Of a stretch of DNA of 61,470 nt, positions 1 through 61,470 are shown piece after piece; the stretch's first letter is position 1, and each line of letters starts with the position of its first letter. Below the pieces are notes generated by a model. That model did no database searches and was not told the origin of the DNA. It saw nothing but the letters and a program-made list of their open reading frames with translations. Position numbers and translations under genes: made by a program. Source of the DNA: Thioalkalivibrio sp. ALJ24 (GTDB lineage: Bacteria > Pseudomonadota > Gammaproteobacteria > Ectothiorhodospirales > Ectothiorhodospiraceae); the NCBI RefSeq assembly GCF_000377785.1, contig NZ_KB898734.1, forward strand, positions 1 to 61,470, read 5' to 3'.

Positions 1-1711
1 CCTGTTCGCCGGCGCGGGCGGCCTCGACCGCGGCGTTGAGGGCGAGCAGGTTGGTCTGGAAGGCGATCTCGTCGATGACGCCGATGATGTCGGCGATCTT
101 CTTGGAGGACTGGTTGATCTCGCCCATGGCGCCGACGGCCTTGCTGACGACTTCGCCGCCTTCGGTGGCCTTGTCGCGCGCGGCGATGGCGAGCTGGTTG
201 GCTTGTTTGGAGTTGTCGGCGTTGGACTTCACGGTGGAGGTCATCTCTTCCATGGAAGAGGCGGTTTCCTCCAGCGAGGAGGCCTGTTCCTCGGTGCGCT
301 GGGAGAGGTCGGTATTGCCCTGGGCGATCTCGGAGGAGGCCGAGCGGACATTGTTGGCACCCTCGAGGATCTGGCCCACCAGCCGGTCCAGGTTGTCCAT
401 GGTTTCGTGGATGGCGTCGCGGAACTCCGCGAACTCGCCGTGGAAGTCGCCCTCCAGCCGTGCGTTCAGGTCGCCTTCGGCCATGGCCTGCATCACGCGC
501 GAGCCTTCGCGCAGCGGCGGTACCACTGCGTCCAGCAGGCCATTGATCTTTTCGCCGACGACCCGGGTGAAGCCGCTGTACTTTTCGGGGTTCAGGCGTT
601 CGCCCAGATTGCCGCTGGCCGCGTCTTCGATCAGCGATGCGATCTCTTCCTCGGCATGCCGGACCTCCGTGACGTCCTGCCACTCCAGCATGTTGCCGGC
701 GTAGTTTCCGTGTGCGTCGATGATGGCGGTGGCATTGATGCGGAAGCGCAGATCCTCCAGAGCGATCTCGGCCTCGTGCGGCAGGCGCGCGGGATTCTGC
801 AGGATCGCGTGCTGGTGCGCAGGGTTTTCGTGGAACCGATCAATGGACTGGCCCACCAGGTTGTGCGGGTCGAAGCCCGCGAAGTGTCGGGCAAAGATTG
901 CCTGATGGCGCTCGAACATCCGCTTCAGCGTCTTATTGGCGAAGGTGATGTTCATGTGCTCGTCGCACATCATCAGGGCGGCCTCGGCGCCATCGATCGC
1001 TGCGGCGAAGCGCGCGCGTTCGCGTTCGGAGCGATTGAATTCGGTGATGTCGCTCCACTCCACCATGTTGCCCCGGTAGTTGCCGTCGTCATCCACGACC
1101 GCGGTGGCCTCGAGCTTGAATTCGATTCCGCCTACTTCGATGTTCGCGGTCCAGGGCAGACGTTCCGGGTTCTGCAGGATTGCCCGCTGGTGGGCGGGAT
1201 TCTCGTGGAACTGGTCGATCGACTGGCCCACCAGGTGCTCCGGATCGAAATCGGGGAACCGCTGCCGGATCTGTTGCTTGCGTTCATTCAGCAGGTCCAC
1301 GACGTGCTGATTCGCATAGATGATGTTCATGTCCGTGTCGCACATCATGACCGACATGCGTGAACCTTCACATGCGGCGCGCATGAACTCGCCGTCGAGT
1401 CGTTCTTCGGAGGCGTTGGCGTGCTGCATTTTTTCGGCCATCGTGCTGTCCTCGCTGGAGGCTTGTTTCGGAGTTTCGGTGCGGGCGGACCCGGTGTTCT
1501 TGCGGCTGCGGCTCTTCGCCGGTGCCCTGCGGCGCGCGGGGCGGGCCTCGCTCGCGGCGGCGTCACTGGCGTCGCCGGTATCGCCGGTGTCGTCGGACCC
1601 GGATGCCTCGGTCTGCGGTGGCTCGTCCGAGGGCCCGGACCGGGATTCGTCGCCGTCGTCCATCCAGCCCAGCGGATCGTTGCCCAGTTTGTTGCGCTTG
1701 CGTGTGCTCAT
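1..1711 (-). CDS. Soluble methyl-accepting chemotaxis protein with two PAS domains (3' end cut by window edge)
   Basis: Reading leftward from an ATG at 1711, 570 codons are visible and the C-terminus lies outside the window. The protein starts [19 protein letters not shown], a basic stretch followed by a conserved-looking motif, then about 75 charged, probably disordered residues. Two similar PAS domains follow, each carrying a VGQSID-x-FHENPAHQ segment. After them come a HAMP-like linker and the start of the receptor signalling helices, including the hallmark [17 protein letters not shown] see no membrane segment, so it should be a cytoplasmic receptor that controls CheA. The start could also be the ATG at 1441, but the upstream extension is in frame, begins 15 bp after the ParA-like stop and looks coding. 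Its pairing with a ParA-like gene recalls Rhodobacter TlpT/PpfA. Confidence 0.9.
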
Positions 1712-1726
1712 TGCGTGTCCCGTCGT

Positions 1727-2482
1727 TCAGGCCGTTGCCGTCGCGGTTTCCATCAGGTCCCCGGCGAGGGCCCTGAAGTCCCCGGCGGCGCGATGCCGGG
1801 GCTGATATTCGAAGATCGTCTGGCCGAAGCTCGGGCTCTCGGCCAGCACCACCGATTCGCGGATCGTGGTGTCCAGCAGTTGCGAGCCGAAGTGCTCGCG
1901 GATCCGGTCGCGCACCTCGCGGGCGTGGCGGCGCTGTTCCATGAAGCGCGACAGCACGATCCACTTCGCCCGCGAGCCGCCCAGGCGCTCCTCGATGCCG
2001 TGCAGGATGCGCATCAGCCGCGACAGCCCGTTGAGCGAGAGGAAGTCGCCGGCTACCGGGATCAGCATCTCGTCGGCGGCGATGATCGCGTTCATGCCCA
2101 GCAGGCCGGCCGATGGCGGACAGTCGATCAGCACGTAGTCGAACGGCTCGTCCATCGCCGCCAGTGCGCGCTGCAGCCGCCAGCCGCGTTGCGCGCCGCC
2201 CTCGTTCAGGTTTTCCACTTCCTGCAGATGCTCGCCGGCGGCGACCACCTGCAGGCCGTTGCCGGCCTCGCTGAAGGCGTCGCGCATGCGCGCCTCGCCG
2301 TGCAGCACCCGGTCCAGTCCGGCGGGATCCTCCAGGCCGAAGGCCATGGTCAGGTGCCCCTGCGGATCCGCGTCGATCGCCAGCACGCGGTTTCCGGCCA
2401 GTGCCAGCGCGTGCGACAGGTTCAGCGTCACCGTGGTCTTGCCGACGCCGCCTTTCTGGTTGATCACCGCGAACGTGCGCAT
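1727..2482 (-). CDS. ParA/MinD-family ATPase of the chemotaxis operon (cluster-positioning type)
   Basis: 251 residues with a deviant Walker A, KGGVGKT at residues 10-16, then the A' motif (DADPQG) and a Walker B-like region (YVLIDCPPSAG), as in ParA-type dimerising ATPases. It lies between cheW (13 bp upstream) and a soluble chemoreceptor (15 bp downstream). No ParB gene or parS cluster is visible, so a plasmid or chromosome partition role is unlikely. In the known relatives PpfA (Rhodobacter) and ParC (Vibrio) such ATPases distribute or polarly localise chemosensory arrays. That role is inferred here from context. The start ATG is the only reasonable one, directly before the conserved beta-1/P-loop. 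Confidence 0.88.
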   Translation of the reverse strand: MRTFAVINQKGGVGKTTVTLNLSHALALAGNRVLAIDADPQGHLTMAFGLEDPAGLDRVLHGEARMRDAFSEAGNGLQVVAAGEHLQEVENLNEGGAQRGWRLQRALAAMDEPFDYVLIDCPPSAGLLGMNAIIAADEMLIPVAGDFLSLNGLSRLMRILHGIEERLGGSRAKWIVLSRFMEQRRHAREVRDRIREHFGSQLLDTTIRESVVLAESPSFGQTIFEYQPRHRAAGDFRALAGDLMETATATA

Positions 2483-2495
2483 GGGTCGTTATGCC

Positions 2496-3017
2496 TCAGG
2501 CGCCCTGTTCTTCCCGGATCGCGTCTTCGCTGGCGATCAGGCCGGGGCCGAGCAGGGTGTCGATGTCCAGCACCAGGATCATCTTTTCCTCCACCGTGGC
2601 CAGGCCGCGCACGAAGTCGATGCCGATGCGGGTGCCGAAATCCGGGGCCGGCTGCAGGTTGTCGTCGCCGATGCTGTACACCTCGGAGACCGCGTCCACC
2701 ACGATGCCCATCACCCGTTCACGGTCCTCGCTGATCACCCGCAGCATGATCACCACCGTGGTGGGGCCGTACTCCAGCGGCTCCATGCCGAAGCGCAGGC
2801 GCATGTCGATGATCGGCACGATCATGCCGCGCACGTTGATCACGCCGCGGATGTAGTCCGGCGTGTTGGGCAGCGGGGTGGGGCGTTCCCAGCCCTTGAT
2901 CTCCTGCACGCGGAGGATGTCCACCCCGTATTCCTCGTCGGCCAGGATGAAGGTGAGGTACTGGTCCTCCCCGGCGGTGGCCGGGTCCTGGATGGACTGG
3001 GTCGCGTCGTTAGCCAT
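2496..3017 (-). CDS. cheW: CheW coupling protein
   Basis: About 173 residues forming a single CheW domain: an N-terminal tail of about 20 residues, then YLTFILADEEYGVDILRVQEI and the central PDYIRGVINVRG segment typical of CheW. It would bridge receptors and CheA in the array. I chose the ATG at 3017 (MANDAT) because GGAG lies 9 bases before it. An in-frame ATG at 3032 would add five residues but has no ribosome-binding site. It sits between cheA (21 bp) and the ParA-like gene, in the same operon. Confidence 0.93.
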   Translation of the reverse strand: MANDATQSIQDPATAGEDQYLTFILADEEYGVDILRVQEIKGWERPTPLPNTPDYIRGVINVRGMIVPIIDMRLRFGMEPLEYGPTTVVIMLRVISEDRERVMGIVVDAVSEVYSIGDDNLQPAPDFGTRIGIDFVRGLATVEEKMILVLDIDTLLGPGLIASEDAIREEQGA

Positions 3018-3038
3018 TGCGTTGGACTCCATTGGTCA

Positions 3039-5105
3039 TCATGCAGCGCGGGTGTCGCGTCCGGCGGCCATTCGGGCGATGCCCGCGACGTCCAGGATCA
3101 GCGCCACCTGGCCGTCGCCGAGAATGGTGGCCCCGGCCGTACCCGGCACCCGGCGGAAATTGGTTTCGAGCGTCTTGATCACGACCTGCTGCTGCCCCAG
3201 CAGGTCATCCACCCGCAGGGCCACGCGCTGGTTGTCCGCCTCGGCCACCACCAGCAGGGCCCGATCCGGCATCGGCGTGGGTTCGGCCTGGCCGAACAGC
3301 GCGGCCAGATCGACCACCGGGATGTATTCGTCGCGCAGTCGATACAGCGGCAGCTTGCCGAAGGCCTGTTTCACGTTCTCCGGCTCGGTCTGCAGTGACT
3401 CGACGATCGCGATCAGCGGGATCACGAAGGTCTCGTCGTGGATCTTCAGCAGCTGGCCGTCCATGATCGACAGGGTCAGCGGCAGGCGAATGGTGATCCG
3501 CGAGCCGCGGCCCGGCTCGGAATGCAGCTCGATGTTGCCGCCCAGGCCGCGGATGTTCTTCTTCACCACGTCCATGCCCACGCCGCGGCCGGACAGGTCC
3601 GACAGCTTCTCCGCGGTGGAAAGTCCGGGCTCGAAGATGTACTGCAGGATCTCGTGCGGTTCCGGCGTCTGGTCCGGCCGCAGCAGACCGGCGGCGCGGG
3701 CCTTCTCCAGGATGCGGTCGGAGTTCATCCCGCGGCCGTCGTCGCGGATCTCGATCACCACGTTGCCGCCGCGATGGTAGGCCTCCAGCGTGACCCGGCC
3801 GGTGGGATCCTTGCCGGCCGCGCTGCGCTCGTCGGGCATCTCGATGCCGTGGTCGATGGCGTTGCGCACCAGGTGCACCAGCGGGTCGCCCAGGTGCTCC
3901 AGAACGGTCTTGTCGATCTCGGTGAGCTCGCCCTCCATCTGCAGGTCGATCTGCTTGCCGAGCTGGCCGGAGAGGTCGTGGACCAGGCGGGGGAAGCGGT
4001 TGAACACCTGAGCGATGGGCACCATGCGGATGCCCATTACACTTTCCTGCAGCTCGCGGGTATTGCGCTCCAGTTCGGCCAGCCCCGAGCGCAGGCGCTC
4101 GATCTGCTGCTCCACGCGCGACGGGTCTTCTTCCAGCTGCTCGCTGATGTCGGTGAGCATCGACTGGGTGATGACCAGCTCGCCGACCATGTCGATCAGC
4201 GCGTCGATCTTGGCGGCGTTGACCCGCATGGAGCTGGATTCGGTCGGCTTCGAGGCCGTGCGTGCGGGTGCTCCGCCCGCGCTCTCTTCACTGCCGGCGG
4301 GCGCGGATTCCGGGCCGGAGCCGTCCGGGGGCGGATCCGCCGGGGCTTGCGCTCCGGCGCTGTCGCCCGCGGTTTCGAGCGGTTCGATGGTCAGGTCGCA
4401 TTCGTCCTCGACCCATTCGAAGACCTCCTCGATGTCGGCACGTTCCACGTCGCCGCGCAGCTCGAGGGTCCAGGCCAGGTAGCTGGCCTCCGGCTCATAG
4501 CCTTCCAGCGTCTCGGGCAGGCCGTCGGGCTGACTGGACACCGTCAGCTCGCCCAGTTCTTCCAGTACCTCGAACATGCGCAGGGGATCGTTGCCGGTGC
4601 GCAGCATATCGGCATGCGGGCGGAAGTCGATGCGCCAGCCACCCGATGCGCCGTCGTCGCCCCCGTCGGCGTTGCCGGAGCCAGCGTCATCGCTGCCCCC
4701 TCCGGTCGCCGGTGCCGGGGTGTCCTCGCCCAGCGTGGCCTCGATCAGTGCGCGCACCTCGGCCGCCTCGGCCGGGTCGGCTTCGCCACCATCGCGAGCC
4801 GCCTGCAGCTGGCCGCGCAGCACGTCCACCGCGCGCAGCAGCAGGTTCACGATCTCCGGTGTCGCTTCCTGCTGACCGTTGCGCATGCGGTCGAGCAGGG
4901 TCTCCATGCCGTGGGTGAATTCGGAGATCGCGCTGAACCCGAAGGTCCCGGCGCCGCCCTTGATCGAGTGGGCCGCGCGGAAGATCGTGTGCAGGGTCTC
5001 CTCGTCGCCCTCGCTGAGCGCGAGCAGCTCGGTCTCCATGTGATCCAGCCCCTCGAAACTCTCTTCGAGGAACGCCTCGATGAACTGGGACATGTCCATG
5101 GACAT
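3039..5105 (-). CDS. cheA: CheA chemotaxis histidine kinase
   Basis: 688 residues. The domain order is an HPt domain with phospho-acceptor His46 in AAHSIKGGAGTFGF, a region at about 155-245 beginning WRIDFRPHADML in the place of a CheY-binding P2 domain, an acidic/Pro-rich linker, the P3 dimerisation helices, an HATPase domain with the N box (HLVRNAIDHG) and G boxes (DDGRGM, GRGVGMDVV), and a C-terminal CheW-like domain. It autophosphorylates in response to receptors and passes phosphate to CheY. The gene begins 2 bp after the cheY stop, which suggests translational coupling. The first codons contain three in-frame ATGs (5105, 5099, 5093), so the exact start is uncertain by four residues. Confidence 0.95.
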   Translation of the reverse strand: MSMDMSQFIEAFLEESFEGLDHMETELLALSEGDEETLHTIFRAAHSIKGGAGTFGFSAISEFTHGMETLLDRMRNGQQEATPEIVNLLLRAVDVLRGQLQAARDGGEADPAEAAEVRALIEATLGEDTPAPATGGGSDDAGSGNADGGDDGASGGWRIDFRPHADMLRTGNDPLRMFEVLEELGELTVSSQPDGLPETLEGYEPEASYLAWTLELRGDVERADIEEVFEWVEDECDLTIEPLETAGDSAGAQAPADPPPDGSGPESAPAGSEESAGGAPARTASKPTESSSMRVNAAKIDALIDMVGELVITQSMLTDISEQLEEDPSRVEQQIERLRSGLAELERNTRELQESVMGIRMVPIAQVFNRFPRLVHDLSGQLGKQIDLQMEGELTEIDKTVLEHLGDPLVHLVRNAIDHGIEMPDERSAAGKDPTGRVTLEAYHRGGNVVIEIRDDGRGMNSDRILEKARAAGLLRPDQTPEPHEILQYIFEPGLSTAEKLSDLSGRGVGMDVVKKNIRGLGGNIELHSEPGRGSRITIRLPLTLSIMDGQLLKIHDETFVIPLIAIVESLQTEPENVKQAFGKLPLYRLRDEYIPVVDLAALFGQAEPTPMPDRALLVVAEADNQRVALRVDDLLGQQQVVIKTLETNFRRVPGTAGATILGDGQVALILDVAGIARMAAGRDTRAA

Positions 5106-5107
5106 GG

Positions 5108-5470
5108 CTAGCGCAGGACCTTGTTGACCGTGCTCATCAGCTTCTCCGGATCGAAGGGCTTGACCAGCCAGCCGGTGGCGCCGGCGGCCTTGCCTTCCTG
5201 CTTCTTCTCCGGACCGGCCTCGGTGGTGAGCACCAGGATGGGCGTGAACTTGTAGTCGGGCAGCTTGCGCAGCTCGCGGGTCAGCTCCAGGCCGTCCTTG
5301 CCGGGCATGTTCACGTCGGTGATGACCAGGTCGGCCTTCAGCCCCTGCGCCTTGCTCAGGCCATCGTTGCCGTCGCGACCCTCGGTCACCTCGTGTCCGG
5401 CCTGCTTGAGCGCGAAGCTCACCATCTGTCGCATCGAGGACGAGTCGTCCACCACCAGCACCTTAGCCAT
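5108..5470 (-). CDS. cheY: CheY response regulator
   Basis: 120-residue single receiver domain. The acidic pair is Asp8-Asp9 in VLVVDDS, the phospho-acceptor Asp52 lies in VITDVNMPGKDG, the switch Thr/Thr is at 82-83 and the conserved lysine is near 104 in LVKPFDP. It has no output domain, so it is a CheY-type regulator controlled by the adjacent CheA. It is the first gene after a roughly 295-bp gap that contains promoter-like and palindromic elements. It is followed by cheA with a 2-bp spacer. Confidence 0.94.
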   Translation of the reverse strand: MAKVLVVDDSSSMRQMVSFALKQAGHEVTEGRDGNDGLSKAQGLKADLVITDVNMPGKDGLELTRELRKLPDYKFTPILVLTTEAGPEKKQEGKAAGATGWLVKPFDPEKLMSTVNKVLR

Positions 5471-5524
5471 TGCGTGCCCCTGTTATCCGGTTGTATTGAG
5501 CGGTTGCGAGACCCGTGGAGCCTG

Positions 5525-5543
5525 CCGGCAAACCCTTTGCCGG
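5525..5543 (-). other. Perfect hairpin in the cheY leader
   Basis: CCGGCAAA and TTTGCCGG form an 8-bp perfect inverted repeat with a 3-nt loop, 55 bp before cheY. No T tract follows on either strand, so it is not a standard terminator. It may structure the cheY 5' leader. Confidence 0.4.
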
Positions 5544-5569
5544 TCCCGCCGCGGGTGTCGCGAGAAAAC

Positions 5570-5588
5570 TTGTACAAACACTGTACAG
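5570..5588. promoter_or_regulatory. Tandem GTAC-core palindromes
   Basis: Two 8-bp palindromes, TTGTACAA (5570-5577) and CTGTACAG (5581-5588), are spaced 11 bp centre to centre, one helical turn. They lie between the candidate promoter at 5614-5640 and cheY. The arrangement suits binding of two dimers or a side-by-side operator. I do not recognise the regulator. Confidence 0.35.
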
Positions 5589-5598
5589 CAAAGATGGA

Positions 5599-5623
5599 CC
5601 CCCGTCACAGAATGTAACGGGGG
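5599..5623. other. Inverted repeat upstream of cheY
   Basis: An 11-bp inverted repeat (CCCCCGTCACA / TGTAACGGGGG) has one mismatch and a GAA loop. On the leftward strand it follows the STAS gene and covers the -10 region of the putative cheY promoter, so it could be an operator or a weak terminator/attenuator. No T tract follows. Confidence 0.4.
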
Positions 5624-5640
5624 CAAACGAAGAAACTTGA
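5614..5640 (-). promoter_or_regulatory. Candidate sigma28 (FliA)-type promoter for cheY-cheA-cheW-parA-mcp
   Basis: On the leftward strand TCAAGTTT (5640-5633) is followed after exactly 11 bases by CCCGTTAC (5621-5614). The flagellar/chemotaxis sigma28 consensus is TAAAGTTT-N11-GCCGATAA. The -35 element matches well and the -10 element matches at five of eight positions. Its position before cheY is appropriate. Confidence 0.35.
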
Positions 5641-5765
5641 GTCAATCGGCCGCAGGCAGGGGGGAGAGGGTGGAGGCAAATCCTTGACCGATCTTCCACA
5701 AATGGCGCGGCCTTTTTGCGGGGTTTCCGTTGGTTTTTACGGATGTATCAGCCGTTCGTCGTGGA

Positions 5766-6068
5766 TCAGGCGGCGGTCCCGCCGTGATCTTCCATGACCA
5801 GTGCGTGCAGTCCCAGACGCTGCAGACCCTCTTCCAGAGCCGGCGTCGGGTATTCGATGTGCATGGGCTGCTTGCGGCGCCGTGCCTCGCGGCGCAGCAT
5901 GGCCAGCAGCTGCAGGCCGGCGGTGTCCACGTCCTGCACGCTGTTCGCGTCCAGGCGCAGGGCGGCGCCGCGGTCCAGGGTCTCGCGGGCCTGTTCGGTC
6001 AGCGCCTCGACCGCGTCGATCCGCAGCCGTTCCGGCAGTTCGATGGCCGGGTGGTCGTGGGTGCTCAT
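5766..6068 (-). CDS. STAS-domain protein of the chemotaxis operon
   Basis: 100 residues forming one STAS domain of the MlaB/anti-sigma-factor-antagonist type. The conserved loop reads DVDTAGLQLL, where the phosphorylatable serine of SpoIIAA-like proteins is replaced by threonine. CAGGAG lies 5 bases before the ATG. It is on the same strand as cheY but separated by about 295 bp with possible control elements, so it may be transcribed separately. STAS proteins occur beside cheA/cheY in several gammaproteobacteria. What it does there is not evident from the sequence. Confidence 0.8.
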   Translation of the reverse strand: MSTHDHPAIELPERLRIDAVEALTEQARETLDRGAALRLDANSVQDVDTAGLQLLAMLRREARRRKQPMHIEYPTPALEEGLQRLGLHALVMEDHGGTAA

Positions 6069-6178
6069 GCGGGCTCCTGCTTCAGGCTGCGGTTCTCCGC
6101 AGCGGTGGGTTTATATCGATGTGTCGGCGCGATATGGAAATAATTGAGGCCCGTGAACCCCCGTTGAGTTCCCCCGTA

Positions 6179-8251
6179 ATGAAGTCCGTTGCCCACCTGC
6201 ATCGCCGGACGGTCGTGCTGCCGGATCGCCCGGAGGTGCGCGAACGCGCAGGTGAGTGGCTGCGGACCCTGGCGCGCAACGTGGATGTGCTGTGGGTTGG
6301 CGGTGCCGCGCCCGTGGCGGGCCTTCCCTCGGTCCGGCCGGCACAGGCCGGAGACTGGCTGGGCCGCGAGCGCGACGCGGTGGTATTCGAGGCCGGCGAG
6401 GTGCCGGCGGCGGATGCGCTGGCGATCGTGGGTGGCATCCTGCGCGGCGGGGGCGTGCTGGTGCTGCTGGCGGCGGAACCGGCCGCCACTCCCTTCGGCC
6501 AGCGCTGGCGGCGGGCCCTGGCCGAAACAATGGTGGAACACCCCGATCCCGAGCGGCCGGGCGACTGGCCAAATCCGCGGAAGGCGCGGGAAGACGGGGA
6601 CTGGACCCCCGGGCAGCGGCAGGTGCTGGAGGCGCTGCGCGCCCCGGAGGACGGCGGTGCGCGACGCTGCGATGTGGTGATCGCCCCGCGCGGGCGGGGC
6701 AAGTCCACCGTGCTGGGGGAATGGCTGGGCGAACGGTTGCAGGCGCCGGATGCTGTGCCGGCCGATTCCATCGCCGTCACGGCGCCCGCCCCGGCGGCGG
6801 CCGAACGGCTGCTCGCCCGCGCCACGCAGGTGATCGCCCGTGACCGCGGCGGGGCGGATGCGAAGCTGCCCGCGGCGTTCGATCCCGCGACGCGCTATTG
6901 CGCTCCCGCCGTGCTCCTGGACTCCGCCGCGCAGCCCGAGTGGCTGATCGTGGACGAGGCCGCGGCCATCCCGGTGGAGCGCCTGCTGGAGCTGACCCGG
7001 CGCGCCCGCCGGGTGGTCCTGGCGACCACCACCGGCGGGTTCGAGGGCAGCGGTCAGGGGTTCCGCCTGCGGGTGCTGCCGGCGCTGGAACGGGCCGGCC
7101 TGCGACCGCGGATCCTGCGCCTGCATGAACCCGTGCGCTGGGCCGCTGGCGATCCGCTGGAAGACTGGATCAACCGGCTGTTCCTGCTGGAGGCGGCCAG
7201 CCACGAGCCGCCGCCCCAGGCCGTGCGTCTGGTTTGGCGCTCGCCGGCCGAGCTCGCGGGCAACGCCGCCCGTCTGCAGGCGCTGACCGGCCTGCTGGCC
7301 GACGCGCATTACCGCACCCGTCCCTCCGATCTGCAGCGCTGGCTGGATGATCCCGACCTGCATGTGCTGCTGCTGGAAGGCGTGCGCGACGGTGCCCTGT
7401 TCGGGGCGGTGCTGGTGCAGGCCGAGCCGGGGCTGGCGCCGGAGCTGGCGGACGCGGTGTGGGCCGGCGAGCGGCGGCCGCCGGGGCGCTTCCTGCCGTG
7501 TACTCTGGCTGCAGTAGGTTCTTTTTCACTGGCGGGCCAGACCGCCTGGCGGATCCACCGGATCGCGGTGCATCCCGCCTGGCAGGGGCGCGGGCTCGGC
7601 ACGCGCCTGCTGCGCGCGGTGGCCGACCGCGCCGCGCGCGACGGGGTGGCCCTGCTGGGCGCGGCGTTCGGGGTGACCCCGGGCATGCTGCACTTCTGGC
7701 GGCGCGAGGGCTTTGCGCCGGTGCGTCTGGGCGTGCGCCCGGATCCGGCGAGCGGGCAGGTCACGCTGATCGTGATGCGTACGCTGGCCGAGGCCGGCGA
7801 GGCGGAGCCGGCGCTGGCGGCGGTGCAGGGGGCGTTCGCTCGCGACTGGCCGTTATGGCGAACGCTGGCTGCGGAGCAGCTGGACAGTGCCACCACCCGG
7901 GCCATCGAGCAGAGCCTGCCGGCGCCGGACGAGCACGGTGAAGTCGAGGCGGACGATCGCGCCTCGATCGAAGCGTTTGCCCATCGCTGCCGCAGCTTCG
8001 AGTGGGCACTGCCGGCACTGCGCCGGGCCCTGATGGCCGACACTCCGCCGGATCGCGAGCCAGATCAGAACCCGAGCCAGGATTCGGGCCAGGACTCGGA
8101 CCGGGCCCTGCTGCATGCCGCCTGCGTGCAGCAGCAGGACTGGGCGGCCCTGCAAGCGCTGGCCGGGGTCTCCGGCCGGCGCGGGGTCATCCGTCGCCTG
8201 CGCGAGGCGGCGGCCCGGTGGCTGGCCGGGAGCCGGCCCGAGATCCGCTAG
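6179..8251 (+). CDS. tmcA: tRNA(Met) cytidine acetyltransferase TmcA
   Basis: 690 residues from the ATG at 6179, close to the roughly 670 of E. coli TmcA. The N-terminal domain is followed by an RNA-helicase-like ATPase module with Walker A (APRGRGKST, about residue 170) and a Walker B-like DEAAAIP. A GNAT acetyltransferase domain follows (RIHRIAVHPAWQGRGLGTRLL, about residues 455-480), then a C-terminal tRNA-binding tail. The enzyme acetylates the wobble C34 of elongator tRNA-Met using acetyl-CoA and ATP. No clear Shine-Dalgarno marks the start; an ATG at 6134 would add 15 residues. The open frame extends further upstream but looks non-coding. Its stop codon overlaps that of the convergent gene at 8248. 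Confidence 0.92.
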   Translation: MKSVAHLHRRTVVLPDRPEVRERAGEWLRTLARNVDVLWVGGAAPVAGLPSVRPAQAGDWLGRERDAVVFEAGEVPAADALAIVGGILRGGGVLVLLAAEPAATPFGQRWRRALAETMVEHPDPERPGDWPNPRKAREDGDWTPGQRQVLEALRAPEDGGARRCDVVIAPRGRGKSTVLGEWLGERLQAPDAVPADSIAVTAPAPAAAERLLARATQVIARDRGGADAKLPAAFDPATRYCAPAVLLDSAAQPEWLIVDEAAAIPVERLLELTRRARRVVLATTTGGFEGSGQGFRLRVLPALERAGLRPRILRLHEPVRWAAGDPLEDWINRLFLLEAASHEPPPQAVRLVWRSPAELAGNAARLQALTGLLADAHYRTRPSDLQRWLDDPDLHVLLLEGVRDGALFGAVLVQAEPGLAPELADAVWAGERRPPGRFLPCTLAAVGSFSLAGQTAWRIHRIAVHPAWQGRGLGTRLLRAVADRAARDGVALLGAAFGVTPGMLHFWRREGFAPVRLGVRPDPASGQVTLIVMRTLAEAGEAEPALAAVQGAFARDWPLWRTLAAEQLDSATTRAIEQSLPAPDEHGEVEADDRASIEAFAHRCRSFEWALPALRRALMADTPPDREPDQNPSQDSGQDSDRALLHAACVQQQDWAALQALAGVSGRRGVIRRLREAAARWLAGSRPEIR

Positions 8252-9672
8252 TCCACCCGCACCAGACGCGAGCTGACCAGCTCGCCGTGGCGCAGCATCG
8301 CGTCGTACAGGGCCTCGCTGCGTGCGGCCAGTTCGGCGTCGTCGTCCCAGGCCCCGGGGCGGTCGAATGCGTCACCGGCGCGGTACCCGTTGCCCACGGC
8401 CTGCACGAAGGCCGCCGCCGCGCGGGTGGTAACGGTCGGGTCGCTGACCGAGCCGTCGCCATGGTCCAGGCGGGCCGGCACGTAGTCGCCGTCGAGCTGG
8501 TATTCGAGCGCGCCGAGGAATATGCGGTCCAGTGCCCGGCCCACCTTCTGCTCCAGTTCGGGGTGGCGTTCACCCATCAGGCCGGAGGTGCCGTCGCGCT
8601 CGCGCAGGATGGAAAACCCGCCGGTGACCTGGTGTACGAAGCGCCACTGGCCGCCGACATCCACCTCGTCCGACGCGGCCATGGCCCGGCCGTCGACAAA
8701 TTCCAGGCGCGCCGGCAGGCCCCAGTCACGCAGCGGCCCGTGTCCGTCCAGCACGGCCGTGGTGATGGCCGCGGCGCGATCCGCCAGGGTTTCCGCCCGT
8801 TCCTGGTCGTCATCGTCTCCGTACAGCGCGAGCATTTCATACAGGCCCTTGTGCCCGCGCAGCAGGGCACCGAGCTGATCGACGGACCACTTGGCACCCT
8901 CGTCCAGCACGTAGATCCCGGCGTCCGCGTCCCAGGCCTCGTCGGCCCGGTCCGCGACCGCGCGGGCGACCGCCACCAGATCGTCACGCGAATGGCCCAG
9001 CCAGCCGGCCAGCGCGTCCAGGTCGAGCTGGCCCATGTCATCTGCGCCACCCGGCTTGTCCTGGCGGACCCAGGCATAGGCCGAGGCGTGCAGCGCATCC
9101 ATGCCGTAGGCGAAGGCCTCGGCATCGCTGGCGCCGGCACCGTGGATTCGGCCGTCTTCGTGGCGCGTGTTGACCAGATGGTTCTCCAGCTGCGAGATCA
9201 TCGGACTGGGCTGGTGGGTGAGGTCATCGTACAGCCCGAGGTCCTCGAACCGGCCCGCGCTGTGGTGCATGTGATAGAGATAGCCGGCCTCGGCATAGGC
9301 GGACGGGCCGGCCTCGTCCTCCGCACCGGCATGCGACCGCAGGCGGCCCTGGTCGAGGAACGCCCCCTGGGCATAGTCCAGCAGTTCCAGCCAGCGTTCG
9401 CCGACCGCCTGCATCGGCTTTCCGGCCAGTTCCGGGCGATAGCCTTCATGGCCCATCTCGCTGTCGCGCATCAGCCGGCCCTTGACCGTCAGGGCCCCGA
9501 GGGCGGCAAAGGTATCTTCCGCCCGTGCGCCGTCGACGGAGACCAGCGGCTGGCCGTCGCGGTCCAGGGTCTGGGCGACGGTGGCGGTGCCGGTGTCCGC
9601 ATGGGCGGCGCCTCCGGCGAGGCTGAGCGCCGCGATCAGGGTGCTGCCGAATCGAGTCGTTGCAGCCATCAT
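8248..9672 (-). CDS. Secreted protein of unknown function
   Basis: 474 residues that I cannot assign to a family. The N-terminus is a clear signal peptide (hydrophobic core LIAALSLAGGAAHA, with likely cleavage at AHA-D), so the protein is exported to the periplasm or beyond. The mature part is strongly acidic, rich in Trp, Tyr and His, and appears alpha-helical throughout (LDYAQGAFLDQG, LYHMHHSAGRF, LYEMLALYGDDDD), which could suit an alpha/alpha-barrel. No catalytic motif is evident. AGGAGG lies at 9677-9682, so the start is ATG 9672 or the adjacent ATG 9669. It is 16 bp downstream of a universal stress protein gene and probably co-transcribed. Confidence 0.75.
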   Translation of the reverse strand: MMAATTRFGSTLIAALSLAGGAAHADTGTATVAQTLDRDGQPLVSVDGARAEDTFAALGALTVKGRLMRDSEMGHEGYRPELAGKPMQAVGERWLELLDYAQGAFLDQGRLRSHAGAEDEAGPSAYAEAGYLYHMHHSAGRFEDLGLYDDLTHQPSPMISQLENHLVNTRHEDGRIHGAGASDAEAFAYGMDALHASAYAWVRQDKPGGADDMGQLDLDALAGWLGHSRDDLVAVARAVADRADEAWDADAGIYVLDEGAKWSVDQLGALLRGHKGLYEMLALYGDDDDQERAETLADRAAAITTAVLDGHGPLRDWGLPARLEFVDGRAMAASDEVDVGGQWRFVHQVTGGFSILRERDGTSGLMGERHPELEQKVGRALDRIFLGALEYQLDGDYVPARLDHGDGSVSDPTVTTRAAAAFVQAVGNGYRAGDAFDRPGAWDDDAELAARSEALYDAMLRHGELVSSRLVRVD

Positions 9673-9688
9673 GAAACCTCCTGTGCCA

Positions 9689-10180
9689 TCAATCGTGCTG
9701 TTCAAAGCCGGGCGGAAGATTTTCGCGCATCGCATCGCTCAGGGGGACATCGTGCACCACCATGACCGGCAGGCTGGCGTGGCGCACCAGCCATTCGGTG
9801 GCCGAGCCCGACAGCATGCTGGCGAGCTGGCTGCGTCCGCGGGTGCCCATCACGATCAGTTCGCCATCCCACTCCTCGGCCAGGCGCGAGATCTCCTCGG
9901 GCGCACTGCCCACGGCCACCGCGCATTCCTCGTCTTCCCGTGCCCATTCCTTCAGCCGGGCGTGGGCCTGATCCTCCGCCGACTGGCGCATCTCTTTCGA
10001 ATGCAGCGGCGAGGACCCGGGCCCGGCCATCGCCCCGGCGGCGCTGTCGCGGGCAACGTCCGCGGGCTTGAGTACGTGCAGCAGGCGGCGCGTGGCGCCG
10101 GGGCAGTGGTGCCGGGCGATGGCCAGGGCCGCAGCCGAGGCGGAAGAAAAATCGATGGCGATGACGACGCGTTGCAGCAT
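9689..10180 (-). CDS. Universal stress protein (UspA family)
   Basis: 163 residues with the UspA fold. It starts MLQRVVIAIDFS. The C-terminal nucleotide-binding signature G-x2-G-x9-G-S appears in GTRGRSQLASMLSGSATEW, followed by the terminal beta strand PVMVVHD. The motif is intact, so an ATP-binding Usp subclass is likely. It is divergent from the SulP transporter and immediately upstream of the unknown secreted protein. Confidence 0.9.
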   Translation of the reverse strand: MLQRVVIAIDFSSASAAALAIARHHCPGATRRLLHVLKPADVARDSAAGAMAGPGSSPLHSKEMRQSAEDQAHARLKEWAREDEECAVAVGSAPEEISRLAEEWDGELIVMGTRGRSQLASMLSGSATEWLVRHASLPVMVVHDVPLSDAMRENLPPGFEQHD

Positions 10181-10469
10181 GCGGAAATCCTGGCTTTCGG
10201 CGGTGCGTGGCGGGGTAGTCCCGTGGGTGCGCCGGCCGCTGGTTCAGGCCGGACGGGCGAAGTGGTAGAATCCTGCGCCTTTCGCACAGGCGCGATCTCC
10301 GAGCACTCACCTGCCGGCGCCTGTCATCGAGCGCCGTAACTGGTGGCCACGGAGCGCCTAGCAGTACCCCACTGGCTGGTATCCGTCAATCCCACCCGTC
10401 TTATCGCTGTTGTGTGGCCGAGGCCGCGCTCAGGGCCGGCGCGACAAAGCTCTGATTGGGAGATTTGCC
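10181..10469. promoter_or_regulatory. Intergenic region between usp and the SulP gene
   Basis: 289 bp between divergent genes. A rightward -10-like hexamer, TAGAAT (10266-10271), lies 17 bp after a poor -35 (TTCAGG, 10243-10248). It would leave a GC-rich leader of about 190 nt before the SulP start, with several short complementary stretches. I see no tRNA or riboswitch that I recognise. Confidence 0.3.
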
Positions 10470-11975
10470 GTGCAGCAGAAGCTACAGGCCTTCTGGCAAC
10501 GCCAGCGCGATATCTGGTTCTTCAACGTCCGTGCCGACCTGATCGCCGGCATGGTCGTGGCGCTCGCTCTGATCCCCGAGGCGATCGCGTTTTCCATCAT
10601 CGCCGGGGTGGACCCGTCCGTGGGGCTGTACGCGTCCTTCTCCATGGCGGTGGTGATCGCGTTCACCGGTGGCCGCCCGGGCATGATCTCCGCCGCCACC
10701 GGGGCCATGGCCCTGCTGATGGTCACTCTGGTGGCGGAACACGGGCTGCAGTACCTGCTGGCCGCGACCCTGCTGACCGGGGTGATCCAGCTGCTGTTCG
10801 CCTGGGCCCGGCTGGGTCGCTACATGATGTTCATTCCGCGCACCGTAATGGTCGGGTTCGTGAACGCGCTGGCGATCCTGATCTTCATGTCGCAGGTGCC
10901 GTACCTGGTGGACGGTGACACCACCATGTGGGTGCTGGTCTCCGTCGGCCTGCTGATCCTGTACGGCCTGCCGCTGATCCCGGGTTATCCCAGACTGCTG
11001 CCGCCCCCGCTGGTGGCCATCGTGGCGCTGACCATCGTGGTCTATTTCATGGGCCTGCCGACCATGGAAGTGGGCGACATGGGCGAGCTGCCCGACGGCC
11101 TGCCGGTGTTCCTGTTCCCCGACATCCCGTGGAACCTCGAGACCCTGCAGATCATCTTCCCCACCGCGTTCTCGCTGGCGGTGGTCGGGCTGCTGGAATC
11201 GCTGATGACCGCACAGGTGGTGGACGACCTGACCGACACCCCCTCGGGCAAGAACCGCGAGGCCCAGGGCCAGGGCATCGCCAACATCGTGACCGGCTTC
11301 TTCGGCGGCATGGCCGGCTGCGCGATGATCGGGCAGTCGGTCATCAACATCAAATCCGGCGGCCTGGGGCGGCTGTCCACCCTGTCGGCGGGCATCTTCC
11401 TGCTGATCCTGATCGTGTTCCTCGGCGACCTGGTCTCCATCATCCCGATGGCCGCACTGGTGGCCGTGATGATCATGGTCTCCATCGCCACCTTCGACTG
11501 GAGCTCGCTGACCACCCTGCACAAGCTCCCGCGCACCGATGCCACCGTGCTCATCGTGACCGTGGGCGTGACCGTGGTGACCCACGACCTGTCGCTGGGC
11601 GTGTTCGCCGGCGTGCTGCTCAGTGCGGTGTTCTTCGCGCGCAAGATGGTCAATGCCGTGCACGTGGACAGCGAGCGGCCCGAGGGCAGCCGGGTGCGTA
11701 CCTACCGCGTGCGCGGGCAGCTGTTCTTCGTGGCCGTGGACAAGTTCATCGACAGCTTCGACTATCGCGAACGCATCCATCACGTGGTCATCGACCTCAG
11801 TGAGGCCTCGCTGTGGGACAGCTCCGCGGTGGCCGCCATCGACAAGGTGGTGGGCAAGTTCCGCCGCAACGGCATGGAAGTGGAAGTGAAGGCCCCACCC
11901 GGCCAGAGCGGCGAACTCCATTCCCGGCTCGCGCAGCACGACAAGGACGGCGGCGGCGAACCCGGGGGCCACTGA
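10470..11975 (+). CDS. SulP-family inorganic anion transporter with C-terminal STAS domain
   Basis: 501 residues. The N-terminal half carries the SulP signature of the first helices ([20 protein letters not shown]) and roughly 10-12 hydrophobic segments. A cytoplasmic STAS domain follows from about residue 410 ([33 protein letters not shown]). The family imports sulfate, bicarbonate or related anions with Na+ or H+, and substrate cannot be read from the sequence. The start is a GTG preceded by GGGAG with 7-base spacing. An upstream in-frame start would add 20 non-conserved residues. The C-terminal tail is Gly/Asp-rich. Confidence 0.9.
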
Positions 11976-12014
11976 TCCGCGCCGGCACGTGACCCTGCGC
12001 CCCGGGGCGTTCGG

Positions 12015-13073
12015 CTATCGCCCGGCGCCGGTGTTCAGCGCCGCCTCCAGGTGCGCGCTGATGTGGTCGGCGATGCGGGTGTCCAGCCAGTAACGGGGGC
12101 GCCCGGGAACGTCTCCGGCCACAAAGCCCACATGCCCGCCGCGTGCCTGCAGCTCCAGCCCGATCCCGGGGCCCAGTTCGCGGGTGGCGGGAACGCTGGT
12201 GGCCGGGACGAACGGATCGTCGGCGGCATGCAGGATGAGGGTCGGCTGGCGGATCGCGCCCAGGCGCGGGCGGCAGCTGGCGCGGGCGTAGTAGTCGGCG
12301 CTGTCGCGAAAGCCGTGGAGCGGGGCGGTGATGCGCTCGTCGAACTCGCGCAGCCGGCGCATGCGGCGCAGTTCCGCCAGCGGCAGCGGGGCATCGTCGC
12401 GTGCTGCGAACTTGCGCAGCGTCACCCGGCGCAGACCGCGCATCAGATGCCACTGGTAGACCCGCGCGAAGCCGCGCTCCAGTGCATCGGCGCTGGCGGC
12501 CAGATCGAACGGCACCGAGACCGCCACCGCCGTGGCCAGCGGCATGTCGCCGCGCTCCCCCAGCCACGACAGCAGCATGGAACCGCTCAGGGAAAACCCG
12601 CAGACCGCCATCGGCCGGGCGGGATCGCGCCGGTGCAGGGTCTCCACCACATGATCCAGGTCGTCCCACGCAGCCGCGTGATAGCTGCGGCGCAGCCGGT
12701 TGGGGTGCGAACCGGCCCCGCGCGAGATCAGCACCGCGCTGCCGATCCCGCGCCGCGCCAGCGCCGCCACCACGCCCAGGGCGTAGCCCGAGGTCTCGTC
12801 GCCGCCCAGACCGTGGCCCACCAGCACCAGACCGCGGCCCGGCGGCCCCCAGGCCAGCTCGAGGAAATCCCCGTCCGGCAGTTCCAGGCGTTCGTGCTCC
12901 AGCCGCACCGGCGGCGGCGCACGAAACAGTGCCGGAAAGACCGTCTGCGCATGGCGCCCCGGTAGCCACCAGGCCGGTCGGAACGCCGGATCCGTCTTGC
13001 CCTCGGGCGGGTCGCTCAACCTCTGGCCTCCTCGATCGCCACCGGATGGTTTCGCGGACAGCGAGCAGGCCAT
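12015..13073 (-). CDS. yheT: YheT-type alpha/beta hydrolase
   Basis: 352 residues aligning by eye with E. coli YheT over its length: RHAQTVFPALF near the N-terminus, RLELPDGDFLELAW, the nucleophile elbow CGFSLSGSML, FARVYQWHLMRGLRR, PTLILHAADDPFVP with the acid residue, and the C-terminal HVGF with the catalytic His. The elbow reads G-x-S-x-S-G where E. coli has G-x-S-x-G-G, a conservative change. The physiological substrate of the family is not settled. The start is approximate, since the first 25 residues are not conserved and have only weak ribosome-binding sequence. Confidence 0.88.
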   Translation of the reverse strand: MACSLSAKPSGGDRGGQRLSDPPEGKTDPAFRPAWWLPGRHAQTVFPALFRAPPPVRLEHERLELPDGDFLELAWGPPGRGLVLVGHGLGGDETSGYALGVVAALARRGIGSAVLISRGAGSHPNRLRRSYHAAAWDDLDHVVETLHRRDPARPMAVCGFSLSGSMLLSWLGERGDMPLATAVAVSVPFDLAASADALERGFARVYQWHLMRGLRRVTLRKFAARDDAPLPLAELRRMRRLREFDERITAPLHGFRDSADYYARASCRPRLGAIRQPTLILHAADDPFVPATSVPATRELGPGIGLELQARGGHVGFVAGDVPGRPRYWLDTRIADHISAHLEAALNTGAGR

Positions 13074-13116
13074 GAAGTGCCCCGACCGGCCCGGCCAACG
13101 GGCGGTGGGGCGCGCC

Positions 13117-13533
13117 TTACTTGCCCGGCCTCCGCCGGCGGTAGACCCCCAGCTCCAGGCGCTCCCAGGGGTCTTCGCTGTCGCGCTTGTCGATGATGCG
13201 GGCCACCAGCTCCTCGTTGCGGTCCAGCAGCTCCGCCGCCATGTCGTTCTCCTCGCGCGGCAGATACCCCAGCTGGTGATCCAGCCAGCACACCGCCACC
13301 GCGTTCGGATCGGCCGGATTCAGCCGTTCGCGCTGCACCGTCAGCCCCTGCCCGCGGCGCAGATGCGGCCACAGCCGCGGCGCCTCGTGATGCCGATACC
13401 CCGCCAGCGGGATCCGCTGCAGAAGTTCTTCCGTGGTCGCCGTGTTCTGAATCCGGTCGCGCCGCGCATAATAACCGCGCAGCACCGGAACGGGCCGGGC
13501 CTGATCGGGAATACGGGAACCGTTGCGTTGCAT
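13117..13533 (-). CDS. HIRAN-domain protein
   Basis: 138 residues. The centre (IPLAGYRHHEAPRLWPHL through NPADPNAVAVCW to LGYLPREEN) is a HIRAN domain, the module found in Rad5/HLTF helicases and in stand-alone bacterial proteins, where it is thought to bind single-stranded DNA 3' ends. There is no helicase or nuclease domain here. GGAGG lies 5 bases before the ATG at 13533. A longer frame exists upstream but has no such site. It follows a WYL-domain regulator on the same strand with a perfect palindrome between them. The function is unknown; a role in DNA damage response or defence control is a guess from domain and context. Confidence 0.82.
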   Translation of the reverse strand: MQRNGSRIPDQARPVPVLRGYYARRDRIQNTATTEELLQRIPLAGYRHHEAPRLWPHLRRGQGLTVQRERLNPADPNAVAVCWLDHQLGYLPREENDMAAELLDRNEELVARIIDKRDSEDPWERLELGVYRRRRPGK

Positions 13534-13580
13534 GGGAACCTCCGGGTTCGTGTTGCCAGTACCCGTATCCCACCACAGGC

Positions 13581-13603
13581 GGTGGCTCACACAGTGAGCC
13601 ACC
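13581..13603. promoter_or_regulatory. Perfect 10-bp inverted repeat, candidate WYL-regulator operator
   Basis: GGTGGCTCAC-ACA-GTGAGCCACC is perfect, with 3 bases between arms. It lies 29 bp after the WYL gene stop and 47 bp before the HIRAN start. Shorter outer arms (CACCAC at 13571-13576 and GTGGTG at 13613-13618) flank it. There is no T tract, so an operator in the HIRAN promoter is likelier than a terminator. Confidence 0.5.
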
Positions 13604-13632
13604 CCGCACGGAGGTGGTGTGGCGAGTGAGGT

Positions 13633-14598
13633 TCAGGCGTAGCGGGCGGCGGCCTCGCGCAGGGTGTCGGCGACGCGCTGGCGCAGGGATTCGGGGGCGA
13701 TGACTTCCACGCCGGGGCCGTGGCGCAGGATCTCCTGGATCAGTTCGGTGGGGTCGGAGTAGGGGATCTGCAGTTCCCAGGTGTCGCCGCGGTACTGGCC
13801 GATCTGTTCGGGGTGCCAGGTTTCGTCGGCGACCCAGCGGGCGTGTTCGGGGGTGAAGCGCAGTACGGCCCATTCGCTGGCGGGGCCGGTGAAGATGCCG
13901 AAGGCGGCGCCGATGTGGCGGTCGAGGTCGGCATCGGCTTCTTCGCGCAGCGGGGTGTCCTGCACGGGGGTGGCGGCGCGGATGCGTTCCAGCGCGAAGG
14001 TGCGCAGGGCTTCGGCGTTTTCGCACCAGGCGATCAGGTACCAGTTATCGCGGTAGTAGAGCAGGCGCTGCGGGTGGATGCGGCGGCGGGTGGCGCTGTC
14101 GCGGGCGCGGCCGTGGTATTCGATGTCCAGCGGGCGGCCGGCGAGGGTGGCTTCGGCGGCGACGCGGAAGGTGTCGGCGGCACTGGTGCGGTGGGCCTGG
14201 GGCTGGATCTGGATGCGCCGGCGCAGTTCGGCGGGGTCGTGGCCGCCGGTCTCCAGCAGGCGGCGGATGCGCGCCTTCATCGGGCCGATGACGGGGGCGA
14301 GCAGGCCCGGCTGCATGTCTTCCAGCAGCTGTTCCATGGTGAGCAGGGCGAGCAGCTCGGATTCGTTGAACCACAGCCCGGGCAGCTCGAAGGCCGGGGC
14401 GTCGGGGGCGTAGCGGTAGCCGTTGGCCTGCGCGTCGTACTCGATGGGCGCCTGCATGAAGTCGCGCATGTATTCGATGTCGCGCTTGAGGGTGGCGCGC
14501 GACACCCCGAGCTGCTCCACCAGCTGCGCCAGCGAGGGCGGCTGGTGGCTTTCCTTGAGCCGCCGGTGCAGGTGGAAGATGCGTTCGGCGCGGTTCAT
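13633..14598 (-). CDS. WYL-domain transcriptional regulator (YafY family)
   Basis: 321 residues. The N-terminal winged helix (RIFHLHRRLKESH, with SLAQLVEQLGVSRATLKRDI as DNA-recognition helix) is followed by a WYL domain (IEYHGRARDSATRRRIHP, LLYYRDNWYLIAWC) and a C-terminal WCX region. WYL domains sense ligands, in some cases nucleic acids or nucleotides, and such regulators often control defence or DNA-repair genes. It lies 20 bp after the acetyltransferase gene and about 100 bp before the HIRAN gene, all leftward, so the three could be one transcript. Confidence 0.88.
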   Translation of the reverse strand: MNRAERIFHLHRRLKESHQPPSLAQLVEQLGVSRATLKRDIEYMRDFMQAPIEYDAQANGYRYAPDAPAFELPGLWFNESELLALLTMEQLLEDMQPGLLAPVIGPMKARIRRLLETGGHDPAELRRRIQIQPQAHRTSAADTFRVAAEATLAGRPLDIEYHGRARDSATRRRIHPQRLLYYRDNWYLIAWCENAEALRTFALERIRAATPVQDTPLREEADADLDRHIGAAFGIFTGPASEWAVLRFTPEHARWVADETWHPEQIGQYRGDTWELQIPYSDPTELIQEILRHGPGVEVIAPESLRQRVADTLREAAARYA

Positions 14599-14618
14599 GG
14601 GCGCGGCGGACCCCGGCG

Positions 14619-17300
14619 TCAGTGCAGCCGGCGGCTGACGCGCACGATCTCGTCGTCGGAGGTGAGGATCTCGCGCTGGAAGCCGTGGCGCCGGGCGAGG
14701 GCGAGCATGCCGTCGTTCTGGCGCAGGACCTCGCCGAACAGTTCGCGCAGGCCGTTGCGGCGGGCGGAGTCGACGATGGCCTCCATCAGCAGGGAGCCCA
14801 CGCCGCGGCCCTGCCAGGCGTCGCTGACGACCACGGCGAATTCGGCGCTCTCGCCGTCGGGCTCGGTGGTGTAGCGGGCCACACCCACCTGGACTTCCTG
14901 ACCGTCGGCGTGATCCACGGCGATGAAGGCCATCTCGCGGTCGTAGTCGATCTGGGTGAAACGCACCAGCATCTCCGGGGTGAGTTCGTCCAGCGAACGC
15001 ATGAAGCGCAGGTAGCGGGTCTTTTCCGACAGGCTGCGCACGAAGGCCTGTTCGATGGCGGCGTCTTCCGGACGGATCGGCCGCAGTTCCAGCTCGTGGC
15101 CGTCGCGCGTGGTCACGTTGCGGGCGACGTGCCCGGGGTAGGGGTGGATGGCCATGTGCGAGTAGTGGCGGGTGTCGTGCCCGGGCTCGGCGAGCTCGAT
15201 ACGGGCGTCCACCGCCATCACGCCGTTCTCGCCGGCCTGCAGCGGGTTGATGTCCAGCGAGGCCAGTTCGGGCAGTTCGCAGGCCATCTCCGAGACCCGC
15301 AGCAGGACCTGTTCGATGGCCTCGCGCGGTACCGGCGGCGCGCCGCGGAACTCGCCCAGGGTGCGCGCGGCGCGGGTCTGGTCCACCAGCCGTTCGGCCA
15401 GCGAGCGGTTCAGCGGCGGCAGGGCGATGGCCTGGTCGCCGATGACTTCCACCGCGGTGCCGCCCAGGCCGAAGGCGATCACCGGGCCGAACACCGGGTC
15501 GCGCGAGATCCCGAGCAGCAGTTCGCGCGCATGCCCGACCTCGGACATGCGCTCCACGGTCACGCCCTCGACCCTGGCATCGGGGAAGCGCTCGCGGATC
15601 TGGTCCAGCATCTCCTGGGTCTGCTGGCGCACGGTCTGCACGCTGCGCAGGTTCAGGCGTACGCCACCGAAATCGCTCTTGTGGCTGATCCCGGTTGCGC
15701 TGATCTTGAGCGCCACCGGAAAGCCCAGGGTCTCGGCGGCCAGCATCGCGTCGGCCGGGTCGCGCGCGAGGATGCTGGGGTTGGTGGGCACGTGGAAGGC
15801 GGCCAGCACGGCCTTGGACTCGCGGATGCTGAGGACCTTGCGGCCATCGTTGCGCGCGTTCTGCAGTATCAGGCGGGCGCCCTCGACGTCCGACGGCGTC
15901 TCGTCGCTCACCGGGCCCGGGGTCTGCAGCAGCATGCGCTGGTTGCGGCGGTGTTCGATCAGCCAGGCGAAGGTCTCGATCGCGGCCTCGGGGGTGCGGT
16001 ACTGCGGGATCCCGGCCTCGTCGAAGCGCCGGCGCGCGCGGGCCACCAGCGGGTCGCCCATCCAGCAGGCGAGCACCGGCTTGTGGCTGTTGCGGGCCTG
16101 TTCGATCACGGCCTCGGCGCAGGCGTCCGGGTCGGTCATGGCCTGCGGGGTCAGCAGTACCACGGCCATGCTCACCCCGGGGTCGGCCAGCGTGATGCGC
16201 AGCGCCTCGCCGTAGCGTTCGGCGGTGGCGTCACCGAGGATGTCGATCGGGTTGCCGTGCGACCAGTGGCTGGGGAGCAGGGCGTTCAGCGCGTCCATGC
16301 TCTTGTCCGACAGGCTGGCCAGGTCCAGGTCGAGGTCGGCGGCGCGGTCGACGGCCATCACCCCGGGGCCGCCACCGTTCGTGAGGATCGCGAGGTTCTC
16401 GCCCCGCAGGCGCATGCCCCGGGCGAGGATCTGTGCTGCGGAGAACCACTGCGACACGCGCTCGACGCGGACCACGCCCGCGCGTTCCAGCGCGGCATCG
16501 AACACCGCGTCGGAGCCCATCATCGCGCCGGTGTGGGTGGCCGCGGCCTGGGCGGTGGCGGCGTGGCGCGCCGATTTCAGCACGACCACGGGTTTCATGC
16601 GGGCGGCCGCGCGCAGGCCGGAGAGGAAACGCCGCGTGTGGCGGATGCCCTCGACGTACAGCAGGATCCCCTGGGTCTCGGGGTCGACCGCGAGGTAGTC
16701 CAGCAGCTCGCCGAAGTCGACGTCGGCGGCGTCGCCGGTGGAGGCCACCCCGGAAAAGCCGATGCCGGTGGACTGCGCCCAGTCCAGCACCGCGGTGACC
16801 AGCGCGCCGGAACTGGAGACCAGCCCCAGCTTGCCGGGCAGCGCCTGGTTGTGGCTGAAGGTGGCGTTCAGGCCGATGCGCGGGCGCATGATGCCGAGGC
16901 AGTTGGGGCCGATCAGGCGCATGCGGTAGCGCTGCGCGATCTCCACGCATTCCTGCTGCAGGCGCTGGCCCTCGCGCCCGGCCTCGCCGAAGCCGGCCGA
17001 CAGGATCACCGCGCCGCGCAGACCGGCCTCGCCGCAGTTACGCAGGATCGCCGGCACTGCGCGCGCCGGGGTGGCGATCAGGGCGAGGTCCACGCGGTGC
17101 TCGCCGGGGCGCAGCTCGGGCACGCAGGGCAGGCCCTGCACCGTGTCATGCTTGGGATTGACCGGGACCAGCGTGCCTTCGTAGCCGGCGGTCAGCAGGT
17201 TGGCCAGGATCGTCTGGCCCACGGCCCCCTCGCGCTCGGTGGCGCCGAACACGGCCACGCCTCGGGGGTTGAAGATCTTGTCGAGGATATGGGTGCCCAT
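14619..17300 (-). CDS. patZ: Protein lysine acetyltransferase of the PatZ/Pka type (acyl-CoA synthetase (NDP)-like plus GNAT)
   Basis: 893 residues from the ATG at 17300, matching the roughly 886 of E. coli PatZ (YfiQ). It comprises a CoA-binding domain (FNPRGVAVFGATE), two succinyl-CoA-ligase-like domains (LGLVSSSGALVTAVLDW), an ATP-grasp domain (about 480-700; GFPVALKISATGISHKSD) and a C-terminal GNAT domain with the acetyl-CoA loop WQGRGVGSLL. In E. coli and Salmonella the homologue acetylates acetyl-CoA synthetase and other proteins. An upstream ATG at 17357 would put the start 3 bp from the divergent deacetylase gene and add 19 unconserved residues, so I prefer 17300. Confidence 0.9.
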   Translation of the reverse strand: MGTHILDKIFNPRGVAVFGATEREGAVGQTILANLLTAGYEGTLVPVNPKHDTVQGLPCVPELRPGEHRVDLALIATPARAVPAILRNCGEAGLRGAVILSAGFGEAGREGQRLQQECVEIAQRYRMRLIGPNCLGIMRPRIGLNATFSHNQALPGKLGLVSSSGALVTAVLDWAQSTGIGFSGVASTGDAADVDFGELLDYLAVDPETQGILLYVEGIRHTRRFLSGLRAAARMKPVVVLKSARHAATAQAAATHTGAMMGSDAVFDAALERAGVVRVERVSQWFSAAQILARGMRLRGENLAILTNGGGPGVMAVDRAADLDLDLASLSDKSMDALNALLPSHWSHGNPIDILGDATAERYGEALRITLADPGVSMAVVLLTPQAMTDPDACAEAVIEQARNSHKPVLACWMGDPLVARARRRFDEAGIPQYRTPEAAIETFAWLIEHRRNQRMLLQTPGPVSDETPSDVEGARLILQNARNDGRKVLSIRESKAVLAAFHVPTNPSILARDPADAMLAAETLGFPVALKISATGISHKSDFGGVRLNLRSVQTVRQQTQEMLDQIRERFPDARVEGVTVERMSEVGHARELLLGISRDPVFGPVIAFGLGGTAVEVIGDQAIALPPLNRSLAERLVDQTRAARTLGEFRGAPPVPREAIEQVLLRVSEMACELPELASLDINPLQAGENGVMAVDARIELAEPGHDTRHYSHMAIHPYPGHVARNVTTRDGHELELRPIRPEDAAIEQAFVRSLSEKTRYLRFMRSLDELTPEMLVRFTQIDYDREMAFIAVDHADGQEVQVGVARYTTEPDGESAEFAVVVSDAWQGRGVGSLLMEAIVDSARRNGLRELFGEVLRQNDGMLALARRHGFQREILTSDDEIVRVSRRLH

Positions 17301-17360
17301 GCATGCTGCCTGCGTTGGTGGATCCGATGAATTGGTGCTGCCCGGAGGGGCCTTCATAAC

Positions 17361-18284
17361 ATGAATCTTGCCTTCCTATCTCCCGATGCCGGGCTGGAAC
17401 ATGACAACGGACCCGGGCACCCGGAGTGTCCCGAGCGGCTGACCGCGATCCGCGACCAGCTGGTGGCCGGCGGGCTGGACCCGTGGATCCTGCACCGCGA
17501 GGCGCTGCCGGCCGGGCGCGCCGATCTGCTGCGGGTCCATACCGAGAACCATGTGGCGCGGGTACTGCGGCATGTGCCGGCGGGCGAGCGGATCATGCTC
17601 GACGGCGACACCGCACTGTCCCCCGGCAGCCACGAGGCGGCCCTGCTGGCGGCGGGTGCAGGCATGACCGCGGTGGACTGGGTGATGGGCGCGCGGGGCC
17701 GGCGGGGGTTCTGCGCGGTGCGTCCGCCGGGGCACCATGCCCGCGCCGACCGTGCCGCGGGCTTCTGTCTGTTCAACAACGTGGTGATCGCCGCCCGCCA
17801 CGCTCAGGCCCGCCACGGCGTCCGCCGCATCGCGATCGTGGACTTCGACGTGCATCACGGCGATGGTACCGAGGCGCTGGTGGCCGGGGATCCGTCCATC
17901 CTGTTCGCGTCGTCCTTCGAGCATCCCGCCTACCCCGGGTCGGGCGTAACGCCGCTGGGCGACAACTGCCTCAACGTGCCCGTGCCCGGCGGGTCATCCG
18001 GCGGACAGTGGCGCGAGGCGGTGGCCGCGGCCTGGTTCGAGCAGTGGGATGCGTTCGCACCCGAGCTGGTGCTGGTGTCGGCCGGCTTTGACGCCCACCG
18101 TGAGGACGAACTCTCGCGCCTGGCCCTGAGCGAGGACGACTACGCCTGGATCAGCGCGCGCATTGTGGAGCTGGCCGAGCGGCACGCGCAGGGGCGGGTG
18201 GTCTCCATGCTGGAAGGCGGTTATGCCCTGCACGCGCTGGGGCGCAGCGTGGCCGCGCATCTGCGTGAACTCGGGGGCTTCTGA
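17361..18284 (+). CDS. Histone deacetylase family (class II-like) deacetylase
   Basis: 307 residues with the arginase/deacetylase fold. The catalytic His pair is in RPPGHHA, and zinc ligands are in DFDVHHGDGT and SAGFDAH. The N-terminal GPGHPECPERL motif is typical of bacterial acetoin-utilisation/acetylpolyamine-amidohydrolase-like members. It should remove acyl groups from lysine, acetylpolyamine or small molecules. The substrate is not determinable from sequence. It is transcribed divergently from the PatZ-type acetyltransferase with only 60 bp between starts, which suggests opposing roles in protein acetylation. It ends 7 bp from the convergent GGDEF gene. Confidence 0.9.
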   Translation: MNLAFLSPDAGLEHDNGPGHPECPERLTAIRDQLVAGGLDPWILHREALPAGRADLLRVHTENHVARVLRHVPAGERIMLDGDTALSPGSHEAALLAAGAGMTAVDWVMGARGRRGFCAVRPPGHHARADRAAGFCLFNNVVIAARHAQARHGVRRIAIVDFDVHHGDGTEALVAGDPSILFASSFEHPAYPGSGVTPLGDNCLNVPVPGGSSGGQWREAVAAAWFEQWDAFAPELVLVSAGFDAHREDELSRLALSEDDYAWISARIVELAERHAQGRVVSMLEGGYALHALGRSVAAHLRELGGF

Positions 18285-18291
18285 ACCGCCT

Positions 18292-21243
18292 TCAGTCGTG
18301 CACCGCGACGCGGTTGCGACCGTGGCGCTTGGCATCGTACAGGGCGTCGTCGGCGCGCTTGAAGGTGTCCTTCAGCGGTTCCCCCTGCCGGTGTTGCGCC
18401 ACACCGATACTGATGGTCAGACGGCCGGAGCCGGGGAAGGTTGTGTCGCTAACGCGGGCGCGCAGGGTCTCGGCTACCTTGCGCGCGCGGCGTAGTTCGG
18501 TTGAGGGCAGCAGCACCATGAACTCCTCGCCACCCCAGCGGCCGATTACGTCGGATTTGCGCAGGCGGTCCTGCAGCACCCCGACGAGCTGCTGCAGGAC
18601 TTCGTCGCCCACGTCGTGGCCGAAGGTATCGTTCACGTCCTTGAACCGGTCCAGGTCCAGCAGCAGGATCGAGAACGCATCGCCGTGGCGATCGGCGCGG
18701 TGGGCCTCCTGTTCCAGCAGGCTCTCCAGGTGGCGCCGGTTGGCTACACCGGTCAGGCGGTCATGCAGGGCCTGGCGCTCCAGCTCCGCCTCCAGGTGTT
18801 TCTGCCGCGAGATGTCATGGAACACCGCCACGAAGTGGCGGCTCGAGCCGTTGTCGTCACCGTTCAAGCCCGTGATCGACATATACAGGGGGATCAGCGT
18901 GCCGTCCTTGCGCCGGTCCCAGATCTCGCCTTCCCAGTGGCCCTGTTCGTCGAGCTGGCCGAACAGGTCCAGGTAGAACTCGCGGTCATGCTCGCCCGAC
19001 TTGATAAGGTCGCGCGGGGTCTGGCCCAGCACCTCTCCGGCGTCGTACCCGGTGATCTCCTCGAAGGCGCGGTTCGCGCGCAGGATGTGCCCGTCGGCGT
19101 CGGTGATGAAGATCGCGTGGCTGGCCTGGAAGGTCGCGGCCAGCAGGCGCAGTTCCTCTTCCAGTTCCCGGCGCTCGCTGATGTCCACCAGGTAACCATG
19201 GTAGTGGTCCACCGCGCCGAACTCGTCGCGCTCGATGGTGGTGTAGTCCAGCATCCAGCGCCAGCCGCCATCGCGGTGGCGCAAGCGGTAGGGGGTATGC
19301 TGATAGTTGATGTGGTCGCTGGCGGTATGGGCGATGACCTCCCGGCCCATGCGCTCGCGGTCTTCGGGGTGCACCAGCCGGTCGTGGGGTGTCTGCGGGT
19401 CCATCAGTTCCTGCGGCTCGTAGCCGAGGACTTCCTGTACGTTGGGCGAGACATACTGGATGGGCCACCCCGGGGCATTGTCCCAGGCAAAGATCACCGT
19501 CGGGCCGGCCATGAACAGGTTGCGCTCGCGTTCCAGAGCCAGGCGCTGTTCGCGCCGCGTCAGCTCGTGGCCGATCCATTGCGCCATCAGGGTGATCAGG
19601 TCGCGTTCGAAGGGCACGAAGGGCTCGCGCGGGGTCCGCGCGACGAAGCTCAGCACCGCCCGCAGTTCACCGTTCACGTACACCGGCATGCCGAAGCATG
19701 CACTGGCCCCGGGGGCCTCGGAGATGCTGCAGCCATCCACCCGGGAAGCCGGTTCGTGGTAGCCGACCGGGCCCGGGTGCCGCAGGGCGTTGTCACAGAA
19801 CGGGGCCCCGCTGTCGCCGGGGCGCCCCGGGGCCTCCGGCCAGTCGCCGGCGGCCTCGAGGATGCGCCGGCTGCCGTCGTCCACCCGCACCAGGCGGCCA
19901 TGGTCCATCGCGAATTCGCGCAGGCCGAGTTCCAGCAGGGCGCTCAGCTTGCCGGCGTCCTCCGTGTCCGCGGTGCTGGTGATCCGGTGCAGCTCCTGCA
20001 GGGCGTTCTGGCGGCGCTGTTCCAGCGCCTCGCGGGCCTTCTCCGGACGGATGTCGCGTATGATGGTGGAGTAATACTCGGGCTCGCCGTCTGCACCGAA
20101 GTGGGCAATGATGCGCTGGGACACGGGAATCTGATGTCCGTCGATGTCCAGCAGCGCGGACTCGCCTTCCCAGAAACCGGTACGGCGCGCGGCCGGAAAC
20201 CCTTTCTGTTGCAGTTGGCGCCTGGCCCATTCGGGGTGAAGCCATTCGCCCGCATGTTCTCCGGAGAAAAAGTCCTGATCCCGCTGCGGGTCCGCGTCAC
20301 CTTCCGCTCCGGGCAGTCCGACCAGCTCCTTGCCCCCGCGGTTGACGTACAGCACGTGTCCCGTGGCATCCGCCATGGACACGAAATCCGGCGTGGCCTC
20401 GAGGATCTGGATCAGCCGTTCGCGGCTGCGTTCCGCTTCGCGCTGCTCGGTGACGTCGACCCCCACCCCCTGAAACGCGGTGATCCGGCCGTCCGCGTCG
20501 AAGAACGCCCGGTTGCTCCACAGGATGGTGCGCAGCTCCCCGTCGGCCCGCGGCAGGGTGTTCTCGATATGCCCCACCGGCCGCTCCGGGGTAAAGCTTT
20601 CCAGGTGCGCGCGGACCCGCGCGACGTCTGCTTCGGGCGTCCAGTCCAGCCAGCGCTGGCCCAGCAATTCCTGCGGTGTTCGACCCTGGAACTCCAGCAT
20701 CGCACGGTTGGCATGCAGGAGCGTGGTGTCCGGGAGGTAGCGGGTGACCAGATGCGGGTGGTCGTCCACCAGGCTGCGGTACAGTGCCTCTTGCTGGGCC
20801 AGCTCGCGGCGCGCACGGTGGCGGGTCACCGCATGATTGAGGGTGCGCTGGAGCAGCTCATCGCTCAGGCGGTTCTTGCTGAGGAAATCCTCGGCGCCGG
20901 CCTCGATGGCGTGCGCGCCAGTGCCCGAGTGGTCGTCGCCGGTGAGCACCACCACGGGGATCTCGCGCGTCGGTGACAGCACCCGCTGCAGGGTCCGGTC
21001 CGGGCCCGAGTCGGGCAGGTTCAGGTCCAGCAGGATCGCATCGAACGCGGTGGCGTCGCGTGCCAGAAGCTCGAGGGCCTCCTGCAGCCGGCGGCAGTGT
21101 TCGGTGCTGAACCGGGTGTTGCCCGTCGGGATGGCCAGCAGATCGCGGACCAGGGCCGCATCGTCGGAGCTGTCCTCGACCAGCAGAACACTGAGGCGGG
21201 GGGATTCCTCGGGCCTTGGGGTCTCGGACGCTCGGGGCGGCAT
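18292..21243 (-). CDS. Multidomain diguanylate cyclase: REC-PAS-PAS-GAF-PAS-PAS-GGDEF
   Basis: 983 residues. A receiver domain (about 17-135; phosphosite in AILLDLNLPDSG) is followed by two PAS domains, a GAF domain (about 405-575), two further PAS domains and a C-terminal GGDEF domain. The active site reads GGEEF, and the allosteric I-site RKSD sits exactly five residues before it, so an active, product-inhibited cyclase making c-di-GMP is expected. No histidine kinase is adjacent. A similar REC-PAS-GGDEF protein is at 33060-34367, and the last PAS domains of the two share EFY and GHWEGEIW motifs. AAGGAG lies 3 bases before the start. Confidence 0.92.
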   Translation of the reverse strand: MPPRASETPRPEESPRLSVLLVEDSSDDAALVRDLLAIPTGNTRFSTEHCRRLQEALELLARDATAFDAILLDLNLPDSGPDRTLQRVLSPTREIPVVVLTGDDHSGTGAHAIEAGAEDFLSKNRLSDELLQRTLNHAVTRHRARRELAQQEALYRSLVDDHPHLVTRYLPDTTLLHANRAMLEFQGRTPQELLGQRWLDWTPEADVARVRAHLESFTPERPVGHIENTLPRADGELRTILWSNRAFFDADGRITAFQGVGVDVTEQREAERSRERLIQILEATPDFVSMADATGHVLYVNRGGKELVGLPGAEGDADPQRDQDFFSGEHAGEWLHPEWARRQLQQKGFPAARRTGFWEGESALLDIDGHQIPVSQRIIAHFGADGEPEYYSTIIRDIRPEKAREALEQRRQNALQELHRITSTADTEDAGKLSALLELGLREFAMDHGRLVRVDDGSRRILEAAGDWPEAPGRPGDSGAPFCDNALRHPGPVGYHEPASRVDGCSISEAPGASACFGMPVYVNGELRAVLSFVARTPREPFVPFERDLITLMAQWIGHELTRREQRLALERERNLFMAGPTVIFAWDNAPGWPIQYVSPNVQEVLGYEPQELMDPQTPHDRLVHPEDRERMGREVIAHTASDHINYQHTPYRLRHRDGGWRWMLDYTTIERDEFGAVDHYHGYLVDISERRELEEELRLLAATFQASHAIFITDADGHILRANRAFEEITGYDAGEVLGQTPRDLIKSGEHDREFYLDLFGQLDEQGHWEGEIWDRRKDGTLIPLYMSITGLNGDDNGSSRHFVAVFHDISRQKHLEAELERQALHDRLTGVANRRHLESLLEQEAHRADRHGDAFSILLLDLDRFKDVNDTFGHDVGDEVLQQLVGVLQDRLRKSDVIGRWGGEEFMVLLPSTELRRARKVAETLRARVSDTTFPGSGRLTISIGVAQHRQGEPLKDTFKRADDALYDAKRHGRNRVAVHD

Positions 21244-21319
21244 CGGCTCCTTCCGTGCATGGTTCTCATTGTGCAGGATAACCCCTGCTTCCCTGCGAAT
21301 ACAGCGACGGTGCGCGGGT

Positions 21320-23611
21320 TCAGTCGGGAGCGGGTGCGGCGGACCACTCCGCCGGGGGTGTCCACCGCGTCAGCCAGCCTTCCAGGGCGTCCGGCAGCAT
21401 CGGGCGGGCGATGGCATAGCCCTGACCGTTCTCGCAGCCCATGGCCAGCAGGGCCCGACCCTGTTCGATGGTCTCCACGCCCTCGGCGATCACCCAACGG
21501 TCGAATGCGCGGGCCAGGCCCACCACCGCCTCGATGATGGCGCGGTCATCGGCGTCTTCCAGCATGTCGCGGACATAGCTGCGGTCCATCTTCAGCGCGT
21601 TGGCGGGCACGCGCTTGATGTAGGTCAGGGACGAATAGCCGGTGCCGAAATCGTCGATGCTCATGGATACCCCCAGTTCGCGGACCGCGCGCATGTTCGC
21701 CTCCGCGGCGGCGGCGTTCCCGAAGGCGGTGCTCTCCAGCACCTCGATCTCGAGGTCGCCGCGCGGGATCTCCGGGTGGCGGTCCAGGATGTTTTCCAGA
21801 CGTCGGGGCAGGTCGCCGCTCTCCAGCTGCATCGCGCCAATGTTGATGCTGACCGGCAGGTGACGGCCGTCCTCGCGCCACCGCTCCATCTGGCGCATGG
21901 CCTCCTCCAGCATGTATTCGCCGAGCTCGACGGAGACCGGATCGTTCTCGATGGCCGGCAGGAACTCGCCCGGCGTCAGCCGGCCGCGTTCCGGGTGCCG
22001 CCAGCGCACCAGGGCCTCCACGCCCAGGATCGTGCCGGTGCGCATGTTGACCTTGGGCTGGTATTCCACGCTGAGTTCGTTGCGGTGGATCGCGTGGCGG
22101 AAGGCACTGATGGTGCGATGCCGGCTGGCGACACGCTGGTACTGGCGGTGGTCGAAGTATTCCCAGGCCCGGTCGCGGCGCAGCTTGGATTCGTACAGCG
22201 CGTGATCGGCCTGGCGCAGCAGCGTTTCCGGGTCGAGGCCGCTGCGTGGCGGGCGGATCGAGATCCCGGCGCTGACCGAGATGTTCTCGCTGGCGCTGCC
22301 GGGGCCCTTGTCGGACACCGGCACGTGACGCCCGGCCTCGATCACGGTACCCATGATCTCTTCCAGGCGTTCGATCGCCCCGGAGCTGCGCAGCACCAGG
22401 ATGAACTCGTCGCCGCCGCGGCGTCCGAGCAGGGCATCGTCATTCAGACGTTCGCGCCAGCGGCGGCTCAGTTCGGCCAGGATCCGGTCCCCGGCCGCCG
22501 TGCCCAGGCGGTCGTTCAGTGCGCCGAAATCGTCCACGTCGATGGAGATCAGGGCCAGGGCCGTATCGTCGTGTTCGGTAGTAACCTGCTCCAGCGCCTG
22601 CATGATCCCGGCCCGGTTGGGCAGGCCCGTCAGCGGATCATTGAACGAACGCCATTTCAGTTCGCGGCGGTGTTCCAGCTCGCGGGTCATGTCCTCGTAG
22701 AAGGCGACGCGCAGCCTGCGGCCGTGATCGCGGAGTTCGCCGCCGCGAGTGATGCGGACCGGGACATCGCGCTGCGTGGCGGTGCGCACCCGGCTGTACA
22801 GCGGCGGACTGTCGTGTCCGGCGGGGGCCTCGGGCGGTGCCGTCAGGTGCGCGGCAATCCGCTCGCGTTCGTCGTCCGGGTGCAGATTGGTGATGGGCCG
22901 CTGCTTCAGCTCGTCCTCCGCGTGGCCGGTCATCCTGCAGGCGGCGGGGTTGGCGTCGAGCACGCTGCCGTCTTCGGCATCTAGGATCAGCAGGGGGTGG
23001 ATGAAGCAGTCGAACAGGGTGCGAAAGCGGTTCTCGGCCTCTTCCTGCCCGCGCGAGGCCAGATGCCGGGCGAACTGCGAGACCTGGCGCTCGATATGCA
23101 CGTAGGTGTTGAGCAGGGATTCCAGGCCGGTCGGCGACTGTTCGCGGAAATGCCGCGTGGCGCGTTCGCGCGCTTCGGCCACCCCGACGCCGGCCTCCAG
23201 GGCGTTGATGGCGGCGGCCATCTGCTTGTCGCTTCGCAGGATGTGCAGGGTCAGCCAGCGGACCAGAAACTCGAGCAACGGCTGCAGGCGGTACTCCTCG
23301 GGCCCTTCCAGGGCGGCGATGCGGTCCAGTTCGTCGATAAAGCCGGCGTGCGCGCGGCAGTGATCGGCGAACCACTCGTCATCCTGAAACGCCCGCGCCC
23401 AGATGCCTTCCTCGGTCTCGAAGTGATACCGCGCGTAGGCCCGCAGCTCGACCACGATCTCGTCGGCCGTGGCCTCATCGGTGCCCTCCAGCACCGTACG
23501 CGCCAGGCGGTTGATGAGGTCCACCAGGTAATGATGCTGGCGGTCCACCTCCGGGATGCGGGTCAGGAATTCCTCACCCCAGGGAAAAATCTCGAATTCG
23601 TCCGTGTTCAT
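21320..23611 (-). CDS. Hemerythrin-PAS-GGDEF-EAL protein (c-di-GMP turnover)
   Basis: 763 residues. The N-terminus (1-135) is a bacteriohemerythrin with the di-iron ligand pattern (VDRQHHYLVDLINRL, HFETEEGIW, CRAHAGFIDELD, HILRSDK), implying O2 or redox sensing. A PAS domain, a GGDEF domain (site GGDEF in LGRRGGDEF) and an EAL domain follow. The EAL domain keeps EALVRW, the EST motif, DDFGTGYSS and AEGVET, so phosphodiesterase activity is likely. The GGDEF site is canonical, so the enzyme may be bifunctional. No I-site arginine precedes it in the usual place (the sequence there is NDDALLGRR). It is separate from the neighbouring cyclase by 76 bp. Confidence 0.92.
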   Translation of the reverse strand: MNTDEFEIFPWGEEFLTRIPEVDRQHHYLVDLINRLARTVLEGTDEATADEIVVELRAYARYHFETEEGIWARAFQDDEWFADHCRAHAGFIDELDRIAALEGPEEYRLQPLLEFLVRWLTLHILRSDKQMAAAINALEAGVGVAEARERATRHFREQSPTGLESLLNTYVHIERQVSQFARHLASRGQEEAENRFRTLFDCFIHPLLILDAEDGSVLDANPAACRMTGHAEDELKQRPITNLHPDDERERIAAHLTAPPEAPAGHDSPPLYSRVRTATQRDVPVRITRGGELRDHGRRLRVAFYEDMTRELEHRRELKWRSFNDPLTGLPNRAGIMQALEQVTTEHDDTALALISIDVDDFGALNDRLGTAAGDRILAELSRRWRERLNDDALLGRRGGDEFILVLRSSGAIERLEEIMGTVIEAGRHVPVSDKGPGSASENISVSAGISIRPPRSGLDPETLLRQADHALYESKLRRDRAWEYFDHRQYQRVASRHRTISAFRHAIHRNELSVEYQPKVNMRTGTILGVEALVRWRHPERGRLTPGEFLPAIENDPVSVELGEYMLEEAMRQMERWREDGRHLPVSINIGAMQLESGDLPRRLENILDRHPEIPRGDLEIEVLESTAFGNAAAAEANMRAVRELGVSMSIDDFGTGYSSLTYIKRVPANALKMDRSYVRDMLEDADDRAIIEAVVGLARAFDRWVIAEGVETIEQGRALLAMGCENGQGYAIARPMLPDALEGWLTRWTPPAEWSAAPAPD

Positions 23612-23736
23612 CGCCCGGTTCCGTTTCCTGCGGATACTGCTGCGCAGAGTGTACGCACCGAAGGGCGGGTTTTCCTACAGGCTGGCTGCGGAAATTCGGG
23701 CCGTCGCCCTGCGTCTTCCCGGGCCCGGCGTTTCCT

Positions 23737-24375
23737 TCAGGCGTCCAGGCGCAGGACGAGCCGCGGGTCGCCCGCAACCGGCTGCGGGGAACGGTGCACC
23801 GCGGCCTGTCCGGCGCCGCCGGGAAAGCGTTCGCCCTTCATCAGGATCACGTGCCCGCGGGCGATCCGCAGGGGGGCATGGCCGGCGAGCACGCCGTCGT
23901 TGTCGCCGCAGCCCAGGCGGCTGCGGTCGACGTGGCGATCATCCACGTATTCGGTGCCGGGCCCGGTGTAGCTGCACAGCATGCGCAGCTCCAGCTGGTC
24001 CACGTGGAAAAGCGGGCAGGGTTGTTCGTCCAGCACTTCCAGCTGGGCGCGCAGGATCACGCGCCGGGTGACCACCGCGAAGTTGCGGGCCAGGTGTTCG
24101 ATGTCGAGGGCCAGGTGATGGATTTCGAACGGCCGCGTTCCCGCCGCCTCCAGCAGGCCGGTGCGGATCTGGTCCGGCCGGCCCCGGAGGTCGAGTTGCA
24201 GCCCGGGGCTCTGTTCCGCCAGGGCCTGTGCCTGCAGCCGCAGCTCATCCGTTTCCGGACGACGCCAGATCAGGGCGTTGACGTCCTCGCGCCGAATGCC
24301 ATGCAGCTCGGCGGCCCGGTCGATGAAGCGATGTCGGGATACCGCACTCGCGCGGGAGTGTGGTTGCGTGCTCAC
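23737..24375 (-). CDS. DUF1826 protein, zinc-regulon member
   Basis: 212 residues. Conserved features of the family are visible: [20 protein letters not shown], a VDRSRLG segment, [11 protein letters not shown] and a terminal VHRSP...RLVLRLD. Function is unknown. DUF1826 genes recur beside COG0523 GTPases in Zur regulons. The start is a GTG whose last two bases overlap the preceding TGA (GTGA), with GAGG upstream, so translation is coupled to the GTPase. A longer upstream frame is the shadow of that gene. The His/Cys content suggests metal or cofactor binding, but that is inference. Confidence 0.8.
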
Positions 24376-25631
24376 GAGATTACCTCGGGTTCCTCTTCGG
24401 CCGCTTCCGTACTGCTCTGCAGCCGCCACTCGGGGAACGGATCGCGATAGTCGGCCCAGGCCTCGGCGCCGGCAGCCAGTTCCCGGTCGTCCAGCAGGCA
24501 GGCATCCAGGCGCTGGCGGATGGAGTCGGGATCCATGTCGATGCCGATCACCACGATCTCCTGGCGGCGGTCGCCGTAGCGCTCGTCCCAGTGGGGCGCG
24601 ACGTGGTCCTGCCACCAGTCGGCGTCCACCGGCCGGCGTTCCGGTGGCACCGAGGCCCACCAGAAGCCGGCGGCGTGATGGGTCAGCGCGCCGCCGGCCT
24701 GCGACAGCGTGCCCACCCAGTCCGGTCGTGACGCCAGCCAGAACCAGCCCTTGCTGCGGATCACGCCGGGCCATTCCCGGTGCAGGAGGTCGAAGAAACG
24801 ACCGGGGTGGAACGGCCGGGTCGCCCGATAGACGAAGCTGTGGATCCCGTACTCCTCGGTTTCGGGAGTGTGGTTGCCCATCAGTTCCTGCGCCCAGCCC
24901 GGGGCCTGGGCGGCGCGGTCGAAATCGAAGCGTCCGGTGCCGAGCAGTTCACGCGGCTGCACTCGTCCATGGTCGATCTCGATTACGTGTGCATTCCGGT
25001 TCAGGGCCCGCACTACGCGATGCGCCTGGCGGCGCTGCTCGTCGGTGGCGCGGTCGATCTTGTTCAGCAGGATGACGTCGGCGAACTCGATCTGGTCGAC
25101 CAGCAGGTCGACCACGGTGCGTTCGTCGTCCTCGCCCAGCGACTCGCCGCGTTCAGCGAGGTCATCGGGGGAGGCGTAGTCCTGCAGCAAGGAGGCGGTA
25201 TCCACCACCGTAGCCATGGTGTCCAGACGCGCCACGTCATCCAGCGATGCGCCCTTCTCGTCGCGGAAGGCGAACGTGCTGGCGACCGGCATCGGCTCGG
25301 AGATGCCCGTCGACTCGATCAGCAGGTAATCGTACTGGCCCGATTCCGCCAGGCGGCGCACCTCCACCAGCAGGTCGTCGCGCAGGGTGCAGCAGATGCA
25401 CCCGTTGCTCATCTCCACGGTGCGGGCATCGGTTCGCGACACGCCGTCCTGATCACCGTGGTCGCCGTGATCGCCCCGTACCAGGGCGCCGTCGATGTTG
25501 ATCTCGCTCATGTCGTTGACGATCACGGCGATCTTCAGTCCCTCCTGATTGTGCAGCAGGTGGTTGAGGACGGTGGTCTTGCCGGCGCCGAGGAATCCGG
25601 ATAGGACGGTTACGGGCAGACGTTCGGTCAT
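24372..25631 (-). CDS. COG0523 GTPase (CobW/YciC/ZigA type), putative zinc metallochaperone
   Basis: 419 residues. It has a G1 loop [10 protein letters not shown], the hallmark metal site [12 protein letters not shown] (CxCC), a G4 motif NKID and a C-terminal CobW_C domain ([17 protein letters not shown]). A short insert, [10 protein letters not shown], before the CxCC region is a further likely metal-binding loop. Members of this subfamily are induced by zinc limitation and deliver Zn to client proteins. The start has GGGAG with 6-base spacing. It lies between dksA2 (28 bp) and the overlapping DUF1826 gene, probably one Zur-controlled transcript. Confidence 0.9.
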
Positions 25632-25659
25632 GGCGGGCTCCCGGGGTTTGTGATGGATG

Positions 25660-26088
25660 TTACTCATGGAACAGGTGCTCGGTGGCTTCCATGCGTTCCT
25701 TGGCCTCCACGCTGAGTGTGGCGGTGGGTCGGGCCAGGAGTCGGGGCAAGCCGATGGGCTCCCCGGTCTGGTCGCAGAAGCCGTAATCACCGGCTTCAAT
25801 GCGATAAAGGGCTTCGTCGATCTTTCTCAACAGCCGGTTTTCGCGTCCCCGGATACGCAGTTCGAGCTGGCGGTTCTCCTCTTCGCTGGCTCGGTCCAGT
25901 TCGTCCGCGGCCTGACTGCTCTGGCGCAGGTCGGTGCGCACCTGCTCGATATCGTCGAGTACCTGTTCGCGCATGGCCTGCAGGCGTGCGCGGAAGAACT
26001 CGAGCTGCTGCGGGTTCATGTAAGCCTCCTCGGGCATCGCGAGGAGCTCGTCTTCGGTGCGTGGGATGTTATGGATCGTCTCGCTCAT
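25660..26088 (-). CDS. dksA2: DksA2, zinc-independent DksA paralogue
   Basis: 142 residues with the DksA coiled coil ([13 protein letters not shown] through [15 protein letters not shown]). The zinc-finger region, which in DksA is four cysteines, here reads C-x2-T-x17-S-x2-A ([18 protein letters not shown]), so only one cysteine remains and zinc cannot be bound in the usual way. Pseudomonas aeruginosa DksA2 is the known precedent: it replaces DksA during zinc starvation in the ppGpp-dependent control of RNA polymerase. The ATG at 26088 directly follows a perfect Zur box and lacks a Shine-Dalgarno sequence, so the mRNA may be leaderless. Confidence 0.9.
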
Positions 26089-26090
26089 GG

Positions 26091-26105
26091 CGTTATACTA
26101 TAACG
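26091..26105. promoter_or_regulatory. Zur box between dksA2 and folE2
   Basis: CGTTATA-C-TATAACG is a perfect 7-1-7 palindrome that contains the gammaproteobacterial Zur core GTTATA-N-TATAAC. It overlaps the -10 regions of both divergent promoters, so one repressor dimer could silence dksA2-cobW-DUF1826 and folE2 together when zinc is sufficient. Confidence 0.85.
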
Positions 26106-26125
26106 TTACTGATGCACGGTCACAA
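26097..26125 (-). promoter_or_regulatory. dksA2 operon promoter embedding the Zur box
   Basis: On the leftward strand TTGTGA (26125-26120), a 17-bp spacer and TATAGT (26102-26097) form a good sigma70 promoter. Transcription would start near 26090-26088, at the dksA2 initiation codon. The rightward folE2 -10 would be TATACT (26094-26099), giving a roughly 58-nt leader, but I see no good -35 for it. Confidence 0.6.
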
Positions 26126-26164
26126 CGGCCCCGCGCCGGTGACCCGACCCTTGCGGGAGACACC

Positions 26165-27079
26165 ATGGATTCAGCCAGCGAACACTCGAGCACCGACCTG
26201 CCGGACGTGGCGACCGGGACGTCGCGTCGCGCCTCGACCCTGGACTGGGTGGGCATGGAGCGCATTGCACTGCCACTGCAGGTGGCAGGACAGCCGGTCG
26301 CCGCGCGCGCCGATGCCGGGGTCAGTCTCGACGACCCGGAGGTCCGCGGCATCCACATGTCGCGGCTGTATCTGGCTCTGCGCATGCTGATCCACCGCGA
26401 ACTGGACTGCGCGCGGCTGGGCCACGTGCTGGATGCGTTCCTCGAGTCGCACGAGGGGCTTTCGGGGCGCGCCGCGCTCTCGCTGGAGGGCGAGGCGTTA
26501 CTGGAGCGCCCGGCGATGGTCAGCCCCCTGGCGGGCTGGAAGGCGTATCCGTTCCGGGTGGATGCGGAGAAGGACCGCAATGGCATGCAGATCCGGTTCG
26601 CGGTCGAGATCGGGTATTCGTCGACCTGCCCGTGTTCCGCCGCACTGGCCCGCCAGGCGATTCAGGAGCGCTACGACCGCGATTTCGGCGCGAAATCGCC
26701 CGTCCCGGATCAACTGCGCGCATGGCTGGGCAGCGAGGCCGGCATCATGGCGACACCCCACAGCCAGCGCAGCCGGGCGTGGGTGGAGGTGGGCGTGCGG
26801 CCGGATGCCGAGACCTTTCCGTTCCGCTTCGTGGTCGATCGGGTCGAGCAGGCGCTGGGTACCGCGCTGCAGACGGCCGTCAAACGGGCGGACGAGCAGG
26901 CGTTCGCTGTGGCCAACGGTGCGAACCCGATGTTCTGCGAGGATGCCGCGCGGCGACTCGACGAGGCCCTGGAGGCCCCGTTCGGGGCGCGCGGTTACCG
27001 CATCCATGTGCGCCACGAGGAGAGCCTGCATGCGCACGATGCGGTGGCGCGGGTCGAGCGGCCGCCGCGCGGGGCCTGA
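26165..27079 (+). CDS. folE2: GTP cyclohydrolase FolE2 (type IB)
   Basis: 304 residues from the ATG at 26165, which is preceded by GGGAG (5-base spacing). The active-site signature STCPCS is at 153-158, with the characteristic N-terminal DWVGMERIALPL, IHMSRLYLAL and the C-terminal NGANPMFCEDAARRL. FolE2 makes 7,8-dihydroneopterin triphosphate for folate (and queuosine) synthesis and, unlike the Zn-dependent FolE, works with other metals. It is therefore a standard Zur-regulon back-up. Divergent from dksA2 across a Zur box, which strongly supports this role. An open frame upstream of 26165 runs back over the dksA2 start and is not coding. Confidence 0.93.
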   Translation: MDSASEHSSTDLPDVATGTSRRASTLDWVGMERIALPLQVAGQPVAARADAGVSLDDPEVRGIHMSRLYLALRMLIHRELDCARLGHVLDAFLESHEGLSGRAALSLEGEALLERPAMVSPLAGWKAYPFRVDAEKDRNGMQIRFAVEIGYSSTCPCSAALARQAIQERYDRDFGAKSPVPDQLRAWLGSEAGIMATPHSQRSRAWVEVGVRPDAETFPFRFVVDRVEQALGTALQTAVKRADEQAFAVANGANPMFCEDAARRLDEALEAPFGARGYRIHVRHEESLHAHDAVARVERPPRGA

Positions 27080-27094
27080 GGCCGTGCAGCAGGG

Positions 27095-27955
27095 CTATGC
27101 CCGTTCTCCGGCCTGCTCCCCGGCCTGACCGTGGAAACGCTGCAGCGGGTCCTCGAAGCTGCGGTGACGGTCGGCCATGGGCTCCGCCGAGATCAGATAG
27201 TCGGCACCGTACTTGAGGCCTTCCTTCTGCCGGGCCATCGGCAGGGCGCGGGCGCGCAGCTGCTCGATGTAGCCACGCATGGACTCGGCGGTCTCCGGAT
27301 CGGTGAAATGATCCAGTTGTCGCAGCGCGAGGTCGAGCTGCCCGTTCACGAAGCGTTCGCGGTAGCGGATCGGGAAGTAGCGCGTCTCCATCACCCGGAA
27401 GCCCGCCTGGCCCAGCTGGCGGAGCACCCAGGGCGAGGGATACTCGCGGTATGGCATGCTGCCGCTGAGCAGCAGGCAGGCATCGCGGACGCGGCCGATC
27501 TCGCGCACCAGGCGTCCGGCCTCGGTGTCGGGTTCGCTGGGCACGTAGGGTTCCACGCCGATGATGTATAGCCGCTGGCCGACATGCGGACGGATGCGGT
27601 GCAGGGCCTGCTCCTGCCAGTAGGGAGAGAAACCCTCGATGGCACCGATGAAGTAGTCCAGCAGGACGGTGTCGAAACGTTCGCCGTACAGCAGGTGTTC
27701 GGAGTGCCAGTTGCCCACCAGCACGCGGTCCTGTGGCCGGCGCCGGTCGCCCGCCGCCTCCTGCACCGTGCGCGCCATGTTCTGCGAGGCGGTGATGGCG
27801 GTCCAGCGTTCGGTGTCGAGCGCGGTGATCCACTCGATGGACTTGCGGCCGGTCCCGGCATCGAGAAAGCTGCCCCAGGGCAGCGATCCCTGCATCTGCT
27901 CGATGGCCTGAAAGATCGGCGAGCTCGTGCCCGAGCCCTGCGGCTTTTCACTCAT
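27095..27955 (-). CDS. Predicted SAM-dependent methyltransferase at the end of the zinc-transport operon
   Basis: 286 residues. The glycine-rich SAM motif reads FLDAGTGRKS (about residues 30-40), followed by VLVGNW, then FDTVLLDYFIGAIEGF as post-I/motif IV. The rest is rich in Tyr, Arg and Leu and keeps no motif for a particular substrate that I can recognise. AAGGA is 6 bases before the ATG. It starts 31 bp downstream of the znuB-like permease and ends 15 bp from convergent folE2, so it is expected to be Zur-controlled with the transporter. Its target is unknown. Confidence 0.72.
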   Translation of the reverse strand: MSEKPQGSGTSSPIFQAIEQMQGSLPWGSFLDAGTGRKSIEWITALDTERWTAITASQNMARTVQEAAGDRRRPQDRVLVGNWHSEHLLYGERFDTVLLDYFIGAIEGFSPYWQEQALHRIRPHVGQRLYIIGVEPYVPSEPDTEAGRLVREIGRVRDACLLLSGSMPYREYPSPWVLRQLGQAGFRVMETRYFPIRYRERFVNGQLDLALRQLDHFTDPETAESMRGYIEQLRARALPMARQKEGLKYGADYLISAEPMADRHRSFEDPLQRFHGQAGEQAGERA

Positions 27956-27986
27956 GGTGTTTCCTTTGTTGCAGAGGTCCGGAGAA

Positions 27987-28763
27987 TCAGGCAGCGCGCC
28001 GCAGGGCCGCGCCCGCCCGCGCCAGCAGCGCGAGCAGCAGTAGCACGACCACCAGTACCGGGGCGAAGGGCTGGTCCAGCGGCAGGCTGATGGTCCAGGC
28101 GACGAGGAAGCCTGCGATCGCCAGGCCCTGGCTCCACAGCAGCGCACCCGTCAGGCCGCGGGCCAGAAACGCCGCCCCCCAGGCCGGCAGCAGCAGGGTG
28201 GCCAGCGCCGCGGGCATGCCCAGCACCATGCTCCCGAGGACGATCACGGCAACCAGCCATGCGGTCTCCAGCCAGCGCGCGATCGCCGGCGGTGCCGGCG
28301 CGGCGGACACGTCCGGGGCCAGCTGGGCGTGCAGCCAGACCCGGCGCAGCCAGGGCCACAAGACCGCGCTGGCCACCGCGGCGACCAACACCGCGATCAG
28401 CTCGTTCGGGCCGGCGAAATACAGCTGCCCCTCCGCCCACGCGGCGGCGGCAAGGCTCGCCTGCGAGAAGTTGGCCGCCAGCAGGGTGACCGCGGCCAGT
28501 CCGCCCAGGAACAGCGCCAGCGGCAGGCGTTCGGCATCGCGGACACGCTGCAGCAGGGCCATCACCCCGGCCCCCAGGGCCAGCGCGACCGGCAGCACCG
28601 GCCAGTGCAGGACCGAGGCCAGCACGCCACCGGCGGCGGCCCACTGGCCCAGCGCCAGCGCCTGCCAGACCGAGCCGCGCAGGAACAGGCCACTGCCGGC
28701 CAGCGCCAGCACCAGCGTGATCAGGAATCCGGCCACGAAAGGCGTCAGCAGCAGATCAGTCAT
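27987..28763 (-). CDS. znuB: Zinc/metal ABC transporter permease (ZnuB-like, ABC-3 family)
   Basis: 258 residues with about eight hydrophobic helices, beginning LLLTPFVAGFLITLVLALAG, in the pattern of ABC-3 metal permeases. The region GQLYFAGPNELIAVLVAAV corresponds to the family's central cytoplasmic loop. It overlaps the ATPase gene by 8 bp and so is translationally coupled. Family membership and operon place it as the inner-membrane channel of the zinc importer. Divergence from E. coli ZnuB is considerable. Confidence 0.85.
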   Translation of the reverse strand: MTDLLLTPFVAGFLITLVLALAGSGLFLRGSVWQALALGQWAAAGGVLASVLHWPVLPVALALGAGVMALLQRVRDAERLPLALFLGGLAAVTLLAANFSQASLAAAAWAEGQLYFAGPNELIAVLVAAVASAVLWPWLRRVWLHAQLAPDVSAAPAPPAIARWLETAWLVAVIVLGSMVLGMPAALATLLLPAWGAAFLARGLTGALLWSQGLAIAGFLVAWTISLPLDQPFAPVLVVVLLLLALLARAGAALRRAA

Positions 28764-29364
28764 GGGCGTCGAGGTAGTCCTGCAGGGGGTGGCGCTCCAC
28801 GCCGAGGGTGCCCAGCAGTTCGTCGTCGTGGCTGGTCATCACCAGAGTGGTACTCGCGGGCAGGGCGGTGATGAGTTCTATCGCATCGGCGCGGACCTCG
28901 GCGTCCAGGTGGTTGGCGGGCTCGTCCAGCAGCACCAGGTGGGGGCGGCCGGTGTCGGCGCCGGTCTCCGCTGGCGCCAGTACGGAGGCCAGGCGCAGGA
29001 GCTGCCACTGGCCGCCGCTGAGGTGGTCCAGACGCCGGCGCAGCAGTGCCCGGATGCGAGGGTGTTCGGGCACGCGCGTACCCATGGCCCGGAACCAGTC
29101 GTGTCCGGACAGGGGCCATGGGTGCGGGCGCGGATGATCCTGAGCCAGCAGGCTGATGCGGGTGCCGGGGGCGGTGGTGAGCCGCCCCCCGTGCACCCGC
29201 GCCTGCCCCGTCAGGCATTTGAGCAGCAGCGACTTCCCGGACCCGTTGGGCCCGGTGATCGCCCAGCGTGCCCCGCCCGGGACCGCCAGACTGAGCGGCC
29301 CGAGGACGGGGCGGTCGAATCCCGGGCGCGCGGCCCGGGCCTCGATGACGGGGGAGTCGGACAT
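28756..29364 (-). CDS. znuC: Zinc/metal ABC transporter ATP-binding protein (ZnuC-like)
   Basis: 202 residues, shorter than the roughly 250 of E. coli ZnuC, but with a complete nucleotide-binding domain: Walker A GPNGSGKS, signature LSGGQWQLLRL, Walker B HLVLLDEPANHLD and switch His in VMTSHDDE. It lacks the C-terminal extension of ZnuC. It begins 9 bp after the binding-protein gene and overlaps the permease, so the three genes form one importer. Assignment to zinc rests on context and the Zur boxes upstream of the operon. Confidence 0.85.
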   Translation of the reverse strand: MSDSPVIEARAARPGFDRPVLGPLSLAVPGGARWAITGPNGSGKSLLLKCLTGQARVHGGRLTTAPGTRISLLAQDHPRPHPWPLSGHDWFRAMGTRVPEHPRIRALLRRRLDHLSGGQWQLLRLASVLAPAETGADTGRPHLVLLDEPANHLDAEVRADAIELITALPASTTLVMTSHDDELLGTLGVERHPLQDYLDAHD

Positions 29365-29373
29365 CCGCGCAGC

Positions 29374-30297
29374 CTAGCGCGTGCGGAAGGTGGATGCCCA
29401 GGTTTCCATCAGCTCGAGGTAGCCATCCAGCCCGGCATCCTGCGGCGGATCCAGCGGGACCGCGTGGCTGTCCCAGCCGAGCTCGCGTTCGAGGAACTCG
29501 GCCCCGCGCGGCGGCTGGAACTCGGCGTACAGCACGTGGCCGTCCATGCCTTCCAGTTCGCCAACCAGGCTTTGCAGGTGACGCCCGGTGGGCGGAATGC
29601 CCGGGGCCGGTTCGAGGTAGCCGACGACATTGGCGGGCAGCCACTCCTCGAGATAGTCGAGATCCTCGTGATAGACCACGATGTTCTGGTCGGGTGCCAG
29701 TTCACTGGCGAGATGCTCGGCATGCTCGCGCAGCCGTTGTGCCGTCTCTTCCGCGCGTTCGCGGTAGACGTCCGCATTGGCCGAATCGAGCTCCGCGAGC
29801 CGTTCGCCCAGGGCCAGGCCGACCTCCGCCATGCGCAGGGGGTCGGTGTTGAAGTGCGGATTGCCCTCTTCATGGACGTGGCCCATGTTGGGCCCGTCCT
29901 GGGTGATGGAACGACGCAGCTCGACCTTGCCGGCGGCATAGAAATGCCCGCGCTGGCCCTCGTTGATGGCCGGGTTGGACGCGCCACGGGTGGCGGCCGG
30001 CAGCCAGCCTTCCTCCAGACCGGCGCCCAGTTCCAGCAGCAGGTCGGCGTTGCGCATCGCGGCCATGAAGCTGGGCCGTGCATCCAGATAATGGGCGTCG
30101 CGATCGGGGGGAGCGAGCACGCGTACGCTCGTCTGCTCGCCGCCGATCTCGCGCGCCAGCGCGCCGAGGCTGGAGGTGGTCGCGACGACGTTCAGTTCAC
30201 TGGCGGCGGCCTGCCCCGGCAGCGTAAGGGCGGCGAGCAGTGCCAGCCCCGAGAGGCCGGCGGTTGCGAAGGTTTTCGGGATCGGTTGTTTCAACAT
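29374..30297 (-). CDS. znuA: Periplasmic zinc-binding protein of the ABC importer (ZnuA-like)
   Basis: 307 residues with a signal peptide (GLSGLALLAALTLPGQAAAS). Cluster A-I metal-binding residues are in DAHYLDARPSF, GNPHFNTDP, VVYHEDLDY and the C-terminal LYAEFQ. There is only a short His-containing loop (GHVHEEGNPH) rather than the long His-rich loop of E. coli ZnuA, so Mn2+ or Fe2+ binding cannot be excluded from the protein alone. It is 24 bp downstream of the His-rich outer-membrane protein and heads the znuA-C-B set. Confidence 0.87.
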   Translation of the reverse strand: MLKQPIPKTFATAGLSGLALLAALTLPGQAAASELNVVATTSSLGALAREIGGEQTSVRVLAPPDRDAHYLDARPSFMAAMRNADLLLELGAGLEEGWLPAATRGASNPAINEGQRGHFYAAGKVELRRSITQDGPNMGHVHEEGNPHFNTDPLRMAEVGLALGERLAELDSANADVYRERAEETAQRLREHAEHLASELAPDQNIVVYHEDLDYLEEWLPANVVGYLEPAPGIPPTGRHLQSLVGELEGMDGHVLYAEFQPPRGAEFLERELGWDSHAVPLDPPQDAGLDGYLELMETWASTFRTR

Positions 30298-30321
30298 GCT
30301 GGGCTCCTTGAAGCGGCCGGA

Positions 30322-31644
30322 TCAGAAGCGGTGGGCGCCGTGGGCGCCAAGGGCGACGTTGACCTGGAACAGGAATTCCAGTCCCCGATCACGGTCCCCG
30401 TGGTCGTCGACAAAGTCGTTCTGCGTCAGCTGGGCGCGCAGGAATACCGGCTCCACCGGACGGAAGGTGACCTGGGCCGAATGGCGGTACGAGGTATCGA
30501 AGGACGGGATGGTGGTATCTTGGCCGTCACGCTCGATGCGGCCGTCATTGGTCAGGCCCAGTGCCTCGGTCCGCAGGCCGGCCTCCCAGCGGGGCGCGAA
30601 GCCGTAGACGCCCTGTACGTATAGGCCGTCCTGCTTGGACTTGCCGCTACCCTCGATGCCATGGCGTTCATGGTCGGTATCAAACTGTCGGCGCTGGTAA
30701 TCGAGGTCGACCTCGCGGTAGAAGTACTCGCCCTGTACGCGCCAGTCGCCATGGCCGTAGGCGCGTCCGGAACTGTACTTGTACACCGCGTCCAGGCCGG
30801 CGAACCACGCATCACCATCCCACTCCTCGAGGCCGGAACCATGTTCGGTTTCCTCTTGCCAGGTGTTGGCATAGCCACCGGAGACACCGAACTGGGCCGC
30901 ATGATCCGGACCCAGTTCCGGGCCGAACTTGGCGAACGCGGTGATCAGGCGGGGCCCGGACACATCGGAGAATGAAGAGTGGATTTCGTTGGGCGGATCG
31001 TCATCGTCGGAGTGAGAGCCGCCACCCCCCTCGTACGGGATAAAGCTGTTGTCACCCTGCAGGAGCTCGATACCCAGCTGGGTGTAGGTCGCGGTCGGCG
31101 CGACCCAGGTGGCCTGTACGCCGGTCTCCTGGATGCCATGGTTGCCGAACAGGTATTCGTTCACCAGCGGACGGTCGACGAAGTCCCAGTCGTGGACGTG
31201 GCGGCTGTTGATGTAGCCGATCTCCGACAGGAACTTGCCCGCTTTCAGCTGGAGGCCGGCCGGCAGGGCGCGGGTGGTCAGATAGGCCTCTTCGATCTCG
31301 ATGTCGTCCTCGTCGAAGCCAACCATCAGGGTACCGTCCAGCAGGCCGCCCAGGCTGGCTTCGAACACCAGTTCGTTGTGGCCGAGATTGAAGCCGTCGT
31401 CGAAGGAATGGTCGTGGTCGTGATCATGCCCGTGGCCATGGTCGTGTCCGTCGTCGAACCCGGCGGGTTCGTGGATCCCTTCGCTCATCTCATTGTAGTA
31501 GATCCCTTCCAGGATCAGCGAGATATCCATTCCCCAGTCCGATCCCGAATCGTCCGGGGCCTGGGCGACGGCCAGGGCCGGCGTGGCGCAGGCCAGCACG
31601 GTCAGGCCCGTCAGGGCATTGCGGTGGTGTCGTGGGTGCAGCAT
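30322..31644 (-). CDS. His-rich outer-membrane beta-barrel protein, likely zinc-responsive
   Basis: 440 residues. A signal peptide (LTGLTVLACATPALAVAQA) is followed at about 68-85 by a loop of alternating His and Asp (FDDGHDHGHGHDHDHDHSF). The remainder is rich in alternating hydrophobic/aromatic strands (LQLKAGKFLSEIGYINSRHVHD) and ends in a C-terminal F (GAHGAHRF), the usual outer-membrane barrel terminus. It has no TonB box or plug domain that I can see. It is the first gene of the Zur-box-controlled operon ahead of znuACB, so it may bind or admit zinc at the outer membrane. GGAG lies 7 bases before the ATG. Confidence 0.8.
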   Translation of the reverse strand: MLHPRHHRNALTGLTVLACATPALAVAQAPDDSGSDWGMDISLILEGIYYNEMSEGIHEPAGFDDGHDHGHGHDHDHDHSFDDGFNLGHNELVFEASLGGLLDGTLMVGFDEDDIEIEEAYLTTRALPAGLQLKAGKFLSEIGYINSRHVHDWDFVDRPLVNEYLFGNHGIQETGVQATWVAPTATYTQLGIELLQGDNSFIPYEGGGGSHSDDDDPPNEIHSSFSDVSGPRLITAFAKFGPELGPDHAAQFGVSGGYANTWQEETEHGSGLEEWDGDAWFAGLDAVYKYSSGRAYGHGDWRVQGEYFYREVDLDYQRRQFDTDHERHGIEGSGKSKQDGLYVQGVYGFAPRWEAGLRTEALGLTNDGRIERDGQDTTIPSFDTSYRHSAQVTFRPVEPVFLRAQLTQNDFVDDHGDRDRGLEFLFQVNVALGAHGAHRF

Positions 31645-31695
31645 GAGTCTTCTCCCCTGGATGAGTCTGGCGTGTCCTCACGCACGGCCATACCG

Positions 31696-31712
31696 ACGTT
31701 ATGGAATAACGT
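31696..31712. promoter_or_regulatory. Zur-box-like palindrome, proximal, upstream of the zinc operon
   Basis: ACGTTAT-GGA-ATAACGT is a perfect palindrome matching the Zur core at 10 of 12 positions. It lies about 52 bp before the barrel gene, downstream of the predicted start of transcription. Confidence 0.7.
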
Positions 31713-31725
31713 GAGCGGACAAGAA

Positions 31726-31740
31726 CGATATAATGTAACG
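31726..31740. promoter_or_regulatory. Zur-box-like palindrome, distal, on the promoter
   Basis: CGATATAATGTAACG matches GTTATA-N-TATAAC at 10 of 12 positions. It overlaps a leftward -10-like TATATC (31732-31727) that lies 16 bp after TTGTGT (31754-31749). Its centre is 29 bp from that of the proximal box. Confidence 0.6.
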
Positions 31741-31796
31741 GTATGCGGACACAAGGGACCCCGGGCCGGCACGGGAGAATGCACGCGGGCGACAAG

Positions 31797-31823
31797 AAAA
31801 AGCCGCCCGGGACAACGGGCGGC
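31797..31823 (-). terminator. Rho-independent terminator (leftward)
   Basis: On the leftward strand GCCGCCCG-TTGTCC-CGGGCGGC forms an 8-bp perfect GC stem with a 6-nt loop, followed directly by TTTTTCTT. It would end the candidate sRNA and also read-through from zur and the DNA glycosylase, insulating the zinc operon. Confidence 0.9.
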
Positions 31824-31909
31824 GAAACGCAGCGGAGGTGGAGGGACGGGGAAGCGAACAGGTCCCGTCCCGGCGACACGCCAGTGTCCGACAACAATCG
31901 CGTATCTGA
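31797..31909 (-). ncRNA. Candidate small regulatory RNA (iron-responsive, PrrF/RyhB-like in layout)
   Basis: No open reading frame of note covers this stretch. A consensus promoter (31943-31916) would start a leftward transcript near 31909, and a Rho-independent terminator ends it at about 31797, giving roughly 113 nt. Three stem-loops are visible: GACAC/GTGTC (31875-31888), GGGACGGG/CCCGTCCC (31843-31871) and the terminator (31802-31823). The single-stranded segment between the second and third (31824-31842) reads leftward as a CU-rich sequence containing CCTCCGC, complementary to Shine-Dalgarno sequences. The start overlaps a Fur-box-like palindrome. Size, terminator and Fur control resemble PrrF and RyhB. 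There is no primary-sequence claim of homology. Confidence 0.6.
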
Positions 31910-31927
31910 ATGCGAATTATACGCATC
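31909..31927. promoter_or_regulatory. Fur-box-like palindrome over the sRNA promoter
   Basis: AATGCGAATTATACGCATC agrees with the commonly used Fur-box sequence AATGAGAATTATTCTCATT at 15 of 19 positions. It covers the -10 element and predicted start. Wider arms ATCTGAA (31904-31910) and TTCAGAT (31932-31938) form an outer perfect inverted repeat. Confidence 0.55.
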
Positions 31928-31943
31928 TGCGTTCAGATGTCAA
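31916..31943 (-). promoter_or_regulatory. Consensus sigma70 promoter (leftward)
   Basis: TTGACA (31943-31938), a 16-bp spacer and TATAAT (31921-31916) match the sigma70 consensus at all 12 positions, which is rare in such GC-rich DNA. No coding sequence lies between it and the terminator at 31797-31823. Confidence 0.8.
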
Positions 31944-31968
31944 CGAGTCAACGGGGGTGGGAGGTGTG

Positions 31969-32493
31969 TCAGGGCGCCGGGGCGCCCAGTCCGGCCAGGC
32001 GGAAGGCTTCTGCCCAGCGTTCGAGCTTGGCCTCGAGATCGAGGCGGGCATTGGCCGGGCTGGTGGAGGGCAGGCGCACCGCGGTCACGCCCAGCGCCCG
32101 GGTCTCGCGGATGCGGCGGGCACTTTCCGCGCCGTTGTGCACGATCAGGCGCAAGTCGGGGGCTTCGCGCGTCAGCCGGCCGAGGTCGTTGGGCTGCGGG
32201 TTGCGGATGGCGCTGTCGAGACTGCCTTCGCGTGCGCAGGCGCCGTAGATGTCCCACAGCCCGACCCCGCAGTCGAGCAGGCGGGCGTAGCGCTCGGGCC
32301 AGGGCAGCTCCGGGAACGGCGGGCCGAGGATGCGCGCCATGATCGGCCAGAACTGGTTGCGCGGATGGGCGTAATAGGCGGCCGCCTCCAGCGAGGCGAC
32401 CCCGGGGAAGCTGCCCAGCACCACGGCCCGGGTATCCGCGCGCAGCACGGGCTCGAACGCCCGCAACACCGGACTGGAAAGCGGCACGGTCAT
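31969..32493 (-). CDS. Uracil/hypoxanthine-DNA glycosylase superfamily protein
   Basis: 174 residues with the UDG-superfamily fold of the Mug/HDG branch. Motif 1 region reads VLGSFPGVASLEAAAYYAHPRNQFWP, shown here only as the segments LGSFPGVASL and YYAHPRNQFW, and the late motif is LPSTSPANA. These resemble family 6 hypoxanthine-DNA glycosylases that remove deaminated adenine, but exact specificity is uncertain. It lies 25 bp downstream of zur on the same strand and is probably co-transcribed with it. I know no reason why a DNA repair enzyme should share a transcript with zur. Confidence 0.82.
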   Translation of the reverse strand: MTVPLSSPVLRAFEPVLRADTRAVVLGSFPGVASLEAAAYYAHPRNQFWPIMARILGPPFPELPWPERYARLLDCGVGLWDIYGACAREGSLDSAIRNPQPNDLGRLTREAPDLRLIVHNGAESARRIRETRALGVTAVRLPSTSPANARLDLEAKLERWAEAFRLAGLGAPAP

Positions 32494-32518
32494 CCCCGGA
32501 GCATTCCGGCGAGCCGGA

Positions 32519-32995
32519 TCAGGTCGGCTGGCAGTCGCGGCACAGGCCGTGGAGTTCCACGGTTCGGGTCTCGATGGCGAAGCCCGTCTCGGCCGCGGCG
32601 GCGTCCAGGGCGTGGCTGGCGGTGTCCGGGGTGTGGAACTCGATGATCCGGCCGCAGCCGTCGCAGATCATCAGTGCGGATTCGTGGCGTTCCCCGGGGT
32701 GGCTGCAGGCGACGAAGCCGTTGAGGCTCTCGATGCGGTGGATCAGCCCCTGTTCCAGCAGGAAGGCGAGCGTGCGGTAGACCGTCGGCGGCTTGATGCT
32801 GCGGTCCTCGGATGACAGGGCGTGGATCAGGTCGTAGGCCTTGATCACGCCGTCGGTGCGCAGGATCTGTTCCAGGATGCGCCGACGCTGCTCGGTCAGG
32901 CGCGCGCCACGGCGGGTGCAGACGCGTTCGGCGTCGTCCAGGGCCTGCCGGATCGCGGTGTCGTCGGGGACGGGTGCCTGAGAAGCCGTACTCAT
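32519..32995 (-). CDS. zur: Zinc uptake regulator Zur (Fur family)
   Basis: 158 residues. The winged helix (RLTEQRRRILEQIL, PPTVYRTLAFLLEQGLIHRI) is followed by the Zur-typical ESLNGFVACSHPGERHES stretch. The structural zinc site is C-x2-C in ICDGCGR plus a terminal CRDC. Zur binds boxes such as those at 26091-26105 and 31696-31740 when zinc-loaded and represses zinc-acquisition and zinc-sparing genes. I see no Zur box before its own start (32996-33059). Distinguishing Zur from Fur rests on the ESLNGFVAC motif and the surrounding zinc genes. Confidence 0.9.
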   Translation of the reverse strand: MSTASQAPVPDDTAIRQALDDAERVCTRRGARLTEQRRRILEQILRTDGVIKAYDLIHALSSEDRSIKPPTVYRTLAFLLEQGLIHRIESLNGFVACSHPGERHESALMICDGCGRIIEFHTPDTASHALDAAAAETGFAIETRTVELHGLCRDCQPT

Positions 32996-33059
32996 GGGGC
33001 CAGCTTAAGCAAACCGGGCGTGGCGTGCACGCGGCCGCGTCGGATCGGGGGGTTGGAGC

Positions 33060-34367
33060 TCATTGCAGCAGTGACATCGGAGGGGCCTCCGCGTCCGCGT
33101 CTTCCCCGGGGTCGTGGTGGTGGTAGACCACACAGTTGCGCCCGGCGCGCTTCGCCTCGTAGAGGGCATTGTCCAGGCGTTTGAGCAGGGTGTCGGGGTC
33201 GTCTTCGCGGTGAAAGATGGTGACCCCGAGGCTGACGGTGACTTCGCCCGCGGCCCCGACCGGCGTCGAGGCGACCTCGCGACGCATCCGCTCGGCCATC
33301 CGGCGGGTGCCCTCCGGCCCGGTTTCGGGCAGCAGCACCACGAATTCCTCGCCGCCCCAGCGGGCCAGGAAATCCGAGCGCCGCAGGGTGTCGGCGATAC
33401 GGCGTGACAGCTCCACCAGTACGTGGTCTCCGACATCGTGCCCATGGGTGTCGTTGAGACGCTTGAAGTGGTCGATGTCGAACAGGATGGCGCCCGCGTC
33501 GCTTCCGTAGCGTCGCGTACGGGCCAGCGCCCGCTCCAGCTCCGCATCGAAGCGCTGGCGATTGTACAGCCCGGTCAGGCGGTCGGTGGTGGCCTCCCGT
33601 TCCAGTTCCGCCTCCAGACGCTTCTGCTCCGAGATGTCGTGGAACACGGCCACGTAGTACTCGAGCTGGCCGGCGCTATCGTGGACCGCGTTGATGCTTT
33701 CCCACTGGGGATACACGGTCCCGTCGCGGCGGCGGTTCCAGATCTCGCCTTCCCAGTGCCCGTTGTGCTGGAGTTCCGTCCACATCCGGTTGTAGAACTC
33801 CAGGTCCTGGTAGCCGGACTGCAGGATGCGCGGGTTCTGGCCCAGGATCTCGTCCTCCTCGTAACCCGTGATGCGGGTGAAGGCGGGGTTGGCGCGCAGG
33901 ACCCGCCCGCGGGGGTCGGTCACCAGGATTGCCTGGGCACTGTCGAAGGCGGCGGCCATCAGGCGCAGTTCCCGCTGGCTGCGATAGCGTTCCATCGCGT
34001 AATGGAGGGTGCGCGCCAGCAGGGTGGGCTGCAGGTCATCCTTGGGCAGGAAGTCCTGGGCCCCGAGGCGGATCGCACCGGTGCCGGTGCCCCGCTCCTG
34101 GTGGCCGGTCATCACCACCACCGGCACGCGTGCCCGGGTCGCCAGCAGTCCGCGCAGGGTGTCCAGACCCTGCGAATCGGGCAGGCCCAGATCCAGCAGG
34201 GCGATACTGAAGGGGCGGTCCTCCAGCAGCTGCAGCGCCTGGTCCAGGCGCGTGGCGCGTTCCACTACATAGCCGGGGCCGGAGGCTTCCTCCAGCAGGT
34301 CCTCGACCAGGTCGGCGTCGGCCGGATTGTCCTCGACCAGCAGGAGACGATGCGGGGTCACGGGCAC
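33060..34367 (-). CDS. REC-PAS-GGDEF response regulator (diguanylate cyclase)
   Basis: 435 residues. It has a receiver domain (phosphosite in IALLDLGLPDSQG), one PAS domain (about 140-260) and a GGDEF domain with active site GGEEF and I-site RRSD five residues upstream, so an active cyclase with product inhibition is expected. A short His/Asp-rich tail follows (YHHHDPGEDADAE). The start is a GTG with GGAGG 5 bases before it, overlapping the preceding receiver gene by 10 bp. The upstream kinase and receiver on the same strand suggest that it is an output of that phosphorelay. Confidence 0.9.
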   Translation of the reverse strand: MPVTPHRLLLVEDNPADADLVEDLLEEASGPGYVVERATRLDQALQLLEDRPFSIALLDLGLPDSQGLDTLRGLLATRARVPVVVMTGHQERGTGTGAIRLGAQDFLPKDDLQPTLLARTLHYAMERYRSQRELRLMAAAFDSAQAILVTDPRGRVLRANPAFTRITGYEEDEILGQNPRILQSGYQDLEFYNRMWTELQHNGHWEGEIWNRRRDGTVYPQWESINAVHDSAGQLEYYVAVFHDISEQKRLEAELEREATTDRLTGLYNRQRFDAELERALARTRRYGSDAGAILFDIDHFKRLNDTHGHDVGDHVLVELSRRIADTLRRSDFLARWGGEEFVVLLPETGPEGTRRMAERMRREVASTPVGAAGEVTVSLGVTIFHREDDPDTLLKRLDNALYEAKRAGRNCVVYHHHDPGEDADAEAPPMSLLQ

Positions 34368-34825
34368 CTCCGGGACGGGTCCGACGGGGGCAGGTCCGCA
34401 CGCGAGGGCAGGCAGACGGTGTCGATCCAGAAATCGCCCAGGCTGCCGATCAGGTCGAGGAATTCGTCAAAATCCACCGGCTTGGTCAGGAAGGCATTGG
34501 CTCGATGGGAGTACGAGTGCACGATGTCATCCGGTGCCGAGGAGGTGGTGAGAACCACGATCGGCAGGGTCTGCAGCTGCGGATCGTTCTTGACCGCGGC
34601 CAGCACCTGACGGCCGTCCATGCGGGGCATGTTGAGATCCAGCAGCAGCAGGTCGGCCCGGGGTGCGTCGGCGTACGGACCCTCACCGCGCAGATACGCC
34701 ATCGCTTCCACCCCGTCGCGTACCGGGCGCAGGTCGGCCGAGAATTGATGGTGCTCGAAGGCCTCTTGCAGCAGCTCGACGTCTTCCGGCGAGTCTTCGG
34801 CGAGCAGGATGGTGACGGGTCTCAT
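34358..34825 (-). CDS. Single-domain response regulator (Rcp1-like CheY family)
   Basis: 155 residues from the ATG at 34825, reading MRPVTILLAEDSPEDVELL. The receiver phosphosite is in LLLLDLNMPRMDG, the switch residues in VVLTTSSA and the conserved Lys in FLTKPVDF. The extended beta4-alpha4 region and C-terminal VDFDEFLDLIGSLGDFW are typical of Rcp1, the regulator paired with phytochrome-like kinases. A TTG at 34849 could add eight residues. It stands between the multi-PAS kinase (94 bp away) and the cyclase that it overlaps. Confidence 0.88.
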   Translation of the reverse strand: MRPVTILLAEDSPEDVELLQEAFEHHQFSADLRPVRDGVEAMAYLRGEGPYADAPRADLLLLDLNMPRMDGRQVLAAVKNDPQLQTLPIVVLTTSSAPDDIVHSYSHRANAFLTKPVDFDEFLDLIGSLGDFWIDTVCLPSRADLPPSDPSRRCP

Positions 34826-34919
34826 CGGGTTCCGGTTCCGCGGTGGCAAGCCTCAAGGTGCGCGTAGTCTAGCGACGGGATCGTGGCCGATGCGATTGTC
34901 CGCATCTACGCGCTGGAGT

Positions 34920-37900
34920 TCAGGGGGCACCGGCCGCATCCGCTGACTGCCGCGGCAAGGTGAAGCGAAGCGTCGTGCCGTGGCCCTCGCCGTCGGACTC
35001 GGCCCGAATCCGTCCGCCGTGGCGCTCGACGATTCGCCGGGCCAGCGCCAGCCCGGCGCCGGTGCCCGCGTACTCGCCACGGCCGTGCAGGCGCTGGAAG
35101 ACCTGGAAGATGCGTCCGATCTGTTCCGGATCGATGCCGATGCCGTTGTCGCTCACCCGGATCTCCCAGTGATCGCCCCGGTCCGTGCAGCCCACGTGGA
35201 TCTCCGGGGTGGCTTCGGGAGCGCGGTACTTGATGGCGTTGGACAGCAGGTTCTGGAACAGCCGCATCAGCTGGCCGGCGTCCCCCTGCACCGTGGGCAG
35301 TGCCTCGCGGGTGATGCGGGCCCCGCTGTCCGCAATCGCGGCCTGCAGATTGTCGCTGGCGTCGTCCAGTGCGCGGTCCAGCGCCACCGGCGCGAAGGCC
35401 TCGCCCATGCGCTGAACACGGGAGTACTCCAGCAGGTCCTGGATCATTTGCCGCATGCGCGCGGCTGCGTCGGTGGCGGTGTCGATGTAGCGCCGGGCCT
35501 TGTCGTCCAGGGCGTCGGCATGGCGTCGCTCCAGCAGCCCGAGGTAGCTGTTGATGATGCGCAGCGGTTCCTGCAGGTCGTGCGAGACCGCATAGGCGAA
35601 CTGCTCCAGCTCCGCATTGGAACGTTCCAGTTCCATCTCGATGCGCTTGCGCTCGGTGATGTCGCGGATGATCGTCGAGGTCTGGGCGATCGCACCGTCC
35701 GCGTCGCGATGGATCAGCACCACCTGCGACGCCGGTCGTTCGCGGCCCTCGGCGTCCAGCAGAGCGGTCTCCCCCTGCCACAGGCCGTGTTCCATCGCGG
35801 CCGGCAGGGCCTCCGTGCGGACGCGCTTCAGCGCCCAGGGCGGGTGAACGCGCTCGATCGTGCCTTCCACGGTGTCCATCTCGCGCGGCAGGCCGGCGCG
35901 GTTCCAGCCGGTCTCGGGGTCCCAGTGGTCGGCGAGCTCGGGCTCCGGCAGGCCCATCAGCCGGCGGCCGGCGGCGTTGAGATAGAGCATCGCCCCGTCC
36001 GGGCCGTGCATCGAGACCACGTCCGGGGTGCTGTCGAGGATCGAGACCAGACGCCGCAGGCTGTCCTCCAGCTGGCGTTGTTCGGTGATGTCCTGCACCG
36101 TGCCCAGCATGCGGATCGGCTGGCCGGTGTCGTCGAATTCGGTGTGGCCGCGTTCCCGAACCGTGCGAATCTCGCCGTCCGGTTGCACCACGCGATGCAC
36201 GATGTCGTAAGGATCGCCGGCGAAGGAGGTCTCCAGCGCGGCCTGTACTGCCGCGCGGTCATGCGGGTGGACCGCTTCCATGAAGGTTTCGTGGGTGACC
36301 GGGCCGTCCTCGGGCCGGCGGCCGAAGATGCGGTAGATCTCGTCCGACCAGCGGATCTCGTTGACTCGGAAATCCGAGATCCAGCTGCCCATGCGCGCGA
36401 TCCGCTGCGCCTGGTTGAGTTCCGCCTCGCGCTGACGCAGCGCCTGCTCGGCCGCGACCCGGGTGCTGATGTCCACCAGCACGCCGTTCCAGACCGTGCT
36501 GCCGTCGTCCTGACGTTCCGGGGTGGCTCGGCCGTCCAGCCATACCTCGCCCCGTTGCGGGTGCCGCACGCGGAAGCGCAGCTGCCAGGGTTCGAGGTTC
36601 TCCCGCGAACGGGCCGTACTGGCGAGGACTGCCTCCACGTCCTCCGGATGGATGCGCGAGAACATGCGCGCGGCATCCCCGGCGGCCTCCGCGGCGGGCA
36701 GACCGGTGAGCCGCTCCAGGCCCTCGCCAAAATACGGGAAGCTGGCGTTGCCGTCGGTGTCCTCGCGGTATTGATACAGGGCGCCGGGCAGGTGTCGGGC
36801 GATGGTCCGCAGCCGGGTCTCGTTCTCCACGCGCTCGCTGATGTCCTGGAAGGACACCACCGCCCCGGTCGGCTCGCCCTCGGGGCCATGCAGGGGGGCG
36901 GCGTAGACCAGCACCGGGAAGGCGTGTCCGTCGGCGCGCCAGAATGTGTCTTCCCAGGCCTCCAGCGGCTCGCCGGTCTGCAGCACGCGGTAGATGGGGC
37001 AGTTCTCCAGCGGATAGGGACGCCCGTCGGCATGGCTGTGATGGGAGGTCGCATGGGATGGCAGGCCCAGGGCGTCAGCCTCGCGTTCGAAGCCGAGCAA
37101 ACGGCATGCCGCCGGATTCAGGAAGGTGTATCGGCCTTCGCGGTCCAGGCCGAACACCCCCTCGGCAAGGCTCTCCAGCAGCTGGTTCCGGAATGCCTCG
37201 GCTGCGCGGATCGCGGAGATCTCGTGGAGGATGGTGGAATAGCGCCGCACCGCGCCGGAGTCATCGTGATGCGCCACGATGGTCTGGGACACCGGGATCA
37301 GGCTGCCATCCGCCGTCCGAATTTCCGTCTCGCCGCGCCACACGCCATCGCGTGCCGCGGTCGGCAGGGCCTCTTCGCGTACTCGCCGAGCTGCGGACGC
37401 GGGATGGAAATCATTGATCGTGCGTACGCCCGACTTTGCCCGGTCGGTCAGGCCCAGGACTCGGTCGAACGCTGGGTTCTGGTACAGGATGTAGCCCTCG
37501 GCGTCGGCCATGCCGATCAGGTCGGGGGTGGCCTCGAGGATCTGCAGCAGCTCGCGGTGTTCGCGTTCCGCCCGGTGGTGCTCGGTGACATCGTGGATGA
37601 TGGAGTGCAGGTACTGCTTGCCGCGCAGCCACACCGGACCGGAGTAGACCTCCACGTCGCGGATGTCGCCGCCGGCCACCCGGTGGCGGAAGCGGAAATA
37701 CAGCCGTTCTTCCGCCGCTGCACGTTCCATTTCCGCGCGCACCTCCGCGGCGGAGAGGGTGTTGATCTCCTGGATATGTCGGCCTTTCAGCTCATCGACC
37801 GACCAGCCATAAAAGGCTGCGGCGGCCGGGTTGGCGTCCACGATGCGCCCGTCATCGGGGTCGATCAGCAGCTTCACGGCCACGTTCCCGGTGAAGGTCT

Positions 37901-38306
37901 GCTGATAGAAGTGCTGCAGCTCGTCGTGCTCGGTCTCGGCAGCCTTGCGCGCGTCGATGTTGGTGGCGGTGAGGGCCAGGCGCGGGGTGCGGTCATTGGC
38001 GTCGGGCAGGCGGCTCAGCGCCAGCTCCACCCACACCGGCGGTCCCTGCCGGGGGAGCACGCGGCATTCGCCGTGCCACTCGCCGGTGTCGCGGTGAATC
38101 AGCGAACGGATCGCGGCCGTTACCTGGTCCGCCTCGGAGGACGTCACCCACTCCGTCAGCGCCTGTCCGGAGAGGGTGTCCGCTTCCCGGCCCAGCAGTC
38201 CGCACAGGTGCCGGTTGGCTGCGTGCAGGCAACCATCGGCGTCCACCACGGCCATACCGACCGGGGCGTGTTCGAAGAAGGCGGATTGCATGTGCTCGGG
38301 ATCCAT
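34920..38306 (-). CDS. Hybrid-free sensor histidine kinase with seven PAS domains
   Basis: 1128 residues from the ATG at 38306 (a GTG at 38366 would add 20 residues). Seven successive PAS segments can be picked out by their N-D-x-x-x-x-N and G-x-x-x-x-W patterns (for example HAPVGMAVVDADG, TFTGNVAVKLLIDPDD, LEATPDLIGMADAEG, LAEGVFGLDREGR). Then come a HisKA domain with phospho-His near residue 909 in AVSHDLQEPLRIINSY, and an HATPase domain (NLLSNAIKY, DNGIGID, GTGAGLALAR). The DLQEPLR type is that of phytochrome-like and Rcp1-partnered kinases. There is no membrane segment or chromophore domain, so the signal is unknown. Confidence 0.9.
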   Translation of the reverse strand: MDPEHMQSAFFEHAPVGMAVVDADGCLHAANRHLCGLLGREADTLSGQALTEWVTSSEADQVTAAIRSLIHRDTGEWHGECRVLPRQGPPVWVELALSRLPDANDRTPRLALTATNIDARKAAETEHDELQHFYQQTFTGNVAVKLLIDPDDGRIVDANPAAAAFYGWSVDELKGRHIQEINTLSAAEVRAEMERAAAEERLYFRFRHRVAGGDIRDVEVYSGPVWLRGKQYLHSIIHDVTEHHRAEREHRELLQILEATPDLIGMADAEGYILYQNPAFDRVLGLTDRAKSGVRTINDFHPASAARRVREEALPTAARDGVWRGETEIRTADGSLIPVSQTIVAHHDDSGAVRRYSTILHEISAIRAAEAFRNQLLESLAEGVFGLDREGRYTFLNPAACRLLGFEREADALGLPSHATSHHSHADGRPYPLENCPIYRVLQTGEPLEAWEDTFWRADGHAFPVLVYAAPLHGPEGEPTGAVVSFQDISERVENETRLRTIARHLPGALYQYREDTDGNASFPYFGEGLERLTGLPAAEAAGDAARMFSRIHPEDVEAVLASTARSRENLEPWQLRFRVRHPQRGEVWLDGRATPERQDDGSTVWNGVLVDISTRVAAEQALRQREAELNQAQRIARMGSWISDFRVNEIRWSDEIYRIFGRRPEDGPVTHETFMEAVHPHDRAAVQAALETSFAGDPYDIVHRVVQPDGEIRTVRERGHTEFDDTGQPIRMLGTVQDITEQRQLEDSLRRLVSILDSTPDVVSMHGPDGAMLYLNAAGRRLMGLPEPELADHWDPETGWNRAGLPREMDTVEGTIERVHPPWALKRVRTEALPAAMEHGLWQGETALLDAEGRERPASQVVLIHRDADGAIAQTSTIIRDITERKRIEMELERSNAELEQFAYAVSHDLQEPLRIINSYLGLLERRHADALDDKARRYIDTATDAAARMRQMIQDLLEYSRVQRMGEAFAPVALDRALDDASDNLQAAIADSGARITREALPTVQGDAGQLMRLFQNLLSNAIKYRAPEATPEIHVGCTDRGDHWEIRVSDNGIGIDPEQIGRIFQVFQRLHGRGEYAGTGAGLALARRIVERHGGRIRAESDGEGHGTTLRFTLPRQSADAAGAP

Positions 38307-38399
38307 GGCGCGTAACCCGCCGCTGGTCGGCCGGCGGGTCGGGAACGGTGGCGCCAATTCTGCCACGCGGCGCCTGCCCGCACGAAGCCGGCCCCGGTG

Positions 38400-39413
38400 T
38401 CAGTCGTCGTGGCGTTCGTGTGGCACGGGTCCGAGGCCGACCGGTACACAGCCGAAGTGCGCGGCGGCCCACGCGGCCCGTGACGCCGGGGGCTCATCGC
38501 TGACCTTCGCCACGCGTTCGTCCACCGCCTGCAGACGCGGTTGCAGGCCCTGTCCGTTGGCGATCTGGATCGCCAGTCCGGGGCGGGCATTGAGTTCCAG
38601 GATCAGAGGGCCGCGGTGGCGGTCGATCACGACGTCCACGCCCAGATAGCCGAGTCCGCTGAGTTCACGGCAGCCCGCGGCCAGTTCCATCAGCTTGTCC
38701 CAGCCCGGGATGGCGAGATCCACCAGGCTGGCCTCGGTATCCGGGTGAACCCGGATCGGCTGGTTGTGCTGGACACCGCCGAGGGTCGCGCCGCTGGCCA
38801 GGTCGATGCCGGTCCCCACCGCACCCTGGTGGAGATTGGCCTTGCCATCCGACTCCTGGGTCGGCAGGCGCAGCATCGCCATCACGGGATAGCCGCGATA
38901 GACCACGGTGCGGATATCCGGGACCCCGGTATGTGCGACCTCCGTGAAGACCTCGGAGAATTGCACCCGTTCCTCGATCAGTGCGGCATCCGGCCGCCCG
39001 CCGAGGCTGTACATCCCGGACAGAATCCCGGATATGTGGTCCTGCAGCCCGTTGCTGTCGAGCATGCGTCCGCTGGCCTTGCGCATGCGCTCGCCACGCC
39101 AGCCGGTGACCACCAGGATGCCGTCGCCGGCCGCCCCGTGGGCCGGCTTGATGACGAAGCCTTCGGTCTGCTCCTGCAGGGTGTCCGCGAGCCTGCGCAG
39201 CTGGTGGTGGCTGTGGATCACCCCGATCAGGCCGGGGACCGCCAGTCCGGCCTCGGTGGCCAGCTGCTTGGTCAGGCGCTTGTTGTCCACCCTCGGGTAA
39301 TGCCGCCGCGGGTTGTGCTCGGCGATGTAACTGGCGTTGCGCGCGTTCATGCCGAGGATGCCCTGGCGACGCAGGGTGGAAGGGCGCACGAAGCGGGGCC
39401 ACCAGCCGGCCAT
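38400..39413 (-). CDS. Alpha-L-glutamate ligase-like ATP-grasp protein
   Basis: 337 residues of the RimK-type ATP-grasp superfamily (GFVIKPAHGAAGDGILVV, the ATP-binding region; LGYLGVDVVIDRHRGPLILELNARPG, listed here as LGVDVVIDRH and ILELNARPG, the Mg-binding end). It begins WWPRFVRPSTLRRQGILGMNARNA, shown in part. The ATG overlaps the upstream TGA by one base (TGATG), so it is coupled to the membrane protein. In databases such genes are annotated as alpha-L-glutamate ligase-like and travel with the next two genes. The acceptor molecule is unknown. Confidence 0.85.
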   Translation of the reverse strand: MAGWWPRFVRPSTLRRQGILGMNARNASYIAEHNPRRHYPRVDNKRLTKQLATEAGLAVPGLIGVIHSHHQLRRLADTLQEQTEGFVIKPAHGAAGDGILVVTGWRGERMRKASGRMLDSNGLQDHISGILSGMYSLGGRPDAALIEERVQFSEVFTEVAHTGVPDIRTVVYRGYPVMAMLRLPTQESDGKANLHQGAVGTGIDLASGATLGGVQHNQPIRVHPDTEASLVDLAIPGWDKLMELAAGCRELSGLGYLGVDVVIDRHRGPLILELNARPGLAIQIANGQGLQPRLQAVDERVAKVSDEPPASRAAWAAAHFGCVPVGLGPVPHERHDD

Positions 39414-40948
39414 CAGTCGTTTCGCCTCAGGGCATCCTGCATCCGGCCGAAGCGGAACAGTTCGGTCAGGCGATAGCCGGTATAGCGTCCCAGCAGCAGG
39501 GTCACGGCGAGGATGACCAGCAGCAGCTCGGGGAACACGAACAGCAGGTGTTCGAGCTGGCGACTGGCCATCAGGCCATAGGCCGCGGCGGCCACGATCA
39601 GGCTGCCGACCCCCTGGGAGATCGCATCCGCCGGGCCGTGTTCCTCCCACACGACCGACATGCGTTCGATGGTCATGGCCAGGATCACCATCGGGAACAG
39701 CGACAGGGCCAGCGCGCGTTCCAGCCCCAGATGGTGGGCCAGGATCGAGAGCGCCAGCATCAGCATGATCACCACGCTCACCACCGCGGCCAGGCGCGGC
39801 ACCAGCAACAGTCGCAGGTGTTCCAGATAGAAGCGGACCGCCAGCCCCAGCGACACGATCAGGGTGAACAGGATGATCCCGGCCAGCAGCTGAGTCTCGC
39901 GGAACGACAGGGCAATGAGCACCGGCATGAAGGTGCCGAAGGTCTGGATACCGACCACGTTGCGCAGCAGCACGATGATCATCGCCCCCAGCGGAACCAT
40001 CAGCAGCACGCGGTAAGTGTTCTGCGTGCCCAGCGGCAGCTCCAGTGGCGAGAAATCGAGGATCCGGGTGTCCATGGTCTCTCCCAGGCGCTGGGCGGTG
40101 CCCACTGCGTCCTGCACGCTGCGGGTCACCGAGAAGCGCAGTTCCTCGTCGCTGCCATTGTCGATGTCCAGCAGCGGCGAGTCGCCGTGACTCCACACCA
40201 CCACGTTCTCGGGATAGTCCACGCTGCCGTCCAGCGGGTGGATGGGCACCCAGCGCTCGGTGTCGTGTACCTCCAGCCAGGTCTCCGGCTCGATGTTGCG
40301 CTGGCCTTCACGCAGCGGGATGACGGTGACCGCGCGGGCCGGAATGCGGGCGACGGAAAGCAGGTCGATCAGGGTCTGCGTGCGCAGTTCGCGGTCGCCC
40401 CCGTCCATCACGAACAGCGACGCGTTGCCGTTGGCATCCCCGCTGGCGAGATCCCGGGTCAGCACCGTGGCGAAGCTGCGGATGCCGGAGGACCGTTCGC
40501 GGGCATGCTGGACCAGCGCACCGGCAGCGGAGTCGAAGGGTTCTTCCCACTCGCGCGGCGCCACCGGTCCGGGGTAGTCCTCGTCATCGCGGTCGCCGCC
40601 ATCGCGGTAGAGCGTGGTGCGATAGTACAGTGTCTGTTCTCCCCGGGGCTCGCGCGAGGTCCACTGGGCGATGCGGTCATCGCGGGCCTGGGAGGTGGTC
40701 AGGCCATAGCCGCGGGAGACGAAATTCTCATCGAGGCGGGCGTAGTTGGGCAGGCGCTCGGGGATGCGCAGCCGGACGTCGGTCGCGCCGCCGGTCGGCT
40801 GGTAACGGATGCGCGCTTCGACCAGCCAGGTATCGGCCATGGCGCCGGGTTGCAGCGGCATATCGAGCGCCGTGACCTTGTAATAGAAGATGCCCAGACC
40901 CGTGCCCAGCAGGAGCAGGATCAGCAGCGGCAGATGCAGGCGTCTCAT
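39413..40948 (-). CDS. Inactive-transglutaminase membrane protein (seven-helix type)
   Basis: 511 residues. An N-terminal anchor helix (LPLLILLLLGTGLGIFYYKV) is followed by a periplasmic domain of about 300 residues resembling transglutaminase/protease folds (RTQTLIDLLSVARIPARAV, WLEVHDTERWVPIHPLDG). Here the catalytic Cys expected before RIPAR is absent. It ends in about seven transmembrane helices. It overlaps the retropepsin-like gene by 4 bp and the ligase gene by 1 bp. The family is known as inactive transglutaminase fused to seven transmembrane helices. The function of the set is unresolved. Confidence 0.85.
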   Translation of the reverse strand: MRRLHLPLLILLLLGTGLGIFYYKVTALDMPLQPGAMADTWLVEARIRYQPTGGATDVRLRIPERLPNYARLDENFVSRGYGLTTSQARDDRIAQWTSREPRGEQTLYYRTTLYRDGGDRDDEDYPGPVAPREWEEPFDSAAGALVQHARERSSGIRSFATVLTRDLASGDANGNASLFVMDGGDRELRTQTLIDLLSVARIPARAVTVIPLREGQRNIEPETWLEVHDTERWVPIHPLDGSVDYPENVVVWSHGDSPLLDIDNGSDEELRFSVTRSVQDAVGTAQRLGETMDTRILDFSPLELPLGTQNTYRVLLMVPLGAMIIVLLRNVVGIQTFGTFMPVLIALSFRETQLLAGIILFTLIVSLGLAVRFYLEHLRLLLVPRLAAVVSVVIMLMLALSILAHHLGLERALALSLFPMVILAMTIERMSVVWEEHGPADAISQGVGSLIVAAAAYGLMASRQLEHLLFVFPELLLVILAVTLLLGRYTGYRLTELFRFGRMQDALRRND

Positions 40949-41523
40949 TCGGCGTTGTGGCCTGGTTCAGCGTCCTCGGGGCAGTCCGGTGCCCGCAGGT
41001 GCTCGTTGCCCGAGTCCACCAGGACGTGCCCGGCCATGTGGCTGCGCCCCACCAGCAGCTGGTAGGTGAGCTGTGTGCGGTCGACCAGGGTGGTTTCGGC
41101 CTCGATCCGCTGGCCGCCCATGCACAGATCGAGACGCACCACATGGCGTTCGTCGGGGTCGCCACTGTGGCGACGGATGCGGGCGGTGCGCTCGATCGGG
41201 CGTTCGAGGGTGATGCGCGCGTCTTCGTCCGCGGGGTCGACCACCTCGAACCGGATCCATTCCTCGTCGTCGCGCTCGAAGGTCTCCTGCTCCAGGGCAT
41301 TGATCGACGAGGAGGTCGCACCGGTATCCATGCGCGCCTCGAGCACCAGGCCCTCGCCCACAACCGCGACGTCTTCCACGGTCCCGAGGATCTCCATCGT
41401 GGTCGGATCCTGCTCCCGCTCCGGCGTATCCCCGGCCTCTGCGGCCAGGGGCAGCGGAACGCTCAGCAGCAGGGCAGCGGAAAAAGCCGGGGCAAGTTTG
41501 AGTACACTGGCGGGCAGGCGCAT
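40945..41523 (-). CDS. Retropepsin-like ('ATP-dependent zinc protease' DUF785) periplasmic protein
   Basis: 192 residues. The signal peptide is followed by a single aspartic-protease-like half: Asp66-Thr67-Gly68-Ala69 in LEARMDTGATSSSI and a downstream LLVGRSHMAGHVLVD strand, which suits a retropepsin-like homodimer. The database name refers to zinc, but no zinc motif is visible here. It is the first gene of an overlapping three-gene operon, with a stop/start overlap of 4 bp to the transglutaminase-like gene. A role in envelope peptide or peptidoglycan modification is plausible but not shown by the sequence. Confidence 0.83.
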   Translation of the reverse strand: MRLPASVLKLAPAFSAALLLSVPLPLAAEAGDTPEREQDPTTMEILGTVEDVAVVGEGLVLEARMDTGATSSSINALEQETFERDDEEWIRFEVVDPADEDARITLERPIERTARIRRHSGDPDERHVVRLDLCMGGQRIEAETTLVDRTQLTYQLLVGRSHMAGHVLVDSGNEHLRAPDCPEDAEPGHNAE

Positions 41524-41622
41524 TCAGTCGTCTGTCGTTCGGGGCGGAGTTAACAGAGTGTAATACAAGCGGACGATGAGCACCCGAACGCGATTCACAC
41601 TGCCGTTATCAAGGAGCTGGCC
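41524..41622. promoter_or_regulatory. Divergent region between the retropepsin operon and ppsA
   Basis: 99 bp. Perfect 8-bp inverted arms CGTTCGGG (41536-41543) and CCCGAACG (41583-41590) stand 39 bp apart around an AT-richer stretch with TAATAC and TTAACA. No promoter can be assigned with confidence to either side. AAGGAG precedes ppsA. Confidence 0.3.
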
Positions 41623-43998
41623 ATGAGCTGGGTGATCGATCTTGCCGACCTGACCATGAACGACGTTGCCGAGACCGGTGGCAAGAACGCCTCGCTGGGC
41701 GAGCTGCTGGGGCAGCTGGGGACCGCCGGGGTTCGGGTGCCCGGCGGTTTCGCCACCACCGCGTCGGCGTTTCGCACGTTCCTGGCGCGCGACGGACTGG
41801 ATGCCCGCATCAAGGAGCGCCTGGCCGGGCTGGATATCAACGACATCGAGGCCCTGCGCGACGCCGGCCGCGAGGTGCGCGGCTGGATCGAGGCCGCCCC
41901 GCTGCCCGCGGAGCTGGAAGACGCGATCCGCGAGCATTACGCGAAGCTGGGCGAGGACGTGCCGGTGGCGGTGCGCTCGTCGGCCACCGCCGAGGACCTG
42001 CCCGAGGCCTCGTTCGCCGGCCAGCAGGAGACCTTCCTCAACGTGCGCGGCATCGATGCGCTGCTGCAGCGGGTGCGCGAGTGCTTCGCCAGCCTGTACA
42101 ACGACCGTGCCATCGCCTACCGCGTGCACAACGGCTTTGCCCACGACGAGGTGGCGCTGTCCGCCGGGGTGCAGCGCATGGTGCGCTCGGACATCGGCGC
42201 CTCCGGGGTCATCTTTACCCTCGACACCGAAACCGGCTTCCGTGACGCAGTGTTCATCACCGGCGCCTGGGGCCTGGGCGAGACCGTGGTGCAGGGGTCG
42301 GTGAACCCCGACGAATATCAGGTGTACAAGCCGGCGCTGGCCGCCGGCAAGCGCGCGGTGATCGGCCGCACGCTGGGCACCAAGGCGATCCGCATGGTGC
42401 TGACCGAGGACGGCACGCAGACCGAGGATACCCCGGAAGAGCTGCGCCGGCGTTTCTGCCTGTCGGATGCCGACGCCGAGCAGCTGGGCCGTTTTGCGGT
42501 GGCGATCGAGCAGCACTACGGCCGGCCGATGGACATCGAGTGGGCGCAGGACGGCGAGACCGGCGAGCTGTTCATCGTGCAGGCGCGCCCGGAGACGGTG
42601 GAGAGCCGGGTGGAGATCGGCGGCGGCGAGACCTACCGGCTGGGCGAACACGAGGCCGAGCCGCTGGTGACCGGGCGTGCGATCGGCTCACGCATCGGCA
42701 GCGGCGTGGTGCGGGTGCTCGAGTCGCCCGACGAGATGCACCGCATGGAAGAGGGCGACATCCTGGTGGCGGACATGACCGATCCCGACTGGGAGCCGAT
42801 CATGAAGCGCGCCGCGGCCATTGTAACCAACCGCGGCGGGCGTACCTGCCACGCGGCGATCATCGCGCGCGAGATGGGCGTGCCGGCGGTGGTCGGCTGC
42901 GGCGATGCCACCGAAAAGCTGAGCGACGGCTTCGAGGCCACGGTGTCCTGCGCCGAGGGCGACGACGGCTACGTGTACCCGGGGCACATCCCCTTCGAGG
43001 TGGAGCAGGCCAGCCCGGAGGAGCTGCCGGAGCTGCCGCTCAAGCTGATGCTCAACGTCGCCAACCCCGGGCGTGCCTATGCCTTCTCGCAGCTGCCGCA
43101 CGCGGGCATCGGCCTGGCGCGGCTGGAGTTCATCATCAACGGCACCATCGGCGTGCATCCGCTCGCGCTGCTGGACTATGCCGAGGATCCGCAGCGGCTG
43201 GAGCCGGCGGTGCGCGAACGGATCGCCGAGCGCCTGCACGGCTTCGATGACGGCCCGCGCGAATTCTTCGTGCGCAAGCTGTCGGAAGGGCTGGCGACCC
43301 TGGCGGCGGCCTTCGCGCCGGAGCCGGTGATCGTGCGGCTGTCGGACTTCAAGTCGAACGAATACGCGCATCTGATCGGCGGGACCGGCTACGAGCCGGA
43401 GGAGGAGAACCCGATGCTGGGGTTCCGCGGGGCCTCGCGCTACCGCGCCTCGGTGTTCCGCCCGGCGTTCGCGATGGAATGCGAGGCGCTGCGCCGGGTG
43501 CGTGACGAGATGGGCCTGGACAACGTGCAGATCATGGTGCCGTTCGTGCGCACCCTGAAGGAGGCGGACGACGTCCTGCAGGTGCTGGAGGAGGAAGGCC
43601 TGAAGCGCGGCGAGAACGGCCTGAAGGTCGTGATGATGTGCGAGATCCCGTCCAACGCCCTGCTGGCGGATGCCTTCCTCGAACGTTTCGACGGGTTCTC
43701 CATCGGCTCCAACGACCTGACCCAGCTGACGCTGGGCGTGGACCGTGACTCCGGGCTGGTGGCGGACTCCTTCGACGAGCGCGACGATGCGGTGAAGCAG
43801 CTGCTGGCGCTGGCCATCCAGGCGGCGCGGCGGAAGGACAAGTACGTGGGGATCTGCGGTCAGGCGCCGTCGGACTACCCCGAGCTGGCCGGCTGGCTGA
43901 TGGAACAGGGCATCGACTCGCTGTCGCTCAATCCGGATGCGCTGATCTCCACCTGGAAGAGTCTTGCGCAGCTGCGCCAGGCCGGCGGCCAGGGCTGA
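41623..43998 (+). CDS. ppsA: Phosphoenolpyruvate synthase
   Basis: 791 residues, the usual length. The nucleotide-binding N-terminal domain ([37 protein letters not shown] in part) is followed by the swivelling domain with the phospho-His in [15 protein letters not shown], and a C-terminal PEP/pyruvate barrel ([16 protein letters not shown]). It converts pyruvate and ATP to PEP, AMP and phosphate for gluconeogenesis. AAGGAG sits 6 bases before the ATG. Its regulator lies 3 bp downstream. Confidence 0.96.
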
Positions 43999-44001
43999 AC
44001 G

Positions 44002-44838
44002 ATGGGCGCCGGCGACCCGGGCGAACCCCGCTGCCCGCAGGTCTATCTGGTATCTGACGGTACCGGCATCACTGCGGAGACCCTCGCGCGGTCGCTGTTC
44101 ACCCAGTTCCCGGCGCTGGCGCCGGACTGGCATCGCCTGCCCTTCGTGCAGTCGCCGGGGCGTCTCTCTTCGGCGTTCGCGCGCATCGAACAGGGGCCAC
44201 AGCCGGCGCTGGTGGTGGCGACCCTGGCGGATGGCCAGCTGCGGGCCCAGCTGGAGCACTGCCCGGTGCCGGTGATCGACGTGCTCGGGGAACATCTGGG
44301 ACGTCTGGAGGCGATCCTGGGGGCGCAGGCCGAAGCGATGCCGGGGCGGGCCCACGGGCGCGGCGATGCCGAACGTTACGACCGCCGGATCGATGCCCTC
44401 AACTACACCCTGGCGCACGACGACGGCCTGGCCAGTACCGATCTGGCGGTGGCCGACGTGGTGCTGCTGGGGGCATCGCGCTCGGGCAAGACCCCCACCA
44501 GCCTGTATCTGGCGATGCACTACGGCCTGTTCGCGGCCAATTACCCGCTGGTGCCGGAGGACCTGGATCACGGCGGGACGCCGCACATGCCGCAGCCCCT
44601 GCGCGGGCTGGAAGGACGCATGGTCGGGCTGACCATTCATCCGCAGCGTCTGGCCCAGATCCGCGAGGCGCGGCGCCCGGGCAGCCGTTACGCCAGTCTG
44701 GAGCAGTGCCGCTCCGAGACCCGCGCGATCGCGACCTTCCTTGAGGTCTGGGAGATCCCGCAGCTGGACGTGACCGAGCGCTCGGTGGAGGAGATCTCCA
44801 CCCGGGTGCGCGACCTGCTGGACCCGCCGGCGCGCTGA
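44002..44838 (+). CDS. ppsR: PEP synthase regulatory kinase/pyrophosphorylase
   Basis: 278 residues of the DUF299 family. It has an N-terminal YLVSDGTGITAETLARSL, a P-loop GASRSGKTPTS and C-terminal REARRPGSRYASLEQC. The enzyme phosphorylates (with ADP) and dephosphorylates a Thr next to the catalytic His of PEP synthase, switching it off and on. It lies 3 bp after ppsA and so is surely co-expressed with its target. The first 12 residues are unconserved, but the start position adjacent to the ppsA stop makes sense. Confidence 0.94.
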   Translation: MGAGDPGEPRCPQVYLVSDGTGITAETLARSLFTQFPALAPDWHRLPFVQSPGRLSSAFARIEQGPQPALVVATLADGQLRAQLEHCPVPVIDVLGEHLGRLEAILGAQAEAMPGRAHGRGDAERYDRRIDALNYTLAHDDGLASTDLAVADVVLLGASRSGKTPTSLYLAMHYGLFAANYPLVPEDLDHGGTPHMPQPLRGLEGRMVGLTIHPQRLAQIREARRPGSRYASLEQCRSETRAIATFLEVWEIPQLDVTERSVEEISTRVRDLLDPPAR

Positions 44839-44845
44839 GCGCGCT

Positions 44846-45697
44846 TTACGCGGCGTCGGGCAGTCCGAGGCGGGCGAGCCAGTCGGCGGGGTCGCCGTTG
44901 CAGACCAGGAATTCGGGGTTCAGCAGGCTGTCGCGGGTGTTGTAGCGCAGGTCGTTGCCGTCGAGGTCGGTGACGCGGCCGCCGGCCGCGCGCACCACCG
45001 CGTGGGCGGCGGCGGTATCCCACTCCGAGGTCGGTCCCAGGCGCGGGTAGATGTCGGCGCTGCCTTCGGCGACCAGGCACAGCTTCATCGAGCTGCCGAG
45101 GCTGACCAGCTCGTGCGGGCCAAGGCGTTCCAGTACCGCGTTCAGGCGCTCGGCGCCGTGCGAGCGGCTGCCGGCCACCCGGACCGTTTCTTCCGGGGAG
45201 CGCGGCGTGGACACGTGGATGGGCGTGCGCGGTGCGTCACCGTCGCGGCGGAAGGCCTCGCCGTCGATCTGCCCGGCGTACAGGCGCTGCAGCACCGGGC
45301 ACCAGACCACGCCCAGCACCGGTTCGTGGTTGTGGATCAGGGCGATGTTGACGGTGAACTCGCCGCTGCGCTTCACGAACTCGCGGGTGCCGTCCAGCGG
45401 GTCGATCAGCCAGTAGGTATCCCACGCGCGGCGGGTTTCGGCCGGGATGTCCTGACCTTCTTCCGACAGCACCGGCCACTGCGGGGCGATCTCGCGCAGA
45501 CCGTCGCTGATCACGCGATGGGCGGCCAGATCGGCCTCGGTCAGCGGCGAGCGGTCGTCCTTCTCGGTGACGGCAAAGCGGGTCTCGTAGATCTCGAGGA
45601 TCGCGCGGCCGGCGTCCTCGGCCACGGTGCCGACCTCGTTGAGCAGGGCGGACAGGGCCGCGCCTTCGGGCGCGGCGACGGATGCATTGTCGGTCAA
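44846..45697 (-). CDS. cysQ: 3'(2'),5'-bisphosphate nucleotidase CysQ
   Basis: 283 residues of the inositol-monophosphatase superfamily. The metal-binding motifs are LSEEG, DPLDGTREF and WDTAAAHAVVRAAGG, with the early DDRSPLTEAD motif. It hydrolyses 3'-phosphoadenosine 5'-phosphate to AMP, recycling PAP from sulfate assimilation. Its ATG overlaps the nudE stop by 4 bp. It converges on ppsR with only 7 bp between the stops. Confidence 0.93.
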   Translation of the reverse strand: MTDNASVAAPEGAALSALLNEVGTVAEDAGRAILEIYETRFAVTEKDDRSPLTEADLAAHRVISDGLREIAPQWPVLSEEGQDIPAETRRAWDTYWLIDPLDGTREFVKRSGEFTVNIALIHNHEPVLGVVWCPVLQRLYAGQIDGEAFRRDGDAPRTPIHVSTPRSPEETVRVAGSRSHGAERLNAVLERLGPHELVSLGSSMKLCLVAEGSADIYPRLGPTSEWDTAAAHAVVRAAGGRVTDLDGNDLRYNTRDSLLNPEFLVCNGDPADWLARLGLPDAA

Positions 45698-46245
45698 GAT
45701 CGATTCCTCAGGTGTTCGCGAATCATGTACAGCGCGGCGATGGAGCGGGCCTCGGTGCAGTCTTCGCGCTGCACCAGTTCCTCCAGGGCATCCAGGGGCC
45801 AGGGTACGACCTCGATCGCTTCGGGTTCGTCACCTTCGGCGCGCTGCTCGTAGAGGTCCTCGGCCAGGACCAGGTGGGTCTGATGGCTCATGTAGCCGGG
45901 GGCCACGGTCAGGCTGCCCATCGCCGTGAGGCGACGGCCGGCATAACCGACCTCCTCCATGATTTCGCGATTGGCCGCGGTGACGATCTCCTCCCCGTAT
46001 TCCATGCGCCCCTTGGGCAGGCCGAGCTCGTAGCGGTGGGTCCCGGCCGCGTATTCGCGGATGAGGAGGACATGGCCGTCGTCGCGGACCGGGGCGATGA
46101 TCACGGCCCCGTTGCCGCGGCTGACCAGGCGTTCGAAACAGGCGTGGGCCCCGTTGCTGAATTCCAGGTCCAGCTCCTCCACTTCGAACAGGCGGCTGCG
46201 GGCCACCGTGCGGCGTTCGTGGACGGCGGGCTTGTCGCGGCTCAT
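45694..46245 (-). CDS. nudE: ADP compounds hydrolase NudE (Nudix)
   Basis: 183 residues with an intact Nudix box, G-x5-E-x7-REUxEExGU, in GRMEYGEEIVTAANREIMEE followed by VGY. The flanking sequence (LRIL-type N-terminus, YELGLPKGRMEYG) is that of NudE, which cleaves ADP-ribose, NADH and Ap3A. Overlapping the cysQ start, it forms the common gammaproteobacterial nudE-cysQ pair. The unknown secreted protein gene lies 55 bp downstream of its start on the same strand upstream. Confidence 0.9.
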   Translation of the reverse strand: MSRDKPAVHERRTVARSRLFEVEELDLEFSNGAHACFERLVSRGNGAVIIAPVRDDGHVLLIREYAAGTHRYELGLPKGRMEYGEEIVTAANREIMEEVGYAGRRLTAMGSLTVAPGYMSHQTHLVLAEDLYEQRAEGDEPEAIEVVPWPLDALEELVQREDCTEARSIAALYMIREHLRNRS

Positions 46246-46300
46246 TGCGGGTCCATCGGTCGGGGCGTCCGGGAGCAGACAGGCCGCTCCCGGACGCGGG

Positions 46301-47062
46301 TCACTCGTCGCGGCTCAGCCGGATCCGGGTCTCCAGCTGGCCCTCGAAGGTGGTGTCCAGGATCATGCCGTGCTCGAAATCCCGGACGTCCACGCCGGGC
46401 TGCCGTTCGGGGATGGTGTCTTCCAGCGACAGGTCCAGATCCCCCCAGGACAGCGTGAGCGTCACGCGCATGGGGAAATAGCCGTCCAGGAAGCGGCGCA
46501 TGAACGGCCCGTTCTCCAGCACGTACTCGCCGTTGCCCCGGCTCTCGACCACGCGCATCTCGGCTTCGACACACAGCTCCGAGGCCTCGGTGACGCCCGT
46601 GAGGACGACCCGGTCGTCCTCGGCCCAGGCATCTTCGACCTCGTCGGCGCTGGCCACCCGCAGGCCCCGGATATTCGGCTCATTGTACACGATGGACATA
46701 CGGCTGATCTCGGCCAGGCCACTGTGGCACTGGCGCAGCCGGACCCATCCGTCGTTCAGGCTGTCTTCGTCGAGGGTCAGGTGGTTGTCGTGGTGATGCA
46801 GCGGCGTGTCACGCTCTTCCGGCGGCTCGGCGTAGATCTGCAGTTCCGGGCTGGTGGTCTGGGCGTCCTCGGGATCCACCTGACCGGGGCCCGGGGGGGC
46901 GTCCTCCCACAGGCTGTCGTCCTCCAGCGGATCGTAGTCCGGGTCATCCGGGTCCAGGGCCATGGCGGGTGCCGTCGCCAGAGCGCCGCCCAGGGCCAGG
47001 ATCAGTCCCGTCGCAATCGCGCCGGGTCCTCGTGCGGTTCGTGTTTCGGTTATTCTGTGCAT
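46301..47062 (-). CDS. Secreted protein of unknown function
   Basis: 253 residues, no family recognised. The N-terminus is a signal peptide (IATGLILALGGALATAPAMA, cleavage before LDPDD). A Pro/Asp/Glu-rich linker follows, then LHHHDNHLTLDE. The rest is a mixed, mostly beta-rich domain (MSIVYNEPNIRGLRVASADE, MRVVESRGNGEYVLENG, MRVTLTLSWGDLDLSLED). A pair of cysteines (QCHSGL and ELCVEAE) may form a disulfide. GGGA lies 7 bases before the ATG at 47062. It is followed at 56 bp by nudE-cysQ. The start abuts the divergent yrfG. Confidence 0.7.
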   Translation of the reverse strand: MHRITETRTARGPGAIATGLILALGGALATAPAMALDPDDPDYDPLEDDSLWEDAPPGPGQVDPEDAQTTSPELQIYAEPPEERDTPLHHHDNHLTLDEDSLNDGWVRLRQCHSGLAEISRMSIVYNEPNIRGLRVASADEVEDAWAEDDRVVLTGVTEASELCVEAEMRVVESRGNGEYVLENGPFMRRFLDGYFPMRVTLTLSWGDLDLSLEDTIPERQPGVDVRDFEHGMILDTTFEGQLETRIRLSRDE

Positions 47063-47093
47063 GGTCAATCCCGTCATTGCTTCCCCACATCCC

Positions 47094-47798
47094 ATGGACT
47101 CGCAGACCCGCGCGAAAAATCCCGAGACGCCCGCCGCGCCGGTGGACTGGTCGCGGGTGGATACCGTGCTGTTCGACATGGACGGCACGCTGCTGGACCT
47201 GCATTTCGACAACCGGTTCTGGGGGGAGCTGATCCCGCAGGAATACATGCGCTGCCAGCCCGATGACCCGGAATGTGCCCGGCGGCGTCTGGAAGACGAG
47301 ATGCAGCGGGTGCGCGGGCGGCTGGAGTGGTACTGCGTCGACCACTGGACGCAGTTCACCGGTCTCGACGTGCTCGCGCTCAAGCGCGAGCTGGCCCACC
47401 ACGTCGCGATCAAGCCGCACGCCATCGAGGTCCTGGACCGGATCGCGGCCAGCGGGCGCGAGCGCGTGCTGGTGACCAACGCGCATCCCGAGGTGTATGC
47501 CTTCAAGCACCGCCTGACCGGGATCGGGGACCATCTTGACCGCATTGTCTCCGCTCATGACCTGTTCTGCGCCAAGGAGGACGCGACCTTCTGGGAGCGC
47601 CTGCAGGCGGTGGCACCCCACGACCCTGCGCGCACCCTGCTGGTCGACGACAACCTGCATGCGCTTGCCAGCGCGCACAGGGCGGGTATCGCCCAGCTGC
47701 GCGGCATGCGCTACCCGGACGAGCGCGGTGCCCCGATGGCCAGCGATGACCGGGTGCTGCTGGAGGACCTGTCGGATCTGCTGGACGGGCTCACTTGA
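47094..47798 (+). CDS. yrfG: GMP/IMP nucleotidase YrfG (HAD family)
   Basis: 234 residues. HAD motif I is VDTVLFDMDGTLLDLHFDN, motif II VLVTNAHP and motif IV LLVDDNL. The spacing and the RLEWYCVDHW segment match E. coli YrfG, which dephosphorylates GMP and IMP. I place the start at ATG 47094; an ATG at 47061 overlaps the divergent start codon. Neither has a Shine-Dalgarno sequence. The gene overlaps the end of the convergent Rof-like gene by 8 bp. Confidence 0.88.
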   Translation: MDSQTRAKNPETPAAPVDWSRVDTVLFDMDGTLLDLHFDNRFWGELIPQEYMRCQPDDPECARRRLEDEMQRVRGRLEWYCVDHWTQFTGLDVLALKRELAHHVAIKPHAIEVLDRIAASGRERVLVTNAHPEVYAFKHRLTGIGDHLDRIVSAHDLFCAKEDATFWERLQAVAPHDPARTLLVDDNLHALASAHRAGIAQLRGMRYPDERGAPMASDDRVLLEDLSDLLDGLT

Positions 47799-48042
47799 CC
47801 GGCGTGGGCATGTTCCGGATCCGGTCCAGACGGATGTGCACCGTCTCGCCCTCGCAGGTGCCCTCCAGCCAGTGATGCCCGTGGTCGTCCGCGGTGACCT
47901 CGCGCGGGGTGACCCGGCCCATCCAGGCGCGGCCGGCGTCGGGACCGTCATCGGGTCCGGCCCAGTGCAGCTGCAGGGTCTCGCCGGTCAGGATGGCGAT
48001 TTCCAGGCGTTCGAGGATGTGGCGCGGGGTTTCTTCGGTCAT
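47791..48042 (-). CDS. Small Rof-like (Rho-binding antiterminator family) protein
   Basis: 83 residues. The C-terminal half, GTCEGETVHIRLDRIRNMPTP, compares with the GETRELRLDKITSFSHP region of E. coli Rof, and size and Sm-like beta pattern agree (LEIAILTGETLQLHW). E. coli Rof binds Rho and lowers termination. The similarity is modest, so this is tentative. Its ATG overlaps the stop of the QueC-like gene (ATGA). A longer frame upstream is the shadow of that gene. Confidence 0.5.
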   Translation of the reverse strand: MTEETPRHILERLEIAILTGETLQLHWAGPDDGPDAGRAWMGRVTPREVTADDHGHHWLEGTCEGETVHIRLDRIRNMPTPVK

Positions 48043-48680
48043 GGTGTCCGTGGTCCGGGTGGCTGGCGGTAGTCGGTCGGGTCGGGGACGCCGGCGGCGG
48101 TGAAGGCGGCCTGGCGGGCGTGGCACTGGGGGCAGCGGCCGCAATGGCGTTCCTGACCCAGCAGGCAGCTCCACGTCAGGCCCCACGGCACCCCGTCCTC
48201 TGCGCCCCGACGGATGATATCGGCCTTGCCGAGTTCCTGCAGCGGCGCGGCCACCGACAGGCCGGGAACCAGCCGGGCGGCCAGCGAGCCGAAGTCCTGC
48301 AGGAAGGCCGCGCGGCTGCCCGGGCCGTGGCCGGCGTCCTCGCGGTTGAGCGCGAGCAGGATGCGTCCGGCACCGTGGTGTTGGGCCAGGTTGACCGCCA
48401 GGGCCAGGATCAGCAAATTGCGCTGCGGCAGCGGGACATGCCCGACCCAGTCGGAACGCCGGGTGAACGCCTCGCGCAGGGCCCCGGTTTCCACGGTCTC
48501 CAGCCGCACGCCCTCGGCTTCGGCCAAGGCGTGTACGGCAGCCCGCTCACGTGCGGCATTGCGCTGCCCGTAGTCGGTCCAGGCGGCGACGACGGGGCGG
48601 TTTTCGGTGCACCATCGGCGCAGCAGCGCGGCGCTTTCGATGCCGCCGGAGAGCAGGAGCAGGTCGGGTTGCGGGTCCAT
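48039..48680 (-). CDS. QueC-like 7-cyano-7-deazaguanine synthase family protein
   Basis: 213 residues. The PP-loop is LLSGGIESAALL (SGGxES rather than the usual SGGxDS), followed by YGQRNAARERAAV, and the zinc-binding C-terminus C-x7-C-x2-C-x2-C is in CLLGQERHCGRCPQCHARQAA, quoted in part. It ends AGVPDPTDY as in QueC. QueC converts CDG to preQ0 for queuosine. The sequence PLPQRN in place of V-P-x-R-N and short length indicate a divergent paralogue, so substrate is uncertain. It is divergent from the TerB gene. Confidence 0.72.
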   Translation of the reverse strand: MDPQPDLLLLSGGIESAALLRRWCTENRPVVAAWTDYGQRNAARERAAVHALAEAEGVRLETVETGALREAFTRRSDWVGHVPLPQRNLLILALAVNLAQHHGAGRILLALNREDAGHGPGSRAAFLQDFGSLAARLVPGLSVAAPLQELGKADIIRRGAEDGVPWGLTWSCLLGQERHCGRCPQCHARQAAFTAAGVPDPTDYRQPPGPRTP

Positions 48681-48805
48681 GGCTACAAATTATGGGCCGT
48701 GCGGGAACGCCGCCAGAGACCGGGCCGGGGCCGGGGTGGTCGCCGCGGAACCCGGGGGCATGGTCATGGCCTCAACCATGGGCCTTCACCGGGAGCAGAC
48801 AGACG

Positions 48806-49300
48806 ATGATTGAGCAGTTGCGGGCGCGCTGGCAGCAGCTGATGCGCGCCGAACGCAGTGACAGCGAGACCGGCGACGAACAGGAGCGCCTGCAGCGGGC
48901 CGCAGCCGCGCTGATGATGGAGGTGTGCCGGGCCGACTTCCAGCTGGTGGATGCGGAGCTGGAGACCGTTCGCAACAACCTGATCGAGATGTTCGGACTG
49001 GACGACGAGGCGGCCGATGCGCTGCTGGACATCGCGCGGGAAAAGAGCGATGCGCTGGTCTCCCTGCATCCGGTGGTGCGCGAGGTGAACGCTGCCTTCG
49101 ATGCTGATCAGAAGGAGGCGATCATGAAGGCGCTGTGGCGTTCGGCCTTGGCCAACGACGAGCTGCACAAGCGTCAGGAGGCGGTGATCCGGCACCTGGC
49201 CGATCTGCTCTACGTGCCGCACGCCACGTTCATCCGCACCAAGCTGGCGGTGCTGGAGGAGCGTGGCGAGGCACCGGAAGAACAGGGCGGCCGGGAATGA
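48806..49300 (+). CDS. TerB-family protein
   Basis: 164 residues, all helical. Conserved TerB features are LQRAAAALMMEVCRADFQLVD, shown as AAALMMEVCRADF, then the acidic ETVRNNLIEMFGL and the C-terminal LWRSALANDELHKRQEAVIR, shown as ANDELHKRQEAV. It has no transmembrane segment. Stand-alone TerB-like proteins are associated with metal or stress responses, but no function can be given. GGGAG lies 10 bases before the ATG. It is followed by the DsbD_2 membrane gene after 15 bp. Confidence 0.82.
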   Translation: MIEQLRARWQQLMRAERSDSETGDEQERLQRAAAALMMEVCRADFQLVDAELETVRNNLIEMFGLDDEAADALLDIAREKSDALVSLHPVVREVNAAFDADQKEAIMKALWRSALANDELHKRQEAVIRHLADLLYVPHATFIRTKLAVLEERGEAPEEQGGRE

Positions 49301-49315
49301 CGGTCGCACGGCATC

Positions 49316-49981
49316 ATGGCTGATCCGGGTACGCTGCTGGCGGCCGCCGCGGTGGGCATCCTCGGCGGGGTGCACTGCCTCGGGATGTGCGGCGGCATCG
49401 TGGGGGCCATTTCCATGGGGCATGCCGGGCGCCGTGGCCCGGTGTGGCCGCTGCTGCTGGGTTACAACATCGGCCGCATGACCAGCTATGTCATCGCCGG
49501 GGCGCTGGCGGGGTGGCTGGGTGCCACGCTGCTCGGTGGGCTGCCCGCGGGGCAGACCATCCTGCAGGTGGTGGCTGCGATCTTCCTGATCCTGCTGGGG
49601 CTCTATATCGCCGGGTGGTGGCCGGTGCTGGCGCGCCTGGAGCAGGTGGGCGGCGTGCTGTGGCGCCGCATCGAGCCGCTGGGGCGCCCGTTCCTGCCGG
49701 TACGTAATCCCGGTCAGGCACTGGTTGTGGGCGGGTTGTGGGGCTGGCTGCCCTGCGGCCTGGTCTATAGCGTGCTGGCCTGGTCGCTGAGCGCCGGCGG
49801 CGCGCTGGAGGGTGCGGCGCTGATGGCGGCGTTCGCGCTGGGGACCCTGCCCAATCTGCTGCTGATGGGCGTGTTCGCGGCGAAGCTGGCGGGATTCGTG
49901 CGCCGGCCCTGGGTGCGCCGGGGTGCCGGCGCGGCCATCGCCCTGTATGGGGTCGGGATGCTGGTGGCTCTCCTGGTCTAG
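49316..49981 (+). CDS. Sulfite exporter TauE/SafE-like / cytochrome-biogenesis (DsbD_2) membrane protein
   Basis: 221 residues with six or so hydrophobic segments. Cys-containing motifs GGVHCLGMCGGIVGAI (about 18-33) and WLPCGLVYSVLAWSLS are typical of the PF13386 family seen beside cbb3 oxidase maturation genes, where it is linked with copper or disulfide handling. No cco genes are nearby. Its role here is therefore uncertain. It converges on DUF4426 with a hairpin between. Confidence 0.82.
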   Translation: MADPGTLLAAAAVGILGGVHCLGMCGGIVGAISMGHAGRRGPVWPLLLGYNIGRMTSYVIAGALAGWLGATLLGGLPAGQTILQVVAAIFLILLGLYIAGWWPVLARLEQVGGVLWRRIEPLGRPFLPVRNPGQALVVGGLWGWLPCGLVYSVLAWSLSAGGALEGAALMAAFALGTLPNLLLMGVFAAKLAGFVRRPWVRRGAGAAIALYGVGMLVALLV

Positions 49982-49985
49982 AACG

Positions 49986-50013
49986 GCCCGGAGCGGCAGG
50001 CGCCGCCCCGGGC
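49986..50013. terminator. GC-rich hairpin between convergent genes
   Basis: GCCCGGAGCGGC and GCCGCCCCGGGC form a 12-bp stem with one mismatch and a 4-nt loop. It starts 5 bp after the stop of one gene and ends 7 bp before the stop of the other. No T tract follows, so it is a possible bidirectional terminator rather than a proven one. Confidence 0.4.
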
Positions 50014-50020
50014 ACGGACG

Positions 50021-50473
50021 TCAGTCGACGTAGAATTTCTGCTCGAACTCGATCGGCAGCACCTCGTCCGAACCCGCCGGCGTGATCTCCAGGTTGAAGG
50101 TCATCTCCTCGCCTGCGCGCACGGTGAGCTCGGAGAGCTGATAGATCGCGTCACCATCCTCGATCTCGCGAAAGCGCAGACTGCGCGATTGCTGGTTCAT
50201 GTTGACCGCGTTGCCGCTGATGTCGGCCGACACGGCCTGCAGGCCGTCGTCGGTGCGCTCCATCACGGTGATGTTGAGCATTGCCCGGTTGCTGCTGCGC
50301 CGGACGTCATAGGCGCGGGCGACCTCGGGCGACAGGAAAGTGGTGTTGATGACGTTGTAGTAGACCACGTGATCGTCGAATCCGGCCTCGTTCGCGTTCG
50401 CCACCGAACTGCCGAGGGCGAGGGCGGCCACGATCGAGACGACGCCACCGAGAACACGCTGCACTCTTGTCAT
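50021..50473 (-). CDS. DUF4426 secreted protein
   Basis: 150 residues. It has a signal peptide (VVSIVAALALGSSVANA) and the family's YYNVINTTFLSPEVARAYDV and C-terminal LPIEFEQKFYVD. GAGGAG lies 6 bases before the ATG. The family occurs next to proC/yggT in Pseudomonas and relatives. It is small, beta-rich and periplasmic, with unknown function. It follows yggT after 113 bp. The metX/metW genes that I recall between these in Pseudomonas are absent. Confidence 0.85.
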   Translation of the reverse strand: MTRVQRVLGGVVSIVAALALGSSVANANEAGFDDHVVYYNVINTTFLSPEVARAYDVRRSSNRAMLNITVMERTDDGLQAVSADISGNAVNMNQQSRSLRFREIEDGDAIYQLSELTVRAGEEMTFNLEITPAGSDEVLPIEFEQKFYVD

Positions 50474-50586
50474 ATCGGACTCCTCATTCGCTTGAATCAT
50501 GCCCCGGGATCCATACCGGAGCCGGGCGGCGGGTTCCGCCCCTGATTCGAGTCTAGTCCGTCTGACGCGATTTGCGCAGCCGGATC

Positions 50587-51156
50587 TCAGAAGATGCCGC
50601 GCACGAAGATGGTCAGGATATACAGCCCGACCAGGGCGATCATCGGCGAGAAGTCGATCGCTCCGGTGGACGGAAGCATGCGCCGCAGGGGGCCGAGGAT
50701 CGGGCGGTTCACGTCGGCGGCAAGGCGCGCGATGGGGTTGTAGCCGCCTCCACCACCGGCCTGCACCCAGCTCATCACCACCTCCACGATCAGGGCGATG
50801 ATGAACACCCAGATCGCGGTGATCAGGAGTTCGCGGATGGCCACCAGCAGCAGGACCAGAGCGTCGGCCTCCAGGCCCAGGATCGCGACGCGCAGCCACA
50901 GTTCGAGGAACTTGAGCGCGATCATCAGCACGATGGCAGCGGTGTCGACCCGTCCGATCGAGGGAAGGATCGGCCGCAGCAGGTTCAGCGGCGGCGTGGT
51001 CAGCATCAGGATGGTCTGCGAGATCGGGTTGCGGTAGTCGGCCCGCACCAGCCCGAAGATGACCCGCAGCATCAGCAGGATGATCGCGATGCCAAAGGCA
51101 ACGCCGATAAGGAAGGTGAGGATCTCCTGGCCGGTGGACATGGCTCCGGGGTTCAT
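50587..51156 (-). CDS. yggT: YggT family membrane protein
   Basis: 189 residues, two YGGT modules, each with two helices. The motif region ISQTILMLTTPPLNLLRPILP recurs as NPIARLAADVNRPILGPLRRMLP, quoted here as TPPLNLLRPILP and DVNRPILGPLRRMLP. It is an inner-membrane protein of poorly known role (linked to osmotic resistance and cell division in some species). It forms a leftward series with proC and yggS, 94 bp after proC. Confidence 0.9.
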   Translation of the reverse strand: MNPGAMSTGQEILTFLIGVAFGIAIILLMLRVIFGLVRADYRNPISQTILMLTTPPLNLLRPILPSIGRVDTAAIVLMIALKFLELWLRVAILGLEADALVLLLVAIRELLITAIWVFIIALIVEVVMSWVQAGGGGGYNPIARLAADVNRPILGPLRRMLPSTGAIDFSPMIALVGLYILTIFVRGIF

Positions 51157-51250
51157 GCTCGCTCCTGATGGTCTGCGCGGATGCGCGTGAAGACGCGTAT
51201 TTTCCTCCAGGGGCGCCGCCGCGCCAAGGGACAGGCCCCCGGCGTAAGCG

Positions 51251-52072
51251 TCAGCCGCGTCCGAGTTCCTCGCTGCGGTGGGCTGCGGCCTGCATGGCGC
51301 GGCGCAGCAGACCGCGCAGGTCGCCCTGTTCCAGCGCGTTCACGGCCTGTTCGGTGGTGCCGCCGGGCGATGTGACGCGGCGGCGAAGCTCAGCGGCGTC
51401 TTCGGGACTGTTGGCGGCCAGGCGGGTGGCGCCGGCCAGGGTCCCCAGGGTCAGTTCGCGTGCGGTCTCCGGGGGCAGGCCCAGTTCCTCGGCGGCGGCC
51501 TGCATCGCTTCGATGATCAGGAAGACGTAGGCGGGGCCGCTGCCGGAGGTTGCGGTGACCGCATGCATCAGTTCTTCATCTTTCACCCACAGGGCACGGC
51601 CGACGGCCTCCATCAGCGCCGTGGCGGCCCCGCGGTCGTCAGCGGTAACTCCGGGGGCGGCGAACAGACCGGTGACACCCGCGCCCACCAGGGCCGGCGT
51701 ATTGGGCATGGCCCGCACGATGCGCGCCTGCGACCCCAGCCATTCCCCGAGGCGGGCGGTGGTGACCCCGGCGGCCACGGAGACCACCAGCGGCGAGCCG
51801 GCGTTCACTGCGTCGCGCAGTCCGGGCGCGACCTCGGGCAGGGTCTGCGGCTTGACCGCCAGGACTAGGATTTCGGTGTCGCTGGCGAGTTCTTGCGGGC
51901 TGCCGGCGCCCAGGCCGGGGAAGCGGCCTTGCAGGGCGTCGATGCGGTCGGGGCGGGTATCGGCGATCGCCAGCTCGCCGGCGGGGCGCCCGCTGTCGAC
52001 CAGCCCCTGGATCAGGGCCTCGCCCATGTTGCCGGCGCCGATGAAAGCGACTTTGCGGGAATGCGGGGGCAT
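51251..52072 (-). CDS. proC: Pyrroline-5-carboxylate reductase
   Basis: 273 residues. The Rossmann motif is FIGAGNMGEALIQGL, the C-terminal signature (GSGPAYVFLIIEAMQAAAEELG, quoted as GSGPAYVFLIIEA) is intact and the end matches ProC. It performs the last step of proline synthesis with NAD(P)H. It follows yggS by 27 bp, the standard arrangement. Confidence 0.95.
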   Translation of the reverse strand: MPPHSRKVAFIGAGNMGEALIQGLVDSGRPAGELAIADTRPDRIDALQGRFPGLGAGSPQELASDTEILVLAVKPQTLPEVAPGLRDAVNAGSPLVVSVAAGVTTARLGEWLGSQARIVRAMPNTPALVGAGVTGLFAAPGVTADDRGAATALMEAVGRALWVKDEELMHAVTATSGSGPAYVFLIIEAMQAAAEELGLPPETARELTLGTLAGATRLAANSPEDAAELRRRVTSPGGTTEQAVNALEQGDLRGLLRRAMQAAAHRSEELGRG

Positions 52073-52099
52073 GCGGACTCCGGTGCAGGAAGGGTGGGT

Positions 52100-52798
52100 T
52101 CAGGCCGGGCGCGGCCCGAACAGGTCGGTGCCGATCCGGACCAACGTCGCGCCTTCGAGGATGGCGGCTTCCAGATCGCCTGACATCCCCATGGACAGGG
52201 TATCGAGTTCGTGGCCGCGACGGCAGAGGTCGTCGCGCAGCTCGCGCAGGCGGGCGAACGGGACGCGCTGGCTCTCGGGATCTGTCTGTGCCGCCGGCAG
52301 GGTCATCAGGCCGCGCAGGCGCAGCCGGGGAAGGGCGGTGATCGCATCGGCCAGCGCCGGCAGGGCCTCGGGTGTCACCCCGGCCTTCTGTGGTTCGGCC
52401 GAGACGTTCACCTGGATGCAGACCTCCAGCGGGCCATGTGCATCAGGGCGCTGATCGTGCAACCGACGTGCGATCTTCTCGCGCTCCAGGGTGTGCACCC
52501 AGGCCGCGCGTTCGGCCACGGCGCGGGTCTTGTTGCTCTGCAATGGACCGATGAAATGCCATTCGATGCCGGCCGGCTCCGGGGGAGCTTCCAGGGCGTC
52601 GTGCTTGTCGACCAGCTCCTGCACGTAGTTTTCGCCGAAGGCCCGCTGACCTTGTTTCAGCAGGCCGCGGATTGCGTCGGTGTCGCGGGTCTTGCTGACC
52701 GCCAGCAGGCGCACGGACGCGGGGTCCCGTCCGGCGCGGTCGCAGGCCGCGGTGATGCGGGCGTGAACTCGTTCAAGGGCGTCATCTGGTGTGCTCAT
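52100..52798 (-). CDS. yggS: PLP homeostasis protein YggS (PLPBP)
   Basis: 232 residues. It keeps the PLP-binding Lys in VRLLAVSKTRD, GENYVQELVDK, WHFIGPLQSNKT and the C-terminal LSMGMSGDLEAAI. The family binds PLP and adjusts its pools without known catalysis. It diverges from pilT across 111 bp. The ATG is close to a possible -10 (TATCAT, 52810-52805), so its leader would be very short. Confidence 0.95.
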   Translation of the reverse strand: MSTPDDALERVHARITAACDRAGRDPASVRLLAVSKTRDTDAIRGLLKQGQRAFGENYVQELVDKHDALEAPPEPAGIEWHFIGPLQSNKTRAVAERAAWVHTLEREKIARRLHDQRPDAHGPLEVCIQVNVSAEPQKAGVTPEALPALADAITALPRLRLRGLMTLPAAQTDPESQRVPFARLRELRDDLCRRGHELDTLSMGMSGDLEAAILEGATLVRIGTDLFGPRPA

Positions 52799-52909
52799 TG
52801 GCCTATGATATAGTCCTTAAGACATGATCAGAAGTGGTGTCTTTCGGGGCGCCATCCACGGTCGTCACGAACGGAGCTCGTGAAGGCCCGGAGCAACGGG
52901 GGGGAATGG
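52799..52909. promoter_or_regulatory. yggS-pilT divergent region
   Basis: 111 bp. AT-rich TATGATATAGT (52804-52814) could serve as -10 for either direction. A TCACGA/TCGTGA inverted repeat is at 52865-52883. I cannot name a definite promoter. Confidence 0.3.
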
Positions 52910-53944
52910 ATGGATATCACGCAGCTGCTGGCGTTTTCGGTCAAGAACGGTGCCTCGGACCTTCACATCTCCGCGGGCATGCCGCCGATGGTGCGCATCG
53001 ATGGCGACATGCGCCGGGTGAATGTCCCGGTGATGGACCACAAGGAGGTCCAGGGGCTGATCTACGACATCATGAACGATCGTCAGCGCAAGGACTACGA
53101 AGAGTTCCTGGAGACTGACTTCTCGTTCGAGGTGTCGGGTCTGGCGCGCTTCCGCGTCAATGCCTTCAACCAGGACCGTGGTGCCGCGGCGGTGTTCCGT
53201 ACCATTCCCTCCAAGGTCCTGACTCTGGAGGAGCTGGCCACGCCCAGAATCTTCGAGGAGATCGCCAATTACCCGCGCGGGCTGGTGCTGGTGACCGGGC
53301 CCACCGGTTCGGGAAAATCGACCACGCTGGCGGCGATGGTCAACCATCGCAACGAGAACGATTACGGGCACATCCTCACCATCGAGGACCCGATCGAGTT
53401 CGTGCATGAATCGAAGAAATCGCTGATGAACCAGCGCGAGGTGCATCGCGACACCCACGGCTTCTCCGAGGCCCTGCGCTCGGCGCTGCGTGAAGACCCG
53501 GATACCATCCTGGTCGGCGAGCTGCGTGATCTCGAAACCATCCGCCTGGCGCTGACCGCGGCCGAGACCGGACACCTGGTGTTCGGCACCCTGCACACCA
53601 GTTCCGCGCCCAAGACCATCGACCGCATCATCGACGTGTTCCCGGCGGCGGAAAAGGACATGGTGCGGGCGATGCTGTCGGAATCCATGCGTGCGGTAAT
53701 CTCGCAGACCCTGATGAAGAAGATCGGAGGAGGCCGTATCGCGGCCCACGAGATCATGCTGGGGACGCCGGCGATCCGGAACCTGATCCGCGAGAACAAG
53801 ATTGCACAGATGTATTCCACCATTCAGACCAGCGCCGGTACCGGGATGCAGACCCTGGACCAGTGTCTGAAGGATATGCTCGCTCAGGGGCAGATCAGCC
53901 GCGAGGATGCCCGGCGCAAGGCCGTGAACCCCGACGCGCTGTAA
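52910..53944 (+). CDS. pilT: Type IV pilus retraction ATPase PilT
   Basis: 344 residues from ATG 52910 (MDITQLLAFSVKNGASDLHI), the standard length. It has Walker A GPTGSGKSTT, the Asp box (TIEDPIEF), Walker B-like GELRDLET, the His box ETGHLVFGTLHT and the retraction motif AIRNLIRE near the C-terminus. It powers pilus disassembly for twitching motility. Its position next to yggS-proC matches other gammaproteobacteria. A GTG at 52880 would only add a non-conserved leader. Confidence 0.96.
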   Translation: MDITQLLAFSVKNGASDLHISAGMPPMVRIDGDMRRVNVPVMDHKEVQGLIYDIMNDRQRKDYEEFLETDFSFEVSGLARFRVNAFNQDRGAAAVFRTIPSKVLTLEELATPRIFEEIANYPRGLVLVTGPTGSGKSTTLAAMVNHRNENDYGHILTIEDPIEFVHESKKSLMNQREVHRDTHGFSEALRSALREDPDTILVGELRDLETIRLALTAAETGHLVFGTLHTSSAPKTIDRIIDVFPAAEKDMVRAMLSESMRAVISQTLMKKIGGGRIAAHEIMLGTPAIRNLIRENKIAQMYSTIQTSAGTGMQTLDQCLKDMLAQGQISREDARRKAVNPDAL

Positions 53945-54002
53945 CGGCGCGCCACCGCCGTGACCCGCCCGGCCAGGCGGTCACGCCAACCGGAGGATGC
54001 CC

Positions 54003-55175
54003 ATGGATCGTGACAAGGCGATCAAATACATGCACGACCTGATGAAGGCCCTGGTGGACCGGGGCGGGTCGGACCTGTTCATTACCGTGGGCATGCCGCC
54101 GGCGGCCAAGATCGACGGGCGGGTGGTACCGCTGACCGAGCAGCAGTTGAGCCCGTCGCACACCCAGGCGCTGGCGCGCGCGATGATGAACGACAAGCAG
54201 TCGGCGGAGTTCGAGCGCAACCAGGAGTGCAACTTCGCAGTCGGGCTGGCAACGATCTCGCGTTTTCGTGTGAACGTCTTCACCCAGCGCGGCAGCGTGG
54301 GGATGGTCATGCGCGTGATCAACTCGGAGATCCCTCGCTTCGAGGACATCCGCATGCCGCCGCAGCTGGAAAAGATCACCATGGAGAAGCGCGGCCTGGT
54401 GATCTTCGTCGGCGGGACCGGCTCGGGCAAGTCGACCTCGCTGGCGGCGATGATCGGTCACCGTAACCGCTCTGCGTCGGATCATATCGTGACCATCGAG
54501 GATCCGATCGAATTCGTCCACCATCACGAAAGGAGCATCGTGACCCAGCGTGAGGTCGGGGTGGATACCCAGGACTACCAGATCGCGCTGAAGAATACGC
54601 TGCGTCAGGCCCCCGACGTGATCCTGATCGGCGAGATTCGCGACCGCGAGACCATGGACTACGCGGTGGCCTTCGCCGAGACCGGTCATCTGTGCCTGTC
54701 CACGCTGCACGCGAACAGCACCAACCAGGCGCTGGATCGCATCATCAACTTCTTTCCCGAGGACCGGCGCGAACAGCTGCTGATGGATCTTTCGCTGAAC
54801 CTCAAGGCGGTGGTTTCGCAGCGTCTGGTGCGCCGCGAGGACGACCAGGGCCGGGTCCCGGCGGTGGAGATCCTGATCAATACCCCGCTAATGGCCGATC
54901 TAATGCTGAAGGGCGCGGTGCACGACATGAAGGAGCTGATCTCGCGTTCGCGCGAGCAGGGCATGCAGACCTTCGACCAGGCCCTGTTCGACCTCTACGA
55001 GAAAGGCGAGATCAGCTACGACGAGGCCCTGCGCAACGCCGACTCGGTGAACGACCTGCGCCTGCGCATCAAGCTCGACAGTGAACGGGCGCGACGCGAT
55101 GGCGCTCCGGCGGTGGCCGACACTGGTGAGGGCATCTCGGTGGAAGAAGATCCGGAGGAATTCCGTGTCCGCTGA
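54003..55175 (+). CDS. pilU: PilT-like retraction ATPase PilU
   Basis: 390 residues. It has PilT architecture with Walker A GGTGSGKSTS, GEIRDRETMD and ETGHLCLSTLHA. The AIRNLIRE motif is replaced by TPLMADLMLKG, as in PilU, and the C-terminus is longer. PilU assists PilT in retraction under load and cannot act alone in the species studied. The start at 54003 has GGAGG 6 bases before it; the ATG at 53997 is immediately after that site and less likely. Confidence 0.94.
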   Translation: MDRDKAIKYMHDLMKALVDRGGSDLFITVGMPPAAKIDGRVVPLTEQQLSPSHTQALARAMMNDKQSAEFERNQECNFAVGLATISRFRVNVFTQRGSVGMVMRVINSEIPRFEDIRMPPQLEKITMEKRGLVIFVGGTGSGKSTSLAAMIGHRNRSASDHIVTIEDPIEFVHHHERSIVTQREVGVDTQDYQIALKNTLRQAPDVILIGEIRDRETMDYAVAFAETGHLCLSTLHANSTNQALDRIINFFPEDRREQLLMDLSLNLKAVVSQRLVRREDDQGRVPAVEILINTPLMADLMLKGAVHDMKELISRSREQGMQTFDQALFDLYEKGEISYDEALRNADSVNDLRLRIKLDSERARRDGAPAVADTGEGISVEEDPEEFRVR

Positions 55176-56343
55176 AACCCAGGACAATCAGGGGGGCGCC
55201 CAGTCCGGCGAGGGCGAGGCCCGTCCGCGCCAGATGCAGATCGAGCCCTATCTCAAGCTGATGGCGCAGAAGGCCGCGTCGGACCTGTTCTTCCTGACCG
55301 GTGCACCGGCGTCGATCAAGGTCGATGGCGTGCTGCAGCCCATCGCACGGCGGGCATTGGTGCCCGGGCAGACCGAGGGCATCGCCCGCGAGATGATGAA
55401 CGAGCACCAGGCGCGCATCTTCGAACAGGAGACCGCGGTCAATTTCGGGATCACGCGTCAGGGGCTGGGGCGATTCCGCGTGAACGTCTATCGCCAGCGC
55501 GGTGAAGTGGCGATGGTCATTCGTTACATCCGCAGCGCGATCCCCACCATCGAGCAGCTGGGTCTGCCGCCCGTCCTGAAGGACTTCATGAACTACCGCG
55601 ACGGCCTGATCCTGGTCGTGGGTTCCACCGGGACCGGGAAGTCCACGACCCTGGCCTCGATGATCGACCACCGGCTGACCATCGACACCGGGCACATCCT
55701 CACCGTCGAGGATCCGATCGAATTCCTGTTCCGGCATAAAAAGGCGATCGTCGGCCAGCGCGAGGTGGGCATTGATACGCCAAGCTACGAACACGCCCTG
55801 CAGGAAGGCATGCGCGAGGCACCGGACGTGATCATGGTCGGCGAGGTGCGCAACCGCGAGACCATGCGCGCCGCGCTCAACTATGCCGACACCGGTCATC
55901 TGGTGCTGTCCACCCTGCATGCCACCAACGCCTCGCAGGCCCTGGACCGCATCATCAACCTGTTCCCCGAGGATCACCGTTCGCAGATCCTCTCGGATCT
56001 GTCTCTGAACCTGCGGGCGATCATTGGCCAGCGGCTGTTGCAGAAGAAGGACGGTTCCCGTGCCGCGGCGCTGGAGATCCTGGTAAATACGCCCTATGTG
56101 TCGGAGCTGATCCACAAGGAGGAGATCGGTGAGATCAAGGACGTGATGGCGAAGTCCGCCTCGGCCGGGATGCAGACCTTCGATCAATCGATCCTGAAGC
56201 TCTTCAAGACGGGCGAAGTGATGCTGGACGAGGCACTGGGCAAGGCCGATTCGCGCGCCAACCTCGAATGGAAGCTGAACTTCGGCGGCGGCATGGGTGC
56301 GGCCGAAGAGGCCGAAGAGGAAGATCTCAAGCCGCCGGACTAG
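55165..56343 (+). CDS. Second PilU-type ATPase in tandem
   Basis: 392 residues from a GTG that has GGAGG 6 bases before it and overlaps the pilU stop by 11 bp. Core motifs are intact: Walker A GSTGTGKSTT, the GEVRNRETM Walker B-like motif and DTGHLVLSTLHA. Again the PilT motif AIRNLIRE is missing (TPYVSELIHKE), so it belongs to the PilU side. It has a Gln/Gly-rich N-terminal tail and an acidic, Glu-rich C-terminal tail (AAEEAEEEDLKPPD). This is a third member of the cluster, probably from duplication of pilU and divergence. Confidence 0.9.
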   Translation: MSAETQDNQGGAQSGEGEARPRQMQIEPYLKLMAQKAASDLFFLTGAPASIKVDGVLQPIARRALVPGQTEGIAREMMNEHQARIFEQETAVNFGITRQGLGRFRVNVYRQRGEVAMVIRYIRSAIPTIEQLGLPPVLKDFMNYRDGLILVVGSTGTGKSTTLASMIDHRLTIDTGHILTVEDPIEFLFRHKKAIVGQREVGIDTPSYEHALQEGMREAPDVIMVGEVRNRETMRAALNYADTGHLVLSTLHATNASQALDRIINLFPEDHRSQILSDLSLNLRAIIGQRLLQKKDGSRAAALEILVNTPYVSELIHKEEIGEIKDVMAKSASAGMQTFDQSILKLFKTGEVMLDEALGKADSRANLEWKLNFGGGMGAAEEAEEEDLKPPD

Positions 56344-56379
56344 TACCGCCGCCGGGAGGGCCAGGGCCCGGGCATGGGT

Positions 56380-57276
56380 CTACGGGGCCGGTTCGGGAAA
56401 TACGTCGGCGGAGGCAAAGACCGGACCGTCGACACACACCCGTTTCATCGCCACGCCCTCCCTGGTGCGTACCGGGACGGTGCAGCCGGCGCAGCCGCCC
56501 ACCGCGCAGGCCATGAATTCCTCCAGCGACACCTGGCACGGCAGGTCGAACTCGGCCGCCAGTTCGGCGCAGGCCTCCAGCATCGGGTGCGGCCCGCAGG
56601 CGAAGATTTCCACCTCCCCGCGTTCGGCGGGGTCCAGTCCGTTCAGCCAGGCGCGTGCGAGGTCGGTGACGAAGCCGTCGAACGCACCGGCGATGCCGGT
56701 CTTCGACGTGAGGCGGCAGGCGACCCCCCAGTCCTCCAGCAGCGGCAGCGTGCCGATGGCGCCGTCCGGCAGCCCCGGCCAGAGGATCTGCGACGGCCGC
56801 GGCCGGAATGGGAACGGGACCTCGGAACCCAGGATCGCGCGGGTGGTGCCCGCCTCGCCCTGCTGGCGCAGACGGTCGGCGAGAAAGATCATCGGTGGAA
56901 TGCCAACGCCACCACCCAGCAGCAGGCGCCGGGGGCGTTCCGGATTCAGCGCGAAGGGGCGGCCGATCGGGCCGAGCATCCGCAGTTCGCGCCCGACGGG
57001 CTGCTCGCTCAGCGCGCGAGTCCCGTCGCCCACCGACTTGTACAGGAACTCCACCCAGCCGGCGTCGGGGTCGACCCGCTGGATGGACAGTGGTCGGCGC
57101 ATGGGCAGGCGCGGCGAACACTGGATATGCGCGAACTGTCCGGGCTGCGCGCGCCGGGCGCATTCCGGGGCCCGGACGCGCAGGATCCACTGGCCGCTCC
57201 CCGCATCTTCGTGTGCCAGGATGGGGGCGGACTCTTCGAACAGGGTGCCGCGATGCGGCGGGTGCTGCGGGCTCAT
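56380..57276 (-). CDS. pyrK: Dihydroorotate dehydrogenase electron-transfer subunit (PyrK-like)
   Basis: 298 residues. The ferredoxin reductase-type FAD domain (RPLSIQRVDPDAG, GDGTRALSE) is followed by an NAD-binding domain (LLLGGGVGIPPMIFLADRL, ACGPHPML) and the 2Fe-2S site C-x4-C-x2-C-x..-C in CAVGGCAGC...VCVDGPVF. It would shuttle electrons from a PyrD1B dehydrogenase to NAD+. No pyrD gene is in the window, and gammaproteobacteria normally use quinone-linked PyrD. The ATG overlaps the pyrC' stop by 4 bp, the last of a series of such overlaps. Confidence 0.87.
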   Translation of the reverse strand: MSPQHPPHRGTLFEESAPILAHEDAGSGQWILRVRAPECARRAQPGQFAHIQCSPRLPMRRPLSIQRVDPDAGWVEFLYKSVGDGTRALSEQPVGRELRMLGPIGRPFALNPERPRRLLLGGGVGIPPMIFLADRLRQQGEAGTTRAILGSEVPFPFRPRPSQILWPGLPDGAIGTLPLLEDWGVACRLTSKTGIAGAFDGFVTDLARAWLNGLDPAERGEVEIFACGPHPMLEACAELAAEFDLPCQVSLEEFMACAVGGCAGCTVPVRTREGVAMKRVCVDGPVFASADVFPEPAP

Positions 57277-58565
57277 GTGTCGTCCTCGCCGGGGCGGGTC
57301 CAGGTGGGCCGTCCGGCGACCCAGGTCTCGCGAACCTCGCCCCCGAACGTCCAGTTGAAAAACGGGGTGTTGTGGCCGGCGCTGAGCCATTCCTCGCGCC
57401 GGACTTCGTGCATCGCGCCCGGGTCGAACAGTACGAAATCGGCGCGGGACCCGGGTGTGAGGCGACCGTGCTCCAGTCCCAGCACGTCCGCGGGGCCGCA
57501 GGTGACCCGGGCCAGGGCCTGTTCGAGGCTCAGCAGGCCGTCCTCCACCAGGCGCAGGGTCAGCGGCAGCAGGGTCTCCAGCGCGGCGATCCCGGGCAGG
57601 GTGTCGGCGAACGGCCCCAGCTTGCTGTCGGCCTCGTGCGGCTGGTGGTCGGAGCAGATCGCGGCGATGCTGCCGTCGGCCACCGCCGCGCGCAGCCCGT
57701 CGCGGTCGCGCTGGCTGCGCAGCGGCGGGATCACGTGGCAGTCGGGATTGAACTCGGCCACGTCCACCTCCGTGAGGAACAGCTGGTGGGCGGCGACGTC
57801 GGCGCTGACCGGGAGGCCGTCGCTGCGCGCCTTGGCGATCATCTCCGCGCCCCGCCGTGTGGACAGCCGCGCAACATGCACCCGCGCCCCGGTCTGCTCC
57901 ACCAGGGCCAGAATGGCACCCAGCGCAGCGGTCTCCGCGGCCTCGGGAATGCCCGAGAGCCCGAGGCGCGTGGATACCGGGCCCTCGTGCACGCAACCGG
58001 AGCCGGTCAGCGCCGGATCCTGGGCCGACAGCACGGTGGTCAGGTCGAAGGTGCTGGCGTACTCCAGCGCGCGCCGCAGCACCAGCAGGCTCGCCAGTGG
58101 CCGCGGCCCGTTGCTGACCCCGGGGGCACCGGCGCGCAACAGCGCGGCCATTTCCGCCAGTTGCTGGCCTTCCAGTCCGTGGGTCAGCGCCCCCAGGGCG
58201 TATACCCGCACGCCGCAAGCCTCGCGGGCGCGGCGCGTGATCAGCTCGATCACCGCCGGTGAGTCCACCGGCGGCTGGGTATCCGGAGGGATGACCAGGG
58301 TGGTAATACCTCCGCGCGCCGCGGCGCGGGTCTCGGACGCGATGGTGGCCTTGTGTTCTTCGCCCGGCTCGCGGGTACGCGCGGCCAGATCCACCAGCCC
58401 GGGGAACAGCCACAGGCCGCTGCCGTCGATGCGCCGGCGCGGCTCGAAGCCCTCCGGGGTGCTGCCGCGCGCGAGGATCTCCTCGCCCTGCACGCACAGG
58501 TCGCCCACCGCATCAAAACCGTCGGCGGGGTCGAGGATGCGGACGTTCTCGATGACCACGCTCAT
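57273..58565 (-). CDS. pyrC': Dihydroorotase-like PyrC' (non-catalytic ATCase partner)
   Basis: 430 residues of the multifunctional-complex-type dihydroorotase family. The metal-binding HxH that normally follows PGLID is missing ([15 protein letters not shown]), so the protein is most likely inactive as a dihydroorotase. It is likely the PyrC' subunit that assembles with PyrB into dodecameric aspartate transcarbamoylase, as in P. aeruginosa. Later motifs ([13 protein letters not shown]) are preserved. It overlaps pyrB and pyrK by 4 bp. A separate active dihydroorotase should be elsewhere in the genome. Confidence 0.88.
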
Positions 58566-59572
58566 GACTGGTGGGCCCCCATCACCATGGACATGACTGC
58601 CATACGCACCGAGATCCCGTAGGTCACCTGTTCCAGGATCACCGAGTGGGGGCCGTCGGCGACTGCGGATTCGATCTCGACGCCGCGGTTGGCCGGGCCG
58701 GGGTGCATCACCAGGCAGGTGGGCGAGGCCAGTTGCAGGCGCCGGGCGGTGAGCCCGAAGCGCTGGAAATACTCGTGCTCGGAAGGCAGATGGGCGTGCT
58801 CCATGCGTTCGCGCTGCAGGCGCAGCATGATGACCACGTCCACATCCTGCAGACCGCTGTCCAGATCATGGTGTACATGCACGCCCAGCTGCTCGACATC
58901 CGCCGGCAGCAGGGAGCGCGGGGCGACCACCCGCACCTCGCCGGTCTGCAGGATGTTGAGGGCGTGGATCTGCGAGCGCGCCACCCGCGAGTGCAGGATG
59001 TCGCCGACGATCGCGACCTTCAGTTTGGTGAAATCGCCCTTGTGCCGCCGGATGGTGAACATGTCCAGCAGGGCCTGGGTGGGATGGGCGTGACGACCGT
59101 CGCCGGCGTTGAGCACGCTGATTCCCGGGGCCGCGTGGCGGGCGATGAAATGGGCGGTCCCGCTTTCCTCGTGGCGCACCACGAACATGTCCACGTTCAT
59201 CGCCTCGAGGTTGCGCAGGGTATCCAGCAGGCTCTCGCCCTTGACCGCCGACGAGGTACTGATGTTGATGTTGAGTACGTCGGCCGACAGCCGCTTGGCG
59301 GCCAGTTCGAAGGTGGTGCGCGTGCGCGTGCTCGCCTCGAAGAACAGGTTCACGATGGTCTTGCCGCGCAGCAGCGGGACCTTCTTCACCGCCTTCTCGT
59401 TCATGTTGGCGAACGATTCGGCGGTATCCAGGATCTCCGTCAGCAGCGTCCGGTTCAGCCCCTCGATCGTGAGCATGTGCCGCAGCTGGCCCTCGTCGGT
59501 CAGCTGCAGGCGGTTGGGGAGCGGACCGGGCTGGGGCAGGCGACTGGTATGCGCGGCGGGCAGCTCCGTCAT
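58562..59572 (-). CDS. pyrB: Aspartate carbamoyltransferase catalytic subunit
   Basis: 336 residues, with an N-terminal extension of about 25 residues as in Pseudomonas-type PyrB. The carbamoyl-phosphate motif is [16 protein letters not shown], then [28 protein letters not shown] and the aspartate-site region [14 protein letters not shown]. It makes N-carbamoylaspartate. No pyrI regulatory gene is present, in line with the PyrC'-associated class. The extension probably interacts with nucleotides or PyrC'. It overlaps pyrR and pyrC' by 4 bp each. Confidence 0.96.
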
Positions 59573-60096
59573 CCGTCAGCGCCCTCCGGGGGCTCCACCG
59601 CCACGCGTTCCAGGCTCAGCGGTTCGGGACCGCGCAGCTTGATCTGTTCGGCCTGGCCCAGCTCCATGTGGGCGCCCGCCACCGCGGCACATACCGGCAG
59701 TTCGCGGCCGTCGCGCTCGACCAGCACCGCGAGCGTGACCGAGGCCGGCCGGCCGTAGTCGAACAGCTCGTTCAGGGCCGCGCGGATGGTCCGACCGGTG
59801 TACAGCACATCGTCCACCAGCAGCACGTGTTCGCCGTCCAGATCCTCCGGAAGCTGCGAAGGGCGAACCTGCGGATGCATCCCGATGCGCGAGAAATCGT
59901 CGCGGTAGAAGCTGATGTCCAGCTTGCCCAGCGGGCGCTGGATACCCAGGCGCTCGCGCAGGTGTTCGGCGATCCACACGCCGCCGGAATGGATGCCGAC
60001 CACGATCGGGGACTCGATCCCGCGGGCTTCGAGGAGCTCGCGGGTCCGCGCGGCCATGTCGTCGAGCAGAACGGGGACTTCAGGCGTCATGGGCAT
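59569..60096 (-). CDS. pyrR: Bifunctional PyrR (pyr operon regulator / uracil phosphoribosyltransferase)
   Basis: 175 residues with the PRPP-binding loop [18 protein letters not shown] and the type I PRTase start [20 protein letters not shown], quoted as [13 protein letters not shown]. In gram-positives PyrR is an RNA-binding attenuator; in gammaproteobacteria this role is less clear. No attenuator hairpin is evident upstream of it here, because it overlaps ruvX by 17 bp. ATGA-type coupling to pyrB. Confidence 0.93.
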
Positions 60097-60478
60097 TCTC
60101 CAGAAACCAGCCTTCGAGGATCACGGCCGCGGCATGGGCATCCAGCCCCGGGTCGTTGCGTCCCGGCCGGCTGCGGTCGCGGGCCAGGTGCGAGCTCAGG
60201 CGCTCGTCCGACCAGTATACCGGCTTGCCGAAACGCGCTTCGAGCGCCGCACCGAATTCGCGGATAGCCGGGCCCAGCGGGGTCGCCTGGCCATCGGCCT
60301 GCGTGGGCCAGCCAACCACGAAGCCCTCGGGACGCCATTCCGCGACCAGCGCATCGATGCGTGGCCACGGCGGCGACCCGCCGGCCAGCGTGACCAGACC
60401 GCGCGCCGAACCGGTCAGCGGCTCGCCCACCGCCACGCCGATGCGGCGGCGCCCGTAATCGAACGCCAGGAAGGCCAC
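60080..60478 (-). CDS. ruvX: Holliday junction resolvase-like RuvX (YqgF)
   Basis: 132 residues with RNase H-fold strand 1 (FLAFDYGRRRIGVAVGEP), a WPTQADGQ motif, the YWSDERLSS motif and C-terminal DAHAAAVILEGWF. In E. coli the protein is needed for 16S rRNA 5' processing. It overlaps pyrR by 17 bp and starts 4 bp after yqgE. Confidence 0.93.
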   Translation of the reverse strand: MAFLAFDYGRRRIGVAVGEPLTGSARGLVTLAGGSPPWPRIDALVAEWRPEGFVVGWPTQADGQATPLGPAIREFGAALEARFGKPVYWSDERLSSHLARDRSRPGRNDPGLDAHAAAVILEGWFLENAHDA

Positions 60479-60482
60479 CGGG

Positions 60483-61061
60483 TCAGGCGTGCCCGGAGGC
60501 GGAGCTGATCAGATTGACATCGATGCCGATCAGCTCGGCCGCGCGCGACCAGCGCTCCGCCGGCGGCGTCTCGAACAGGATCCCGAGATCGGAGGGGGCC
60601 GTCAGCCAGGCATTCTCGCCCAGTTCGCTTTCCAGTTGCCCGGGGCCCCAGCCGGCATGCCCCAGGGTGATCAGCACCCGCTGCGGACCCTCACCGGCAT
60701 TGATGGCCTCGAGGATGTCACGCGAGGTGGTCAGGCTGACCTGATCGGTCAGCGGCTGGGTCGCCCGCCACTGCTGCTCCGCCGAATGCAGCACGAATCC
60801 GTGTTCGGGTTGCACCGGCCCGCCGCGGAACACCGGCAGCTCCGGCAGATCGTCCCCTGGTTCCAGCTCCACGTGCTGCAGCAGATCGCGCAGGGTCAGC
60901 TCGGTTGGCTGGTTGATCACCAGCCCCAGCGCGCCCTCCGCGTCGTGTTCGCACACGTAGGTCACGGCGTGGCTGAACAGCCCGTCGTTGAGGGACGGCA
61001 TGGCGATCAGGAAATGATCGCGCAGGCTCGATTCCAGGGTGCTGGAGCTTGCGGTATCCAT
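60483..61061 (-). CDS. yqgE: YqgE/AlgH family protein
   Basis: 192 residues of the family known as DUF179. It has DHFLIAMPSLNDGLFSHAV, VCEHDAEGALGLVINQP, VFRGGPVQPEHGFVLH and HAGWGPGQLESELGENAW, each quoted in part or whole within limits. I chose ATG 61061 because it fits the family length; an ATG at 61097 would add 12 residues. Function is unknown; AlgH affects alginate regulation in Pseudomonas. It is the first gene of the leftward yqgE-ruvX-pyrR-pyrB-pyrC'-pyrK run. Confidence 0.92.
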   Translation of the reverse strand: MDTASSSTLESSLRDHFLIAMPSLNDGLFSHAVTYVCEHDAEGALGLVINQPTELTLRDLLQHVELEPGDDLPELPVFRGGPVQPEHGFVLHSAEQQWRATQPLTDQVSLTTSRDILEAINAGEGPQRVLITLGHAGWGPGQLESELGENAWLTAPSDLGILFETPPAERWSRAAELIGIDVNLISSASGHA

Positions 61062-61097
61062 GGGTTCCAGTATCGGCTTGTGTCGCTCTGCGATCAA

Positions 61098-61189
61098 TCA
61101 CCGGGTTCCCCGATACGCCACGATCTCCTGTTGACAGCACAAGCTGACGCCGGCGATGCTTAACCCTTAAACATGGAAAGGGATTGACC
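61098..61189. promoter_or_regulatory. Region upstream of yqgE and of a small rightward ORF
   Basis: A TTGACA hexamer (61131-61136) points rightward, but the best -10 at 18 bp (GATGCT, 61155-61160) is poor. Some leftward promoter for yqgE is expected here but I cannot place it. Confidence 0.3.
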
Positions 61190-61357
61190 ATGGCCTCATC
61201 ACGGAACGATGGGCTCTTCGGTGCAGCGCATCAGCCAGCGCCCCCGGCGCCGAATATCACTCAGGCTGACAGGCTTTCACGAGATCGTGCCCGCCACTCG
61301 TCGGCGCAGCCGTTCGTCCGGTTCACCAGCACCCGGAGCTCCCCATGGGCTGGCTGA
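61190..61357 (+). CDS. Small ORF, doubtful
   Basis: 55 codons with AAGGGA 6 bases before the ATG. The product, MASSRNDGLFGAAHQPAPPA..., is Pro/Ser/Arg-rich and matches nothing that I know. Codon use lacks the strong GC3 bias of the real genes nearby. It may be non-coding. Confidence 0.2.
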   Translation: MASSRNDGLFGAAHQPAPPAPNITQADRLSRDRARHSSAQPFVRFTSTRSSPWAG

Positions 61358-61470
61358 TTCCCTACGCAATCGCCTTCCTCGCGATGAATCCGAAGCATCC
61401 GTTATCTATTGCTCGGATCCCAAGACTGTCTCCTCCCCCCCCCCCCCCCAACTGCAGGGTTCGGCAAAGC
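61345..61470 (+). CDS. Short ORF with in-frame poly-C tract, cut by the window edge
   Basis: GGAG lies 6 bases before an ATG. The visible 42 codons give a hydrophobic start (MGWLIPYAIAFLAMNPKHP), then a run of six prolines encoded by CCT plus the 15-C tract, and the frame is open at the edge. It could be the beginning of a membrane protein whose reading depends on tract length, or chance. No homologue recognised. Confidence 0.25.
   Translation, partial: MGWLIPYAIAFLAMNPKHPLSIARIPRLSPPPPPPNCRVRQS
61435..61449. repeat. Homopolymer of 15 C
   Basis: An uninterrupted C15 run, preceded by TCCT. Such tracts slip during replication and also cause sequencing and assembly errors. No other homopolymer of this length occurs in the window that I noticed. 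Confidence 0.9.

Follow-up and report, generated by a model that had tools for sequence, protein, structure and literature searches.

Introduction

PrrF1 and PrrF2 of Pseudomonas and RyhB of the enterobacteria are small RNAs (sRNAs) encoded by stand-alone genes, with a Fur-type site at the promoter and an intrinsic terminator at the end. BrrF of Burkholderia is a narrowly distributed low-iron sRNA with two conserved 5′ hairpins and a constant neighborhood; it reportedly has no Fur box directly upstream and is probably made with hemP (PMC7377471). RusT of Caulobacter is induced by iron chelation and by excess zinc, and is controlled by NtrYX (PMC11005374). RsmW of Pseudomonas is a 3′-UTR RNA with seven GGA motifs, for which independent promoter activity was reportedly not found (PMC4950607). 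Finally, a survey of noncoding RNAs in 50 Thioalkalivibrio genomes described the motifs mgtE, aceE-II, ykoW, and smtA (“Soda Lake RNA”), together with ten sRNA candidates and many other motifs (PMC11109978).

This study focuses on a candidate sRNA gene in the zinc island of Thioalkalivibrio sp. ALJ24. The window, i.e., the whole stretch of DNA that was analyzed, comprises 61,470 nt of contig NZ_KB898734.1, and its genome, like the copy that it carries, is designated G000. A sequence-only reading of this DNA had proposed an independent sRNA gene of the PrrF and RyhB layout and a search of related genomes for its promoter and terminator. The features of the locus are collected in Table 1.

The sRNA Gene and its Signals

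On the minus strand, TTGACA-N16-TATAAT (31943..31916) matches the sigma-70 promoter at 12 of 12 positions and is the sole promoter-like site between 30500 and 33500, where shuffled sequences give a mean of 0.3. Judging from the −10 hexamer, a transcript would start at about 31909 and end in the U-run at about 31797, for a length of about 110 nt. The terminator scan returned two sites, both of them registers of one hairpin (31823-31802; shuffle mean 1.0) whose stem consists of 8 G-C pairs. Folding predicts three stem-loops (two hairpins and the terminator) and leaves the CU-rich stretch unpaired (z = -2.6; 4 of 200 shuffles fold equally well); the C at 31843, directly before this element, closes hairpin 2. 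The promoter, the three stem-loops, the CU-rich stretch containing CCTCC and the textbook terminator had all been described in the sequence-only reading, and each was recovered here. The longest closed reading frame within the RNA ranges from 0 to 29 codons across copies. Rfam gave no match for the window at the gathering score and none for 31650-32000 up to E = 5; at the same settings, the family models of RyhB and PrrF were unmatched by the window RNA. Further inverted repeats within the promoter region 31900-31943 (CATCTGAACGCAGATG; ATCTGAACGC ... GCATTCAGAT) are not kept in G007.

Table 1. Coordinates of the sRNA gene and of the neighboring features in the window
Feature	Position	Strand	Remarks
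−35 hexamer TTGACA	31938..31943	-	Exact TTGACA in 12 of 14 copies; exceptions TTGACG (G026) and TTGCAA (second copy of G024)
−10 hexamer TATAAT	31916..31921	-	TATAAT, TATGAT, TATCAT or TATGGT in the 14 copies
Predicted Fur-type operator over the −10, AATGCGAATTATACGCATC, 7-1-7 core TGCGAAT-T-ATACGCA	31909..31927	.	Top matrix score in the window
sRNA body	31797..31910	-	Models R1 and R2 align from 31910
Hairpin 1	31875..31906	-	Arms 31906-31900 with 31881-31875
Hairpin 2	31843..31871	-	Arms 31871-31864 with 31850-31843; 3 of 10 model pairs with double changes
CU-rich element TCCACCTCCG, unpaired in folds, anti-Shine-Dalgarno-like, proposed pairing region	31833..31842	-	Constant in 14 of 14 copies except for one variable place
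Intrinsic terminator	31797..31823	-	Stem 31823-31816 with 31809-31802, then TTTTTCTTGT; 3 of 10 model pairs with double changes
zur (Fur-family regulator)	32519..32995	-	Pfam FUR 1.2e-16; called Zur from context and neighboring Zur boxes
mug, uracil-DNA-glycosylase-superfamily gene	31969..32493	-	Pfam UDG 2e-6
omp, outer-membrane-type protein, downstream of the sRNA	30322..31644	-	Sub-cut-off Pfam BBP2 match, 18.7 vs. 26.2 bits; putative product
znuA (29374-30297), znuC (28756-29364), znuB (27987-28763)	27987..30297	-	Pfam ZnuA 1.6e-39, ABC_tran 7.7e-15; znuB named by position
Zur box of the omp promoter	31695..31713	.	10 of 10 specified positions of GTTATNNNATAAC; apart from the sRNA
Second, weaker Zur-like box upstream of omp	31724..31742	.	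8 of 10

Distribution within the Genus

A DNA search of 96 genomes returned one strong match, in G007 (85% over 145 nt), besides many short weak ones. T. halophilus HL17 carries the same sequence as the G007 match; among 11 named loci searched, HL17 matched in full and the matches of ALJ3 and ALJ21 broke off at the end of the locus. A covariance model built from the window and G007 sequences (R1), which spans the RNA and excludes the promoter, found nine further copies with per-genome E-values between 9.2e-10 and 1.6e-6, and two more at 2.4e-5 and 8.0e-4. A twelfth further copy, in G004, was missed by the R1 genome search and found in the zinc island of that genome. The promoter, which lies outside the model, precedes 12 of the 13 further R1 matches. 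A candidate in G038, which scored 29.6 bits with R1, above two accepted copies, was dropped, as it has neither the promoter nor the CU-rich element and is not found by the second model; weak R1 matches at 15 places in 14 genomes (E 0.0068 to 0.84) were left out of the copy count.

The second model (R2) was built from 12 copies, with G000 and G007 left out, and recovers both: G007 at 51.7 bits and G000 at 38.4 bits, the latter not far above the best unrelated match among 369 genomes (33.2 bits). The total stands at 14 copies in 12 of 30 genus genomes, namely G000, G007, G026, G005, G024 (two), G001 (two), G025, G029, G021, G022, G004, and G018; among the 18 genus genomes without a copy, six are only 58-80% complete. 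The search of relatives proposed in the sequence-only reading has found the promoter and terminator kept across these 12 genomes, which supports an independent sRNA gene.

Outside the genus, R2 gave one weak match in 17 other genomes of the family (G043, 23.7 bits), rejected as an ordinary-looking terminator, with at most 77 candidates scored per genome in the genus and family. Among 369 genomes of the class, with at most nine candidates scored per genome, five weak matches (G063, G071, G203, G216, and G280; 27.2-33.2 bits) were found outside the genus, none with promoter and CU-rich element. The locus of G071, which belongs to another family of the class (L229:1501-1661, a weak match at 33.7 bits), shares GGTTAGCATTG before the terminator and lacks both a matching promoter and the CU-rich element. 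No match came from plasmids, phages or viral contigs, including in one exact-pattern search.

Conservation of the Structure

In the 14-copy alignment, which is fitted to the model, 97.1% of cells are paired, and sliding the partners by 1-3 columns brings pairing down to 35-48%. Compensatory double changes occur in 10 of 30 base pairs, against a shuffle mean of 2.6, and none of 500 shuffles reaches as many. Counting further pair types is a less clear measure (22 vs. 18.8; 18 of 500 shuffles reach it). A MAFFT alignment of the 12 copies other than G000 and G007 has double changes in 6 of 30 pairs. All 14 copies share GUCGCC at the end of hairpin 1. Among the unpaired stretches, CUCCA-(A, U or gap)-CCUCCG is the most constant, occurring in 14 of 14. 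By this comparative evidence, the RNA is a structured and conserved family of its own.

The Operator over the −10 Hexamer

On the sRNA strand, the −10 hexamer lies within a 7-1-7 inverted repeat, which reads TGCGTAT-A-ATTCGCA in the window and TGCGTAT-G-ATTCTCA in most relatives. The Fur consensus is GATAATGATAATCATTATC. The sequence-only reading had claimed a Fur box matching at 15 of 19 bases; this figure did not hold, as the best ungapped match is 11/19 (12/19 for a shifted form), and among 3000 random promoters in which TATAAT was fixed and base composition uniform, 875 reach at least 11/19, i.e., chance level. Scanned with up to three mismatches, the consensus gave 21 matches in 14 of 30 genomes, one of them the G018 sRNA promoter, and few of the 13 loci inspected have a recognizable iron gene.

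The degenerate pattern TGMKWATNATWMKCA, in which the Fur core is contained, was found 11 times in the 30 genus genomes, each time at a promoter of this RNA, and its reversed form not once; the forward pattern does not fit three of the 14 copies (G007, G022, and one of G001). Since TGMKWATNATWMKCA was drawn from the sRNA promoters, these 11 matches show specificity and not identity. A looser pattern occurs at 16 places, five of them sRNA promoters and 11 others, against one for the reversed control (G015). Six of these others lie 15-41 nt before a gene of the PA4570 family in G004, G026, and G012, before a TonB-hemin receptor in G026, and at two places in G010, one between HMA-type genes and one about 835 nt before a DUF4198 gene, from which it is separated by a reading frame; five of the 11 have no recognized gene (G015, G002, G008, G016, and contig 16 of G026). 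The PA4570-like gene of G024 is preceded by such an operator too. The PA4570-family assignment rests on NF050178 (4e-15), with 55.8 and 25.1 bits, below the curated cut-off of 100 bits, and in G026 and G024 on tblastn; the G026 receptor matches TIGR01785 above the cut-off (2.6e-135).

A position matrix was built from eight non-sRNA sites in seven promoters (those of the PA4570-like, haem-receptor, and G010 genes, the receptor giving two overlapping registers), sites that had been found with a pattern drawn up knowing the sRNA sites. This matrix ranks the sRNA promoter first among 61,452 window positions, at 23.7 bits against 7.8 for the next separate place, a result that supports a Fur-type site; scoring by matrix had been suggested in the sequence-only reading. 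All 14 sRNA promoters score 15.6-23.7 bits. The window copy also stays first with the four PA4570-like sites (23.0 vs. 11.2), without the G010 sites (24.7 vs. 8.9), without the receptor sites (21.8 vs. 8.6), and with the two G010 sites alone (17.4 vs. 9.7).

In G026, the haem-type receptor gene beside the sRNA (L104:987-3125) is preceded by a promoter of its own, in which a perfect 8-bp inverted repeat, ATGCGAAT-N7-ATTCGCAT, belongs to the operator type described above. In G004, G026, and G024, the zinc island carries at its DUF1826 end a small PA4570-family gene under a Fur-type operator (L187:1253-1486, L190:1253-1486, and L106:2079-2312).

The genome of the window encodes a Fur ortholog (171.9 bits, cut-off 146) and, in all, three FUR-family proteins. 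The third of these (L064:1414-1863) lies beside reading frames that we take to resemble thiS and thiG. It is likely, as far as motif comparison can tell, that the operator is Fur's own, the third FUR-family protein being the main alternative. The same sRNA gene could answer to that protein or to another factor, and to a signal other than iron. Such a reading would account for an operator unlike the textbook Fur sequence, for the confinement of the degenerate 7-1-7 pattern within the genus to this RNA, and for the TonB-receptor promoters, most of which have no such site: among 49 matches listed, 30 receptor loci were scanned, and 27 of the 30 have no Fur-core match of at least 10/14, the others being the G026 receptor, L180 (11), and L156 (10, inside a reading frame). 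Against it stand the sites of the same type before PA4570-family genes and the haem-type receptor, along with reports that PA4570 of P. aeruginosa is induced by iron starvation and has a canonical Fur site (PMC13277308; PMC8534726). Control by a regulator other than Fur is regarded as unlikely.

A Zur matrix of 28 boxes from 14 omp promoters scores the 14 sRNA promoters at -7.9 to 0.8, against 16.7-30.1 for its 28 training sites, and Zur control of the sRNA was rejected as far as its box can tell; three sRNA promoters score above the 99% point of window 60-mers (-2.0).

The CU-rich Element and a Related 3′ End

The element CUCCA(A)CCUCCG is complementary to Shine-Dalgarno sequences. Its 14-base complement, with at most one mismatch, occurs at 17 places in 11 of 12 genomes, and 13 of these are the sRNA genes themselves; since the long complement is found nearly only there, pairing would have to use shorter seeds. 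Duplex energies at the starts of zinc-island genes are not clearly above background, which is small (4 to 158 sites per genome). The 5% point is passed only by the znuB start of G005 (-22.2 vs. -21.5) and by zur and omp of G007 (-25.1 and -22.1 vs. -21.6, with 4 background sites).

R2 also gave weak matches of 24.6-30.7 bits in six genus genomes (G011, G004, G020, G024, G021, and G001). They were rejected both as sRNA copies and as plain terminators, as each directly follows the stop codon of the same gene and all contain UCUCUCC. The gene in question has a sub-cut-off Pfam match to sulfur oxygenase reductase (SOR; 15.3 vs. 25 bits). In the six 3′ ends, UCUCUCC(AA) stands in a short inverted repeat of the GUCG...CGAC type, followed by CCAUUGCCGG and a terminator. 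The corresponding loci (L239, L234-L238, and L209:94-179) share CCAUUGCC and the terminator with the 3′ part of the sRNA. It is possible that the 3′ end of the SOR-like gene gives rise to a 3′-UTR RNA with the same element, and the shared UCUCUCC and terminator-side sequence suggests either that both have one functional element in common or that their 3′ parts descend from one ancestor. That UCUCUCC recurs ahead of a similar terminator in a second gene's 3′ end suggests a function for the element. The TonB-receptor result and this 3′-UTR finding pull in opposite directions.

Capture of CsrA/RsmA in the manner of RsmW would assign the RNA a different mode of action. It finds some support in the GGA between the arms of hairpin 1, present in all 14 copies, and in one G024 copy that stands just before a PA4570-family gene, considering that RsmW derives from the PA4570 3′ UTR (PMC4950607). 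However, the RNAs carry only 1 to 3 GGA before the terminator, with one position common to all 14, whereas three of the seven motifs of RsmW are described on outer loops (PMC4950607). The most constant unpaired element holds no GGA, and the RNA has its own promoter and terminator rather than being a 3′ UTR, which together make CsrA capture quite improbable.

Genomic Setting

The copies of G000 and G007 lie between mug and omp. Eight copies are bounded on one side by the znu operon, at its znuB or methyltransferase (MT) end, and on the other by the 3′ end of convergent folE2; in the znu-folE2 copy of G024, metE and a MetR-like gene stand between the operon end and the sRNA, whose −35 TTGACA shares bases with the stop codon of metE. 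The second copy of G024 lies between DUF1826 and the PA4570-family gene, and the G026 copy behind metE and before the haem-type TonB receptor. The second copy of G001 and the copy of G022 lie behind metE, beside a transposase-type gene and away from the zinc island, as if metE and sRNA had moved as one unit. In all, the zinc island holds 12 of 14 copies in 11 of 12 genomes. The sequence-only reading had placed the gene between zur and the zinc importer: the association with the zinc island stands, whereas that particular order exists only in G000 and G007. Four stretches of zur-mug-omp-znu have no copy (G011, G002, G020, and G022, the last with its copy elsewhere). For MetE, the identity comes from a scan in G024 (NF003556, far above the cut-off), and for the transposase from one in G022 (Pfam rve); the others were recognized by eye from similar sequence. 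In four genomes, metE is directly followed by an sRNA copy (L106:6128-8598, L104:3174-5857, L107:2723-5411, and L112:3102-5790). In the window, the folE2 reading frame as listed contains a clear Zur box, GTTATACTATAAC (26092-26104); the true start is probably downstream of the listed one, with the protein-family match beginning at residue 48.

Because the place changes while the promoter is kept, an omp leader and a mug 3′ end are excluded as general explanations. A leader, riboswitch or attenuator of the downstream omp and znu operon would fit the window, where the RNA lies between the promoter (31943) and omp (31644) and ends in a terminator. The 12 copies outside G000 and G007 stand instead behind MT, znuB, metE or DUF1826, 8 of them facing the folE2 3′ end, and omp is served by Zur boxes of its own, about 60-110 nt past the terminator stem, which leaves the leader with very little probability. 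Least probable of all is that the RNA is processed from the 3′ end of the zur-mug mRNA upstream: the RNA does lie just downstream of mug on the same strand, and a related 3′ part does end another gene in six genomes, but the upstream gene varies (mug, MT, znuB, metE, DUF1826) with a promoter directly before the RNA in 14 of 14 copies, so that the objection foreseen in the sequence-only reading, a transcript consisting of nothing but the 3′ end of the zur-glycosylase mRNA, fails for the family.

Proposed Mode of Action

The reading that we favor, and consider probable from comparative sequence evidence, is a stand-alone sRNA of about 110 nt, forming a new family so far found only in part of Thioalkalivibrio, controlled by Fur and acting by pairing with Shine-Dalgarno sequences. 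Under this reading, Fur with iron would block the sRNA promoter, and the RNA would be made when iron falls. The CU-rich element would then base-pair around the Shine-Dalgarno sequence of selected mRNAs, Hfq perhaps assisting, and lower their translation, as RyhB and PrrF do. Combined with the layout of Fur-repressed trans-acting sRNAs, the anti-Shine-Dalgarno element points to repression of translation when iron is short as the most likely mode.

Lying among genes of zinc starvation (znu, folE2, a cobW-type GTPase) or behind metE, the gene invites the guess that some targets belong to zinc or metal-enzyme use; a link between iron and zinc is suggested by place alone. In a bolder version, which we put forward tentatively and judge rather unlikely, a Fur-controlled sRNA built into a Zur-controlled island of soda-lake sulfur bacteria would retune, by pairing with Shine-Dalgarno sequences, the translation of zinc-import, folE2 or metE-linked mRNAs together with the 3′-UTR UCUCUCC RNA, coupling iron shortage to zinc economy.

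If the favored reading is true, an sRNA family with strong comparative support is added to the haloalkaliphilic sulfur oxidizers, an iron-type control element lies inside the zinc regulon in 11 of 12 genomes, and RNA-based cross-talk between iron and zinc becomes directly testable.

Comparison with Known Systems

Among the best-ranked results of the literature search, no report of this RNA was found, nor any iron-responsive sRNA for haloalkaliphilic sulfur oxidizers. The motifs of the Thioalkalivibrio survey resemble the window RNA in being structured and, as far as reported, restricted to this genus. The main text of that survey mentions none of zur, znu, zinc, and metE; the window RNA may be among the ten sRNA candidates and many other motifs that it counts (PMC11109978).

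RsmW shares with the window RNA a link to a PA4570-family gene, as for one copy (G024) (PMC4950607). RusT resembles it as an iron-starvation sRNA with a zinc connection, and differs by its NtrYX control (PMC11005374). The likeness to BrrF lies in the narrow distribution, the two hairpins and the constant neighborhood, whereas the window RNA is preceded by an operator of its own and has zinc genes around it (PMC7377471). RusT and BrrF are both likened here by description and not by sequence.

Closest in layout are PrrF and RyhB, to which the sequence-only reading had compared the gene. That comparison stands for architecture: each is a stand-alone sRNA of similar length with an intrinsic terminator and a promoter bearing a Fur-type site, a predicted one in the window RNA. 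It does not extend to kinship of sequence: in the searches made, the window RNA has no Rfam match, carries a constant CUCCA(A)CCUCCG, lies in a zinc island and is confined to part of one genus. By sequence, the RNA forms a new family; by mechanism, it would be a further Fur-type sRNA.
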